Shown here: positions 1-56,570 of the stretch, piece after piece
How positions within the stretch are numbered: position 1 is the stretch's first letter
How the letters are laid out: each line of letters starts with the position of its first letter
DNA from: Hondaea fermentalgiana
Taxonomy: Eukaryota > Sar > Bigyra > Thraustochytrida > Thraustochytriidae
Reading direction: 5' to 3'
NCBI GenBank assembly: GCA_014084085.1
Contig: NPFB01000039.1
Span: forward strand, 464 to 57,033
DNA length: 56,570 nucleotides
Translations under genes and position numbers: made by a program
The notes under the pieces: generated by a model
What the model saw: the letters and a program-made list of their open reading frames with translations, nothing else
Databases searched by the model: none
Told to the model about the DNA's origin: nothing

Positions 1-256
1 AAGACGCAGGCATGCCTGCCAACGTCCAGCAGAGACTGCGTCCACTTCTTACGTCGGACATTGTTGGCGACAATTTTACTTTTTCCTAAAACGTAGATAC
101 CATTTTTCGCTTTGCTTCTCATGTTCGATCAACGTCTTCTCGAGGGGCCAGACGCTTCCTGACAAATATTTCATAAGGATCCATGCGCTTGCCTGACGCG
201 TGGCGCACAGCTTCGCATAATTTTTTAGGAAAGTGGCCAAATTTGGACTAGCATAG

Positions 257-266
257 TATATATAAA
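257..266 (+). promoter_or_regulatory. TATA element of the 5S rRNA gene
   Basis: The run TATATATAAA lies 23-32 bases before the first base of the 5S rRNA gene. Upstream TATA elements at about -30 support Pol III transcription of 5S or tRNA genes in several fungi and protists. The spacing is what I see; the function is inferred. Confidence 0.6.
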
Positions 267-288
267 TTCAAACCTCACAGTGCCCTCA

Positions 289-404
289 CATTCGATCATA
301 CCACGTGGGCAACTCCTCATCTCATTCGCACTGAGCAGAAAAGTCACGTAGGGCCGGGTTAGTAGTGTGATAGGGGACTGCACGCGAAGTCCCGGTGTTG
401 AATG
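289..404 (+). rRNA. 5S ribosomal RNA
   Basis: This is a 116-nt 5S rRNA gene, recognised from fold and conserved boxes. The first eight bases (CATTCGAT) pair with the last eight (GTTGAATG) as helix I. Loop A reads CATACCAC. Exactly 52 nt separate that from GGTTAGTA, the same distance as in vertebrate 5S, so no gap is needed. CCACGTG pairs with CACGTAGG through one bulged A (helix II). CTCA and TGAG close a 12-nt loop (helix III/loop C), where vertebrates have CCGA and UCGG. CCGGG pairs with CCCGG, and GGGACT with AGTCCC. The internal Pol III C-box region reads TGATAGGGGACTGC. The sequence is divergent, but the stems are kept by compensatory change, which argues for a working gene. It stands alone, with no tandem copy in the window. 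Confidence 0.92.
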
Positions 405-414
405 TTTTTTTTTT
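405..414 (+). terminator. Pol III T-run terminator
   Basis: Ten consecutive T residues begin immediately after the last paired base of the 5S rRNA, the standard Pol III termination signal. Confidence 0.85.
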
Positions 415-846
415 GTCCATTTATATGGACATGGTGCTCCGACGAGTCACCAAAGCGCTTCTTTGATCTCGCGCAAGTTGTTGATCTATACGGAGCTGAG
501 TGGAGTGAGTGACGGTGGTAGGTCGGCCTTTGTAGGAGAGATTGGTCGGCTTACTATTCATCTTGCGTAGTTTTCTGGATGTTGTTGATTTTTCTTGGTG
601 ATTTTCCCCGGACGACTCTCGCGTTCTCAAATTGCAGCACCTTTCCACCTTTAGGACCTGCTTCAGCCATTGCGATGAGGTGAGCTTAGTTGGCGAGCGC
701 TCCTCTGAGCTCACTTGCCGCAGCTAGAGTTGTGATCATTCCCTGTAGCCTAAGCTGGGGCTGGCTGAGCAGTGCCGGCCGGAGCTAACGGACACTTCAT
801 AACGGGTTGCGCCTTGCGCCCACCAAAGCGCCAAGTTGCAAACGGG
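415..846. other. Intergenic region before the PDZ-PA gene
   Basis: About 430 bases between the 5S terminator and the ATG of the PDZ-PA gene. The short open frames on both strands show no recognisable motif. It must contain the promoter and leader of the downstream gene, but I cannot point to a specific element. Confidence 0.6.
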
Positions 847-2448
847 ATGCGAGTCCTCCGCGCGGTGACGGCGGCCGCCGTGTGGTTACACGTATGCGCA
901 GCGGGGGATCATCTGGCTGCGCTGCGCGAGCGTGAGGCGGAATTCCTGGCGCAGGTCGAAGTTGGCGCGCAGCGACAGCAAAACGATGGCAGCAAAGGAT
1001 CGCTCGAGGTCATCTTTCGCGTCCAAGGTCCTCTTGGTATCCAGTTCAAAGAGGACCTGACCATCATGGCGTTCCGCGAGGTAGGCGATGGCCGTTTGGG
1101 CGCCGCAGAAAAAAGCGGACTTCTTCACGTTGGCGACAAGCTCCTGGCCGTCAACGGCGACGACGTGAGTGCGCTCACAACGTCGGACGCATTTCAGGTG
1201 CTCGACGAAGCTGCAGAGCAAAGCGCTCGAGCAGGAACTCCACGGCGCTTTCTTTTCCAGCTCGGAAATGGCGGGCCTGCTCGACGCGTCTTGAGCGAAG
1301 AAGGCCATCTCGCTGCTCGGCCCGACGCTGTCGCGGAACACATTGATGTTCTCGATGCAAGTGGAGTCGAGCACACGATGCGCGTCATGATGGCAGCACC
1401 AGGGCTTGGGGGGCCAGCAAAGGGGTGTGACTATTTCCCCCTCGTCTTTGTTGAGCCACAGGACGCCTGCAACGAGGACCTCGTGACAACCTTGCCAAAG
1501 CGCATCGTTGGCGCCTTTGCTGTTGTCCAGCGAGGTGGGTGTTCCTTCCAGCGCAAGGTAAAGACCATGGAGCTTCTTGGCGCGAGTGCTGTTCTCGTCA
1601 TCAATTCAGAGGATCGTCTTTTTCGTATGGAGCCCGACGCCTTCGCACTGGAAGACCTCTCGCTTCCTGTGGCCATGATCTCAGCGCCAGATGGCAACGC
1701 GCTTCGAAAATTACAGTCGCATCGTCTCATGGATTTGGACTTGCGCATTCGCGCCAAGCTTGTGGCTTCACAAGACTGCGCTGCCATAGAAAGGGAAAAT
1801 CTAGCCCTTGCCGCGGCCAAGGCGCGAGGGGACAAGTCATTTTTCCGCACGCAGGGTGCTTTGCGCGAGACTGATCTGAGTGAAGCAGGCCATCATCGTT
1901 TTGGGGCTCTGGCGCCTGCCGGGACCTTTGTGCTCGACAACGGCTCGGATCGCGTGTTTGACTTTATTACCGCCGCGTACTCGGCTCCTCTCCCCGTTGG
2001 GCGCGACCTCGCGGCAAGTCCCGAGCTTCAAGTGGACGGGTGTGTGCTTGTTGCACAGGAAGATTCGGACGACGTCCAATATCGTCGAATTTTGCAGCTA
2101 CAGCGTCGTCAACCCGGACTTCAGTGCGTCATTGTGGTCTCGCGCGACTCCCGTGTGCATCGCCTTGACGCAAGGCTTCCTAGCGAATGTCGTGCGGCGG
2201 TCTTGATGATCTCAGCCACTGCAGGGAGACACATCCGGGCCTCGCCGTCCTGCAAGCTTCAGCTCGAGCCTTCGCACTCGGTATGGCATCGATGGCAAGA
2301 ACTTCAGATCTTCGAAAACCCAGCGCGGTGGCCGTCTGTACCATCTGCTCGACGGCGTCTCGCCAGCAGGCTTGCTACTCGAACTGCGTCATCTCCGTGC
2401 AGATCGGCCCATGTGCAAGCCATCTTGCCCCCCGATACTGTAATCTAG
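847..2448 (+). CDS. Secreted or luminal PDZ + PA (protease-associated) domain protein
   Basis: This 533-residue protein begins at the first in-frame ATG; the frame is open further upstream only from GTG. Residues 1-20 form a signal peptide (Arg near the start, then an Ala/Val/Leu core ending CAAG). A PDZ domain spans about 52-138, with PLGIQF as the carboxylate-binding loop and GDKLLAVNGDD as the usual following strand. A PA domain spans about 176-290, with the hallmark VQRGGCSFQRKV and GASAVLVIN. A weaker second PA-like stretch may lie at about 385-480. No transmembrane helix follows and the C-terminus is basic. I see no catalytic domain, so an adaptor or binding protein of the endomembrane or outside space is likely. 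AATAAA sits at 2490. The precise role is unknown. Confidence 0.8.
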   Translation: MRVLRAVTAAAVWLHVCAAGDHLAALREREAEFLAQVEVGAQRQQNDGSKGSLEVIFRVQGPLGIQFKEDLTIMAFREVGDGRLGAAEKSGLLHVGDKLLAVNGDDVSALTTSDAFQVLDEAAEQSARAGTPRRFLFQLGNGGPARRVLSEEGHLAARPDAVAEHIDVLDASGVEHTMRVMMAAPGLGGPAKGCDYFPLVFVEPQDACNEDLVTTLPKRIVGAFAVVQRGGCSFQRKVKTMELLGASAVLVINSEDRLFRMEPDAFALEDLSLPVAMISAPDGNALRKLQSHRLMDLDLRIRAKLVASQDCAAIERENLALAAAKARGDKSFFRTQGALRETDLSEAGHHRFGALAPAGTFVLDNGSDRVFDFITAAYSAPLPVGRDLAASPELQVDGCVLVAQEDSDDVQYRRILQLQRRQPGLQCVIVVSRDSRVHRLDARLPSECRAAVLMISATAGRHIRASPSCKLQLEPSHSVWHRWQELQIFENPARWPSVPSARRRLASRLATRTASSPCRSAHVQAILPPDTVI

Positions 2449-3665
2449 CTGCCTGCATGGTCCTCGTAGGCCAAGGCCCCCAAATCATTAATAAAAAAAA
2501 AGAAAAAGATGAACGACATGTGAAAGCAGAAACTTGTGCATTCGAGTAGCAGGTACAGTTTTCCGTACTACGCTTTTCTTGTAGATTCTTTCCTTCTGCC
2601 CATGTCTTCTCCCGATTTTCTCTTCCCTTCCCATCTTGTGTATAACCGTTTTCCGTTGCCATCGCAGGCTCTCGTCACAAACTTGCTGTGAAAGAAAAAG
2701 ATCTCCTTTGCCGCACTTTTCATCCCTGTTCATGGCATCTCGTCCCATTCGCACCTGGTATGCGCTCTCATGCCTGCCAGGCTGAAACATGACTCGAAAG
2801 GACGCTCGTGGTAGCGCCACCACACGGCCAAAAGCATTCTCTTTTCTTTTTTTTTCCTTCTCTCGCATGGTGCGACTAGCAGCAGACGTATAGGACTACG
2901 TGTGTCCAAGCGCGCGTGTCGTGTGTGCCCTGGCGTACGTATGCCCCCTGTGCGCCTGGGTCTCGTCTCGCGGCGCCCATTCCCTCTCCTGCCTCGCCGA
3001 AGAGCGACGGTCGTGGCCGCTCGTCCCTGGCGAGAACGGGCCTCGCGCCGCGCCGTCTCGCCTCGCCTCGGGCCCTCTCGCGCAGGCAGGCAGGCAGGCA
3101 GGCAGGCCTCTTCCGATGCGATCAGTCGTCTCGACTCGAGGCGCGGCAACAAATCCCAGGCGTCCGCCCTCAAGCCTTGCGCCGAGGATTCGCCGAACTG
3201 CGGAATGCGCGCATACTCCACTTGCGCGCCGCATTCCGCACTTGCGCGCGAGGGCGCCTGCTTGGCTTATCTGCCCTCCTTGCGCCCGCTCGCCTCTCGC
3301 GCGCCAGCGACAAAACCAAATCCGCCCCCCGACACCGAGCTAGCCAGCCAGGCGCCCGCCCGCCCAGCCCGCCCGCTCGCCCGTCACCGCGCGCGCGCGC
3401 GCAAGAGGGAGAGCGGCCGCGCGTCGCGTCTCGCGTCGCGTGGATTCGCGCGTACTCGCGCCGCTTGCTAGCTGGATAGCGAGCGAGCGGGGAATAGCAG
3501 CGCGAAAAACCAAAGCCGCGTCGCCGCGCTCGAGCGAGCCCAACCCGGCACGGCCTGCGCGGGCCTCTTGTGCGCCCGGTATCCAGGGGGACCGGTGTAC
3601 GAGACCAGCGAGCGCACGTACGCCTGTACGACCGCGCGTCCCAAGCTGACGACCGCGCAGCCAAC
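2449..3665. other. Intergenic region, PDZ-PA to PFKFB
   Basis: About 1.2 kb. It begins with an AATAAA polyadenylation signal at 2490-2495 for the upstream gene. It then becomes very GC-rich, with direct AGGC repeats and CpG-rich tracts leading to the PFKFB start. Long overlapping open frames exist in all frames here, but all are low-complexity Arg/Ala/Ser and match no family. Confidence 0.6.
3083..3107. repeat. (AGGC)n microsatellite
   Basis: About six uninterrupted AGGC units in the PFKFB upstream region. Confidence 0.95.
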
Positions 3666-4844
3666 ATGAGCGGCGAGAATGGCAACGGCGGCAGCAAGCG
3701 CGCCAAGACCCATCGATCCATGGAGGCAGCGTGGTCATACCTGCTGTACCTCGAGGAGGACAATGCACAAAACCAGCAGAATGGCGGCAAGGACGACGGC
3801 AAAGACGTCAAGTTGGAAATCACCGCCAACGGAATCACCCAAAAGAACAGCGACCCGACGCTCGAGGACAAAGCCAATGGGACCGGCAGCGGAGCGGCCG
3901 AGGCCGACGGCGACAGCAAGCCCGAGACCGACGAGATCCCCGTAGACCATCAACTGTTGCACCTCAATGACGGCGCCAAGCTCATCGTGTGCATGGTGGG
4001 CAAACCGGCGCGCGGCAAAACCTTCTTGGCGGCCAAGCTCCAGCGCTACCTGGAATGGCTCGACTACCGCGTCAAGCACATTGACACCGTGGCCGTGCGA
4101 CGAAAGCTCTATAGCAAGGTAGATCCAGACGATTTCTTTAATCCAGAAACCGAAAATACCAAAGCGCAGCGTCGCGCCGCTCACGAGGAGTCCCTCAAAC
4201 AGGCCGTCGAGTGGCTGCAGTCCGGCGGTCAGGCCGTCATTTACGACGCAACCAACGGCACGCGTGAGCGCCGCAAGTGGATCTCCGACTATATCGAAAA
4301 GAATCTTGTTGACAAGACCTCGAACGAAACCGTCATGTCGCACCGCATCCTCTGGGTTGAGAGCGTCTGCGACAACGACGAGTTTATTGTGCAAAACTTT
4401 TTGGAGCTTCGCAAAAAGAACGCGGACTTTTGCGAGTTCAAGGACCTTGACGACGCAGCCGCGTCGGCCAAGTTCTTGAAAAAGCTCGAGTATTACGACG
4501 CCGAGTACGAGACGCTCGATGCTACGATCGAAGATATTAGCTTCATCCGCCTTCTCGATTTTGGACAATCTGTGCTGGTCAACAAGATTCACGGATTCAT
4601 CGAGTCCAAGCTTGTCTCCTTTTGTATGAATATTCACATGGAGCCGCGTGTCATTATTCTCTTGCGGCACGGCCAGTCAGAGTTTAATGTCGAGGACCGC
4701 ATCGGAGGTGATCCGGATCTCACCGACCATGGCAAGCTCTTCGCCAAGAATTTGGCAAAGTTTATTGATGCAGAGGCCCCGCACGGTCTCCAGCCCCGGG
4801 AAGCAGAGCTTTTGGACGAGGCAGAGGAGGCCGAGGCCGCCGCG

Positions 4845-4877
<33 letters not shown>

Positions 4878-5801
4878 ACTACTTCTTCTTCCTCCTCCTC
4901 CTCGTCCGCGGCGGCCACGCCTGCTGCTTCGGCGGACGCCAATGGCAATGAGCACGATGAGGATATGCGCGACGCAGCTTCGGAGGAAGTGGCGCAGCCT
5001 ACCAACCCGTACGGCTTTGATCCGGCAAAGGATCTTTTCGTGTGGACGTCAATCCTCCAGCGCACCTTGCAAACCGTGCGTCACATCAAGTGTCGCTCCA
5101 CAGTGTCATGGGTCTCATTGTCGGAGATTGACGCTGGCGTGTGCGAGTGCATGACATACAAGGAGTTCCGCGAGCAGCTTGCAACGCAATTCATGAAGCG
5201 TCAACGCAACAAGGCCACCTGGCGCTACCCTGGCGGCGAGAGTTACTTGGACGTCAAGAAGCGTCTTGAGCCCGTCATTTTTGAGCTCGAGCGTCAGCGC
5301 AAGCCTGTCCTTGTCTGCGCACATCGCGCCGTCATTCGCTGCTTGTACAGCTACTTTTGCGGCATTCCCATCACAAAGGCCCCCTTTCTGCCAGTCCCAC
5401 TACACACGGCGCTCGTGCTCACGCCTACCTCGCATGGGTGGACCGAGACGCGAACGCCCATCGAGCCCAGCGTTGGCGATCTTGGCGCACACGAGCTCAA
5501 GAACAAGGATCACGACGTTCACGCAGCTGCCGCCAAGATCCGTAAGTCGCAGGCAAAGAAGCGTCGACTTGAGCTTCAGGCGCGCCAGGACGCGTCCGAG
5601 GCTGCGCGCGCCGCGCGTCAAAAGCTCAATGCTGACGAACAGGGCACGGCTGCGACGAATGGTTCTTCGTCTTCGTCTTCGTCTTCGTCCTCTTCTTCTG
5701 CCGTAGCCCCACCATCAGCAGAAGCAAATGCAGACTCTGCTCCGGCTGAGGCTGCGTCTGCGTCTGCAGCTGCAGCTGCTGGCGCTCCCACATCATCGTC
5801 G

Positions 5802-5832
<31 letters not shown>

Positions 5833-5834
5833 AA
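3666..5834 (+). CDS. PFKFB: 6-phosphofructo-2-kinase / fructose-2,6-bisphosphatase
   Basis: This bifunctional enzyme makes and degrades fructose 2,6-bisphosphate, the cytosolic regulator of glycolytic flux. The product is 722 residues; ATG 3666 has A at -3, and the open frame upstream begins only at TTG. The kinase half carries the P-loop GKPARGKT at 112-119 and DATNGTRERR. The phosphatase half carries RHG at 334-336 (catalytic His335), the EIDAGVCE block and the second His in CAHRAV. Between FIDA and LFVWTSILQRT, where animal enzymes have a short loop, lies an insert at about residues 378-456 of Glu/Ala, poly-Ala, poly-Ser and acidic sequence. The last 60 or so residues are Ser/Ala runs ending in TCA repeats directly before the stop. 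All catalytic residues are present, so both activities are expected. Confidence 0.95.
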
Positions 5835-6141
5835 ACAAACCATCTCATTTTATTTGTGCTTTGCTAATGTCTTGCCACGGGGGGGGGGCGGATCTTTCTC
5901 TCTTCCGGGGTTACACTTTGTCGCGCTGTCTCTCAGCCTGACTCGGAGCCGAGCATTTTTTTTTTTTTGAGGGGGCGGGGGCCTCCTTTCCTCAGTGCTC
6001 GAACCCCCCTTTTTGGGCCTCTTTTCTTTTGCTTTTGGCCTCTTTGCCTTTGGCGCCACTCACGCGAGCGAGACGACTCGAAAGAGGACGGGAGCCAAGA
6101 CCAAGTTCGCGGGCAACGATACGGGCATCGGGAGCGAAAAG
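5835..6141. other. Intergenic region, PFKFB to METTL5
   Basis: About 300 bases with a G9 run near 5880 and a T12 run near 5956. The METTL5 frame is open through the second half from GTG at 5995, but there is no ATG before 6142. Confidence 0.6.
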
Positions 6142-6981
6142 ATGAAGCTCAAGCAGCTAGAGAGCGCCTTGAGCCATGTCGAGCCCTTTCGCGAGCCGCG
6201 CTGGGACCTCGAGCAGTACCCCACGTCGGCACACATTGCCGCGCGCATCCTGTACACGGCCGACGCCTCCTTTGACGACATCGAGGATAAGACGGTGCTC
6301 GACCTGGGCTGCGGAACATGCATGCTGGGTATTGCTGCCCAGATTCTAGGCAGCGCCTACACGCTCGGTGTGGATCTCGATCCGAATGCGCTCGCCGTGG
6401 CCGTGGACAACATCGAGGAGATGGAGGTCGACATTGATCTCATCAACGCCAACGTGCTCGATGGCTCGCTTCCGCTGCCTGCGGCAAGTTTCGATACGGT
6501 CGTGATGAACCCTCCCTTTGGAACGCGCAACAAGGGCGCAGATGTTGCCTTTATTGAAACAGCCTTGCGTTTGTCGCGCAAGGCCGTCTACTCGCTGCAC
6601 AAATCTTCCACGCGCGACTTTCTCCAACGCAAAGCCAACAAGGATTGGGAAGTTTCGTTCGAGGTCATTGCTCAGCTTCGCTTTGATATTCCCAAAATGT
6701 ACAAATTCCACAAGAAGCAGTCTGCCGACGTCATGGTCGATCTGATTCGTCTTTGCAAACCCGACCCGAAACCTGACAGCGAGCCCAAAGCACCAGCACC
6801 AGCTGTAGGAGCGACGGCTGCGACGGCAACGACAGGGTCTTTGCCTTCCCAAGCTCCCGAGCCTGCTCCGCCAACGCCCACACCATCAGCCACGAGCGAG
6901 CGCGTTGCCTCGCTTTCAAACGAAATCGATGCGCTCGCCCTTGATCAGAGTCAAAATGACGCAAGTGATGTCGCCAAATAG
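6142..6981 (+). CDS. METTL5: METTL5-type 18S rRNA adenine-N6 methyltransferase
   Basis: METTL5, with its partner TRMT112, puts a single m6A on the decoding-site region of 18S rRNA. The protein is 279 residues from ATG 6142; its opening MKLKQLES aligns with the start of the animal protein, which fixes the start although the frame is open 147 bases further up. Visible motifs are LEQYPTSAHIAARILYT (about 23-39), the SAM loop DLGCG (54-58), the acidic DLDP after strand 2, the catalytic NPPF (123-126) and SLHKSSTR. The conserved core ends at LIRLC, followed by about 70 residues rich in Ala, Pro and Thr that the animal enzyme lacks. It converges with the THG1 gene. Confidence 0.93.
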   Translation: MKLKQLESALSHVEPFREPRWDLEQYPTSAHIAARILYTADASFDDIEDKTVLDLGCGTCMLGIAAQILGSAYTLGVDLDPNALAVAVDNIEEMEVDIDLINANVLDGSLPLPAASFDTVVMNPPFGTRNKGADVAFIETALRLSRKAVYSLHKSSTRDFLQRKANKDWEVSFEVIAQLRFDIPKMYKFHKKQSADVMVDLIRLCKPDPKPDSEPKAPAPAVGATAATATTGSLPSQAPEPAPPTPTPSATSERVASLSNEIDALALDQSQNDASDVAK

Positions 6982-7425
6982 GGCTGTCTCGACTGTTCGC
7001 GCATTGTCGACCAGCAAGGAAACAAGAGAAAAAAAAATCATTGAAATGAAAGAAAAGACAGAGGCAGAGAATGAAATTGAAAGAGAAAGAGAAAGAGAGG
7101 AAAGCAAAAATGTGTATCAATCGAAAGGGTTTCGACCTCGTAGATCCTGTCACGCCCAGTGCCAGTGTCTATCCCTCCGAAATTTTAAAATCAAAAATGT
7201 TGACGCTTCTGTGTCGCGATGACGCGCATCGCACGAGTGGAGAAAGGAGAACAAAAAAAAAAAAGCGAAAAAAGGGGAAGACGGAGTCTCGGCGGCATGA
7301 ATGTTTTGATCCATCCTTCCATGCATCCAGCCATCGATCCAGATGTCATCCATCTTTCCGTCCTCCACTGCGCCTCCTTTCTTCATCGTTTCGTAATGCG
7401 TCCGTGTCTTGCAGTTCGCCGTCGT
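6982..7425. other. Convergent 3' region between METTL5 and THG1
   Basis: 444 bases of purine-rich sequence (GAAAGA tracts near 7070-7105, A12 near 7253) and pyrimidine-rich sequence. It presumably holds the 3' ends of both genes. No conserved open frame is seen. Confidence 0.6.
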
Positions 7426-8292
7426 CTACGCGTCCTTACCAAGGACCTCTTCCCAAAAGGTGTCCTGGATAATGTCCTCGTGAAAGACGCGAATCACGCG
7501 CTTGAGCCGCGTCTTCTTGGCAGGCGGCGACCGACCCAGGTCAGAAGCAGAAGCGTGTTTTTCGGAGGCATCGCTCGTCGCCGAGACCTTGGCAACAGCT
7601 TCTTCCTCGGCGCGTACCGCCGACGGGATCGGGACCGGGTGCATGACGCGACGCAAAACGGATCCCTTTCGAAACTGCGCGGGTTCGTTGTTGTAGTTAA
7701 TGCCAAAGCTCGAAAACATGATTTCGTGCTTGTCCTGCGAAAGTGTTCCCGAGAGCTCGGCCTCGGCCTCGGCCGGCGTGCGCGCGCCTTGGTGCACGAG
7801 CGCCCAAAAGGCCGTATTGAAGAGATTGTTAATGTGGCAGTCCGCTTGGCGCCAGCGAAAGTAATCTCGCATGCTCTTGTCCGTCGGGTATAGCACAATG
7901 CGCGCGTCGAATTGCGGCGGGCCCTGCAGCAGGGTCTGCGGAAAAAAAGTGGCCCAGTGGAAGACGTAGGCGGACGAAAAGAGAGACACTAGCAACGAGA
8001 GGATCTTGGCTTTGCGTCGCTTGAACACCACGGCGTCGCGACGAAATACGAAACTGAACTCGTCGCTCTGCCCGTATCCGAGGGCGATCTCCCCAAACTC
8101 CTCCATTACCGCCACACCACACCGGTTCATGAGGTCGAGCGCACGCTTATCGTTGGGCTTGACGAGGTCATGCGCCTTGGTGAACTTGGTGAATCCGCGT
8201 CCATCCAGTCTCACCACAATATACGTGCTCGGCAGGCACACGTCTCCCACGTCCTCAAACTTGCGGACGTATTCAAAGCTCGTGTGCGCCAT
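7426..8292 (-). CDS. THG1: tRNA-His guanylyltransferase
   Basis: Thg1 adds the G-1 residue to the 5' end of tRNA-His by 3'-5' addition, which histidyl-tRNA synthetase needs. The frame gives 288 residues from an ATG whose first base is 8292. The metal-binding carboxylates are in VVRLDGRGF (Asp30) and GYGQSDEFSF (Asp77, Glu78), each one position later than in the human enzyme. The family signature HINNLFNT and KGSVL are present. The region before the C-terminus carries an extra Ala/Ser/Glu segment with a basic PPAKKTRLKR patch that could act as a nuclear localisation signal (inference). It is transcribed divergently from the CNNM gene. Confidence 0.95.
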   Translation of the reverse strand: MAHTSFEYVRKFEDVGDVCLPSTYIVVRLDGRGFTKFTKAHDLVKPNDKRALDLMNRCGVAVMEEFGEIALGYGQSDEFSFVFRRDAVVFKRRKAKILSLLVSLFSSAYVFHWATFFPQTLLQGPPQFDARIVLYPTDKSMRDYFRWRQADCHINNLFNTAFWALVHQGARTPAEAEAELSGTLSQDKHEIMFSSFGINYNNEPAQFRKGSVLRRVMHPVPIPSAVRAEEEAVAKVSATSDASEKHASASDLGRSPPAKKTRLKRVIRVFHEDIIQDTFWEEVLGKDA

Positions 8293-9552
8293 CTTCGTCC
8301 TGGCCGCTGCGCCTCGCGGCGCTGCGCGTTTTGTCGATCCTCAGTCGTCACTCATCTCATCTCCCTCCTCACCTGCCACTGCTTTTGTTTATTGCTAAAG
8401 GACTTATACTTGGTATTGGTATAGGTCTTTTACTCTTAGACTGCATGCCACTCCCAACTTGGAGGACTGTGGCCCGACGATCACAGCACTGCCATCTTGC
8501 AGGCGCTGGCCATGTTTTCAAGTTATATGCTGTTGATTGGTGGAATCCCTCCGCCAGCTTTGGAAGCCCTGGCCTATGCCCTGGTGACTCTGCTAGCCGC
8601 TGCCGCAGCCGCCAGCCACAATCTCCATGATGGCTCCCCATTCACTTTGCTGCTGGCTGGTGCTGGCGGATTTTCTCTCAACGAAACTCGTGGCCAGTCT
8701 GTTGGTTGTGCAGCTGCAGCCCGCACGGCGTCTCATCTCGGCCCTACCGCCACCATGATCAGCTGTGGCTGCAGATGGACGACGATTACGAATCCAATCT
8801 CTCCCGTGTCTGCAGTTAGTTATACCTTCTTCTCTCTAAAATCCGGGTTCACAGGGTTCACAGGGAACCCATCCCAATCTGCACGCTGCAGCTGGTGTGG
8901 CTGCTCGTCCTGCCGTGCCGCTTGCATTCGCATTGGCAGTCGCACTCGTATTGGCAGTCTCAGTCGCGCGGGCTCTCGCCCTCCGGCTGACCGGCCTCCG
9001 AGACGAGACGAGCCGAGCCCGGTCATGCGAGTTGCGCGACTCTCCGAGCTCCAAAGCCAAACAGCGAGCGAGCAGTCTCCTACTGCTACGAGTAGGCCTA
9101 AAAAGGAAAAAAAAAGCAGTGCAGGCAAAGCCAGCGCCGGCGCCAGCCTACCGGCCAGCACCGCCGGCGCCGCTGGAGCAGGGCGGCGGGGAGGCAGCAG
9201 AGCAGAGCGGGTGTGGGCTGGGCGCGAGGAAGGCGGCGCGGGCGCGAGGAAGCGGCGGCAGCGGAGCGGAGCCGCGCCGGCGAGCGAGGAGCGCGAGGGG
9301 AGAGCAGCTGAGCCGCCGTGGAGCACTCCCTTCGCTCGTTCACTCATTCATACACCGAACGCAAGCACGCAAGGAAGCGGGGAGGCGAGGAGGCGAGCGA
9401 GGAAGGAACCAAGGCCGCGCGGCAGACGAGACAGACGGCGAAAGCGAGAGCGAGTGCGAGAGCGAGAGCGAGAGCAGAGCAGAGCAGAGCAGAGTAGGCG
9501 CACCGGGGCCGAGCGCGAGCGCGAGAGCGAGAGCGAGCCGCACTCCCAGTGA
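8293..9552. other. Divergent intergenic region, THG1 / CNNM
   Basis: About 1.26 kb that must contain two promoters. The half next to CNNM is extremely GC-rich, with GAGC and GAGCA repeats near 9450-9495. A 351-codon frame crosses most of it and ends with a TGA touching the CNNM ATG. It is low-complexity and is treated as leader sequence. Confidence 0.6.
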
Positions 9553-11697
9553 ATGGCGAAGGGCCAGCCATGGACGCTGTCAAGTCGAGGCGCGCCGCCT
9601 CGCAGCGCTGATCCGCGCGCAGGACCGAATTCGGCCCTGCGCGCGGCCAAGCTGCCGGCGGCGCTTGCGCTCGTCTGCCTCGCATGCGCAGGCATCCTCG
9701 GCGTGCTGTCCGTGACCGGACTCGTGCAAAGCGACGCTCAAGTCGCGCGCCTTCGTGGACCGGACGACAGTCAAGCCGGACACGCCAGAGTCGAACAATG
9801 GTGGAACCTCGGACGCCAGCTACAGGACGCAACGGGGGAATCCTGCGCCGCTCTCACCTGCGAGACGGCCAGCCTTTGCCAATGCGCCACCGTGACCGCG
9901 CCCAAGAGCAAGGGCCAGATGGCCTACGAGTGGATTCTCATCGTCTTGCTCGTCTGCATGAGTGCCCTATTTAGCGGCCTCACCCTCGGCCTCATGAGTC
10001 TCGACAAGATCGGCCTCGAGATCGTCATTGGCGGCGACCCCGGGTCCCGTGACGCCCAGAACGCCCGCAAGATCCAGCCCATTCGCAAGCATGGCAACCT
10101 TTTGCTCTGTACCCTTCTCCTGGGCAATGTGGCCGTCAACTCGCTGCTTTCTATTCTCCTGGCCGACTACACGGGTGGCACCGTTGGCTTCATTGTCTCC
10201 ACCGGTGTCATTGTCATCTTTGGTGAGATCCTGCCGCAGGCCGCTTGCAGCCGCCACGCGCTCGCTGTCGGCGCCAAGACCGTTTACATTGTCAAATTCT
10301 TCATGGTTATCATGTACCCGCTCACCAAGCCCCTGAGCCTAGTTCTCGATTACATTTTCCGCGAGGAAATCGGCGCCATCTACTCGTCGCAGCAGCTCGG
10401 CAAGCTCGTTGAGATCCACGCCAAGCACCAGCAGCTCGACGAGCAGCAGGCGCGCATGATGGGCGGCGCCATCGACTTCAAGGCCAAGCTCGTCAAGGAC
10501 GTCATGACGCGCAAGGAAGACATGTTCATGCTGCCTGCATCGCAGGTTCTCGACTTTGAGACCATGTCCAAAATCTTTCAGCGCGGATACAGTCGAATCC
10601 CCGTCTACGAGGACGGCGACAAGAACAAAATTGTTGGTCTCTTGCTCACCAAGGACCTTATTCTCATCGACCCAGAAGACTGCACGGCCGTCTCGTCCGT
10701 GATCCAATTCTTTGGTCGCCCCGTCTTTTACTTGTGGCCCGAGAGCAAAATTAGCGAAGCTCTCGCGCTTTTTCGCTCGGGCCGCGCGCACCTTGCCATC
10801 GTCAACACCGTCAACGCCGAGGACGAGTCCCGTGACCCCTTTTACGAGGTTTCCGGCCTCATCACGCTCGAGGACATTATCGAGGAGATTCTTCAAGAGG
10901 AAATCCTTGACGAGACCGACTCCGTGCACGAGGTCGCCAAGGCCGTCCTTCAGGGCGCCGAAAACCGCGTCGATCGCGCCAACTTTGACTTTGCGCGCCT
11001 GCGTCTTCTCGACAGCAACCGTCGCAACACTCTCTCTCCCGACGAGGTCCGCGCCATTGTCGCGCACCTTTGCGCCAACGTGCGTCGCTTTCAGGCCGCC
11101 ATTGCTCAAGGCCTCTTCACTCCGAGTGACGTCGAGACTCTCGTGGCCAAGCTCGTTGTGCTCGAGCTCAAGCCGGGCGAGCGTCTCTACATCAAGGGCA
11201 AGCCTGTGACCCACTGCACGCTTCTTCTCAGCGGCAAGATGGGTATTGTCTCGGGCGCCGAGGGCTTTGTTTCCGACGCCGGCCCCTGGTCCGTCATTGG
11301 CCAGGGCGCGCTCGACCCCGAGGTTCCCTCGGGCCACCCCTCTGACTTTAGCGCCACCGTCACCTCGGAAGACGGCGCGCGCTGCATTCGCATCAATCGC
11401 CACAACTTTGAAATGCTTTGCCATCCCAAGAATGATTCCAGTCCCGACGGTGACAACGGTGGAGGAGACATCAAGCGTGCCACCACTCTCGACACCAAGT
11501 CTGAGACGCCGGCGGAATCGGACCCTCACGCCAGCTTTATTGCCCTGGCGCCCACCGTCGTCGTTCCCGATGGACCTGCTTCACGCGATGCGCGTACAGC
11601 TCCTTCTCAGGAAGACGACAATGACGCCGACGAGTGCGATCACGCTCCCGTGTCCTCGACGGACCAAGTCAGCGACAAACCTTCTTCGCAAGAGTGA
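9553..11697 (+). CDS. CNNM/ACDP-type DUF21-CBS membrane protein, probable Mg2+ transporter
   Basis: CNNM-family proteins move or regulate Mg2+ and other divalent metals at plasma and organelle membranes. The product is 714 residues; an in-frame TGA occupies the three bases before the ATG, so the start is certain. A hydrophobic segment at about 34-57 may be a signal anchor. The DUF21 membrane domain starts near 123 and includes the conserved SGLTLGLMSLD. A CBS pair follows at about 305-440 (VKDVMTRKEDMFML, YSRIPVYEDG, GLITLEDIIEEI). The C-terminal part resembles the cyclic-nucleotide-binding-like fold of animal CNNMs (GERLYIKGKPVTHCTLLLSGKMGIVSG split across about 535-562). A disordered acidic tail ends the protein. 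All expected domains are present; the metal handled is not shown by sequence. Confidence 0.93.
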   Translation: MAKGQPWTLSSRGAPPRSADPRAGPNSALRAAKLPAALALVCLACAGILGVLSVTGLVQSDAQVARLRGPDDSQAGHARVEQWWNLGRQLQDATGESCAALTCETASLCQCATVTAPKSKGQMAYEWILIVLLVCMSALFSGLTLGLMSLDKIGLEIVIGGDPGSRDAQNARKIQPIRKHGNLLLCTLLLGNVAVNSLLSILLADYTGGTVGFIVSTGVIVIFGEILPQAACSRHALAVGAKTVYIVKFFMVIMYPLTKPLSLVLDYIFREEIGAIYSSQQLGKLVEIHAKHQQLDEQQARMMGGAIDFKAKLVKDVMTRKEDMFMLPASQVLDFETMSKIFQRGYSRIPVYEDGDKNKIVGLLLTKDLILIDPEDCTAVSSVIQFFGRPVFYLWPESKISEALALFRSGRAHLAIVNTVNAEDESRDPFYEVSGLITLEDIIEEILQEEILDETDSVHEVAKAVLQGAENRVDRANFDFARLRLLDSNRRNTLSPDEVRAIVAHLCANVRRFQAAIAQGLFTPSDVETLVAKLVVLELKPGERLYIKGKPVTHCTLLLSGKMGIVSGAEGFVSDAGPWSVIGQGALDPEVPSGHPSDFSATVTSEDGARCIRINRHNFEMLCHPKNDSSPDGDNGGGDIKRATTLDTKSETPAESDPHASFIALAPTVVVPDGPASRDARTAPSQEDDNDADECDHAPVSSTDQVSDKPSSQE

Positions 11698-12294
11698 GCG
11701 ACAATGAACCTTTCACGCTCTGCACTTCGCGCGCTCACCCCGCTTGTAATTGTAGGCCCTTTGCAGAACAAGTTCACCAGATTCAATACAATCGTTATCA
11801 TTTTCATTTCGCGTTTTCTGCGCGTAGGATAAAGAAACATCGTCAACACAGACGAACACATTGTCTTGTCGCTTGGTGCATGCGAGCTGTCTTCATAAGT
11901 CGTCAACATTACCATTCATCACTGTCATGAAAATCATGCATCCTAATCGACGATGCCCGTCACAATGAGCTTGCTCTTTCTTTCAAACAGAACTTTACGT
12001 CAATAACATTCATACATTTGTCCATCCACCGATTGACAAGAAGCCCATCTTTTCTTTTTCTTTCAAAATTGCCTCGCGCTCTGCTCTGATTTGCTTCTTT
12101 CATCAAATTTACCGGTGCCGGGCGGCACGTTATACTAGTTACAAGATAAATCCGCCTTTCCACTCTCGCCAGCTCCTCATCTTCCATGGCTTATTGCAAC
12201 CTCTTCCTCCGACGCCGACTCCGAGGTAGAACACTCGCACACACCCCTCTATTAGAACACCTCTGAGAGAACACCTCCTCCGGACCACTCGGAC

Positions 12295-12306
12295 CTAGGG
12301 TTAGGG
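12295..12306 (+). promoter_or_regulatory. Telo-box-like motif upstream of RPS11
   Basis: CTAGGGTTAGGG, two telomere-type TTAGGG-like units, sits about 260 bases before the RPS11 ATG inside the partly symmetrical sequence GGACC...GTCC. Telo-boxes are known promoter elements of ribosomal protein genes in plants and several fungi. The role here is inferred from motif and position. Confidence 0.45.
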
Positions 12307-12371
12307 TCCTCACCTTCCGGCGCTTCGGTGCGTCCGCTTTCGGGTGGAGGCGCCGCGCGTAGAGTGTCACC

Positions 12372-12450
12372 GTGCAAGTGCGGAATAGGACGCGACAAGG
12401 GCGGAAGAGGGTGCCGCAAGTGCAGAATAGCGCGCGGCAAGTGCGGGCGC
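12372..12450 (+). repeat. Imperfect 21-24 bp repeats in the RPS11 leader/promoter
   Basis: Four related blocks follow one another: CAAGTGCGGAATAG, CAAGGGCGGAAGAG, CAAGTGCAGAATAG and CAAGTGCGGG. They are spaced at roughly 21-24 bases, two turns of the helix. They may be protein-binding sites or simply degenerated tandem DNA. Confidence 0.5.
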
Positions 12451-12567
12451 CGCAGCCACCCAGCGCCGAGAGAGAGAGAAAGCAGGGCCAGACAGACAGA
12501 CTCGCGACGCGGCGGCAGCAGACGAGAAGCTCGAGGTCGCAGCAGGTCACGCGCACGCACAGCCAGG

Positions 12568-13511
12568 ATGGAGGCCACCGACCAGCACGACAAGTGTAGG
12601 TGACGCGCGGACGCGCAGGGGTCGGCACGCGGGCGAGGCGGACGCCGCCCGCGCCGCGCACGAGGCCGCAAGGGCGGGATTGCTGCATGGCGCGGGCGGG
12701 AAGGAGTTCATGGCCAGCCAGCCAAGCCAAGCCAAGCCAAGCCTAGCCAGCCAGCAAGGCTTGCGAAGGCCAGGGCAGCAGGCTGGACGCGGGATGAAGA
12801 GGAAGGGAGCGTGGTGTACGGCATCATGACCGTGCTCCAAAAAGACTCGGGGAGCCAATCATACTAACGTGCTCTTGCTCTTTCTTTGTATAATATGTGT
12901 TCGTACGCGCAGCCTTTCAGAAGCAGGATGGCGTCTTCCAGCTGACCAAGAGCAAGAAGCTCTTGGCCAAGAAGAACAAGAAGGGCCAGATCCGCTATTA
13001 CCGTAACATCGGTCTCGGCTTCAAGACCCCCAACGCTGCCATTGAGGGCAACTACGTTGACAAGAAGTGCCCCTTCACCGGCAACGGTACGTGCTCGCTC
13101 AAGCGATAGTTTGATTTGTGCAATGCGAATTGCATGCGCGTGGCAAGTGAATTGACGCTGACTGACCCTATTCTCACGCATTGTTTTCCTTTTCCCTTTT
13201 TCATTTGAAATATTACAGTCTCGATCCGCGGCCGCATTCTCAAGGGTCTCGTTGTCTCCAACAAGATGCACCGCACCATCGTCATGCGCCGTGACTACCT
13301 TCACTACATCCAAAAGTACAACCGTTACGAGAAGCGCCACAAGAACGTCCCTGCTCACCTCTCCCCCTGCTTCAGCGTCAAGGAGGGTGACATCGTCACT
13401 GTTGGCCAGTGCCGCCCCCTGTCCAAGACGGTCCGCTTCAACGTCATTGACGTCGATCCCTGCTCCACCCAGAAGCCGGTCAACGTCAAGAAGCAGTTCC
13501 GCGTCTTCTAA
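12568..13511 (+). CDS. RPS11: 40S ribosomal protein S11 (uS17), spliced
   Basis: This small-subunit protein binds 18S rRNA early in assembly. It is the one clearly split gene: exons 12568-12595, 12913-13086 and 13219-13511, together 495 bases encoding 164 residues. Donors are GTAGGT and GTACGT, acceptors GCAG and ACAG. Both introns are phase 1, and joining restores DKSFQKQ and TGNVSIRG, which match the family. Conserved blocks are [58 protein letters not shown] and [12 protein letters not shown]. The N-terminal peptide before the first intron is only nine codons, a common place for introns in ribosomal protein genes. A telo-box-like element lies upstream. Confidence 0.95.
12596..12912 (+). 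other. RPS11 intron 1
   Basis: 317 bases, donor GTAGGT, acceptor CGCAG. It includes a pentamer tract of AAGCC units (12722-12750). The last 60 bases are AT-richer with a pyrimidine stretch, as expected ahead of an acceptor. Confidence 0.85.
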
Positions 13512-14679
13512 ATATGCTTTGGCTGCCTGAGCGCAAGTAAGAAATCCTATTCGTGTAGGTTGACACCCTTCCTTTCCTTTTCTTTTCTTATTAATTACCA
13601 ACGTCCGCAACTGCCTGCCAGCGAGTGCCCCTTTTCCTCCCTCTTGCCCGTGCTGATTGGGCTGCCTGCCTGTGCGGCCGCTTCCCCTTCTTTTCCCATC
13701 TTCTCTTGCGTGCCCGCACAATGGAGGGAGAAGGCTCAGCAGCGGTGGCCCCTGCTCTTCGTAGAGCGCGTTTTGTCGCTCCTTTCTGCTTCTTTCCCTG
13801 CGCTCCTTGTCCTGTCTGCCTTGCCTGTCCTCGCCCCCTCTTCAGCCACAGCCCAACGCATTTTCTCACGATACGAGAACGAACAAGCTCGCGGCCAAGG
13901 GGTGCGCACTTGCATCCATGTGTAAAAAACAGTTGCTGTGGCCTACTCAACCCAATCTGTGCTGGCTACTAGCCACACTGCTCGGCACCAACCAACCAGG
14001 CAACAAATTGCAACCAATCCAGTAAAACTGCGACGGCACAAGAAGAGCTCGACCGACAAAGCATGTCACTCTCGACCATGGCGGTCCACCCTCAGTCTCG
14101 TGTTCCCCTTCCCCCTCCCCCCAAAAGTAAACAGTAGTAATCACTTACAATGTGAAGACACAAAGGTGGTGCTGACCCGGCTGCCAACGCGAGAATTTTG
14201 CCAAAATCCCACTTGCATCTTCAATGATTTCATCGCAATTGCGACAAAAAGTCAGGAACCTTGATCCATCCACGTGATTGCGATGGTGCTGCAACGAAAC
14301 AACCTTGCGCGACAATTCTCCCCCTCCCCTTTCCCTCTAGTTCTCCCGAAAGAACGAAGAGTCCGTTTGTCTCTGTATTTGACGCGACTGCGACCTGTCC
14401 TGAATGAGGAATGTGGTCTCTTTCTCTGCCACGATTTCGGCACTTTCTTGGCGCACCAAAGCTCGCCGCGCTTTCATCGCCGCTGCGACGCCGTCCGTCC
14501 TTCCGCAACGCAATCGTGCACCGCGCGCTCTCCGTCGATCACTTTCCTCTCGCTCTCCACGCCCCTGCCCCGCCCCTGCGACCCGCGCGTCTTGCTCGCC
14601 CGTGCGCGATGCTCCGCACGAGCTCTCTCGCCCTGCCATGCCAGCAGTGACAAGAAGCAGCCAGAAGAAAGAAAGAGCG

Positions 14680-14680
14680 A

Positions 14681-14715
<35 letters not shown>
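14680..14715. repeat. (GAAA)n microsatellite
   Basis: About nine AAGA units in tandem, 530 bases ahead of the KDM4-like gene. Confidence 0.95.
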
Positions 14716-14716
<1 letters not shown>

Positions 14717-15032
14717 CCGCCACTGTATCTCGCCACTGTCTCTCCCTCCCTTCTTTCCCCTTTTTCTCTCGTCAAAGCGAAAACCCCGGACGCTCTCGCG
14801 CGCGCACGCTCGACGCGGCCCCTCGCCCGCCCGCGCCGCCCCGCGCGCGCCCGCCCTTGAGCGCGCCGACCCGCGCGCGGACGCTCTCGCGCGCGCCGGC
14901 ACCAACGCGCGCGCGGACGCTCGCACGCACGCTCGCGCGAGTCCACGCGAGCCATCCGGACGGAGCGCGAGCACGGCGCCTCCGAGGCGGCGGCGCCCGG
15001 CCCCATCTCGAAGAGGGGACTCGCAAACGGAC

Positions 15033-15058
15033 GCTCGCTCGCTCGCTCGCTCGCTCGC
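15033..15058. repeat. (GCTC)n microsatellite
   Basis: Six or more uninterrupted GCTC units, 190 bases ahead of the KDM4-like start. Confidence 0.95.
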
Positions 15059-15244
15059 GCGCACGCGACGCTGCTGCTGCCGCGCACGCAGCCTCGGGAG
15101 CCATCCCGGCGTGGCGCGACGCGTCGAGCTTGCGCGGGGTCAGGCCGCCAAGAGTATCATAAAGAAAGAGGCCCCGTGAGGGGGACACCATACTACTAGA
15201 TCTCTAGAAAAGGAGGGACACCGGAGCTCGCCCTAGAGCCCAAG

Positions 15245-18097
15245 ATGCCTCGCGTTACGCGCACGCGGAGCGGCGCCGCCAAGACGGCGTCGCGCCAAGG
15301 ACTGCAGCTTGAGGCGCCCGTATTCCGCCCAACAATGGAGGAGTTCCAGGACTTTGAGCGCTTCGTGGAAAAGATCGAAGTCGCGGGCGCCAAGGCTGGG
15401 CTCGTCAAGGTCATTCCACCCAAAGAGTGGGGGTGGAAGATGCATCCCAATGCCTTCTTGGCCCGACACGACCAGGAAGTCAAACGTCTCATCAAACCCA
15501 TCCGACAATTTTCGAGCGGCCGCAAGGGCGCCTACAAGATCGACATCGTCGAGTCCCGCAAAAGAGCCGTCGGTGATTTCTGGGAAGACGCCCATCGCGA
15601 AGATCTCAAGCGCAAATCCGTCGCGCGCGAGCCTGATGCAAACGCTGTCTTTTGGTCAGGAACCTGGACGTGGCTCGCGAAAGCTACTTCTCAAGAAAAC
15701 AATGAAAAGGACGAGTCCGGCCCCGTCCGTCTCAAAGGAAGCTGGGCCAAGACACCCAAGGACCAGCAGGCCAAGGACGCAAGCTCCGTACCCTTTTCCT
15801 TGGACCTTGCTCCTTTCTCTGACAGCGACCTGGACCAACGTGACAGCAAACAAGACGATCAAATCGTCGAGCAAGCCCCAGAGCGCGACGCCCGCGCTCC
15901 CCAATGCTTTCGCGGAAGCGGAAACTTCCATCGTGAAAATGGTGACATTGACCACTGCACCCTTTATCTGATCGAACACATTGTCAGCGAGGCGCGTGGC
16001 TCACTGCAAGACACAAAGGCGCGCAAGCACCCAGACTTTCATCTCGAGGGTTACGGTGTCCACGGAAACAAAGTCTACAGGCTCACTGGCGAGCTTCGAG
16101 CGCCCACAAGTGACAACGGCAACGACGACGGCGGCGACCACGTGAGGCCCACCTTCTGGCTCTCTTGTACATATCCTTCCACGGAAAACGAAAAGCCGGC
16201 TGCCAAGAAACGTCGTCTCGCGCAAGAGCGCCAATCTCCAGCCGCAGAGGAAGATAGCGCTAGCCCAAGCGCCACTCCAGCATCAGCGTCGGCGTCTTTG
16301 TCTTCGTCTTTGTCACCGACTGACAACAATGACCTCACGAACGAGCGTTGCGCGCATGCCAAGCAAGTGCTCGAATTTGATCCGCGCGCAATACGAGCAA
16401 AGGTCGAGCTGGACGATGCGGACCTCATCGAGTCTTTCTTCTGGAAGGAAATCGGCGCCAACTCAAAACCATGCATGTATGGTGGCGACCAAGTGGGTAC
16501 AGTTTTCGGCGACGCCACACACATGGATGCTGGGTCATGGAACCTTGACAAGCTCGACACCATTCTCCGTGTCGGCTTTGGACCCGGTCGCGAAGCCAAA
16601 GGAATCACGACATCTATGCTCTACTTTGGTATGTGGCGCGCCATGTTCGCCTGGCATACCGAAGACATGGAGCTCAATAGCGTCAACTTTCTACACTATG
16701 GCGCGCCAAAGTACTGGTACGCTGTGCCACCCGCACATGCCACTCGCATGGAACTAATCTCTCGCTCCGAGTTCGGCGGCGAGGCCAACATTTGCTCCGA
16801 GTTTCTTCGCCACAAAAACGTCATGATTGCACCCTCTGTTCTTCTCCGCGAAAAAATTCCCTTTGTGCGCGCTGTCCAGCACGTCGGCGAGTTTATGTTC
16901 ACCTTTCCTCGTGCCTATCATGGGGGTTTCAACCTTGGTTTCAATGTCGCCGAGGCCGTCAACTTTGCGACGCCACGCTGGCTTGGCTTTGGTCGTCGCG
17001 CCACATGGTGCAAGTGCGAAAAGTGGACCTTTCGTCTTGACGTAGACGACTTTGTTGAACGCGTGCGTTATCATGCACCCAAACGTCTCCCTGCCGAGCC
17101 CTTTGAGGGCGATCGCATCTTTTTCCGCTACGACGCCAATGATCTCGTCCCGTGCGGTCGCGTTGGTCGTCGCAAGTCTGCGCACAATCCGGCACCCAAG
17201 ACGATGATGCTCGTTCGTCGACCTCGCCACAAGAAAACGGAAAATGACGAACAAGACGATAACGAGGGTAAAAGGAGATCCTCGCCTCGCGCGAACAATA
17301 ACAGCGCAAACGACAAAGCAATGCGCGATGCTGCGTCGGATTCTGTCGAAAGCGGAAACGACGCAGACGCAGACGCGGACGAGGAAACTTTGGAACCCGA
17401 TATGCGCTGCGCCCTCATGCGCATCACCAAGGGCAAGAACGGGGCTCCCTTCATGGTTGTGCCGGTAAATTGGGACGAGGTTCCCTTTGCGCGCGCACCG
17501 TTTTATCCTGACGAGGATGACTGGTTCTGGCCCCAGCCAGCAGAACCAGACGCGACCGATGACGAGGCTGGTGAACGCGTCGGCCCGACCGACGCAGCCG
17601 ATAGCAGCGACGACGCTGGCCAGCTCGACGAGACACGCCGTCTCGCTCGTCGTGAGCGCTGGGACATGCTCAACTGGACGCGACGAAACCGCATCATTGT
17701 TCGCAAGGCCAAGGTCCTCCACAAAGCCGACCCCCTGGTGTTTGCGTGCATGCTGCAACTCGTCCAGCAGGATGACAACAGTGACGACCCAGAAGCTGTC
17801 TCACGTGCCATCAACAAGCTTCAGTCGCGCGTTCACAACAATGCCCCAGGATTCAATGCACGTTCACCAGTCGGAACGCCCAAGAACGCCACGATGAGCA
17901 AGGAAGCTACGGCCGGCAAAACACCTTCAGCCAGCAAACGGGTCAACTACAACTTGCACATTGTTCCGCCCGAGCGTGTCAAGATTCTGCACCATCTCAA
18001 GGCTTCACGGACCCAGCGTCGTCGCATGCGCCGGGAGCGAGCACAAGCTGCGATTGCCGCCACATTCGCTGCGCCTCTGGCAGCGGCGACCTCTTGA
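15245..18097 (+). CDS. JmjN-JmjC histone lysine demethylase, KDM4/JMJD2-like
   Basis: JmjN-JmjC enzymes oxidatively remove methyl groups from histone lysines (H3K9/H3K36 for KDM4) using Fe(II) and 2-oxoglutarate in the nucleus. The product is 950 residues from ATG 15245. JmjN lies at about 23-63 (APVFRPTMEEFQDFERFVEKI). A 350-residue acidic and Ser/Ala-rich insert separates it from JmjC at about 415-600. The iron triad is complete: His471 and Glu473 in FAWHTEDMELNS and His559 in YHGGFN. The KDM4-type zinc site also appears complete, with ICSEFLRHK followed by the WCKC pair after RWLGFG. No PHD or Tudor reader is visible in the 345-residue C-terminal region, which is acidic with a basic end. 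KDM4 rather than KDM5 is supported by the zinc site; the exact methyl target is not decided. Confidence 0.93.
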   Translation: MPRVTRTRSGAAKTASRQGLQLEAPVFRPTMEEFQDFERFVEKIEVAGAKAGLVKVIPPKEWGWKMHPNAFLARHDQEVKRLIKPIRQFSSGRKGAYKIDIVESRKRAVGDFWEDAHREDLKRKSVAREPDANAVFWSGTWTWLAKATSQENNEKDESGPVRLKGSWAKTPKDQQAKDASSVPFSLDLAPFSDSDLDQRDSKQDDQIVEQAPERDARAPQCFRGSGNFHRENGDIDHCTLYLIEHIVSEARGSLQDTKARKHPDFHLEGYGVHGNKVYRLTGELRAPTSDNGNDDGGDHVRPTFWLSCTYPSTENEKPAAKKRRLAQERQSPAAEEDSASPSATPASASASLSSSLSPTDNNDLTNERCAHAKQVLEFDPRAIRAKVELDDADLIESFFWKEIGANSKPCMYGGDQVGTVFGDATHMDAGSWNLDKLDTILRVGFGPGREAKGITTSMLYFGMWRAMFAWHTEDMELNSVNFLHYGAPKYWYAVPPAHATRMELISRSEFGGEANICSEFLRHKNVMIAPSVLLREKIPFVRAVQHVGEFMFTFPRAYHGGFNLGFNVAEAVNFATPRWLGFGRRATWCKCEKWTFRLDVDDFVERVRYHAPKRLPAEPFEGDRIFFRYDANDLVPCGRVGRRKSAHNPAPKTMMLVRRPRHKKTENDEQDDNEGKRRSSPRANNNSANDKAMRDAASDSVESGNDADADADEETLEPDMRCALMRITKGKNGAPFMVVPVNWDEVPFARAPFYPDEDDWFWPQPAEPDATDDEAGERVGPTDAADSSDDAGQLDETRRLARRERWDMLNWTRRNRIIVRKAKVLHKADPLVFACMLQLVQQDDNSDDPEAVSRAINKLQSRVHNNAPGFNARSPVGTPKNATMSKEATAGKTPSASKRVNYNLHIVPPERVKILHHLKASRTQRRRMRRERAQAAIAATFAAPLAAATS

Positions 18098-18126
18098 AGA
18101 AGAAGAAGAAGAAGAAGAAGAAGAAG
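18096..18126. repeat. (GAA)n repeat at the KDM4-like stop codon
   Basis: Ten GAA-type units begin at the TGA stop itself and continue into the 3' region. Confidence 0.9.
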
Positions 18127-18583
18127 AGAGTATACATACACATCCTTGCTTGAAGCCAGTAATCGAAAGGTAAAGAATAATTTGCAACAAACCTGTACGA
18201 GAATCCTTTGGCTACTTTGCACAACCACAACAGCCACAAAGTCGCACACTCTTTTCACTTGTTCACTTGCTTGATGGCTTGCCCATGGTGCTCTCCTTTG
18301 TTATTTTCGCGCAGAGCTCTCCTCCCTCATCTCTGGAAACAGGGAGTACTAATGCTGGTCAGGCTTGACTACGTCGAGGCCTACTGGCAGCAGCTCGAAC
18401 ACGAACAATCAGTCGCAAAAGCTTTCCCGCGAACAGAACCGACCTGACGACAGGCTGGGCGGATCATCGCGGGCGCGGGGACGCGGGTGGCGGAGTTCCG
18501 CCCAGGCCTGCTTGCTCGAGGCCGGCAGATAGGCCGGCCGAACAGGCCCGCCGCAGGGCGGCGAGGACCGAGACTCGAGAAAG
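18127..18583. other. Intergenic region, KDM4-like to dolichol kinase
   Basis: About 460 bases without a recognisable open frame. The final 150 bases turn GC-rich toward the dolichol kinase ATG. Confidence 0.6.
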
Positions 18584-20359
18584 ATGGCCGCAGAAACAAG
18601 TCGACAAGTCGAGATTGCTCTCGTGGGCATTGCTTGTGCCACCGTGGCGTGGGCCTTGGAGGGCGCTGAGCACGCGCACGTGCGCGCCGAAGCAGGCTTT
18701 CTAGTAGCACAAGCGGCGCTCGTGACAGTAGCCATCTCGGAGCATGCCGTCGTGATACCGCGCATTTGGCTCGACGCCTCGCGAACGTCCCCAGATAATG
18801 GTCTCGTCTACGTTCTGTTGGGGCCACTTCTTTGCGCGTCACTGTTACTTGCACACTCGCAAGACACAACCTCCTTTACGGCTGAGGACCAACTGCAGTA
18901 TGCGCGCGCCATCTTCTGGGCAGCTTCTGCTTGTGCCATGCGATTTCAGGCGTTCACCATGGGCTGGGTTCCAAAATCCCCCCTTCTCTCTGCGGCCGCA
19001 GACCTTCTTGCAGCCCTTTCTAGTGGCGTCATGTGGGTGCTCGGTAGTACTCTGGCTGGCTTACGTGTTGACTTGGCGTCTGGCATTGTGTGGTGCACCG
19101 GACTCTCATTGTGTGCTCTCGTGATGCAAAAGTTTCTCATTGACATCTGGACAAGAGCCTTCAAGAAATCTTTCACGGTTGGTGAGGCCTTTTGCGTCAT
19201 TATCGCCATTGCGCTCACCTTTACAGACTTTGTGCTACTCACGCTCGAGCGGACCATGATATCGTCCTTCACACTTCCCTTTGGTGCATTCAACGAGCGT
19301 GCGCCGCTCTGGGTCGCTTTGCAGGGCGGACTTTTGGGCGTCCTTGCCTTGCCCCTGTTCATGAATAGCTTTCTGAAAAAGCACGCCATTCTCGACAACG
19401 AAACCCTCTTTGTGGATCCTCGCGACCCCTCCTTCAACTTTCGGGCCGGGCCAACTAGCCCCGACAACACGCCGCTTCTGAGCTGGAATCGCGACGCCCT
19501 CGCGCCAAAGGATCTCGTCATCTTTGTGGGAATTGTGGGCGTATGGTTAGGCGGCGTCATATCTTTCTGGGTAGGCTTTTTACTTGGCGGCCAGCACCCT
19601 GTTTGGTTCGTGCGCGACTACACCTTTTCTTCGGCCGAGCACGCCAAGGCATTGGTATACTGGATTGCAGTGCTTGGTCTCGGTCTTCCTGTGATTCATC
19701 TTATTGCCTCTCGTGCCGGCTGGCCCTTGATCATCACGCGCAAGCTCTACCATATCTTGGCGCTTGCCATCTTTGCGCCGCCCATGGTTGCTGTCCCCGC
19801 ATTTCTCGCTCTCTCGTTTGGCATTGCCGTGGCTCTCTTGCTCTTTATCGAGGTCGTGCGCATTTGTCGCATTCCTCCTTTTGGAGCCTGGATTCACGCC
19901 TTTCTGAGAAACTATACAGATTCTCGAGACGAGGGTACCACCATTCTCACTCACATTTATCTGCTCCTTGGCTGTGCCATTCCTCTTTGGCTATTTACGG
20001 ACATTGCAGGGCCGTCTACAAGCGAGGCGAGGTTTGCAGGCCTCGCAATTCTTGGTGCTGGCGATGCGGCGGGCGCTATTATCGGCTCGCAGCTGGGCCG
20101 CCGTCATTGGCCCGGCGGTCGAAAGACTTTCGAGGGTACGCTGGCGGCGGTACTTTCCACCCTTGCCGTTCTTCGGGCCTTGCATTGGGCTCATGCAGCC
20201 GACAAGCCTTTCAATTGGCCCGTCGTTTTCGTCGCTACGACTCTTACATGCTTGATTGAGGCTTTCACCAAGCAGATTGACAACCTCACTTTGCCTGTGC
20301 TTTACGCTGCGCTTTTGGCGCTTCCCCAACTTCCCATGCCGCGCCTTCCGTTCTATTGA
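18584..20359 (+). CDS. DOLK: Dolichol kinase
   Basis: This ER membrane enzyme uses CTP to phosphorylate dolichol, giving the lipid carrier for N-glycosylation, O- and C-mannosylation and GPI anchors. The product is 591 residues with many predicted membrane segments, in the range of the animal and yeast (SEC59) proteins. Family blocks in the C-terminal half are RKLYHILALAIFAPP, the CTP-binding region GAGDAAGAIIGSQLGRR followed by GGRKTFEGT (about 491-520), and IEAFTKQIDNLTLP close to the end. The start ATG follows AGAAAG and gives a short cytosolic or luminal tail before the first helix. The two glycosyltransferases just downstream would act in the same secretory system. Confidence 0.93.
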   Translation: MAAETSRQVEIALVGIACATVAWALEGAEHAHVRAEAGFLVAQAALVTVAISEHAVVIPRIWLDASRTSPDNGLVYVLLGPLLCASLLLAHSQDTTSFTAEDQLQYARAIFWAASACAMRFQAFTMGWVPKSPLLSAAADLLAALSSGVMWVLGSTLAGLRVDLASGIVWCTGLSLCALVMQKFLIDIWTRAFKKSFTVGEAFCVIIAIALTFTDFVLLTLERTMISSFTLPFGAFNERAPLWVALQGGLLGVLALPLFMNSFLKKHAILDNETLFVDPRDPSFNFRAGPTSPDNTPLLSWNRDALAPKDLVIFVGIVGVWLGGVISFWVGFLLGGQHPVWFVRDYTFSSAEHAKALVYWIAVLGLGLPVIHLIASRAGWPLIITRKLYHILALAIFAPPMVAVPAFLALSFGIAVALLLFIEVVRICRIPPFGAWIHAFLRNYTDSRDEGTTILTHIYLLLGCAIPLWLFTDIAGPSTSEARFAGLAILGAGDAAGAIIGSQLGRRHWPGGRKTFEGTLAAVLSTLAVLRALHWAHAADKPFNWPVVFVATTLTCLIEAFTKQIDNLTLPVLYAALLALPQLPMPRLPFY

Positions 20360-20835
20360 TCATTATTGTTCCGCTGGCACTCCTCTTCAAGATATGTTTT
20401 TTTAAAAACGAGCACGTCATGCACGATTGAATCTGTACGTTTGGTGAGAAAATGTAATGTGCGCGCAGTGGCAAACGTCATAATCGTCAACATCGTGCTC
20501 ATTACGAACGACAAGCCGATGGGGGTTAAAACAATCAGTTCAAACATTGGGTTTCATTTCCAGAATACTCCCGTTTGTCACTACGCACGAAGCTCAGCTC
20601 GCTATCTGTGCGTTGCCGCAAAATTTGTTTTTGACTTTCATGGGATGACAGCTTCGCACCTCATGATAGACTCTTCATTCACACGCATGCGCACGAGTCT
20701 CGGCGCTTTTGTCGGTAGCCATTGGCAAAGACATTGCCCGCGCGGAACAATGTGAAAAAGGGCGCATCAACTAGGCAACTTTCTCTGGCATTGTCGCAGT
20801 CCTTCTCGGACGTAGAAAACCAGTCAGCTTGCAGC
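20360..20835. other. Convergent 3' region, dolichol kinase / GT61 copy A
   Basis: 476 bases, clearly AT-richer than the genes. A short minus-strand frame (20353-20547) would encode a hydrophobic 64-residue peptide but matches nothing known to me. Otherwise nothing recognisable. Confidence 0.55.
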
Positions 20836-22431
20836 TTATGCTTTATTGACGGGCTGGAGCCGTTCTTTTCGCAGGACGTCCACAAGTTGCTGCGGATCCA
20901 TCGTGATGCCCTCATCAGGAATGTCAAACGGAACCAAGACGCGAAGATGTCGAATGCCCATAAAGGTAGCAAAGCTATCATAATGGTGGAACGGCTCATA
21001 CTCGTCGGGTATAAGTTCTATCACCATGGCACCCGGTCGCATGAACAATAAGTGAGACAACCCGGCGCCATGCACACCGAGGAGAACGTCGGCTTCACGG
21101 ACCACTGCTACTTGCTGTGCAAATGACATGGTCTCGAGCGAAATCGGCACCACGTCCACGTCGGGCAAGTCTCGCTGAAGAGTTTCGACAACCTCCTTGC
21201 CGTTTGCAAGTGTTCTGGACAGTCGCTTGATGCGCGGATGAGCTAGATAAATCTTTCGTAACAGAAAGAGAACGCGTGGCCTTTTCCTCGGAGGGATAAC
21301 TTGTTTGTCGTTCAGCATGTGCTGCAAGCCAATGGATGCCATGATGTGCTGAATAAATTCCTTCAAATACGGCGATGGCGGGCACTCGATCCATCTTTGC
21401 ATCGTAGGATGCGACAGCGAAGATCCATACCCTGGAGCGACTAAATAAGCTTCCTTGAAGCAGGTCTCCGGTGCAAGAGAAGACACATACCTGGGCGTGG
21501 TGCGAAATAGCTTGGGCCACTCGTCGCCAAATGCACTAGCACTATGTCCATCTAAAAACACAATGTTGACCTCTTCAAGTTCGTTCATGTGAATTGTCTG
21601 GTACACATTGTACCAGTCCGTTATGGTGTGATAGAAATTTGCATACTCGTACCGCGTCACAAGCAGTGTTGGCGTCGTGACGGTTTCTCTACAGGCAGAA
21701 GTCTCGGGGGTCGTCGTATTCAGGTGCATCATCACATCTAGAAAATGAAACGGAAATTTATCTTCTGAAGCGAGCGAAAGCGGATCCGAGTCGCATTGTT
21801 CGAGTGAAAATGCCCCTGCTTCGTAAACGCACATTTCTGCACTTTCATTTCGCCACCTAACGGTCTCAATGGGTTCGTTGCCGGGTGTCACGGTGATGCG
21901 CCGATTATCAACATGCAAGTCGCGCAGCCTGCACACGGTCGCGGCCACTGCAAGAGGATTCTGCCAGCATACTAAGCGCGAGTTGCATGCATTAAACAGA
22001 GGAACGAAGCCATTACCAAAAACCCGATTGCATCCCTCCACTTGCACTTCATGCCATGGCAACGCCACCTTGGTCTTGTCGTCGACAAAGCTGCTCTGCG
22101 CCGCGGTGTGCATCAACACGTGCTTAACATCCTTGCCGCTTCCTCGCAGGGTTGCCTGCCCGGGAAATCCTTCGGTCCTTTCTACTGCTGCGGCCAACAC
22201 ACCCACTGCAGCTCCACGCTGCGCTTGGCTCGCCGGTGTTTGCTCGACAACGACGACGACGATAAAGCCCGTCACCAGCAGCGCCGCGGCCACAAGCGCG
22301 GCTACAATGGTCCTCTTTCGCTCGGTCCTGACAAAGTTGGCCGTCGCAAATCCCTCGCCGCTGCTCCTTGACGAGAGCGCCTTCGCCTCGTACTGCTCCG
22401 GCCGCACGTACGCCGCGCCCCGCGTGCGCAT
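20836..22431 (-). CDS. GT61-type glycosyltransferase, tandem copy A
   Basis: This is a type II membrane protein of 531 residues. A basic cytosolic tail precedes one membrane helix at about 42-62, placing the catalytic part in the Golgi or ER lumen. The lumenal domain matches the GT61 (DUF563) family of plant xylosyl- and arabinosyl-transferases and animal EOGT/POMGNT2: YHTITDWYNVYQT, then the signature GVHGAGLSHLLFM (HGAGL at 454-458) and a C-terminal IELIP. The start is the ATG with first base 22431; the frame extends two codons further only to a GTG. It lies upstream-to-downstream in tandem with copy B on the same strand. Donor sugar and acceptor cannot be read from sequence. Confidence 0.88.
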   Translation of the reverse strand: MRTRGAAYVRPEQYEAKALSSRSSGEGFATANFVRTERKRTIVAALVAAALLVTGFIVVVVVEQTPASQAQRGAAVGVLAAAVERTEGFPGQATLRGSGKDVKHVLMHTAAQSSFVDDKTKVALPWHEVQVEGCNRVFGNGFVPLFNACNSRLVCWQNPLAVAATVCRLRDLHVDNRRITVTPGNEPIETVRWRNESAEMCVYEAGAFSLEQCDSDPLSLASEDKFPFHFLDVMMHLNTTTPETSACRETVTTPTLLVTRYEYANFYHTITDWYNVYQTIHMNELEEVNIVFLDGHSASAFGDEWPKLFRTTPRYVSSLAPETCFKEAYLVAPGYGSSLSHPTMQRWIECPPSPYLKEFIQHIMASIGLQHMLNDKQVIPPRKRPRVLFLLRKIYLAHPRIKRLSRTLANGKEVVETLQRDLPDVDVVPISLETMSFAQQVAVVREADVLLGVHGAGLSHLLFMRPGAMVIELIPDEYEPFHHYDSFATFMGIRHLRVLVPFDIPDEGITMDPQQLVDVLRKERLQPVNKA

Positions 22432-23194
22432 CCTCACTGCGCACGCGCGTTTGCTGTCATCGGATGAACGCTCTCAAGCACACGCAAGCAGGCAGGCAAA
22501 ACCCAATAAAAAATGGAATCAATGCACAAATTGACTCCATCGTACGAGTCTTCATTGAAGGAAACTCTCGCTCGGGTTTTCAACGACGATGTTTTATGAG
22601 AAAGGCCAAGGAGTACGTGCAAGCACGCGGGTTTGCGCGGCTTCAATGCACAGCTTGGGAGAAGCATCAGCCGCCACACGCAAATCGGACTTTCATTTAT
22701 GGCAAGGCCAGCTCTGCCCCGTTCACGCGCGCTTTCAACTATTAAGCACTTCAGATCGCGGGATCTTTAGCCCCGCAGCATAGAATTCATGCATTTTAAT
22801 CGACTTCATCATGCGAGTCTTGGAACGTGTGTTGCTGCTGATCACAGCGGAAAGAAGAGAGAGCGCGCCAAGTATCACGGACATATGGTCGTAGCATGCT
22901 GCAGCGTGTGCGTTTTGTCCGACTTTGAACTACGCATTTCTGTCAGTGCTAAGGTCGCATCATAAATGTAAATTGCAGGCTCGATCAAAATTAGAATATA
23001 TTGGATAAGAACTTTCAGGTACTTGATGTCGAGACAGATAACAATGGCAAATTGCAACAGATTCACAAGCGGGGGGGGGGGCAACCGTCATGTTTACACA
23101 GAACACGCATCCTTCGCCACCCAAAACGTGCCCTGAACCTATTCGATTCGCTGTAAGCGACATTGCTTCGCTGCTCATGCTGCTGTAATTAAAA
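22432..23194. other. Intergenic region between the GT61 copies
   Basis: 763 bases, AT-richer than average, with a G10 run near 23069. It contains the copy A promoter and the copy B 3' end. No supported gene is seen. Confidence 0.6.
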
Positions 23195-24874
23195 TTAAAC
23201 GGGGCGAAGCTCTTCCCTTCGCAGTACGTTAACAATTTGCTGCGCATCCACAGTAATGCCATGATTCGGCGTGTCACGAGGAATTGAGACGCGAATGTGC
23301 CGCACTCCAACAAAAGCAGAAAAGCTGTCATAGTGATGGTTTGACTCGTAGCCACTAGGTATGAGTTCGACAACCAATGTACCTGGTCGCATAAACAGCA
23401 AGTGGGTGAGTCCAGCGCCATGCACACTAAGCAGTACATCGGCGTCGCGAACAGTCGCAACCTGCTCTGCAAACGGCATGTTCTCGAATGAAGTCGGCTC
23501 TACATCCACGTCAGGCAGACCTCTTCGAAGAGCTTCCACGAGATCTTTGGCGTTTGCAAGTGTCCGAGGTGTTTGTCGGATGCGTGGGTGCGCCAAATAG
23601 CTCTTTCGCAAAAGGAAGAGCACGCGCGGTCGTTTTCGGGCGCTGCGCGCGTCCCCCAGCATGTGACGCAAGCCCAAAGAGGCTAAAAAATGACGAGTAA
23701 AGTCCTTCAAATACAAAGATGGCGGACACTTGACCCACCTCTGCATCGTAGCATGCGACAACGTGGAGCCGTATCCCGGAGCGACCAGATAAGCCTCCTT
23801 GAAGCAGGTCTCTGGCGTAAGAGTAGACACGTACTTGGGTGTTGTGCGGAATAGCTTGGCCCACGCCTCGTCGAGCGCGCCAGCGCTGTGGCCGTCCAAA
23901 AAGACTATGTTAACCTCTTGAAGTCCGTTGATTTGAATGGTCTGGTACACATTGTACCAGTCCGTCATGGTGTGGTATATGTTTGCATACTCGTATCGTG
24001 TCACAAGGAGAGTAGGCGTTGTCACTGTTTCTGTACACGTGAGCGCCTCGGAACTCGTGCCCATATGTCTCATTACATCGTGGAGGTAATGTGGAAACTT
24101 GGACCTCGGAGCCAGTGAAAGCGGACTAGAGTCGCACTGACCTACTGTAAACGCCCCTGTCTTGTAGATGCACATTTCGTCGCTTTCTTTTCGCCACCTG
24201 ACCGTGTCAATGGGTTCATTCCCGGGTGCCACGACAATGCGCCGGTTGTCGATTTTGAGGTCGCGTAGCCTGCACATGGTCGCGGCTCCCAAGAGAGAGT
24301 TCTCCCAGCATACCAGTCGCGAGCCGCATTCATCAAAGATAGGAGAGAAGCCGTTGCCAAAGGCGCGATTGCATTCTTCATTTTGGACTTCTTGCCACGG
24401 GGCTTCCGCCCTTACCTCATTTCTTTCATCGATGGTATTTTGTATTTCTGACACGAGCAAAGTATTCTCTGCGTGTTCCTGTTCTTGTGCATCCGGCGCA
24501 TACTTTTGCCCCTGCTCATCATCGCTGTGCTGCGACGACAGCTGGTGCTGCGGCTGCTCTACCTCCTTATCCGTCTCGCTGCCTCGCAGGCCTGCACCCG
24601 AGCTTTGCACGTGGCCTTCTTGAATCGATTCTTTTTTTGCAGGCAGCGCACTTATCGCAGCCTCTTCCCCTTGCGCCTGGACCACGGGCCTTCGCCCCGC
24701 GACGACGAAGCCCACCGCCAGCAGCGCCGCGGCCAACAGGGCCGCTACGATCGTCCTTTTCCGCCTGCTGCGGACGAGCTTGGCGGCCACGGAGCTCCCG
24801 CCGCCGCTCCCGCGCGGGCTCGTTTCCGACTCGAGGTAGCTTCGCCGCACGTTGGCGGCGCTCCGCGTGCGCAT
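23195..24874 (-). CDS. GT61-type glycosyltransferase, tandem copy B
   Basis: This 559-residue paralogue of copy A keeps even the N-terminal pattern (MRTR..A..VR, then RKRTIVAAL.AAALL membrane anchor). The catalytic domain has YHTMTDWYNVYQT, SVHGAGLTHLLFM (HGAGL at 485-489) and VELIP. The stem between anchor and catalytic domain is longer than in copy A and rich in Gln, Glu and Asp (about residues 75-150), and is the main place where the copies differ. ATG with first base 24874 is the start. It is divergent from the gene at 25375. The pair indicates a local duplication, with room for different acceptors. Confidence 0.88.
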   Translation of the reverse strand: MRTRSAANVRRSYLESETSPRGSGGGSSVAAKLVRSRRKRTIVAALLAAALLAVGFVVAGRRPVVQAQGEEAAISALPAKKESIQEGHVQSSGAGLRGSETDKEVEQPQHQLSSQHSDDEQGQKYAPDAQEQEHAENTLLVSEIQNTIDERNEVRAEAPWQEVQNEECNRAFGNGFSPIFDECGSRLVCWENSLLGAATMCRLRDLKIDNRRIVVAPGNEPIDTVRWRKESDEMCIYKTGAFTVGQCDSSPLSLAPRSKFPHYLHDVMRHMGTSSEALTCTETVTTPTLLVTRYEYANIYHTMTDWYNVYQTIQINGLQEVNIVFLDGHSAGALDEAWAKLFRTTPKYVSTLTPETCFKEAYLVAPGYGSTLSHATMQRWVKCPPSLYLKDFTRHFLASLGLRHMLGDARSARKRPRVLFLLRKSYLAHPRIRQTPRTLANAKDLVEALRRGLPDVDVEPTSFENMPFAEQVATVRDADVLLSVHGAGLTHLLFMRPGTLVVELIPSGYESNHHYDSFSAFVGVRHIRVSIPRDTPNHGITVDAQQIVNVLRREELRPV

Positions 24875-25374
24875 CCTGCGCCCGCCCGCCCGCCCGCGCG
24901 AGGACCTTCAAGGTCGTTTGATCGATTGATTGATTGATTGATCGATCGATTTGTTGTGATTTGATTTGATCGCGTTCTAGCGAAGCAAACCCGAATCAAC
25001 CTGGTCTTCATCGTTTTCAAGCCGAGCCGAGCCTGTCGCCTTTTAGCGTGGCTTTCAGACGTTCTGCGAAACTGGAGGGACGGGCAAGGTCACGCAGAGA
25101 TCGAAGCGTCCGGAACAGCACGTGCACGTTCATGTAAACCCTGCGCATTTCGTACCAGCAAGACACCATCGCGGGAGCAAAGAAAAGCGAACATCAGCGC
25201 GGGGTGACCAAGTTGAGGTGATCTAACAAGTGTCGTGTCCCAGAGATTTCGATTAACACCGCCACCCGCGACCGATATTGTCTTGGAGAGGAAGCCCTCG
25301 CTCAACCAAACAAGCAAGGGAAACGAATACAAGCAAACGGGAAACGTAATTTTTCAAATCCCCAAAACGTCAAT
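24875..25374. other. Divergent intergenic region, GT61 copy B / helical protein
   Basis: 500 bases holding two promoters. Apart from the GATT/ATCG microsatellite I see no defined element. Confidence 0.6.
24920..24950. repeat. GATT/GATC microsatellite
   Basis: Tandem GATT units flanked by ATCG units, 46 bases before the copy B start codon on the minus strand. Confidence 0.9.
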
Positions 25375-27117
25375 ATGGACGCGCTCACCACGGTGCAGAC
25401 ACTGTGCGAGGCGTCGACGACCCCACACAGGGCCGCAGCAACATGCGCCAAAGCCATGCTGGGAGTAATCAACAATCAAGACGAAATTCGCGCCGATGAA
25501 ACACTCCGCGCGTCCGCTCAAGATGCTTGCATTGCGCTGGTGCATTCTTGTCGAGGGGCTTCGCGCTGGGGAGCACTTCGTGCGCTGAGCGTACTGGGTC
25601 TATGCTCTGCAGGGCAAACCTCAAATCTAAGCGTCGCGCTCGTTCGAAATGATGAGGCCCTCGATCCTCGAGCACTTCGCGTGCTCGTTGCGGTCCTCCC
25701 CGCGGAATCCGGAGCCGAGCACGCCTTTCTGGACTTTTGTCTATCGACGAGCAAGGCACACCTCACGGAAGCCGTGCGGCAGTTGCTAGAGCTTCGTAAT
25801 GACCAAGACGCAGGTGGCGCGGCCAATCTCGCGATGCGGCTGTTCAAATCCGGTTTTCTTGATCTTCTCGCTTCAGACCAAACGGATGACGCACAGGAGA
25901 ATGTCGCACGAGCAGAAACAGTCTCACTCTTACTTTCTGCGCTTGGATTCTGGTGGAAGCCCAGCAAGACTAGCTTCGCAACGGATCAAGTTCCTCGATC
26001 TTTTGATGCAGACTTTCTCGTCGACACTGTCCTGGCGCTCCCAGTCAAAGCTTCCTCGGCGGCACTTTGTTGCGGTGTCCTCGCTCTGCACATCGGCTTT
26101 GGCGCACAAGACAGATCCCACAAGGACTTCGCCTTCATGGAAGACCAGACTTCATTCTCCCAGATCGTGCGTAAAATCTTCGAAAGACTGCGCAAGATCT
26201 CTGTCGCAGAGTCAGAATCAAGCGAGGCGAGCCAGGAAAGTCTCGAACTCTGGCTGTGGCCCCTCCTTTGCTTGTTGCGAACATTGGCGTCTCTCGACGC
26301 GCCTGCGGCCGCAGCCATTGCGGTTGGCTTGCCCTTCTCCTCTCGCTTGCCCCTTCATGTGCAGCACTGGGCTTGCGCGGCCCTTTCACTCACCACCCGG
26401 CCTCGTGGTCAAGTGCAAGAATGGGCGCTCAAAATTTCTCGCAATGAGACATGGTTCAGCGGGACAGAGCGTGATGCAAGAACCCTGGCCAGTGCCGCAC
26501 TGAGCGCGCGCCATTTTTGCATTGCCACAGGGCTCGAAATTGCTTTCCCTCACACTGTCTTGGCTCCGGAGACTTGGCTGGCAGCCTTTGCGCAAAACGA
26601 GGAGCTTCAAGCGCATACTTCCGTCGAAATGCTTGGTCTGCTCGCTATTCTCAACTTCAAGGGGGGGTTGCGCGCGAAGTTGGTCTTTCCGTTGGCCATG
26701 CTCACAAAGGAGGTTCCGTGGCAACTTCGTGCAGCTCATCTTATCTTGATCGCATCTCTTGGAACTCAGGCACAGCTCCCGAGTTGGGACCCCATCATCT
26801 CGGCGCTTTTCGACAGTCCTCATGTCCAAGTTCGCGAGGCAGCCTGCGCATGTGCTTGCCAATGCCGGCCCAAAGACGAGGCCATGCGCTTCGGCGTCCT
26901 CACAAACTCTGCATCCCCTTGGGCTCGGGTCGTTTGTTTGACAAGTCCTCAAGACGGATGGACACATTTTGTCAAGCGTGCTCTGGACCCACCTCTTGAG
27001 CTCGAGTCTGTCTCCGCCTCATTCACCAAACAAGCACGTCCACAATTCGTCATCGTTCCAGGAGTTCTTTCCGAATCTTTCGACCTGCTTTTGCAATGGT
27101 ATCCGCAGCACGAGTGA
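25375..27117 (+). CDS. Hypothetical alpha-helical (HEAT/ARM-like) protein
   Basis: I do not recognise the family. The frame encodes 580 residues from ATG 25375 without internal low complexity, unlike random frames here, and with steady hydrophobic heptad-like spacing. Leu, Ala and Cys are frequent; Gly and Pro are sparse within predicted helices. Repeating patterns such as ALRALSVLGL, LWLWPLLCLLRTLASL and LLAILNFKGGLRAKL suggest an alpha-solenoid scaffold of HEAT or ARM type. There is no signal peptide or membrane helix. It could be a subunit of a large complex (Integrator- or adaptor-like scaffolds have this look), but no motif decides it. It is divergent from GT61 copy B. Confidence 0.7.
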   Translation: MDALTTVQTLCEASTTPHRAAATCAKAMLGVINNQDEIRADETLRASAQDACIALVHSCRGASRWGALRALSVLGLCSAGQTSNLSVALVRNDEALDPRALRVLVAVLPAESGAEHAFLDFCLSTSKAHLTEAVRQLLELRNDQDAGGAANLAMRLFKSGFLDLLASDQTDDAQENVARAETVSLLLSALGFWWKPSKTSFATDQVPRSFDADFLVDTVLALPVKASSAALCCGVLALHIGFGAQDRSHKDFAFMEDQTSFSQIVRKIFERLRKISVAESESSEASQESLELWLWPLLCLLRTLASLDAPAAAAIAVGLPFSSRLPLHVQHWACAALSLTTRPRGQVQEWALKISRNETWFSGTERDARTLASAALSARHFCIATGLEIAFPHTVLAPETWLAAFAQNEELQAHTSVEMLGLLAILNFKGGLRAKLVFPLAMLTKEVPWQLRAAHLILIASLGTQAQLPSWDPIISALFDSPHVQVREAACACACQCRPKDEAMRFGVLTNSASPWARVVCLTSPQDGWTHFVKRALDPPLELESVSASFTKQARPQFVIVPGVLSESFDLLLQWYPQHE

Positions 27118-27789
27118 ACGACAATGAAAAGACGATTCTTCGTTTGTTTATTTTCTTGCGGATCTTCGCAGATCTTTGTCACCAGTCTGCTGGACGTGAC
27201 AATCTCATGTGTGAGCCAAGCACCAGCCAACTTGAACCTGAGAAATTCGCAAAAACCGTTTTTCCAGTGTATTACAGAAAGGGAGGGAGGGGTGGCGAGG
27301 GTGGGCCAAATAAAAAAGGAGGAAGGAATAAGGTCGCGGAAGACGGACAGACTGCCCACTTCGCATGACCACGATTACCTAGCGTGCCTCTCTCGAGAAG
27401 CGATTTCCGCCTCGGGAAGTCCGAAGGGACAAAGGCCAACCCAGCGCATGCCTGTACTGCACGGGGAGGGGAGAAGCCGGCGAGGTGACTCATCGTCGCT
27501 AGTTCGGACCCACGGCACGCTGAGATGACCGCGGCGAGCACGTAGGGTCGCTAGGTCGGTGAATAGTCATCACAGTCTGTACTTGTCCGACATGCATGCA
27601 ACCAGCCTTGGGCGAGATTTTGGCCCAAGGGGCCGAGCAGCGCGGACGGAGGGATGAATGCATGCATTGACTTATCGGAGAATCCAGTACATCAAGGATT
27701 CAAGCAGAACGTCAAGTCGTAGACACCAAACTCGTCCCAGGTGGCTTGTCTCAAGATTGCTCCACGCCACTCCAACTCCAACTCCAACA
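27118..27789. other. Intergenic region and promoter of the VWA gene
   Basis: 672 bases. Near 27606-27630 an 8-bp perfect inverted repeat (CCTTGGGC/GCCCAAGG) encloses a 9-base loop. The 9-mer ATGCATGCA occurs at 27592 and 27658. The VWA frame is open through part of this region from 27658, but the signal-peptide ATG is at 27790. Confidence 0.55.
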
Positions 27790-29718
27790 ATGACTCGAAA
27801 CGACATGCTTTTTCTCGCTCTCTTCGCCGCTCTCGCGCTTGCATGCATCCCGCAAGCCTTTGCACAGACATGTTCAGGGATTACAAAACAGTGCACTTGC
27901 CGGGAGCCACGAACTGTTCTTCTTTTACTCGATGTGTCGCGCAGCCTCAATCGTACGATCCTTCTCGATGTCTACGTCGAGGCGATTCGCAAGCTTCACT
28001 GCGGTCTAAATCTAGCGCCAACGACCGGCGACGCTGGCTATGATGCCATCGGACTCATCACCTTTGGCTCCAAGGAGCGCATTGAAATTCCGGTCGCACG
28101 CTACACCGAGACTGACTGGCTCGATGAGCTCGATCGATTCCGCGAGGGAAACCCCGCTGTATCGAATTGGAGCGAGTGCTGCACGCCTCTCGCAAGTGCG
28201 TTTGACCTTGCGCGAAAAGATTTGGAGGCTGGCGAGCTTGAAGGTCGCATCAGTCTCCACGATAGCAATGTCCTCGTACAAGTCCTCACAGATGGCTTCC
28301 CGGTACAAAACAGGCTCACCATCGAGCCTCAAGAGTACCGACGCTGGACGCAAGAAAAATATTGTCCGAGTCGGTACCGTATGCGACTAGTTCCCCGAAT
28401 GGCCGGAATTCTTGAAGCGACGCCTTTCAATGCCACTGTCAGCACCATGCTTTTGCAAAATCGCAAGGGCTTGGACAAAATGGATGCTATGGACTACTTT
28501 TCTGGACTCAACTTGCCCGAGTATGAAATCTCTCGCAAGAGACAGCCCTACATCGAGGAGCGTCAAGGCAAAGGGTATCGCTGCACACATACGCCAAAGT
28601 TCTTCCCCGTCGTCACAGCCCCGGCAGAGGATCATGTCGACGCACTCGACGAGTCGATGACCGCAGTTGACGTTGCCAATGCCATTTTGGCCCTTATGTG
28701 CGGAAGTGACATGGTCGCCATTGGCGACCCTTGTCCTGGGACGCTGGCACCCACGAGCAATCCCACGATACTTACGCCTCAGCCCACGCCGAGTCCCACG
28801 CACGCTGTGTCGGCCTGTCTTGGAGACAAAGACCTTATCTTCCTTGTGGACAGCTCGAACTCCATTTCCGATCTCGAAGTCGACGATGACGGCGTGGAGC
28901 GACAAGTCCGCTTCCAGGATTTCGTGCTGCAAATTGCAGAAGATCTGCAGCGCATTCAGACGGAGGGGGCAGCCAAGCAACGCACGGGACTCATTACCTT
29001 TTCCAGAACGATTCAAGAGAGGATCCCCCTTGCAGCTTACAACTTTTCTGAATGGCACGATGAAATCGAGAACGTGCGTGACATGGCGTCAGACCTTGTA
29101 GGGTGCTGCACCCCTACTGCCGAGGCATTTCGTGCTGCTCGTAAAATGCTCGAGGCCCGGACAGAATACAGCGACAACCCAGCCATCGTCTTTGTCATCA
29201 CCGATGGAATTCCAATGATCAACAAGGAGCCCTATGAGAATGTACCTGGGGATCTCGGCGGCGAGGTTCAATATCGGCGTGGGGACGCCACGGGGTCGAC
29301 GGCAGAGGGACGTACCATGACACTTGGAGAGTATCGAAGCTCTGTCGTCTTTAAAGAGGCACAAGATCTCAATGCCATCGGTAATGTAACAACCATGCTT
29401 GTTGGTGTGCGGAACAACCAGGGCGCTGCGACTCAGGTAGAGTACTTTCTTGGGGACGAAAACCAAATCACGTCATGCAAAGGCGACTACGACGTTTCAC
29501 CTCTTATGTGCTCCAGTTGTGCGGGGAAAACGGACCCGTGCCTCGGCGAGGACTCTTCTGGCGAGTGTTGGGTCACGGGCAGCGTGGATCACAGCTGCTC
29601 GGCGTTTTACACGCAAGGACTTGTACAGGAAGCACAAGAGGCTGTCACGGACGATCTCGACTCGCTCATCACTAGTTTGAGTGAGTTTATTTGTGGCGCA
29701 GACTTCGTCTCAGAATGA
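27790..29718 (+). CDS. Secreted protein with two von Willebrand factor A domains
   Basis: The product is 642 residues from ATG 27790, chosen because it begins a clear signal peptide (MTRNDMLFLALFAALALAC, cleavage near AFAQ). Two VWA domains follow. The first has the MIDAS motif DVSRS at 48-52 and QVLTDGFP; the second has DSSNS at 354-358 and FVITDGIP, so both could bind a divalent metal and a ligand. Each domain contains an unusual CCTP block (WSECCTPLASAF and LVGCCTPTAEAF) at the place of the MIDAS threonine, implying duplication of one unit. A Pro/Thr linker (TLAPTSNPTILTPQPTPSP) joins them. The C-terminus has a cysteine cluster. No anchor is seen, so a wall or extracellular adhesion role is inferred. 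AATAAA overlaps the stop at 29718. Confidence 0.85.
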   Translation: MTRNDMLFLALFAALALACIPQAFAQTCSGITKQCTCREPRTVLLLLDVSRSLNRTILLDVYVEAIRKLHCGLNLAPTTGDAGYDAIGLITFGSKERIEIPVARYTETDWLDELDRFREGNPAVSNWSECCTPLASAFDLARKDLEAGELEGRISLHDSNVLVQVLTDGFPVQNRLTIEPQEYRRWTQEKYCPSRYRMRLVPRMAGILEATPFNATVSTMLLQNRKGLDKMDAMDYFSGLNLPEYEISRKRQPYIEERQGKGYRCTHTPKFFPVVTAPAEDHVDALDESMTAVDVANAILALMCGSDMVAIGDPCPGTLAPTSNPTILTPQPTPSPTHAVSACLGDKDLIFLVDSSNSISDLEVDDDGVERQVRFQDFVLQIAEDLQRIQTEGAAKQRTGLITFSRTIQERIPLAAYNFSEWHDEIENVRDMASDLVGCCTPTAEAFRAARKMLEARTEYSDNPAIVFVITDGIPMINKEPYENVPGDLGGEVQYRRGDATGSTAEGRTMTLGEYRSSVVFKEAQDLNAIGNVTTMLVGVRNNQGAATQVEYFLGDENQITSCKGDYDVSPLMCSSCAGKTDPCLGEDSSGECWVTGSVDHSCSAFYTQGLVQEAQEAVTDDLDSLITSLSEFICGADFVSE

Positions 29719-29723
29719 ATAAA
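29718..29723 (+). promoter_or_regulatory. AATAAA polyadenylation signal
   Basis: AATAAA begins on the last base of the VWA stop codon. Only 97 bases separate this stop from the convergent E1 gene, so the two 3' ends are packed tightly. Confidence 0.4.
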
Positions 29724-29815
29724 GAAAGCAAAACTAAAATGTTGTTCCTAACTATGGACCTTTCCTGCTTCCTGCCCCTCTGTGTTTGCGGTTTATACTT
29801 TGCCAGGCAGCAGCA

Positions 29816-32266
29816 TTACGGCTCGCAGCATCTCGCCGCAGCCTCGATAATATCGTCTTCATTGAGAAAGGTGACTGTTTTGCCGAGCGGATTATAGGTC
29901 GGTGCAGCGGTAGCACACTGCCAGGGCCGATTCTTCAGATGCCCACTCGTCTGCAGGGCTGTAATGGTCCCGGCAAAGGGTTGCTGGCCCTGCTTGCATA
30001 CGTCCGCGAAAACGACCGGGATCTGAGGGAAGCGTTCCAGGACAGCGCGCATGCCTTCGGTCGGTCGCCCGAGCGTAGGGCAATCAACGACAAGAGGCCG
30101 CTCTGCTCCCTTGTCGCCTGAAGCTGTCGCGGCAAGAGAAGCAGCGGCTCGCAACGAGGTAGGGACTCCATTTCCGTAGGAGAAAATAAGCAGGTCTGGC
30201 GTCTCGGTGCCGCTTGCCCAGACCTTTTCGGCGTCCTCACTTGTTGAGACATCTGCTGTCGTAGGCGCCGTCCCAGGAGCGTTCGTATACACCATGACAG
30301 TCTCAAAGCCGAGCATCGGTTCGTCCGCACTTGGGTACTCACGGAGCCAATGTGCATCCTCGTCAGAGAACAGGCTCCTGCGGTACAAGAGGTCGGTCGA
30401 ATCGACGGACATGATCACACGACCGGCGTGCTTCGCCTGATACAAGGCGTGGCGCATCCCACGCACATAGTCCCAGCCGTTTGAAAAGCAGACGACGTCA
30501 AGTCCGGGAGGCAAGTGGAGCGTGTTGTGCGTATGAAAGTTGCCACCGAAGACGCCCTTGTCAAAGCCCTGAAGACGGATAACCATGCCATCCCGCTGCG
30601 CACCACCCGAGCACCAGTATGACATGACAATCTCGAAGAAAAGATCTGCGGCGCAGTCCAGGTACTTGGCATAAGGCATCTCAACAATCGGTGCGAGACC
30701 TGACTGCGTGAACCCAAGACCGATGCCAAAGACGGACGTCTCATCGGGCGGAACATCCTGGACTCGCTCCGGAAAGCTTTTGGCGAGGTCATCAGTGACA
30801 CGGTAATAACCTCCGTGACGAACGTCTTCGCCAATGTAAACGGCGGCTGGGTCGCTCGCGAGTGCTTCGTGAAAGATCTGATTCATGTGCGTGCGCATCG
30901 GCTGAGGCTTGCGTTTGCGGGACGCTCTGCCAGCTTCTGCATCGCCCTCACTACGTCCATGGTTGCTGCCGCTGCTTGCGGTGGGAAGACTGGCAAGTGG
31001 GGCTTGCGTTTTCTCAAGCACCTGTTCGCGAGTCTCAATCTTGGGTTCAGCCGCTGCGCGCACAAAGGCGTCTTCAACCTGGCCGCGGAGGTCCTTCCAC
31101 CACGCCTCGAGATCGGCAGCACTGTCGACGAGACCAAGATCGAGAGCTTGCAGACACGCGTCCTCGAGGGGATTCGCGGCGGCAGCGGCCTCAATCTCGT
31201 GCGCTTCGAGGTAATTACCTTGCCGGTCCGTCGCGGCGTGGCCAAAACGCCGCGTGATGCCGTCGAGCAACAGAATAGCTGGCCGCGCTCGCTTCCGGAC
31301 GTAGCCAAGCGCATCCTCAGTCGTCTTCCAAAGGTCGTTGAGGTCCACGTGGCCGGCGCCTGCTCCCGTGGTCTGGAAAACTTTCATTCCCGAGGATTCG
31401 AGCATGTGGCGAAGATACCCGTGTCCCTTGAGAGAGATGCAGAGCTCGTTGTTGGTAATGACCATGAGAGCTGGGGTCTTGAAGCCTCTGAACTGTGCGT
31501 ATTTGGCAAGATTCATGGCCGAGAGGGTCATGGCGTTGTTGACGGAGCCGTCGCCCAGACTGACGATGCTTACTGCATCAGATGGGAACCGGGCTTTATC
31601 CTCACCCAGAAGGCGGGGCGCGAGACGAATGCCCATCGCACGCCCCACTGCTGGCGGGCACTGCGAGGCAAGCGTTGAAGTCACGTAGAAATCGCAATTC
31701 CCGCCGCCGAGCGCGCAGTGGTGACCTGCGGTGACCGGGTCGAGGCTCGAGCACACATATGCGCGAGCTCGATCGAGCAGCACGTCTTCCTCGGGGCGAA
31801 CTGCAAACTGGCGCGAGAGTTGTACCGCCACATGGCGGTAATGGAGCGCCATCGGGTCATTTTGGCGCCCAAGGAGGCCAAGGACGCCGACAAGCTCCTC
31901 GCCGCAAGGTCCGATCGTGTAAAAGCCTTCCCCAAGGTACGACGCAATGCGAGCCTCGGTGTGAAGCAAAAACGTCGCGAACCCCGCGCGAAGCCACGTC
32001 CGCGCCATGTCCGGCGTCAGCGACGCGGGTGTGCCACCCCCGAGCCCGGTGCCGGGTCTCTTTGGCGTGGCGGCGAGGTCTGCGAGCCACTTTTCGAACA
32101 CGTCCCGCTGCTGCACCTCGACCAGCTCCTCGAGCCTCTTGGCCGCCTCGCCGCGCTTGTCGGCGTACACGGACAGCGCGCGCACGCTTCGCGCCCCGCG
32201 CCGCCCTGGCCCCGCGCCCGCCCTGCTCGCGCTCGCCGCCGCGCGCCTGGCCACGCGGCGCATCAT
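29816..32266 (-). CDS. Single-chain 2-oxoacid dehydrogenase E1, alpha and beta fused (branched-chain type), mitochondrial
   Basis: E1 decarboxylates a 2-oxoacid with thiamine diphosphate and passes the acyl group to E2 lipoate. In most eukaryotes alpha and beta are separate proteins; here one frame of 816 residues holds both. The start chosen is the ATG at 32266, which opens an Arg/Ala/Ser-rich mitochondrial presequence (MMRRVARRAAASAS); the frame continues to another ATG at 32539 through low-complexity sequence. The alpha half (about 40-415) has GGGNCDFYVTSTLASQ and the ThDP motif GDGS (238-241) ending in NN (272-273). A charged Ser/Gly linker runs to about 455. The beta half (456-816) has IGEDV with the catalytic Glu480 and FTQSGLAPIVEMPYAKYLDCAADL. 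In the phosphorylation loop the usual Ser-containing HSTSD reads GHAATD. Substrate is probably branched-chain but is not proved. Confidence 0.88.
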   Translation of the reverse strand: MMRRVARRAAASASRAGAGPGRRGARSVRALSVYADKRGEAAKRLEELVEVQQRDVFEKWLADLAATPKRPGTGLGGGTPASLTPDMARTWLRAGFATFLLHTEARIASYLGEGFYTIGPCGEELVGVLGLLGRQNDPMALHYRHVAVQLSRQFAVRPEEDVLLDRARAYVCSSLDPVTAGHHCALGGGNCDFYVTSTLASQCPPAVGRAMGIRLAPRLLGEDKARFPSDAVSIVSLGDGSVNNAMTLSAMNLAKYAQFRGFKTPALMVITNNELCISLKGHGYLRHMLESSGMKVFQTTGAGAGHVDLNDLWKTTEDALGYVRKRARPAILLLDGITRRFGHAATDRQGNYLEAHEIEAAAAANPLEDACLQALDLGLVDSAADLEAWWKDLRGQVEDAFVRAAAEPKIETREQVLEKTQAPLASLPTASSGSNHGRSEGDAEAGRASRKRKPQPMRTHMNQIFHEALASDPAAVYIGEDVRHGGYYRVTDDLAKSFPERVQDVPPDETSVFGIGLGFTQSGLAPIVEMPYAKYLDCAADLFFEIVMSYWCSGGAQRDGMVIRLQGFDKGVFGGNFHTHNTLHLPPGLDVVCFSNGWDYVRGMRHALYQAKHAGRVIMSVDSTDLLYRRSLFSDEDAHWLREYPSADEPMLGFETVMVYTNAPGTAPTTADVSTSEDAEKVWASGTETPDLLIFSYGNGVPTSLRAAASLAATASGDKGAERPLVVDCPTLGRPTEGMRAVLERFPQIPVVFADVCKQGQQPFAGTITALQTSGHLKNRPWQCATAAPTYNPLGKTVTFLNEDDIIEAAARCCEP

Positions 32267-33686
32267 GGTCGCCGTCTTCGTCCGCTCTCGCCGCGTCCCG
32301 CGCTCCGGCCCGAGCCGCGCCTGCCCCGCGACCCGCGCTCCGACGCGCCCCGAGCGGACGTGCCTCGCCTGCCTCGCCTCGCTCGCCTCGCTCGCCTCGC
32401 GCCGCGGCGTGCGTGCGTGCGCGCGCGTCCGCTGCCGCGAACCGGGACTGCCGGGGCGGGATCGCGGTTGTGCGACTCTGCGCAGCGGGACGGCGAGGCC
32501 CAAATCGCACATCCGGCCTCGCGCGCTGGCAATTCGCATCCCGGCTGCTGCGTGCCGATTTGCTGCGTCGCTTGACGGGGGAGAGGGGCTGGGCGACGAC
32601 GTTTCGGTGGCGGCTGAAACGAAGAGGTTCGGGAGGTGGGTGGACCGTGCTCGGGAAGATAGACGAGGCGAGATCTACAGCAGCTACTGCTACTGGCAGC
32701 GGCAGCGGGTGGTAGAACAGCGACGGGTTTGGATCCAGCGGTGACGACGCTGAGCATCGGACAGAACATGCCAAGCATTCATCACTTTTTCGACTGTGCT
32801 GCCTTGGCGCTGTCTTTGTCTTGGGTCTGCTGCTTTGATCACAATATGATATGATCACAATGTGATCTGATCTGATCTGAGAATCTCATCTCAGCTTGAG
32901 CATCCTGATCCTGATCACATCTTCTAACCGCCCCCCTCGGCACTCACTACATCTTTGCGGGTTCTTCTCGCACACATTCCTCGACACCACCCTATCTATA
33001 GCTAGCTAGCTCTGCTCCTCGGCCTCTCCTTCCGCTCGCAGTCGTGTCGCAGCTGTCGCTTGCTGCTTTCCCAAGTCCCAAACTCCCTCCTGGTCTTCTC
33101 TCAGCCCCGCCCGCCATTTCCCGACCGCCGCGCGTCCACACTCACACGGCATCCCGATGACCGCGCAGTTCCCTCTTGCTGCTCCTCCTGCTCCTCGTCC
33201 TCTTGCTCCTCCTCTTGCTCCTCCTCGGCCTCGTCCTCGTCCTGCTCGAGGAGCGACGGTGGTCAGGAAGGACGACGACGGCTCGTATCATCTTCATCTC
33301 CATCTTATCTTCACCAAAACCCCTTGCGAGGCCGCGGCTGCGCGGCGGCGCGGAGCACCTCGGGCGCTTGGCGCAGGCACGGGCGGCGCGGCGCGGCGCG
33401 CGGGAGACGCGCGCGGCTCGTGGCTCGCGAAGCTCGCGCAGCTCGCGCAGCTCGCGCGGGCGGGCGGGCGAGCGGGCGGGCGCCGCGGGCGCGCACGCGA
33501 CAGACTCGAGGCGGAGACCGTGCGCCGGGACCCAGGCCGCGGCGCCGACCGCGCCGGGCGGACGGGCCGGGCGCGGGCGCGGGCAGCTGCGACGAGAGCC
33601 AAGGCGGCGCCGGCAGCAACGGCGAGGCGCCCGCGCAGACCGCCAGGGCGCCGCAAACTCCGGAGGCGCCGCGTTTTCTGTGCAAG
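32267..33686. other. Divergent intergenic region, fused E1 / RhoGEF
   Basis: 1.4 kb between two start codons. The outer parts are GC-rich and open in several frames with low-complexity products, including an E1 extension to 32539 and a TTG-started RhoGEF extension from 33060. The centre (32830-32930) is AT-richer and packed with TGATC motifs, and looks like the promoter core. Confidence 0.55.
32836..32911. repeat. TGATC-rich cluster with repeated TGATCACAAT
   Basis: TGATCACAAT occurs at 32836-32845 and 32852-32861, 16 bases apart, followed by three TGATC units in tandem and a further CTGATCCTGATCACATC. The TGATCA cores are palindromic. The position in a divergent promoter suggests factor binding, but that is inference. 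Confidence 0.6.
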
Positions 33687-36600
33687 ATGAACGCGGAACT
33701 GCAACAAAAGCTGGCACAAAGGAGGCGCTGGGAGGACGGCGCCAATGGCAACGGCGCAATGGCCCACGCGGAGAGCGCTGGCGGGTTGCAAGCAGACGCT
33801 GCGAAGTCCACCAAGCCACCCGTGGCCCCGCGACCTCAATCGCGATCGCAAGGACCCAGGACGCCGCAGCGAACGCCACCCACGCGGACAGCGTCTTCTG
33901 TGCCCGTGGGATCGACGCGGTCTTTGACGTCAGACAAATCTTCAAGCTCGCCGTCCGCCACCACGAGCAGTAGTGGCAGTCGACCCGCCCCTCCTGTACC
34001 GTCGTCACGAGGGTCGCTGCAAAGATCGCCATCGTCGAAGCGCCACTCTGCGAGCAGACCACCGCCTCCTGTGCCGTCGCCTCGTCTCCAGACGCTTGGC
34101 AGCACGAGAGAACTGAGCGGCGCAAAATTTCTGCCAACGCCCGGACGCAAACCCGAAAAAGGACCCGATCGACCGCCGCCGCCTCGCAGACGCCCCAAGG
34201 ATCCCTCTCTGCGTGCCGGGACCGTCGAACGAGAAGACTCGGACACGTTCACGCCCGATTCGTTGCCCAGTAACGGCACCTCTAAGCCGAAGCGTCCTCC
34301 TGTTCCGCAAAGAACAAGAAATGGCGGCCATGTCTCACACGCGTCGCCGGCGCTCACCGAGTTGTCGTCTCCGAGCCACATCGGTCACACGCAATCATTC
34401 GCGCATCGTGAACATCCTCGTGAGAAGCCCAAATCTCGACCAAACTCGGCAAACTACCTACGTCCGCCATTAAGTCATCCTGCGCCGCCGCCCGTCCCCA
34501 ATCGTGGTGTCGCTTCGTCAGATGGGAAATCGGAAAATGGCAGTGTGAGACGATCGCTCAGCAACCGATCCAGTCGGCCGCCAGCACCGACAATGTCCGC
34601 GTCAGCGGGATCTCGACGCTCCCTCGAGCGTACGTCTTCCCAAGAACGCCAGAGGCGAAACCGATCGCAGTCCCCGAACCGCGTTCCCTCCCCCGAACGC
34701 ACGCGGTCAGCAGCAGAGGCTTCCAAGGCGACTCGTCAAAACGCAAATCACGATGGGAACTCGAGCCAGATCTCACAGGAAGAGAGACATCAGCTCGCAG
34801 AACAAGGCAAGTCCATCTTTCAACGAACCATGTCGGCAGACCATTCGGCCCCGGGTACTTCTGGTCGGAATCCCATCGAGGAGGATGACGCACAAACGTC
34901 TGCGAGCTCAGAGGGAGAGGACCCTGCGGATGCGGAAGACGATGAGGAGCGCGCGCGGCAAGAAAAACTCCAAGAGCTGCGCAAGTCGTACAAGTACGCG
35001 CGCGTGTTGGACCCCTTTGACCCGTGGGAGCAGGGTTATGCGAGTGAGAGCGACGAGCAGAGCATTTATCTCAAGGTCGAGTACGATGACGTGATTGAAA
35101 TCTCTCAGCGCGGGGACAATGGATGGTGGGAGGGCAGTATCTTTGATCAAAGTCGTGGACGTTCCGTCGGGGAGCCGGGCAAGTTTCCTGCCGACTTTGT
35201 TCAGCCTGTTCCCGATCCGTACTGGATGGAGGGCGACGACGAACTCGAAGCTGCAGAGAGCTCCGGGCTTGGCGCGGGGTCTGAAGAGAACCGAAGCGCA
35301 GCCGAGGCGGCCTCGGAAGCGGCCAAGGTCATGCATAAGCGGTGGCGCAACGCTAATCGACTCTTTCTGGCGCTTCTGGAGCTGGTCACGAACGAATTCA
35401 AGTATGTTCTCTCGCTGCAAATATGCTACGAGGTTTACATCGAGGGCATTCTCGATGCCTTTGGGGAAGAGTACGTAGGTTCACTTTTCCCGAGCTGGCA
35501 ACGCATCTGGCAGTGCCACGAGGATATTTTGCATGGCCTGGCTGACGCCTCGCGTGCAACGTGGAAGAGACTGCTGCGCTTTCCGGACAAAAGCTCGCCT
35601 CGAAGTGCTTCAGGGAGCAGCAAACGCGAGCACAATCGCCGGCAATCTGTCGGTGCGCCCATGGGCAAACTGAAGAATAACACCTCGGAAATGTGTACTC
35701 TGGCGGAGGAGCTCGATGCGATTCAAGCCTGGCACGATGAAAATGTGCTCGAGGACGAAGCCTCACTCTCAGAGGACGATTTACAACATTTCTTGAAACT
35801 CTTGGGCGACTGGTCTGTGCAAGTTTGTCACGCGCTGGAGACAATGGCGGGCAAGCTTAAAATGTCCTCGGTGTATATTCGCAACTACAACGACGCCTTA
35901 CGTTTGTATGACATTTGGACGAGACAAGTCAAAGGCTTCCCCGAAAAGATTTATGAGCTCGAGCAAAACCCCAAGGCGAACAAGTTGAATCTCTCTTCGT
36001 ATCTGATCAAGCCTGTGCAACATGTGTGCAGGTACCCACTTCTTGTTCGCGAGGTGCACAAGTATGCCGCGGACGACGCTAGCAAGGATGCTATTTTACA
36101 ATGTCAGGAGCGTCTCATCGAGGTGACCACAGAAGTTAACTCTCTGCAAGACGATGCAAATCCTTCCGACCTTTCACTCACCTTGCAGGATCTGCGCAAT
36201 GGTCTGCGCTACCCCAACGAGAAAGTCCATGCCACTGTGGATAATATTCTTCGCAAGGACACCACGCAGCTCATGAAGATTGGCGTCGTGCACATTGTCC
36301 AGGCAGGCAAAGGGCTTATCCTCAAGGCTCTCAAGACCGGTGACGCGGGGGCGCCGTACGAGTGCTTTCTGATGAACTCGGTGCTGCTTCTCACAGAGAG
36401 GCATCAGAACATTCTCTCCAAGAACCGCTTCAAGCTTCGCTGCTACGTTGATGTCAAATGTGTGGGCGTTTCGGGTGTGATTGAGTCTCACGACAGCCGC
36501 ATGTTTGGCTTCAGCACCCAGACGGATGACGATCCGAACCCTTTTTCTGGGAGTCTTATGTCCAAGCCCTCCAAATGGGTCTTTCGTGTTGGCAGCATCG

Positions 36601-37034
36601 CCGAGCGTGACGCGTGGCTGCGCAACCTCGAGCAAGCAATGTACATTTCGCGCGGCATCTCGAGCTCTGGCTCGAGTCCGAAAGGCCAAGGCATGTACGA
36701 CACTGCCACAGCCGCACTCAATGCTGCTCAATCCTCGCGCACGCCTTCGGTGCGCAGTATTGCCACGGCACCTGCGAGCGTGGTCGCAGGCATCTTCGGC
36801 CAACGTAGCCAGCATCAGCAGCCACAACAGCACCAACAGCACCAACACCAGCAACAAGACAATCGCCCAGATAATGCTCAGTACAACTCGATGAAGGACC
36901 GCCAAAATACGCTCCAAAATGCGCATCCCAGCTACCTGATGCAGCTGACGAACGAGGACCCGATCCTTAACGAGCTCAAGACCAGGCTCAAGCAGAAACA
37001 GTCCAAGCAGTCCATGATCGATGAACTCATGTGA
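33687..37034 (+). CDS. SH3-DH-PH Rho guanine nucleotide exchange factor
   Basis: RhoGEFs load GTP on Rho/Rac/Cdc42-type GTPases to control actin, membrane traffic and polarity. ATG 33687 gives 1115 residues; the frame extends upstream only from TTG through Cys/Ser/Arg low-complexity sequence. Residues about 40-420 are disordered and rich in proline motifs (PPVAPRP, RPAPPVP, RPPPPVP) able to bind SH3 domains. An SH3 domain lies at about 435-510 (ALYDY-like ARVLDPFDP, WWEGS, GKFPADFVQPV). The DH domain covers about 559-828, with NLSSYLIKPVQHVCRYPLLVREV as the diagnostic CR3 helix, and a PH domain covers about 840-988 ending KWVFRV...ERDAWLRNLEQAM. A His/Gln-rich tail follows. The protein could fold back on its own SH3. 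The next gene downstream is another PH protein. Confidence 0.93.
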   Translation: MNAELQQKLAQRRRWEDGANGNGAMAHAESAGGLQADAAKSTKPPVAPRPQSRSQGPRTPQRTPPTRTASSVPVGSTRSLTSDKSSSSPSATTSSSGSRPAPPVPSSRGSLQRSPSSKRHSASRPPPPVPSPRLQTLGSTRELSGAKFLPTPGRKPEKGPDRPPPPRRRPKDPSLRAGTVEREDSDTFTPDSLPSNGTSKPKRPPVPQRTRNGGHVSHASPALTELSSPSHIGHTQSFAHREHPREKPKSRPNSANYLRPPLSHPAPPPVPNRGVASSDGKSENGSVRRSLSNRSSRPPAPTMSASAGSRRSLERTSSQERQRRNRSQSPNRVPSPERTRSAAEASKATRQNANHDGNSSQISQEERHQLAEQGKSIFQRTMSADHSAPGTSGRNPIEEDDAQTSASSEGEDPADAEDDEERARQEKLQELRKSYKYARVLDPFDPWEQGYASESDEQSIYLKVEYDDVIEISQRGDNGWWEGSIFDQSRGRSVGEPGKFPADFVQPVPDPYWMEGDDELEAAESSGLGAGSEENRSAAEAASEAAKVMHKRWRNANRLFLALLELVTNEFKYVLSLQICYEVYIEGILDAFGEEYVGSLFPSWQRIWQCHEDILHGLADASRATWKRLLRFPDKSSPRSASGSSKREHNRRQSVGAPMGKLKNNTSEMCTLAEELDAIQAWHDENVLEDEASLSEDDLQHFLKLLGDWSVQVCHALETMAGKLKMSSVYIRNYNDALRLYDIWTRQVKGFPEKIYELEQNPKANKLNLSSYLIKPVQHVCRYPLLVREVHKYAADDASKDAILQCQERLIEVTTEVNSLQDDANPSDLSLTLQDLRNGLRYPNEKVHATVDNILRKDTTQLMKIGVVHIVQAGKGLILKALKTGDAGAPYECFLMNSVLLLTERHQNILSKNRFKLRCYVDVKCVGVSGVIESHDSRMFGFSTQTDDDPNPFSGSLMSKPSKWVFRVGSIAERDAWLRNLEQAMYISRGISSSGSSPKGQGMYDTATAALNAAQSSRTPSVRSIATAPASVVAGIFGQRSQHQQPQQHQQHQHQQQDNRPDNAQYNSMKDRQNTLQNAHPSYLMQLTNEDPILNELKTRLKQKQSKQSMIDELM

Positions 37035-37141
37035 GAGCCCGTGGAAGGACGCCTTATCACAACCCACGTGGCCCTGACGCCTTTCGTCCTGCTCGCTGGG
37101 CTTTCTCTTTTCCCCGCGGCATCCATACGAGCTCAAGAAAC

Positions 37142-37173
37142 GAAGAAGAAGAAGAAGAAGAAGAAGAAGAAGA
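37142..37173. repeat. (GAA)n microsatellite
   Basis: About ten GAA units, 108 bases after the RhoGEF stop; resembles the one at the KDM4-like stop. Confidence 0.95.
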
Positions 37174-37504
37174 GGTCGGTCACCAATGTCCGTCTTGCCT
37201 CACGAACGAGAACCGCGGCCCGTGCCAAGGTTGACAGACAGCGAGCAAGGTGGCAACGTGGATGTGCTGCGAGCAGAGCGGGCCGGGTCGCGCCAAACCG
37301 GGAGTCGAGCCGAGCCCGCACAGCGCGCGCGGGCGGGCGGGAGAGCGCGTCGCGGAAGGCGTCAGAGCCAGAGATGGATGGGATGGGCCAACCCAGCCCG
37401 GCGTCTGAGGCGAAAGGGCGTCGACGATGGTCCGCCTGCGCGCGGGGCGCCGCTGGCTTTGGCTGCCCCGCTACGAGCCGACGACGGGGCTGCCTAGCTG
37501 CGCG

Positions 37505-37538
37505 AGGCAAGGCAAGGCAAGGCAAGGCAAGGCAAGGC
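37505..37538. repeat. (GGCAA)n microsatellite
   Basis: Six to seven GGCAA units in tandem ahead of the PH-LIM gene. Confidence 0.95.
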
Positions 37539-37757
37539 CCGGTCCCAGCCCGACGCCTCGAGCTCTGCAGCAGAAAGTCTGCGTGGAGCCGCAGTCGCGC
37601 AAGGCACAAGCTCGTTGTGTTGTCGTGCTGTCGTGTCGAGTCGAGTTGAGAGCGGAGCAGGCGCAAGTGCTGCGACACGTCCTTTCGTGCGCGCGCATAG
37701 AGCCCAAGGCTGGGCTGAGCCTGGTCCTGTCAACGTAGGCGTTGGACGCTCGTGAAG

Positions 37758-40625
37758 ATGGAGCCGCTCGCTCTAAAGAGCAACGAAGGTCGCTGGCAAG
37801 AAGGCTTTGCCAAGACCGAGGCAGAGAGCTTGTGCTGGTTCGCCGGCAGCGACGAGACTTCACCCCAGGAAAAAGTCGCGCTCGGCCCGCGTGTCGTGGT
37901 GAAAAAGGTGCAATTTGGGCTGCGAAAGAACGTCTTTGAGCTCGATGCAGGTGATGGTTCACCCTTGCAATTCTCGGCAAAAAGTGAGGAAGCTCGCTCG
38001 TCATGGATCAAAATGATTTGCGAGGCTGCTGGCGTGGCCGCGCCGTCCGATCATGACAAGGAGAATCGAGGTCCCTCTCGGGGCGCGGGTGGGGCGGCTG
38101 GCCCAGGTCGCGTGTCGGGCCTGCAAAGCTTGCTGCAGGGCCTTCCCGGGGGTGCGTCTCTCGGTGGCGGTATGATGACGGAAGCACAGGCGCGAGAGCG
38201 ACTTCAACAGAAACTTCAAGGAAAGGTGGAAATGCGGAATGTCAGCGAGGCATCCTGTCTTGTCTGCGAGAAACGGATGGATAGTAGCGATCAAGTTGAA
38301 CTGCCCTCTGGCGCCAGTGTCCATACTGACTGCATGTACTGCTCGAAATGTGCATGTACTCTCTCCGCAGAGAGCGCCATCATTGATTCAAGTGCCGGTC
38401 TGCTCTTTTGCAAAGAGCACGACCCAGCCAAGCCAGCATCATCGCCCGCGTCCAAGCAAGGGATGACGAATGACGCTGTCATGTCCCGGCCTCGCGTCAA
38501 CGCGCGCCGGCGTCGTCCAACAAAACCCCGTGCCAATCGCTCTTCAGCCGCGGAAGCTGCAGCAACAAGTGCCTCTGCAGCCCCTGGCGAGGAGGAAGAC
38601 TGTACGACGCGCGAGGACGATTTTGCTGACGACCAGCCGGCGCCAGGACCCATCGAAGAGTCCGCGATGGAGCCTACTGTCACGCATCCAAACGCATTTA
38701 GCATTGAGCTCGTCAAGAACCCCAAAGCAACCTCCAAAACGCACAAGAAGGAGCTGCAGCAGCTGCACAAGAGCATCGTCGTGGCGTGTTGTGAGCAGGC
38801 TGCAGATAAGCGACAATGGATCAAGGCGCTCGCGAACGCTCTCGAGCTTGTTCGTCTCAAAGATGTTCTTCGGGAGGCCCAGCGCGTGGACATGTATGCC
38901 GCCATACAGGCCCAGATGGATATTGAGGCGTTTGAGCAGACACACAAGACAGAGCACGAGAGCATTGTCTTCCTTTGTCTGCAAAAGAAAGCAAGCAAGA
39001 CCGGCAAGACGAAAGCCAAGAAACCTGCTCCAGACGCTGCCAAGTGGACTCGCGCTACAGTCAAGCTTAGTGCCTCAGAGGGCCTCGTTGCTTATGCTAG
39101 TGCAGATACCTCTTCGAAGGTTCTCGCGCGTTTGAGTGACCTTGGCATGGGCATCTTTTGCGATGCCGCCACGGGCAAGCCCATCATGTTCGAACAGCCC
39201 GCGAAAGAGTCTACCTCTTCTTCTTCTCCTTCTTCTTCTTCTTCTTCTTCACCTTCGTCTGCAGCAGTATCCAAAGACGAGTGCAGACCGGCAGCGGCAT
39301 TGTCAGAGTCCTCGTCTTCCTCGTCCAGCACTGCTGAAGAGGAAGACTTGCCAGTCCCTGCAAAAACATCATCTGTGGACCAAAATCGCACGGCGTCTGT
39401 GGATTCGTCACTCACGGCCTCGTATGAGAATGAGAACGAGAACGAGAACGAAGCAGCACAAGAAGACTGGCAGCCGCCCGAGGATGATGAGAGCGATGAT
39501 CTCCCGCCCCCGCTTGAGGTGAGCACTCTCCGGGCGGCCGTGCGCGAAGAAGATGCCGCGTCACGGAACGGCGAGCAGCTTCGCAGCGCCTCATCAAAGA
39601 GCACCGCCCGCAAGCCTAAAACTCTCGGCGCCTCGTTCAAGCAGCGGGCCAAACGAGCAATCACAGCTTCATTTGGGCGTCGACGCTCGGCATCGGCCTC
39701 GTCGCCCGCATCCTTGACCGCTTCCTCTCCGAGCGGGAAAAGTCGTCTTTTCAAGAGCAAGAGCAAATCCTCCTCGTCGCCATCACCATCGCCGTCACCT
39801 TCCCCACCATCGCCGCTTTCACAACGAGATGCAGAGCAGCAAGGGCAGCAGGGGCAGCAGCAGCAGCAACAACAACAACAACCACAAGAGTCTCCTGAGG
39901 TCGTGCAACTGCAGCCGCCGCCAACACGGCCGAGTCAGATGCCTTGCGCTCCGACCATTCCCGAGATGAACGAAGAGGACGAACATGATGACGGCGAGGA
40001 GGAAGAGGAGCAGAAATGTGTTGACCAACACGGAGAACAAGGACGAACGAAAGAAACGCTTGCGTCTGAATGGGCTAGAAGTCCGAGCGGGCAACGTGCC
40101 GCAGAAGAGCTCGATGATTCTTTTCCATCGCAGCAGCAGACGCAGCTGCACGTGCAGGCTGAGCGGACGGACCCGTTCGAGACACAAGGTGCAAGTTTGA
40201 GTGAGCATAGCACATCTCAGTCCACACAAGCGTCTGTACAGAGCAAAACGCAGCCATCAGCAATGAGAGACGACATGGCGTCGTGTCCCGTTTTGGATGG
40301 GGACTTTGGAGCGGGTACAGCTGGCGTGGTGTTGCGACCAAGCCCGCGGCAACCGTCAGCATCTGACTATGGAAGCTTCCTAGGTGCCCCGCCAAACTCG
40401 TTCGAGTGCGTGAATTATGCAGCCGAGCGGAATGTAATGGACGATTCGCACAGTCATGAAAATCCACCTGCGGCGTGGCCTGGAACGCCGACGCAGCATC
40501 AAGCCGAGAACAGCGAAAAGGAGCAAGACGCCGACAAAGACGATGCTGGCTCTGAAAGCGAGCGCACAGTTGGCTCCCGTTCGAGCGAATACTGCGAGCA
40601 GGCAAGCAACTGTGCGATCCTCTGA
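37758..40625 (+). CDS. PH-LIM domain protein with C-terminal CaaX box
   Basis: The product is 955 residues from ATG 37758 (a GTG two codons earlier was ignored). An N-terminal PH-like domain covers about 1-95 (SLCWFAG, FELDAGDGSPLQFSAKSEEARSSWIKMI). A LIM zinc domain lies at about 167-222: CLVC, then HTDCMYCSKC and a final CKEH, giving C-x2-C...H-x2-C-x2-C-x2-C...C-x2-H. Near 315-368 a second partial PH-like end appears (AFSIELVKNP, KRQWIKALANAL). The remaining 580 residues are disordered with poly-Ser, Glu-Asn, Ser-Pro and poly-Gln runs. The protein ends NCAIL: a CaaX box whose final Leu favours geranylgeranylation by GGTase-I. A membrane-tethered scaffold for GTPase or actin signalling is the likely role, and the upstream RhoGEF is suggestive. 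Confidence 0.85.
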   Translation: MEPLALKSNEGRWQEGFAKTEAESLCWFAGSDETSPQEKVALGPRVVVKKVQFGLRKNVFELDAGDGSPLQFSAKSEEARSSWIKMICEAAGVAAPSDHDKENRGPSRGAGGAAGPGRVSGLQSLLQGLPGGASLGGGMMTEAQARERLQQKLQGKVEMRNVSEASCLVCEKRMDSSDQVELPSGASVHTDCMYCSKCACTLSAESAIIDSSAGLLFCKEHDPAKPASSPASKQGMTNDAVMSRPRVNARRRRPTKPRANRSSAAEAAATSASAAPGEEEDCTTREDDFADDQPAPGPIEESAMEPTVTHPNAFSIELVKNPKATSKTHKKELQQLHKSIVVACCEQAADKRQWIKALANALELVRLKDVLREAQRVDMYAAIQAQMDIEAFEQTHKTEHESIVFLCLQKKASKTGKTKAKKPAPDAAKWTRATVKLSASEGLVAYASADTSSKVLARLSDLGMGIFCDAATGKPIMFEQPAKESTSSSSPSSSSSSSPSSAAVSKDECRPAAALSESSSSSSSTAEEEDLPVPAKTSSVDQNRTASVDSSLTASYENENENENEAAQEDWQPPEDDESDDLPPPLEVSTLRAAVREEDAASRNGEQLRSASSKSTARKPKTLGASFKQRAKRAITASFGRRRSASASSPASLTASSPSGKSRLFKSKSKSSSSPSPSPSPSPPSPLSQRDAEQQGQQGQQQQQQQQQPQESPEVVQLQPPPTRPSQMPCAPTIPEMNEEDEHDDGEEEEEQKCVDQHGEQGRTKETLASEWARSPSGQRAAEELDDSFPSQQQTQLHVQAERTDPFETQGASLSEHSTSQSTQASVQSKTQPSAMRDDMASCPVLDGDFGAGTAGVVLRPSPRQPSASDYGSFLGAPPNSFECVNYAAERNVMDDSHSHENPPAAWPGTPTQHQAENSEKEQDADKDDAGSESERTVGSRSSEYCEQASNCAIL

Positions 40626-40733
40626 ATCTATCACAACTTCAGTTTTTCTATTTTTCTTTAGCAATATGCGTGCGAAAGGCTTTGGTGAACACGTGTTGGT
40701 CTAGTTTCTGTGCTCTTGCTACCGCACAAAGAT

Positions 40734-41762
40734 CTACTGGAACTTGGCGCGATTCTCCTCCAACTGCTTGGCGTGCTGTTCACGGAGGGATGTTGCGAGT
40801 CCAGGATACTCTGCAAACTTTGCCGTATTGTCGCCGCCAACCTTGCCCTGCCGGAAGTGAACAGCATCGCCGGATTGGGCCTTCATCTTGCCAAATCGCG
40901 TGGCCTCGGCAACCCTATCTGCCAGGTCCTGCGAGCACTCCACGTTGAGGTGCTTGGCAATTCTAAAGGCCACTTGGACAGGGTCGCGCACGATTTCATC
41001 ATAGGTGAGTAAGAGCGCGCGCTCCGGGTCGCGCTTGTGGAGAGCCTCGAACGAGGTGATGGCATCGCTGAGGCGGCCATAGGGCTGCAGATAGAGATCC
41101 CAGGACGCACCGCCGAGAAAGATGGGAACGAATTCCTCCATCGTAGGCTTGGGCTTGTAGTTACGCTGACCCTCGTACAAATGACAATAGGTAGACACGC
41201 AGGCATCCAGGGGGTCTCGGGACACAGTAATGAGCTTCGCTTTGGACTCGGCAAGATGAGGAAAGTATCTGAACACATCATCGGCATTGAAGTGGGACTT
41301 GAGCACCCGGCGGCCCGGAATCTTGTCAAAGTCTTCCGGCGTGAGAAACGGTTCACTTTCGCCCGGCTTCGCGTCGGGTCCTCGGTTTGCGATGCGATCG
41401 GCACGCTCCTTTTCAATGTCCTCGGCAGGGAATACGTTGACTTCGGGCCAAACCTTGCCAAAGCCAGTCTCGCTGTTATAGATATTTTTCACGCCTGGAT
41501 TAAGCACCGAGGTGTCGCAATTGTTGAGCAAGAGCAGAATCATCTGCTCCGCAACGGTGGTGCCGCATTTCGGAAAGGTCGCCAATACGACGTCATCGTC
41601 CCTGAAGCGCAATTGCGCCGCCAGGAAAGCCGCTCTCTCCTCGTTCCACATTTTCTTGCGCCTTGGCGCCGGCTCAAAGCTGCCCTCCACCTTGCCAGAG
41701 GTCCTGTCCACGACGTTCACAGTGCCATCGTCTTCTTGTCGCGCCTCGAGCCGCGTCGCCAT
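40734..41762 (-). CDS. Cytosolic-type sulfotransferase
   Basis: Sulfotransferases move the sulfuryl group from PAPS to hydroxyl or amine acceptors. The 342-residue protein has no signal peptide or membrane anchor, so it resembles the soluble SULT group. The 5'-phosphosulfate loop is ATFPKCGTT (PKCGTT at 64-69; Cys replaces the common Ser), the 3'-phosphate motif is VSRDPLDACVSTYCHL, and the C-terminal PAPS loop reads FRQGKVGGDN in place of the usual RKGxxGDWKN. The general base His is in LKSHFNADD. It converges with the PH-LIM gene 108 bases away. The acceptor is unknown. Confidence 0.9.
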   Translation of the reverse strand: MATRLEARQEDDGTVNVVDRTSGKVEGSFEPAPRRKKMWNEERAAFLAAQLRFRDDDVVLATFPKCGTTVAEQMILLLLNNCDTSVLNPGVKNIYNSETGFGKVWPEVNVFPAEDIEKERADRIANRGPDAKPGESEPFLTPEDFDKIPGRRVLKSHFNADDVFRYFPHLAESKAKLITVSRDPLDACVSTYCHLYEGQRNYKPKPTMEEFVPIFLGGASWDLYLQPYGRLSDAITSFEALHKRDPERALLLTYDEIVRDPVQVAFRIAKHLNVECSQDLADRVAEATRFGKMKAQSGDAVHFRQGKVGGDNTAKFAEYPGLATSLREQHAKQLEENRAKFQ

Positions 41763-43467
41763 CTTCTCTTACGCACAGTCAGGCAGCCAGGCAGCCAGGC
41801 GAGCAAGCAGTTTGGCAGTCCTGTTTTGGTTTGCAGTCCTGCTCGCACGCAGGTTGGGCGATTGCTCTCGATCTGCACAGCGCACGAGCTCGACGTCACC
41901 AGCTGCAGCTGCGCGGAGAGCAAGCCCAACCGCGATGGCACGGCACGGCGAGGCGCTGCAAAGGCCGGCCGAGGTTTCTGCCAAGTTCTTTGTGCCTGCT
42001 GCTCAACGCCGCTCCGACTGAACCGCCCGCTTTCGGTGCCTTCCTTCGCCCGACGCCGTGCCGAATTGATGACGGCCAGCACCCGCCGCCGCTCGCATCT
42101 GAGCTGCGTGCCACGCCGCGGCCTCTGCCGCTGCACGCCTGCAGCAGCGAATGCAACTGCTGCCGCCGCGCGAGACGCGGAGGCCCAGGGCGAGGTCGTT
42201 CACAAAATGCGTCACCGTCAGCTGCAGCAGCAACAAACGACCCGCGATCTGCAGCGGAGTCATCTTCCAAGATTCCTCGGCGTAGCTCCGGGCGGCACGC
42301 AGGAAGATTTTCGTGGCGACTGCTTTGGAAAGTTGCTTGGGGTGAGACGCTTGGAGTAGAATGCCGCAGGAGCCCAGGTGGAGAGCAGCAGGAGAGGTGC
42401 GATCGCTAGCGCATGCCAATGTCATGGAAGACAAAAGTAGAGGTATCAACAGGCGCAAGGAGTCAAGTCAAGCTAGGACATTCCAGCGGCCACTGCACGG
42501 GACGATTCCAACGTGAAGCCGTTGCACTAGACTACCATTGGCTCGATGCGTTCGTTTATCTCTCGTTTTGCCGCTCTTGTTCTGGTCGCGAGCGAGAAAA
42601 AAAGGCCATACGGCAAAGGCTATCTCGCCTTCTCTTCACGTCATTGAAGTTTTGAAGAACGTCGAAATTGCAAAAATTGGGTCCAGATAGCTGGAGGAGA
42701 GCGAGATCGCTTCAGCAAGTACAATGCATTGCACTACGCTGTTCATTTGTAAAGCGGTTCAAGCTCAGGAACAAATTTCTGCGTGAAAGGCAGCGTGAGG
42801 TCTATTTTGTCCACCGGTCGATCGCATCTCATATTGCTGCCAGCGTTTGCTTCTCTGCATACAGATGATGATGTGTCTTGTTCCCCTTTCCTTCCCAATC
42901 AATCACTCTTGATTTGATGGAGAAGAGGACGAGCAAGCATTCCCTCAACAAGCTTCTTTTTTCTCACCAATTACCACGAGTCGCGTTGCTCGTCGGTGTC
43001 CTTGAATCGACAATTTGCGTGCAGTAATTCTGCTCGCAAAGAAGAAGAGCACGCAACGATAATCCATGCACGAGAATTCCCCCTCCCATCCAGCTGAAGG
43101 CTGATGACATGGGTTTTCCGCGGGCCCACCTTGATGCGCCGTAATGCCGAGAGTCCCGCCGAGAGGAATTGCCGAGCGAGCGAGTGGACCAAATGCGAGC
43201 GAGAGGAAGATCGAAAGATACCCTCTGTCAGCGCGCGGCCTCCGCCCCGCTCGGGGTCTCGCCTGCTCTCGCCGAGGCGGGGTCGCGGTCGCCGAGCAGA
43301 GGAGGCCGTCGCAGCAAAGCGGAAACTAGTCCCAGAGGACCTCGCTTTGGCAGACCGGGCACAGAGCGCGAGACGCGCTCGGCGGAGCGGGGCCGGCAGA
43401 CGCTGGCGCAGGCGAGCGAGCGAGCGGGCGAGCGAGGGGAAGGAAGGCAGGAGAAAAGCTAGCGACA
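41763..43467. other. Divergent intergenic region, sulfotransferase / MFS transporter
   Basis: 1.7 kb. A minus-strand frame at 42003-42425 gives 140 residues from an ATG, but it matches no family and overlaps other open frames in GC-rich DNA. The middle (42500-43100) is AT-richer with nothing recognisable. The end is GC-rich up to the MFS start. Confidence 0.55.
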
Positions 43468-45129
43468 ATGCACAACGAAGACGTGCACCTACTCTCGCGA
43501 GAGCCTGAACAGCCTGGTCGCGACGTTGGCCACGACGTCGCGCGACAGGGGGCCGAGGGCCGTGGAGAAAGCGCTCTTGCCGTCGCGGAGATTGGCTGGC
43601 ACGGCGATGAGGCGCAAGGTGGAAATGGAGACAATGGCGACGAGGAAGACGAGCTTGTCGAGCTTGTCGATCGCGTGGGAACGACGCCTCTGCACTGGAT
43701 GTGCGTGGGCATCCTCGGCCTCGCCAACGCCGCAGACGCCGTGGAGGTGCTTGCGATAGGCTACATAGTCACGGTGTTCCGAGACCCCGTGAGCGGAGAG
43801 CGCATCGACGAAATGCCAGGATGGAGCGCACTTCTGACATCGGCTGTCTTTGCCGGCATGCTGATCGGAGGCCTCGTGAGCGGGGCCATGGGGGATCGCT
43901 TTGGCCGCAAGCCGCTCCTCACGCTTTCGCTAGCGGTCAATGCATGCGCCGCGATGGTGTCGGCGCTCACACCGCTGCTACCTGGCAGGATACAAATTGG
44001 CTGGCTTGTCTTCTTTCGTCTCATCGGTGGCCTTGGCGTGGGCGGGTCGGTGCCAACGGTGTTCGCCCTGGCATCGGAACTCGGACCCGAAAAGACAAGG
44101 TCGCTCTTTATCAATGTCGTCGCATCCTTTTGGTCTGCAGGTGTCATGTACACAAGCTTGTGTGCATACCTCTTTTTACATGGTCAAGGGGGTGAAGATC
44201 GCTGGCCCTATTTTGCTGCCATGGTGGCGCTCCCGGGAACTTTGGCTGCGTGCTTATCTTTATGCAAACTCGAAGAGTCTCCCGTCTTTCTCTGGTCAAA
44301 CGGACGTAGTCACCAGGCCGGCAAGGTTCTTCTTCGCTTTTTGGAGTCACGAAGGGATCTCGAAACTGCTGAAGTGGAAACCCTCCGTGATCATATCGAG
44401 ATCGCCGCGGTCACGTGCAAGAACGGAGAAGCTGAGCGCATGCAGATGCATCGCATTTCGGGTGCCCTTGCGCTCTTTGTGAACTTGAAAAAGCTGTTTG
44501 AGCACAGGAGCACTCGACGCACCACAATGCTCGTGTCAAGTATTTACTTTTTTTTGAGTTTCGCGCACTATGGGATCTCATCATGGATTTCCGACCTCTT
44601 TCTCAAGATACACTTTTCTGATCCTTACATTACGTCTGTCTTCTACACTCTGGCCACGATTCCCGGACTTCTCGGTGCCACACTTTTGGTGGACCGCCTC
44701 GGGCGTCGCGCAACGACGGCCGGGGCCATGGGACTCGCTTGCGTGTCTGCCCTCATGTTTGCGCTCAACACGTCGAACCGAGTGTACGTCAAGATCTTTG
44801 CCGGCCTTTTCAACTGCTTTGCAGCATGCACGTGGAACGCCTTTGACGTGTTCTCGACGGAATCGTTTCCTGCCTCACTTCGGGCGTCGGGTATTGGGCT
44901 TGGCACAGCTTGCGGGCGTGTGGGCAGCGTCGTCGCAAACGTGTACAATGGCTTTGTCCTGGCGTCTGGAGCGAGTGGCGCAGGGGACGCCGCGCACGTG
45001 GCGACAGTGCTCTTATCGGCTGCGGCGTCCATGCTTTGCGGGGCGGCGGCTGCCTTTTTGTTGCCAGAGACCCTGGGCGCTCGCACCGTCAGAATTAGAG
45101 CTGCTCGCTCCCTTGACGCTGTACAATAA
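43468..45129 (+). CDS. Major facilitator superfamily transporter, SV2/organic-ion-like
   Basis: MFS carriers use ion gradients to move small solutes. The product is 553 residues: about 70 acidic cytosolic residues, then 12 predicted membrane helices. The loop 2-3 motif is GAMGDRFGRKPLL and the matching loop 8-9 motif is DRLGRRATT. ESPVFLWSNG after helix 6 and ESFPASLRASGIGLG in the second half are typical of the SVOP/organic cation group. That suggests an organic ion or metabolite substrate, but not which one. ATG 43468 follows AGCGACA. It converges with MCMBP, the stops being 87 bases apart. Confidence 0.9.
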   Translation: MHNEDVHLLSREPEQPGRDVGHDVARQGAEGRGESALAVAEIGWHGDEAQGGNGDNGDEEDELVELVDRVGTTPLHWMCVGILGLANAADAVEVLAIGYIVTVFRDPVSGERIDEMPGWSALLTSAVFAGMLIGGLVSGAMGDRFGRKPLLTLSLAVNACAAMVSALTPLLPGRIQIGWLVFFRLIGGLGVGGSVPTVFALASELGPEKTRSLFINVVASFWSAGVMYTSLCAYLFLHGQGGEDRWPYFAAMVALPGTLAACLSLCKLEESPVFLWSNGRSHQAGKVLLRFLESRRDLETAEVETLRDHIEIAAVTCKNGEAERMQMHRISGALALFVNLKKLFEHRSTRRTTMLVSSIYFFLSFAHYGISSWISDLFLKIHFSDPYITSVFYTLATIPGLLGATLLVDRLGRRATTAGAMGLACVSALMFALNTSNRVYVKIFAGLFNCFAACTWNAFDVFSTESFPASLRASGIGLGTACGRVGSVVANVYNGFVLASGASGAGDAAHVATVLLSAAASMLCGAAAAFLLPETLGARTVRIRAARSLDAVQ

Positions 45130-45216
45130 TGACGATAACAAAGCTTGGCTCTTGACCTTCTCCCTCCCCTCTTCCTGGATGCTGGGTGTGCAACCCGAAT
45201 CCGATTTCGGACGTGC

Positions 45217-47124
45217 TCACTTTTTTGCAAGATTTGCGGCAGAGCGCGCTTGTTCCATGTCGAGAATGGCCTTCCAGCCGTCCTTTGTGAGCTCATCCCG
45301 GCCGTGCGATTTTTCCCAGAGCTTTGCGAGCGTGAGCCAGAGGTCAAGCGTCTCGGCTTTGACGCTCTTGCCGTCTCTTTGACGTGCTGCAACATAGGTT
45401 TGCTCAATTTGGGTCGCCAGATCTTGCGACACGGTGAAGTCCGCGTTTGGACCGGCCACGCGTAAGCGTGTATCCGCAACGAACTTCCGCAAGTCCTGAT
45501 CTGATACAGGGGCAACTCCTCCATGCTGACTGGCAATCGAAGTTGGGGCTGCGCGATCCTGCTCAAGTGCAAGTACACAGTCTGCGCCCTCCACAATGGC
45601 TGTGCGGTTGGACGTAGCCACAAGCACTGGCGTGTCAACGTCCCAATCGCAGGCAAAGTATTGAAAGTCGTAGTGGAGTTTCTGTTGTTGAACAAGCTGC
45701 TGCAGCGCCTGCATGTTGCGTACGCCTTGATCATTAAGCACACCTTCCTGCAAGGCGGTTTCGTTGACGATGATTGGAGTTCCGTCACAGAGCTGGAGCT
45801 GGCCTGCGCAGAGGCGGTTCGTTTCGTAGTCCTTTTTAGGAAAGAGGCTCTTGGAGGAAAGATCGGCCACAGCAAGCTCCAGGTAGTGCGAACGCGGCAA
45901 GACGTTGGCAAGGACATTGTGCAGGGCCTTGGGGATCGTGCTGTTTTCAGGGATCTTGGCGAGCGCGAGTGCGAGCTTTCCAACGGGCCGAGCTGAAGCA
46001 CCCTCGCCGGCTCGCACCGTGGAGGAAAGCATCCAGAGAAGAACGTACTCTGCAGCGAGACGGTCGCCACCAATCGCGGTGGCAATGCGAGAAAGCAGGG
46101 CTTCGCGAACGCGAGTTGTCTCTGCAGTCGTCGATTCCGATGAACTCGCCTTGGGAGATGCGTCAATGGAAAGAGAGAGTGTCGGGCCGGAGCGATGCGC
46201 AATGCAATGAATGCGAGGCACAAGGCTGCTAGGGGGCCGTCGTGCTGCGATTTCGAGACGCATAAAATCGTCCGCAACGGCTGCGGTCTCGTCGCTTTCT
46301 GCGTCGGACCCGATGGAAGAATCAGGACATTGCGCGAGGACGCCGACGACCTCGATCATCTGACTCACCTTGATCCCTTCCATGGCAGCATCATACATTT
46401 TCACGATGCAAGGCATATCGCCAACGTTGTTCACGTCAAGCTCAAGCGCAAGCTTGTGTGCCGAGGCGGCTGCCGCTGTCGAGGATGCTGGTTGTGGGCT
46501 TGTCTCTGGTTCACCGAGCAGAGGGCGCTTTTCGACGGCAGTGTCGTCACGAGCTGGGTCTTGAAGCGCGACGCGCTTGCGATGGGCTCGCGCAGCGGGA
46601 TGCATGCTGTCGGCATTGGATGCTTTCGGGGGCGAGCGAGCGGGTCCTGCTGCAAGTCGGGCCTCCCGTGCCCAGGCCGACTCGCCGGGGACAGGCACAC
46701 AATACAAGGGAAGCCGCTCGGAGAGACCGGCAATGTCCTGGGCACTTGGCGCTGCTGCACGGTTGGATGCAACGTCATGATCGAACTCGCGATACTTGAG
46801 CGTCTTGAGCGAGCCGCTGTCGCCATCACGAACGACGCAGTCGTAGTACTCCGGATCAAAGGTGTCCTGGACCATGGCCCGGTATCGCACAAGCATGCCA
46901 TGGTGTAGTGTCCCTGCGCGAAGGCCGTCGCGTGTGAGCCAAGGGATGGACTCGAGTGCTTGTTTGGAGAAGAGAGTTTCCTCGCTCAGAATCTTCGCGG
47001 CACCCCATGAGTCCTGGGCTCCTTCCTGTTTGAGGACTGCTACGTCTCCGCCTTTTGCCTTTGCACTGGCTACAAAGTGTTCGTCGACCACGACGAGCGG
47101 GGAGTCCACGATCTTGGCGTCCAT
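45217..47124 (-). CDS. MCMBP: Mini-chromosome maintenance complex-binding protein
   Basis: MCMBP (plant ETG1) binds MCM3-7, helps assemble and later unload the replicative helicase, and supports sister-chromatid cohesion; it is nuclear. The product is 635 residues, near the family's usual size. Diagnostic blocks are GMLVRYRAMVQDTFDPEYYDC (about 76-96), LPLYCVPVPGESAWA, an OB-like segment PCIVKMYDAAMEGIKVSQMIEVVGVLA, ALLSRIATAIGGDRLAAEYVLLWMLS and, toward the end, DFQYFACDWDVDTPVLVAT. A Ser/Ala/Pro-rich spacer of about 80 residues precedes the OB-like part. It lies back-to-back with the ArfGAP-FYVE gene across 399 bases. Confidence 0.92.
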   Translation of the reverse strand: MDAKIVDSPLVVVDEHFVASAKAKGGDVAVLKQEGAQDSWGAAKILSEETLFSKQALESIPWLTRDGLRAGTLHHGMLVRYRAMVQDTFDPEYYDCVVRDGDSGSLKTLKYREFDHDVASNRAAAPSAQDIAGLSERLPLYCVPVPGESAWAREARLAAGPARSPPKASNADSMHPAARAHRKRVALQDPARDDTAVEKRPLLGEPETSPQPASSTAAAASAHKLALELDVNNVGDMPCIVKMYDAAMEGIKVSQMIEVVGVLAQCPDSSIGSDAESDETAAVADDFMRLEIAARRPPSSLVPRIHCIAHRSGPTLSLSIDASPKASSSESTTAETTRVREALLSRIATAIGGDRLAAEYVLLWMLSSTVRAGEGASARPVGKLALALAKIPENSTIPKALHNVLANVLPRSHYLELAVADLSSKSLFPKKDYETNRLCAGQLQLCDGTPIIVNETALQEGVLNDQGVRNMQALQQLVQQQKLHYDFQYFACDWDVDTPVLVATSNRTAIVEGADCVLALEQDRAAPTSIASQHGGVAPVSDQDLRKFVADTRLRVAGPNADFTVSQDLATQIEQTYVAARQRDGKSVKAETLDLWLTLAKLWEKSHGRDELTKDGWKAILDMEQARSAANLAKK

Positions 47125-47523
47125 GGTTGGCTTCTCCTGTTGCGCAAAGGTCCGCCGTGAAAGTTTCGATGCGGTACGATGCGGTGCAGGATATCACGAA
47201 GCTTTTTGCCGGTCGCGACAGCACGCGCGCCTCCAGCCCAGGCGTCTCGTTGCGTCTCGTCGCGCCTCCCCTTGCCTCGTGTCGCCTCGCCTAGCCTCGC
47301 CTCCGATGTTGTTGAACTGGCCAGCCTAACGACCGTCCGAAATCGTTCGTGCTTTCCGGCTGTCGCGATCAGCGATGGCGAAAGCGCACTTGCAAGAGGC
47401 GGATAGCCCATTTGCGGGTGACCGTTTGCGGACTTGTACGCGGCGTCAAAAAGCATTTGCGGCGTCGGGCGTGGCAGAACTCGAACGCGACGAGGGCGAG
47501 AGGCGACTCGGACGCGGGCGAGG
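47125..47523. other. Divergent promoter region, MCMBP / ArfGAP-FYVE
   Basis: 399 bases between two start codons, the shortest divergent region in the window, with GTCTCGTCGC-type repeats near 47250-47310. Sharing of elements is possible but not shown. Confidence 0.6.
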
Positions 47524-48336
47524 ATGTCGCGGCGCGCGCTGGACGTGGACCAGCTGCAGGCGATCGTGAAGCGCGAGGGAAATGGAGCGTGCGTGGACTG
47601 CGACGCGGAGAACCCGATGTGGGCGTCGGTAACGTATGGGACGTTACTCTGCCTGGAGGATGCCGGCAAACACCGCGCGCTCGGCGTGCAAGTGTCCTTT
47701 GTGCGGTCGTTGGACCTGGACGCGTGGAAGGACGTCGAGGTGGCAAGTATGATGGTGTCGTCGAATGCCTTTGTCAATGAGTTTTTCGCGCTGCACGGCG
47801 ACGCGTCAGAAACGATCCCGCGATATCTGAGCTTGACCGCGGCCAAGTTGCGAAAGCTGCTCGCGCGGCGACGCGAAGCTTATTCGGAGTCGTCAACAGC
47901 GGCGATCACTGGTGCAGATGCGGAATCTGCGTCGCGGGACGACACGGCGAGTGCTTCCTCTTCCTCTGCCGCAACTGCTCAAGTCGAGGAGCTGAGTGCC
48001 GAGGAAACGATCGAGGTTCTCGATTTACAGGAGCGATTTGCGACGCGGGCGCTTGAGCGTGAGGCAAGCTCTAGGGACACGGAGGAGCAGCGCCCTTGGG
48101 TACCTGACGAGCTCGCCCCGATCTGCATGCTTTGCGGGCGCACATTCACAATGATTTTGCGAAAGCATCATTGTCGCAAGTGCGGACGCGTGGTTTGTAA
48201 ATCGTGCGCGCCAGCCAACAATAGCAAGCCCATCCCGCAGCTTGGATATCTTTCTCCCGTGCGTCATTGTCGAGCATGTTTCGAAAGCGCAGCTATTACG
48301 TGGCCGCGGCATGCCCCGGGTCCATCGCCAGCATAG
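47524..48336 (+). CDS. ArfGAP-FYVE protein
   Basis: ArfGAPs stimulate GTP hydrolysis on Arf GTPases in vesicle traffic; FYVE domains bind PtdIns3P on endosomes. The product is 270 residues from ATG 47524. The ArfGAP domain (about 8-118) has CVDC (Cys23, Cys26), WASVTYGTLLCLEDAGKHRALG and VSFVRSLDLDAW. Arg51 is the arginine finger. The fourth zinc ligand, normally Cys in CLEC, is Asp46. A Ser/Ala/Glu linker leads to a FYVE domain at about 192-255 with WVPD, RKHHCRKCG and RHCRAC and all eight Cys. The two domains alone make an unusually small protein. It would direct Arf inactivation to early endosomes if the zinc site still folds. Confidence 0.9.
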   Translation: MSRRALDVDQLQAIVKREGNGACVDCDAENPMWASVTYGTLLCLEDAGKHRALGVQVSFVRSLDLDAWKDVEVASMMVSSNAFVNEFFALHGDASETIPRYLSLTAAKLRKLLARRREAYSESSTAAITGADAESASRDDTASASSSSAATAQVEELSAEETIEVLDLQERFATRALEREASSRDTEEQRPWVPDELAPICMLCGRTFTMILRKHHCRKCGRVVCKSCAPANNSKPIPQLGYLSPVRHCRACFESAAITWPRHAPGPSPA

Positions 48337-48725
48337 AGTCGCTCACCTGTCCTGTGAAAACTAGGCTCGGATTTAAAATTGCTTGGGCCGGCTGTGAAAA
48401 TGAGTTGTAAATTATAGAGTATAAAGTAAACGTTCTCTTTGACTTTTTGCCATGTTGCGAGGTCGTATGTATTGTCAAATTGTGTTTCTCGCAGTGCGCA
48501 TGTCTTTGCTTTTGGTCTTTTGCTTTGTTTGTTTTTTGTTTTGGAGGACATGATCGCAATAGAAAAGGAAGTTGATTGAATACAGACAACGAACAAAGAT
48601 AAAGAAAAGACGGTGAAGAAATCGTGCGCGATCGCGCTCGCTCGCTCGCTTGCTTCCACCATGGCCAGGCATGGTGGTACCTTTTTTATTTTTTTTGGTT
48701 TGTCGGCAAGATTTTGTTGTATTGT
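48337..48725. other. Convergent 3' region, ArfGAP-FYVE / RING-Tubby
   Basis: 389 bases, AT-rich in the middle (48400-48600), with a T8 run near 48690. It fits two 3' untranslated regions; no gene is seen. Confidence 0.6.
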
Positions 48726-50819
48726 TCAAATCGGCGAGCAGAGCAGCTTGCGATCGCAGGCCGAGAGCGCGACGCCAAAGGCTTGGAGCGGAGAGAGCGG
48801 CCAGGAAACATCGAGAGTGAAGAGCTCGGCCTCGGGGCTCTCGGCGACCTTGCCAAACTGCAAAGCGACGTCGGAGCTGCCGTTGACCATGAGCTGAAAG
48901 TTTTTGTTCGAAGGAAGCGTAACGCGGCCGCAGAAATCGAGTGAGAAGGCACTGATGGTGGGAAGCCAGTATGGCGTCTTGTTGGCGCCAAAGATGAGCT
49001 TTTGCTGGTGATGTGCCGGGGACATGGTGTTCTCGGCGGCGGCACGGCGCAGCGATGCGCTAAGGCGCTCGTCGTCATGGGTAGGGAGATGGACGCGAGT
49101 GTTCCAGTTCGGCCTCTGCTCGCGATTGCGCTTGCTGCGAGTGGAACGGGACGCGGAGGTTCGCCGCCGCCGCAGTGGCGAGGGCGGGAGGATGGGCGAA
49201 AGGAGAGGCATCTCATCTTCGCCAGCCACCACAGCGTGCACACCATCAAGGCCGGAATCGTCCTCGGGGCGGTTGCCGTGGCTGTTTTCGTTTTCCTCTT
49301 GTTGTTGTTGTTCATCATCGTCATCATCATGGTCGTCGTCGTCATCATCATCATCTTCTTCATCTTCTTCATCGTTGTCGTCGTCGTTCTCGATGTCCAT
49401 GTCCTCATCAACTTGCTTTTCGTCCTCGTCACTGATGTCATCGTTTTGCTGTCGTTGATCATGGTAATTGTTGTTGTGAAGGTTGTCATGGCGGGTAGCA
49501 GAGCCAGGCGCGTCAGCGTAAGCGTCGGCGTCGGTGCTGCGAACAGGTGATTGCTCCTTTGGGGAGGAGGAGCGCAGAGACCTTTCCGGGTGAGGAACGA
49601 TGGCGTCGAGAGCGTTCTCCGCGTCTCGGTCGGCATCTTGATTGTTCCGGGAGCGCGACGCAAGAGCATCGCGCGAGCTTTGTGCACGTTCCAGGCTGGG
49701 AAAGCAAACATGGATGCGGCGCGGCCCCACGGCGCGGCCGAGCCTGTTTTGCGTGTAGCGCACAGCGCCAACCTCGACCTGGTCGTCGGGACCGTAGATG
49801 GTGTGCTCAAGCCCGCGGAAGGAGCTGGCGACATGGCCCAAATAGGCATCCGAGCAACGGTCGAGCGTAGTTCCGAGCGGCGCCGAGACGTCCATGGAGA
49901 TGTCGAGCTGTGCGGTAAGTTCGTCAAGGCTTGTGGGCCCGTGAGATTGTGCATCGCTGATGTCGTCAACCTCGGGCCGTTTGTGGGAGATGGCGAGGAT
50001 TTGGTCGCCATATTTGGGTTCGTCCATGGAGGGCAGCGGACCTAGCGGGTAGCGCAGGGTTGTGGGCGCCTGCAAAAAGAGCTCGTAGCGTGTGGACGCT
50101 CCCTGTGCGCAGAATGCGCGAACGTAGCAGCGAACGACGCCGGCAGTTTGCGGTACGGGTGCAGTGAGAAAGGCCTTGCGTGCGTCGAGACTGTTGCGGA
50201 ATCGATGCGAGCCGATCCTGTCTCGCGGGACGTAGGCGATCTCGCCAAGGCGTCCGCGACAGAGGGGACACGAGCTGTGTTCGCGTCCGGATTTGCATTC
50301 CCTCCATTCGTAGATGCATTTTGCGTGCACGGGATGTTGGTTGCACTTGTTGGCGCAGGGGATGGGCGTGCGAGGGCGGCGCGCGGAGAATCCGTTCATG
50401 CAGATGAAGCAGTACTCGTCGGCATCGCTCATGACGGAGGCGGTGCTGCTTGTGATGGACCGTGTACCGTCAGACGAGCAGCTCCCGAGTCCAAGAAGGG
50501 GCGGGAGCGCCGGTGGCGGGACGGCGGTGTCGACGACGGAGCCCACGCGCTTGATCTTTTTGGCGCACGGCCTGCTGGTCGAGGTCGCCGACCGCCGCTG
50601 CTGTTGCTGTTGCTGTTGCTGTTGCAGCGGAGTCCTCTCATGGCGGTGATCGCTTCCGAGCGTCCGGTGAGCTTGCTGCTGCTGCTGCTGCTGCCGCTGC
50701 TGCTGGAGGTCCTCTTGGCGCTGCTCGAGGTCCTCCTCTTCGGGGCGCTCGAGCTCCTTGAGCGGCCGCACGTCGAGGCTCGACGTGCGCGCGCGCTTGA
50801 GTCTCGTCTGGCCCTCCAT
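48726..50819 (-). CDS. RING-Tubby fusion protein, putative membrane-linked E3 ubiquitin ligase
   Basis: The product is 697 residues from the ATG with first base 50819 (one further codon upstream is GTG). The first 130 residues are disordered with two poly-Gln runs. A RING-type zinc domain spans 137-188: CFIC, then Cys155, Cys159, His165, Cys168, and CPLC at 184-187, a C4HC3-like order. A tubby domain follows from about 225: CYVRAF, SDAYLGHVASSFRGLEHTIYG, VRYTQNRLGRAVGPRRIHVCFPSLE, then NKTPYWLPTISAFSLDFCGRVTLPSNKNFQLM and PLSPLQAFGVALSACDRKLLC at the end. About 200 residues of Arg/Ser, then Asp/Glu runs interrupt the tubby barrel between those blocks. Tubby domains bind PtdIns(4,5)P2, so a phosphoinositide-directed ligase is inferred. 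Confidence 0.88.
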   Translation of the reverse strand: MEGQTRLKRARTSSLDVRPLKELERPEEEDLEQRQEDLQQQRQQQQQQQAHRTLGSDHRHERTPLQQQQQQQQQRRSATSTSRPCAKKIKRVGSVVDTAVPPPALPPLLGLGSCSSDGTRSITSSTASVMSDADEYCFICMNGFSARRPRTPIPCANKCNQHPVHAKCIYEWRECKSGREHSSCPLCRGRLGEIAYVPRDRIGSHRFRNSLDARKAFLTAPVPQTAGVVRCYVRAFCAQGASTRYELFLQAPTTLRYPLGPLPSMDEPKYGDQILAISHKRPEVDDISDAQSHGPTSLDELTAQLDISMDVSAPLGTTLDRCSDAYLGHVASSFRGLEHTIYGPDDQVEVGAVRYTQNRLGRAVGPRRIHVCFPSLERAQSSRDALASRSRNNQDADRDAENALDAIVPHPERSLRSSSPKEQSPVRSTDADAYADAPGSATRHDNLHNNNYHDQRQQNDDISDEDEKQVDEDMDIENDDDNDEEDEEDDDDDDDDHDDDDDEQQQQEENENSHGNRPEDDSGLDGVHAVVAGEDEMPLLSPILPPSPLRRRRTSASRSTRSKRNREQRPNWNTRVHLPTHDDERLSASLRRAAAENTMSPAHHQQKLIFGANKTPYWLPTISAFSLDFCGRVTLPSNKNFQLMVNGSSDVALQFGKVAESPEAELFTLDVSWPLSPLQAFGVALSACDRKLLCSPI

Positions 50820-51271
50820 CACGTCCCGCTCTGCCGCCTCCGCCTCGCCTCGCCCTCTCCTCGCTCGCAGGCCCGCGCAGACAGGGCTCTGTCGCCTCCG
50901 CTCCCGCTGCCGCGCGCCCGCGCTCCGCTGCTCCCGCGCCGCCGCGCGACCGACGTGACTCGGGTCTGCTCCGCCCTCCTCGCCGCCGCGGGGTGCGTGC
51001 CGCGCCTCCGCGCTCCTCCTGCTGCCTCCGGCGCACGCTCCGCCCGCCGGCGCACTGTGCGCCCGCCCCGCACGGGCCGGCCGGAGGGAGGGAGGGAGAG
51101 GGAGGAACTCGGAGAGGGCGGAGGCGGTAGAAGAGGCGGGCGAGCGAGCTAGCTAGCCGCGGCCGGGGCCCCGAGGAGACTCGGTGCGGGCGCGGCTGCG
51201 AGCGAGGCCTGCGGTGCGAGGCAGGCGGGCGGGCAGGCTCGGCGGGGAGGAGGTCCGAGGTCCGAGAAGGG

Positions 51272-51299
51272 TTGTTTGTTTGTTTGTTTGTTTGTTTGT
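51272..51299. repeat. (TTTG)n microsatellite
   Basis: Seven TTTG units in tandem. Confidence 0.95.
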
Positions 51300-51437
51300 C
51301 TGACTGACTTTGCTGGCACGGAGGCGGGATGGGATGGGAAGTGGCGAGACGCGACGCGAGGAGGGCGAGCGAGCGACGGTGCTCCGCGTCGGCGGGGACG
51401 ACCGACTTTGATTTGTCTTGTCTTGTTTTGTCTTGTG

Positions 51438-51463
51438 TTGGCTTGGCTTGGCTTGGCTTGGCT
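51438..51463. repeat. (TTGGC)n microsatellite
   Basis: Five TTGGC pentamers, continuing as degenerate TTTGGCTTG units to about 51500. The reverse complement of the same pentamer is repeated in RPS11 intron 1. Confidence 0.95.
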
Positions 51464-51654
51464 CACTTTGGCTTGCTTTGGCTTGTCTTTGGTCTCGTCT
51501 GTCGCGTGGCTCTCTTGGGCCGGCTGGCGGGCCGGCTGGCTGGTCTGCTTTGCGGTTAGCTTTGCTTTGCTAGCTTCCGGGTTTCCTCGCCGGCCTGGGC
51601 TAGCTAGCTTGCTTGCTTTATTATACTTGCTTGCTTCCTTGCTTGTTTGGAGGA

Positions 51655-51677
51655 AAGCAAGCAAGCAAGCAAGCAAA
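51655..51677. repeat. (AAGC)n microsatellite with facing (GCTT)n
   Basis: AAGC units here face GCTTGCTT units at 51608-51645, so the two arms can pair as a long hairpin. Confidence 0.85.
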
Positions 51678-51962
51678 GAACAAGCGTGCGTGCGTTGCGT
51701 GCAGCAACAAGGAAACTTGGAAACTTTGCTTCGCGCCGCCTGGGGAGCGCAGGGACCCGCTGTGCGTGTCCGCCGCGTGGTCACGGGCGGCTAGCCAGGA
51801 ATCGATTGATGCCTCGAAGGATGAACGATTGAATGAGTGAATGAACGATCGATCGAACGAACAAGCCAACGAGCCAACGATGCAAATGCTCGCTCGACGC
51901 GACTCGCGCGGGTGGCCTCCGACCCGGCCGCGCGCAAGATCGATCCGTCAATCAACCAATCA

Positions 51963-51982
51963 ATCGATCGATCGATCGATCA
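51963..51982. repeat. (ATCG)n microsatellite
   Basis: Self-complementary GATC/ATCG repeat; a second tract lies at 52819-52838. Confidence 0.95.
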
Positions 51983-52039
51983 ATCAGCCTCGGGTCCGGC
52001 CAGAGGCGCTGCGGATGTACGCACTGCACGCACTCGGTC

Positions 52040-52075
52040 TCCTTCCTTCCTTCCTTCCTTCCTTCCTTCCTTCCT
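52040..52075. repeat. (TTCC)n microsatellite
   Basis: About nine TTCC units. Confidence 0.95.
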
Positions 52076-52667
52076 GTATAGGTGTTTTCGGCCGCCTCGG
52101 CGCCCTTCCCTTTCTGTGCACGCACCTCGCACCTCGCGACGCGGCTGCTGCGCTGCGACTCGCACGCTGCGACTCGCGCTCGAGCGGGGACGCGCTCGGA
52201 GCCCAGGCGCCGTGTCCGCCAGCAGCTGCAGCTGCAGCTGCTGCGCGAGCGCGGCGAGAGAAGAGGCCCCGGGACCCAGGACACAGGCAAGCCCTGCTGC
52301 TGCTGCTGCTGCTGCTTTCCGCTCTCTTCCCGCGCCCCGTGCCTGCCTGCCTGCTGCGGCGGTATGGGCTCGACAGCGCGAGCACTTCGTCGGGTCGAGT
52401 CCGGCCCTGCGTCGCGTCTCGCCGCGGCGGCGCGTCGCTTCGCTCGAGCCCGACTGCCTCGCGGACGCACGCTGCTCCGCTGCGTCCACGCCCTGCGATC
52501 TCTCTCCTGTAGTATCTTCTCCGACAGCCAGGTCAACGAACTAACTGCGGCTGCACAACGACTTTCCAGCGCCGACGTGCGGCTCCGAGGTCCTCGCGCT
52601 CGCAGGTCGCCGCCGCTTGGGGCTTTGCTCTCCGCCGGACTGGACGCCCGAGCGGCGTCGCGCCAGC

Positions 52668-52669
52668 CG

Positions 52670-52701
<32 letters not shown>
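52668..52701. repeat. (GCGT)n microsatellite
   Basis: About eight GCGT units, alternating purine-pyrimidine and therefore a possible Z-DNA former. Confidence 0.95.
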
Positions 52702-52716
52702 ATGCGATCGCGGGGG

Positions 52717-52744
52717 CGGGAGGGAGGGAGGGAGGGAGGGAGGG
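52717..52744. repeat. (GGGA)n microsatellite
   Basis: Seven GGGA units, a G-rich strand able in principle to form a quadruplex. Confidence 0.95.
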
Positions 52745-55315
52745 CCTCCTTCCAGGCCTCTGCCGCCTTGATTCCAGTCTCGGATCAATCGCAGTCAACT
52801 CTGATCAGCCAATGGATGATCGATCGATCGATCGAGCGATGATGATTTCTGCGAGGATGGGTACGACGACGGTGCGCTCGCTCGTCACGCGCTGCGGCTG
52901 CACGGCCTGCGCTGCGCTGCGCCGCGACGAGGCCTCGCAGGCGGGGCAGAAGAGCAGCGCCGGTGACGGTATGAACGAAAGAATGAGTGAATGTAGGTCG
53001 GTGATGCACACGCAGCACGCGACCGCGGCGTGCCGCTAGGAACTGGAACTCGGCGAGATTAGTTAGTCAATCTTTCACAGCCAGGTGTTGGACGCACGCC
53101 TGCGCAGCGAAGCTAGCTCCTGGACTGTGACGAGGACTCGACGTGGACGTGGACGACTGGGAGCAGCAGCAGAGACAGTGCTGTGGACACGCCCGCCTCC
53201 AGACAGATAGATTGACAGATAGATGGCAGCTGCCACTGGCAGGGGCAGCCAGCCACCGCTGGACGTCCCTGCACGCAGCACAGCAGCTTCTCACTATTCC
53301 TGCCGTGCTTGACCTGAGCACTGCACGCTCCACTTTCGGAATGCAGCAGCTGCAGATTGGACGAGGCGCACGGGTCCGCTCGTCTAGTGCTGCACTCTTA
53401 TATTTGGCGCAGGACGGGACAGGACAGCGAAGCGATGAGAGCACGGGCCCGACGGTAGCAGCTCCAAACAGCGTGACGGCTGCACTGCGGCCAATGGACT
53501 CTGTCCTCGTCTGCGCGTCGCGGGTTCAAGATCAAGATGGCTTTGCGTTCAGGGCTTGACTGGTTGCAGCAGTGCAGCAGCCCAGCCACAGGTTGTAGTA
53601 GCAGTAGATTGACGCCTGCCTGCAGCAGCAGCTGCAGCTGCAGGCACAACTGCAGCCAGGTTGGATCCACGTGCAAATTTCGAGTCTCGCGCCCGGCAGT
53701 GGCGGCTGGATTTGGTTGGTCGTCTGGACACACAGGCAGACAAACAAACGACAGCCACAGCCAGCTCGCTGCAAAAAAAGCTTCCGCTCCCGTTCGTGGT
53801 CTGACGAACCGCGCGGCAGCCCGCTGCCGGGCCACGCAGATGCTCGCAGTCGCGCCCGGGACCGCCCCTGCTGCCCAGCCCCGCCCCGCCAAGGGGGTCC
53901 GCGCAGAGGGGGTGTGCACCGCCCCCTCGTCCCAGTCCCCGTGCTTCGCCCCAGTATCATTCATTCGGCATCGCCATGGGGGTGTGTACCTTGCGTCCCG
54001 ATCGTCCCCGTCGGAGGGGAGCGAGTCCCCGAAGACCGTGCGCCCGACCGCAACTGCAAGTCCCGGGCCCCGTGCGCATGCTCGTGATCCCCGTCGCCGT
54101 GCGGCCGCTCGCCGTTTTCTCGGAGTTGCCCTGCCCGGCACAGGGATGCGGCTGCAGCGTCCGTCCATTGCCAGCAGCAGCAGCAGACGGATAGACGCAG
54201 ATGCTCTCACGCTCGACTTGAACGAAGCTCGCAGTCGCGTGCGTTCCGAGGACCGAGACGGCCGCAGCAGCAGTGGCAGCTGCTGCGTGCCGCATTGGAC
54301 AGTGGCCGTGTCTTTCCTGCGAGAAGCCTTCGAGTTCGGCTCTGTGCTGCGTGGTGGCGGTCGCGGACCGGTCTCGGCGCGGGGCTCGGGACTTGGGACG
54401 CGGAACCTCTGTCTCACGTGGGGTGCGTGCAAGCCCCAGCCGCCTGCCGCGCCGACATCCGCACCGCCACACATGATGCAGCCTACTTATTTACTGTTAC
54501 TTACGAAGAGGGAAGGAGACCGCCGATTCTCCTCGGCCTGGTGTGTGTTGCCGTCGAAGGAAGAACGTCCGTCCGTCATCGTGCTGGTCGGCGACGGCTG
54601 TGGCGATGTGGCTCGGACCTCGGAAGCTGCAGAAGCAGCGTGACTGTGACCGTGACGGCCGCAGTCGCAGTCGCAGCGCCGAGGCGGTACGCACGACCTC
54701 GCTGAAGCAGAGCTTGCGAGGCTTGCGAACTTGCGATCCATACATCGATGTATGTATGTAGAGCTGGTGCATGTGAGGCTGACCTTGAGATTTGCATCTG
54801 AAGTTCAGATACTTGTACATGTGCATGTGCATGCTCTTGCTCCGTGCGAGAGTAGATCTCAAATCTCTTGCTGGGCGGTTTGTATACTGTTTTGAACGTG
54901 CCGCATTAATTAAATCTCTTCCACCGCCCGTCGCTGCGCCGACTCTGTCCTTGACCCACTGCCACTAATTTGATGAAGGTGATCGTGGTTTCTGCGATAT
55001 CTATCACCTTGCTGACCTAACCAACACGAACGAGCCTGAACCTTGGAGGAGAATTTTTCTTGAGCCAAACGGATGACATCTGGCTGCTGCAGCTGCTGCT
55101 ATTGCGACTGTCTGTCTGTCTTATCGCTTGCGTTTTTCTTTCCAAAGTGTTTCTTGGCGTCGCGTTTGCTCTGTTTTGCGTTGGTTTGGAAGGGACAATA
55201 CGGGGGGTTCATATTCTTTTTTCTTCTTACAGATGGTGCTTTTCAAGTTCTTTTCATGGAAAGCTGAGTGTGGCTTGAGCCTAAAAGAAAGGAGGGTTGA
55301 ATCTTCGTTTATCTT

Positions 55316-55400
55316 GGACGTCTCACTGGAGGAGAGACGCATATGAGGATTGTTGACCCACCTCTTGCTCTCACCTTTGTAAGACTTTGGGGCAAGCAAA
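55316..55400. repeat. Degenerate direct repeat, copy 1
   Basis: It begins with GGACGTCTCA and ends with TTGGGGCAAGCAAA. The same two words in the same order recur at 55554-55623 (copy 2), 71 and 56 bases apart respectively, with scattered similarity between. Origin unknown. Confidence 0.5.
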
Positions 55401-55553
55401 AGTCGTGCTGTGTTCAGTCTTGAGGCGAGACAGAAGTCGTCGATTGACACACCATAAGTTGCTCCCACCATATCGAAAAGTTTCGGAGCAAACCAAAACG
55501 GTCGGCCTAAAACTCGTTTTCGCCAACTGCTCGCAAGACTCCGAAGGCAAGCG

Positions 55554-55623
55554 GGACGTCTCATTGGAGACCTCTCCACATGACCAAGTGATGAGGCAAA
55601 AGACGGCGCTTGGGGCAAGCAAA
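55554..55623. repeat. Degenerate direct repeat, copy 2
   Basis: Partner of the repeat at 55316-55400, displaced by about 230 bases. Confidence 0.5.
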
Positions 55624-56570
55624 CGATGAACACATGCTCGTTACAAGACCGAAACATCCAGGCCGACGAAGATCATAAATCGACAATAAAGTATGGAACA
55701 TGCTTCTCCGACGGTGCGGACAAGAGCAAAGATGTCCATCGATAAACCGTTACTCCTTGCATGTGCTGCTATACTCCGTCAAGACCATGCAGCGCAAACA
55801 AGTGCTAGATGCCCCCAAAAGAAGCGAAACAGATGAAGCATCTACATTTATGCTCTTTGGCACACCGTTCTCTGCCGCTGCAGATGATGCCCCAGGGCGC
55901 TCGCGCATGCTTTGGTCTGGCGGTTGGAATTGCAATTACGCATGCTCTGCCTCTGGCTGCTAGCATCGAAGCCAAGGCGACCCCGTGTGGCCAGCGTTTT
56001 GCCAACATCCTTTTTGGCCGATGCACACTCTGTCGCAACCAGGCCCTCTCATCCCACCCCGTTTCCTGGGCCAAGCCCTCAAGCAACAGATCCGACCCGG
56101 ACGTCGCCGCGTCCACCGAGAGCCGGTAGCTTTGCGCTCGCGCGATTGCTAGTACTACGTGGCCACACATTGGTCCACACACGCATCCTGAGACTACAAG
56201 CTGACGACAGCTTCTTCTGCGCATCCATCCATGGCCAGCAGCGGCAGCCAGCACGAAAGCTCTCCCGAGCCTGGCCAAAAGTCCTCGCTCGCTTACGCAC
56301 GCAAACGCAGACGCAAGCCCGGACGCGTGCAATTCTCTCTCTTCTTGTCCTCCTGTTCTCCTCGATGTTCTCCCACCAAGTCAAGTCAAGTCCTTCTTCA
56401 CCCTGCCTGCCGCTCTCAGCCGGCCGGCGCAAGTCGCAGCATCGAGCCCGGCGCACCCTCGATCTTCGCCCCGACTCTCTGCGGCTGCCCGCTTCCGCCG
56501 CATACCGCCGCGCACCCCGCCTCGCCTCTATATGCTGCCTCACACGTTTGAGAAACGCCGTCGCCTGCGC

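Follow-up and report, generated by a model that had tools for sequence, protein, structure and literature searches.

A RING finger and a Tubby domain are encoded in a single uninterrupted reading frame in the thraustochytrid Hondaea fermentalgiana, and the same pairing recurs, with a near-constant spacer between the two domains and a conserved C4HC3 ligand order in the finger, across a family of related proteins whose Tubby domain has almost always lost the best-known phosphoinositide-binding pair. We propose, at a probability of roughly two in three, that these proteins are single-subunit RING E3 ligases of a labyrinthulomycete family, whose divergent Tubby barrel serves to recognise a substrate or some other ligand. 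The fusion, its conservation, the predicted folds and the loss of the pocket pair are computational observations; ligase activity, the choice of E2 and what the barrel recognises are inferences.

RING and Tubby domains in one reading frame

The window, by which we mean the whole stretch of 56,570 nucleotides that was analysed, carries the gene and its parts as follows.

48726..50819, minus strand: RING-Tubby gene, one open frame of 697 aa that starts with the ATG at 50819 and stops at 48726-48728
50412..50819, minus strand: N-terminal low-complexity region, residues 1-136, with poly-Q runs and basic clusters
50256..50411, minus strand: C4HC3 RING, residues 137-188, ligands C137, C140, C155, C159, H165, C168, C184 and C187
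50145..50255, minus strand: RING-to-Tubby spacer, residues 189-225
49686..50144, minus strand: first half of the Tubby domain, residues 226-378, with a QAP...YPxG insert and a QNR motif
49002..49685, minus strand: acidic insert that splits the Tubby domain, residues about 379-606, largely of low model confidence
48729..49001, minus strand: C-terminal part of the Tubby domain, residues 607-697

The frame (50819..48726) comprises 697 codons and a stop with no internal stop codon, in agreement with the original prediction that both domains share one frame, which named no strand, and the relative P0002 starts at the same alignment position, which supports the ATG at 50819. Its Tubby domain is matched by Tub (PF01167) with an E-value of 7.8e-30 and 104.8 bits against a cut-off of 27. 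The match of zf-RING_2 (PF13639) to residues 137-188 has an E-value of 4.1e-4 and, because its 21 bits lie under the Pfam cut-off of 27.3, would make a weak RING call on this single protein; the call is firm because the relatives match both families. By sequence comparison with solved structures, the C-terminal part is closest to Tubby (1s31, 1.3e-16) and the RING part to the MEKK1 SWIM-RING (0.0011) and RNF38 (0.002). No plasmid match was found for the gene.

Three protein searches yielded 79 proteins including the window's own: the first two, with about 8,000 low-complexity candidates each, returned 9 proteins each, and a search limited to residues 112-515 of P0005 returned 78. The full RING ligand pattern is present in 59 of the 79, and a 60th protein, P0075, has a Pfam RING. 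In every one of these 60 proteins, the window protein among them, Tub and zf-RING_2 were both matched at E<=0.01. The pairing is already visible in databases as Pfam pairs, under names that include 'RING-type domain-containing protein' and 'Tubby protein-like'. No description of RING-Tubby proteins was found in the open-licence PMC literature, judged by titles and abstract starts among the matches listed, which is consistent with the earlier remark that no such family is well described. The single-subunit RING E3 is known; going by sequence, the new part would be Tubby as its partner domain.

Seven RING-Tubby proteins (P0004, P0008, P0013, P0015, P0028, P0034 and P0046) come from MMETSP transcriptomes, and P0040, which bears an MMETSP1346 name, brings the transcriptome-derived members to eight. 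The concern that RING and Tubby might be separate transcripts is therefore answered, in the relatives only, by eight proteins that carry both domains in one sequence. An artefact, whether from a wrong join in the assembly or from two adjacent genes taken for a single frame, is extremely improbable: domain order and the near-constant spacer are the same in 59 proteins, eight transcriptome-derived, and the same genome (36.0 Mb, 238 contigs, nine Tub loci) holds a second uninterrupted RING-Tubby frame on contig C158, identical to the Hondaea protein P0051 over 708 residues. These two loci are the only RING-Tubby loci in the searchable part of the genome. Neither P0019, a further Hondaea RING-Tubby protein, nor P0030 has a high-identity match in the searchable genome sequence; the window's contig is partly N.

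Named sources of the family are H. fermentalgiana, Aplanochytrium stocchinoi and Mucochytrium quahogii, together with one Durusdinium and one Batrachochytrium record that may be contaminants. The former, P0003 (Durusdinium trenchii), falls together with the window protein in the tree, at 98/73. It is filed as 'Tubby-like F-box protein 2', yet a RING is present and no F-box is matched; the name is a misannotation, and the sequence is perhaps that of an associated thraustochytrid. The latter, P0053 (Batrachochytrium salamandrivorans BASA81_001012), pairs with P0029 at 95/85, nested within the family, and would reflect either contamination or transfer into a fungus. Beside the RING-Tubby gene lies a convergent gene at 47434-48336 (plus strand) encoding ArfGAP and FYVE domains (Pfam 1.3e-24 and 1.1e-19). 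At 45217-47124 (minus strand) an MCM-binding protein is encoded (PF09739, E 1.1e-121).

Ligand order and predicted fold of the RING

The C4HC3 order of the original prediction is borne out across the family. A strict pattern containing C-x3-C-x(4-6)-H is found in 55 of the 59 pattern-positive proteins, 43 of which share the spacing C-x2-C-x14-C-x3-C-x5-H-x2-C-x(13-18)-C-x2-C; the gap between the fourth Cys and the His is x5 in 52 of the 55, and among the four non-strict proteins three deviate in the spacing of the third and fourth Cys and one in that between the fourth Cys and the His. Twelve positions are invariant in a 60-row alignment (C137, I139, C140, P154, C155, H165, C168, W172, C184, L186, C187 and R188), and C159 and P185 are at least 90% conserved. 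Seven of the eight zinc ligands, as assigned by sequence, are therefore invariant; in cross-brace numbering, C137/C140/H165/C168 would presumably form site 1 and C155/C159/C184/C187 site 2. By analogy with other RINGs we take I139, W172 and P185 to be E2 contacts and R188 to be the linchpin. R188 aligns with the position of the RNF38 linchpin Arg, which is named in the title of structure entry 9q8y.

A structure model built on 60 sequences (mean pLDDT 70.5, pTM 0.67) predicts a confident RING fold at residues 137-188. The best structural neighbours of the predicted RING are RNF25 RING:UbcH5B complexes, obtained from a second fold comparison; Foldseek placed no RING among its best 50 rows. These neighbours, and the conservation of the presumed E2-contact and linchpin positions, argue against the alternative that the finger is a structural or protein-binding zinc module devoid of ligase activity and the protein an adaptor. 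That some C4HC3 fingers, namely PHD fingers, read histones speaks for such a role, which we nevertheless regard as unlikely. The single-subunit ligase remains our preferred reading.

We rejected the idea that the finger is an ordinary RING-H2 in which H162 binds zinc, because H162 occurs in only 2 of 59 proteins and C159 is so widely conserved. RING-CH (RINGv) fingers of the MARCH type have the core spacing C-x-C-x7-H-x2-C, as opposed to the C-x3-C-x5-H-x2-C of 52 of the 55 strict matches here; the RINGv model does match 38 of the 60 members at E<=0.01, with a lowest E-value of 3.7e-5, which indicates some resemblance. PHD fingers carry a Trp two residues before the seventh ligand, a position occupied by Ser in the window protein and by Trp in none of ten aligned RINGs.

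Among the solved structures matched by sequence, the RING of MEKK1 (MAP3K1), also called a PHD, comes closest in ligand order; where the two align, it shares the eight ligands, the C-x3-C and a C-x-I-C motif. This likeness is one of sequence, the MEKK1 structure being absent from the fold-comparison lists. MEKK1 differs in being a SWIM and kinase protein with no Tubby domain, and in having x4 between the fourth Cys and the His where RING-Tubby proteins mostly have x5. The RNF38 RING differs in that the C-x3-C stretch is absent from the alignment, and to our knowledge neither RNF38 nor RNF25/AO7 has a Tubby domain. According to a review of MEKK1, the Deltex 2 RING served as template for a model of its motif, and the motif was inactivated by way of Cys438 and Ile440, which lie in the region that binds E2 (PMC4356348).

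The Tubby barrel and its phosphoinositide pocket

The model also predicts a confident Tubby fold. The original prediction of a Tubby domain spanning about 225-697 stands as regards its start, at about residue 226; its continuity does not, since most of 379-606 is an acidic, largely low-confidence insert, near both ends of which short predicted elements belong to or flank the barrel. Residues 1-136 are likewise mostly of low confidence, except for a helix predicted at 32-48. The spacer, taken to run from the residue that follows the last Cys of the RING up to the residue aligned with 226, measures 37-39 residues in all 59 proteins (38 in the window protein), and the block mean pLDDT is 91-97 across residues 181 to 280. 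This near-constant length, together with the high pLDDT of the spacer, is why we describe the mounting as 'rigid' and suggest, on the strength of the model, that the RING-Tubby geometry is fixed.

The insert between the Tubby halves, by comparison, ranges from 29 to 232 residues across the 59 proteins, a count that includes P0002, which lacks the C-terminal half. An acidic stretch with at least 7 of 12 residues D/E is present in 36 of 59 members versus none of seven canonical proteins, and at a threshold of at least 6 of 12 in 45 of 59 versus one of seven. Such inserts and the basic clusters of the N-terminal region would suit a nuclear regulator, in which Tubby and the acidic insert act in transcription or chromatin and the RING modifies local proteins. 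However, disordered linkers often contain acidic runs, and 14 of the 59 members have none even at the lower threshold; we consider this role very unlikely.

The original prediction saw in the fusion a phosphoinositide-tethered E3, whose Tubby barrel would bind PI(4,5)P2 and so tether the RING to the plasma membrane. This part of it is not supported by the pocket: the positions of mouse Tubby K330 and R332 are occupied by His and Ala in the window protein, and among 59 RING-Tubby proteins both are basic in one and neither is basic in 44. The pair is retained in all seven canonical Tubby rows; a canonical TULP of the same genome (Hf_C31) keeps K, R and R363. At the R363 position, Arg occurs in 0 of 59 members by the single column, and K/R in 13 of 59 if the next column is allowed; because this call depends on the alignment column, the argument is built on K330/R332. 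In a study of mouse Tubby, R332H is stated to reduce the affinity for PI(4,5)P2, and K330A/R332A to lower it still further and almost abolish membrane clustering (PMC10445746). A PIP2 tether is accordingly improbable, and we favour a ligase whose barrel recognises something else. If this reading is right, the family offers a natural experiment in which the fold is kept and its best-known binding residues are dropped, with a canonical TULP in the same genome. It would also be a compact system in which to study which ligands other than PIP2 a Tubby barrel can recognise.

Proposed mechanism, known systems and descent

In the mechanism that we propose, the C4HC3 RING would bind E2~ubiquitin, with I139, W172 and P185 contacting the E2 and R188 serving as linchpin, and the divergent Tubby barrel, held 37-39 residues away, would recognise a substrate or a small ligand. 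As the canonical PIP2-pocket pair is missing, recognition would probably proceed via a family-specific surface (Q250, Y257-P258, R359 and others) instead of membrane PIP2; these residues are absent from the seven canonical rows.

The pairing is of interest because elsewhere the link between Tubby proteins and ubiquitin is made by an F-box or a SOCS box. The latter is found in TULP4, another Tubby protein with a cullin-ligase motif, whose architecture is WD40, SOCS box and Tubby; the 60 members match nine Pfam families at E<=0.01, and neither WD40 nor SOCS box is one of them. Canonical TULPs (Tub, TULP1) differ in having no RING. Plant tubby-like F-box proteins (TLPs), whose F-box is linked to SCF complexes (PMC6366083), resemble RING-Tubby proteins in placing an N-terminal ubiquitin-system module before the Tubby domain, with the F-box where the present family has its RING. 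F-box families are matched in 0 of the 60 members, and the contrast with F-box TLPs drawn in the original prediction is upheld. The same source says that animal TLPs and a fair number of those of plants retain the K330/R332 pair (PMC6366083), as opposed to its loss in nearly all RING-Tubby proteins.

A broader reading, to which we give slightly less than even odds, is that RING-Tubby proteins are single-subunit ligases of a class of their own, present in multiple copies in labyrinthulomycetes and possibly in further protists. The Tubby barrel would then be a rigidly mounted recognition module that has changed from sensing PIP2 to reading a new ligand or degron through the QAP...YPxG...QNR surface. 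If so, Tubby proteins would have reached ubiquitin by a third route in addition to the F-box and the SOCS box, one that needs no cullin, and the coupling of Tubby domains to ubiquitination would have arisen repeatedly, in this case with the ligase as part of the same polypeptide. The family also bears on annotation, given the member filed as an F-box protein.

The Tubby parts of the family provisionally appear, from sequence trees, to be one lineage of single origin. In a quick 72-row tree, 54 RING and 11 truncated rows separate from seven canonical rows on a branch with SH-aLRT 100. Fourteen of 86 rows were left out of it. Two of these, P0002 and P0069, are missing the C-terminal half; the other 12 are long or divergent and comprise four RING-positive rows, P0075, P0079 and six Tub loci from the window genome. 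In an 84-row tree that keeps the long rows, the group of RING and truncated rows has support of 99/85 if P0075 is excluded and of 93/19 if it is included; by label alone, RING presence requires 11 changes, because truncated RING-less rows lie inside the RING group. The single origin is provisional since the trees hold few canonical proteins and zero plant TLPs. Three very divergent RING-less Tub genes of the window genome (L004, L006 and L007, on contigs C91, C81 and C20 of G000) group at 99/98, though at a point where the tree program warns of long branches meeting.
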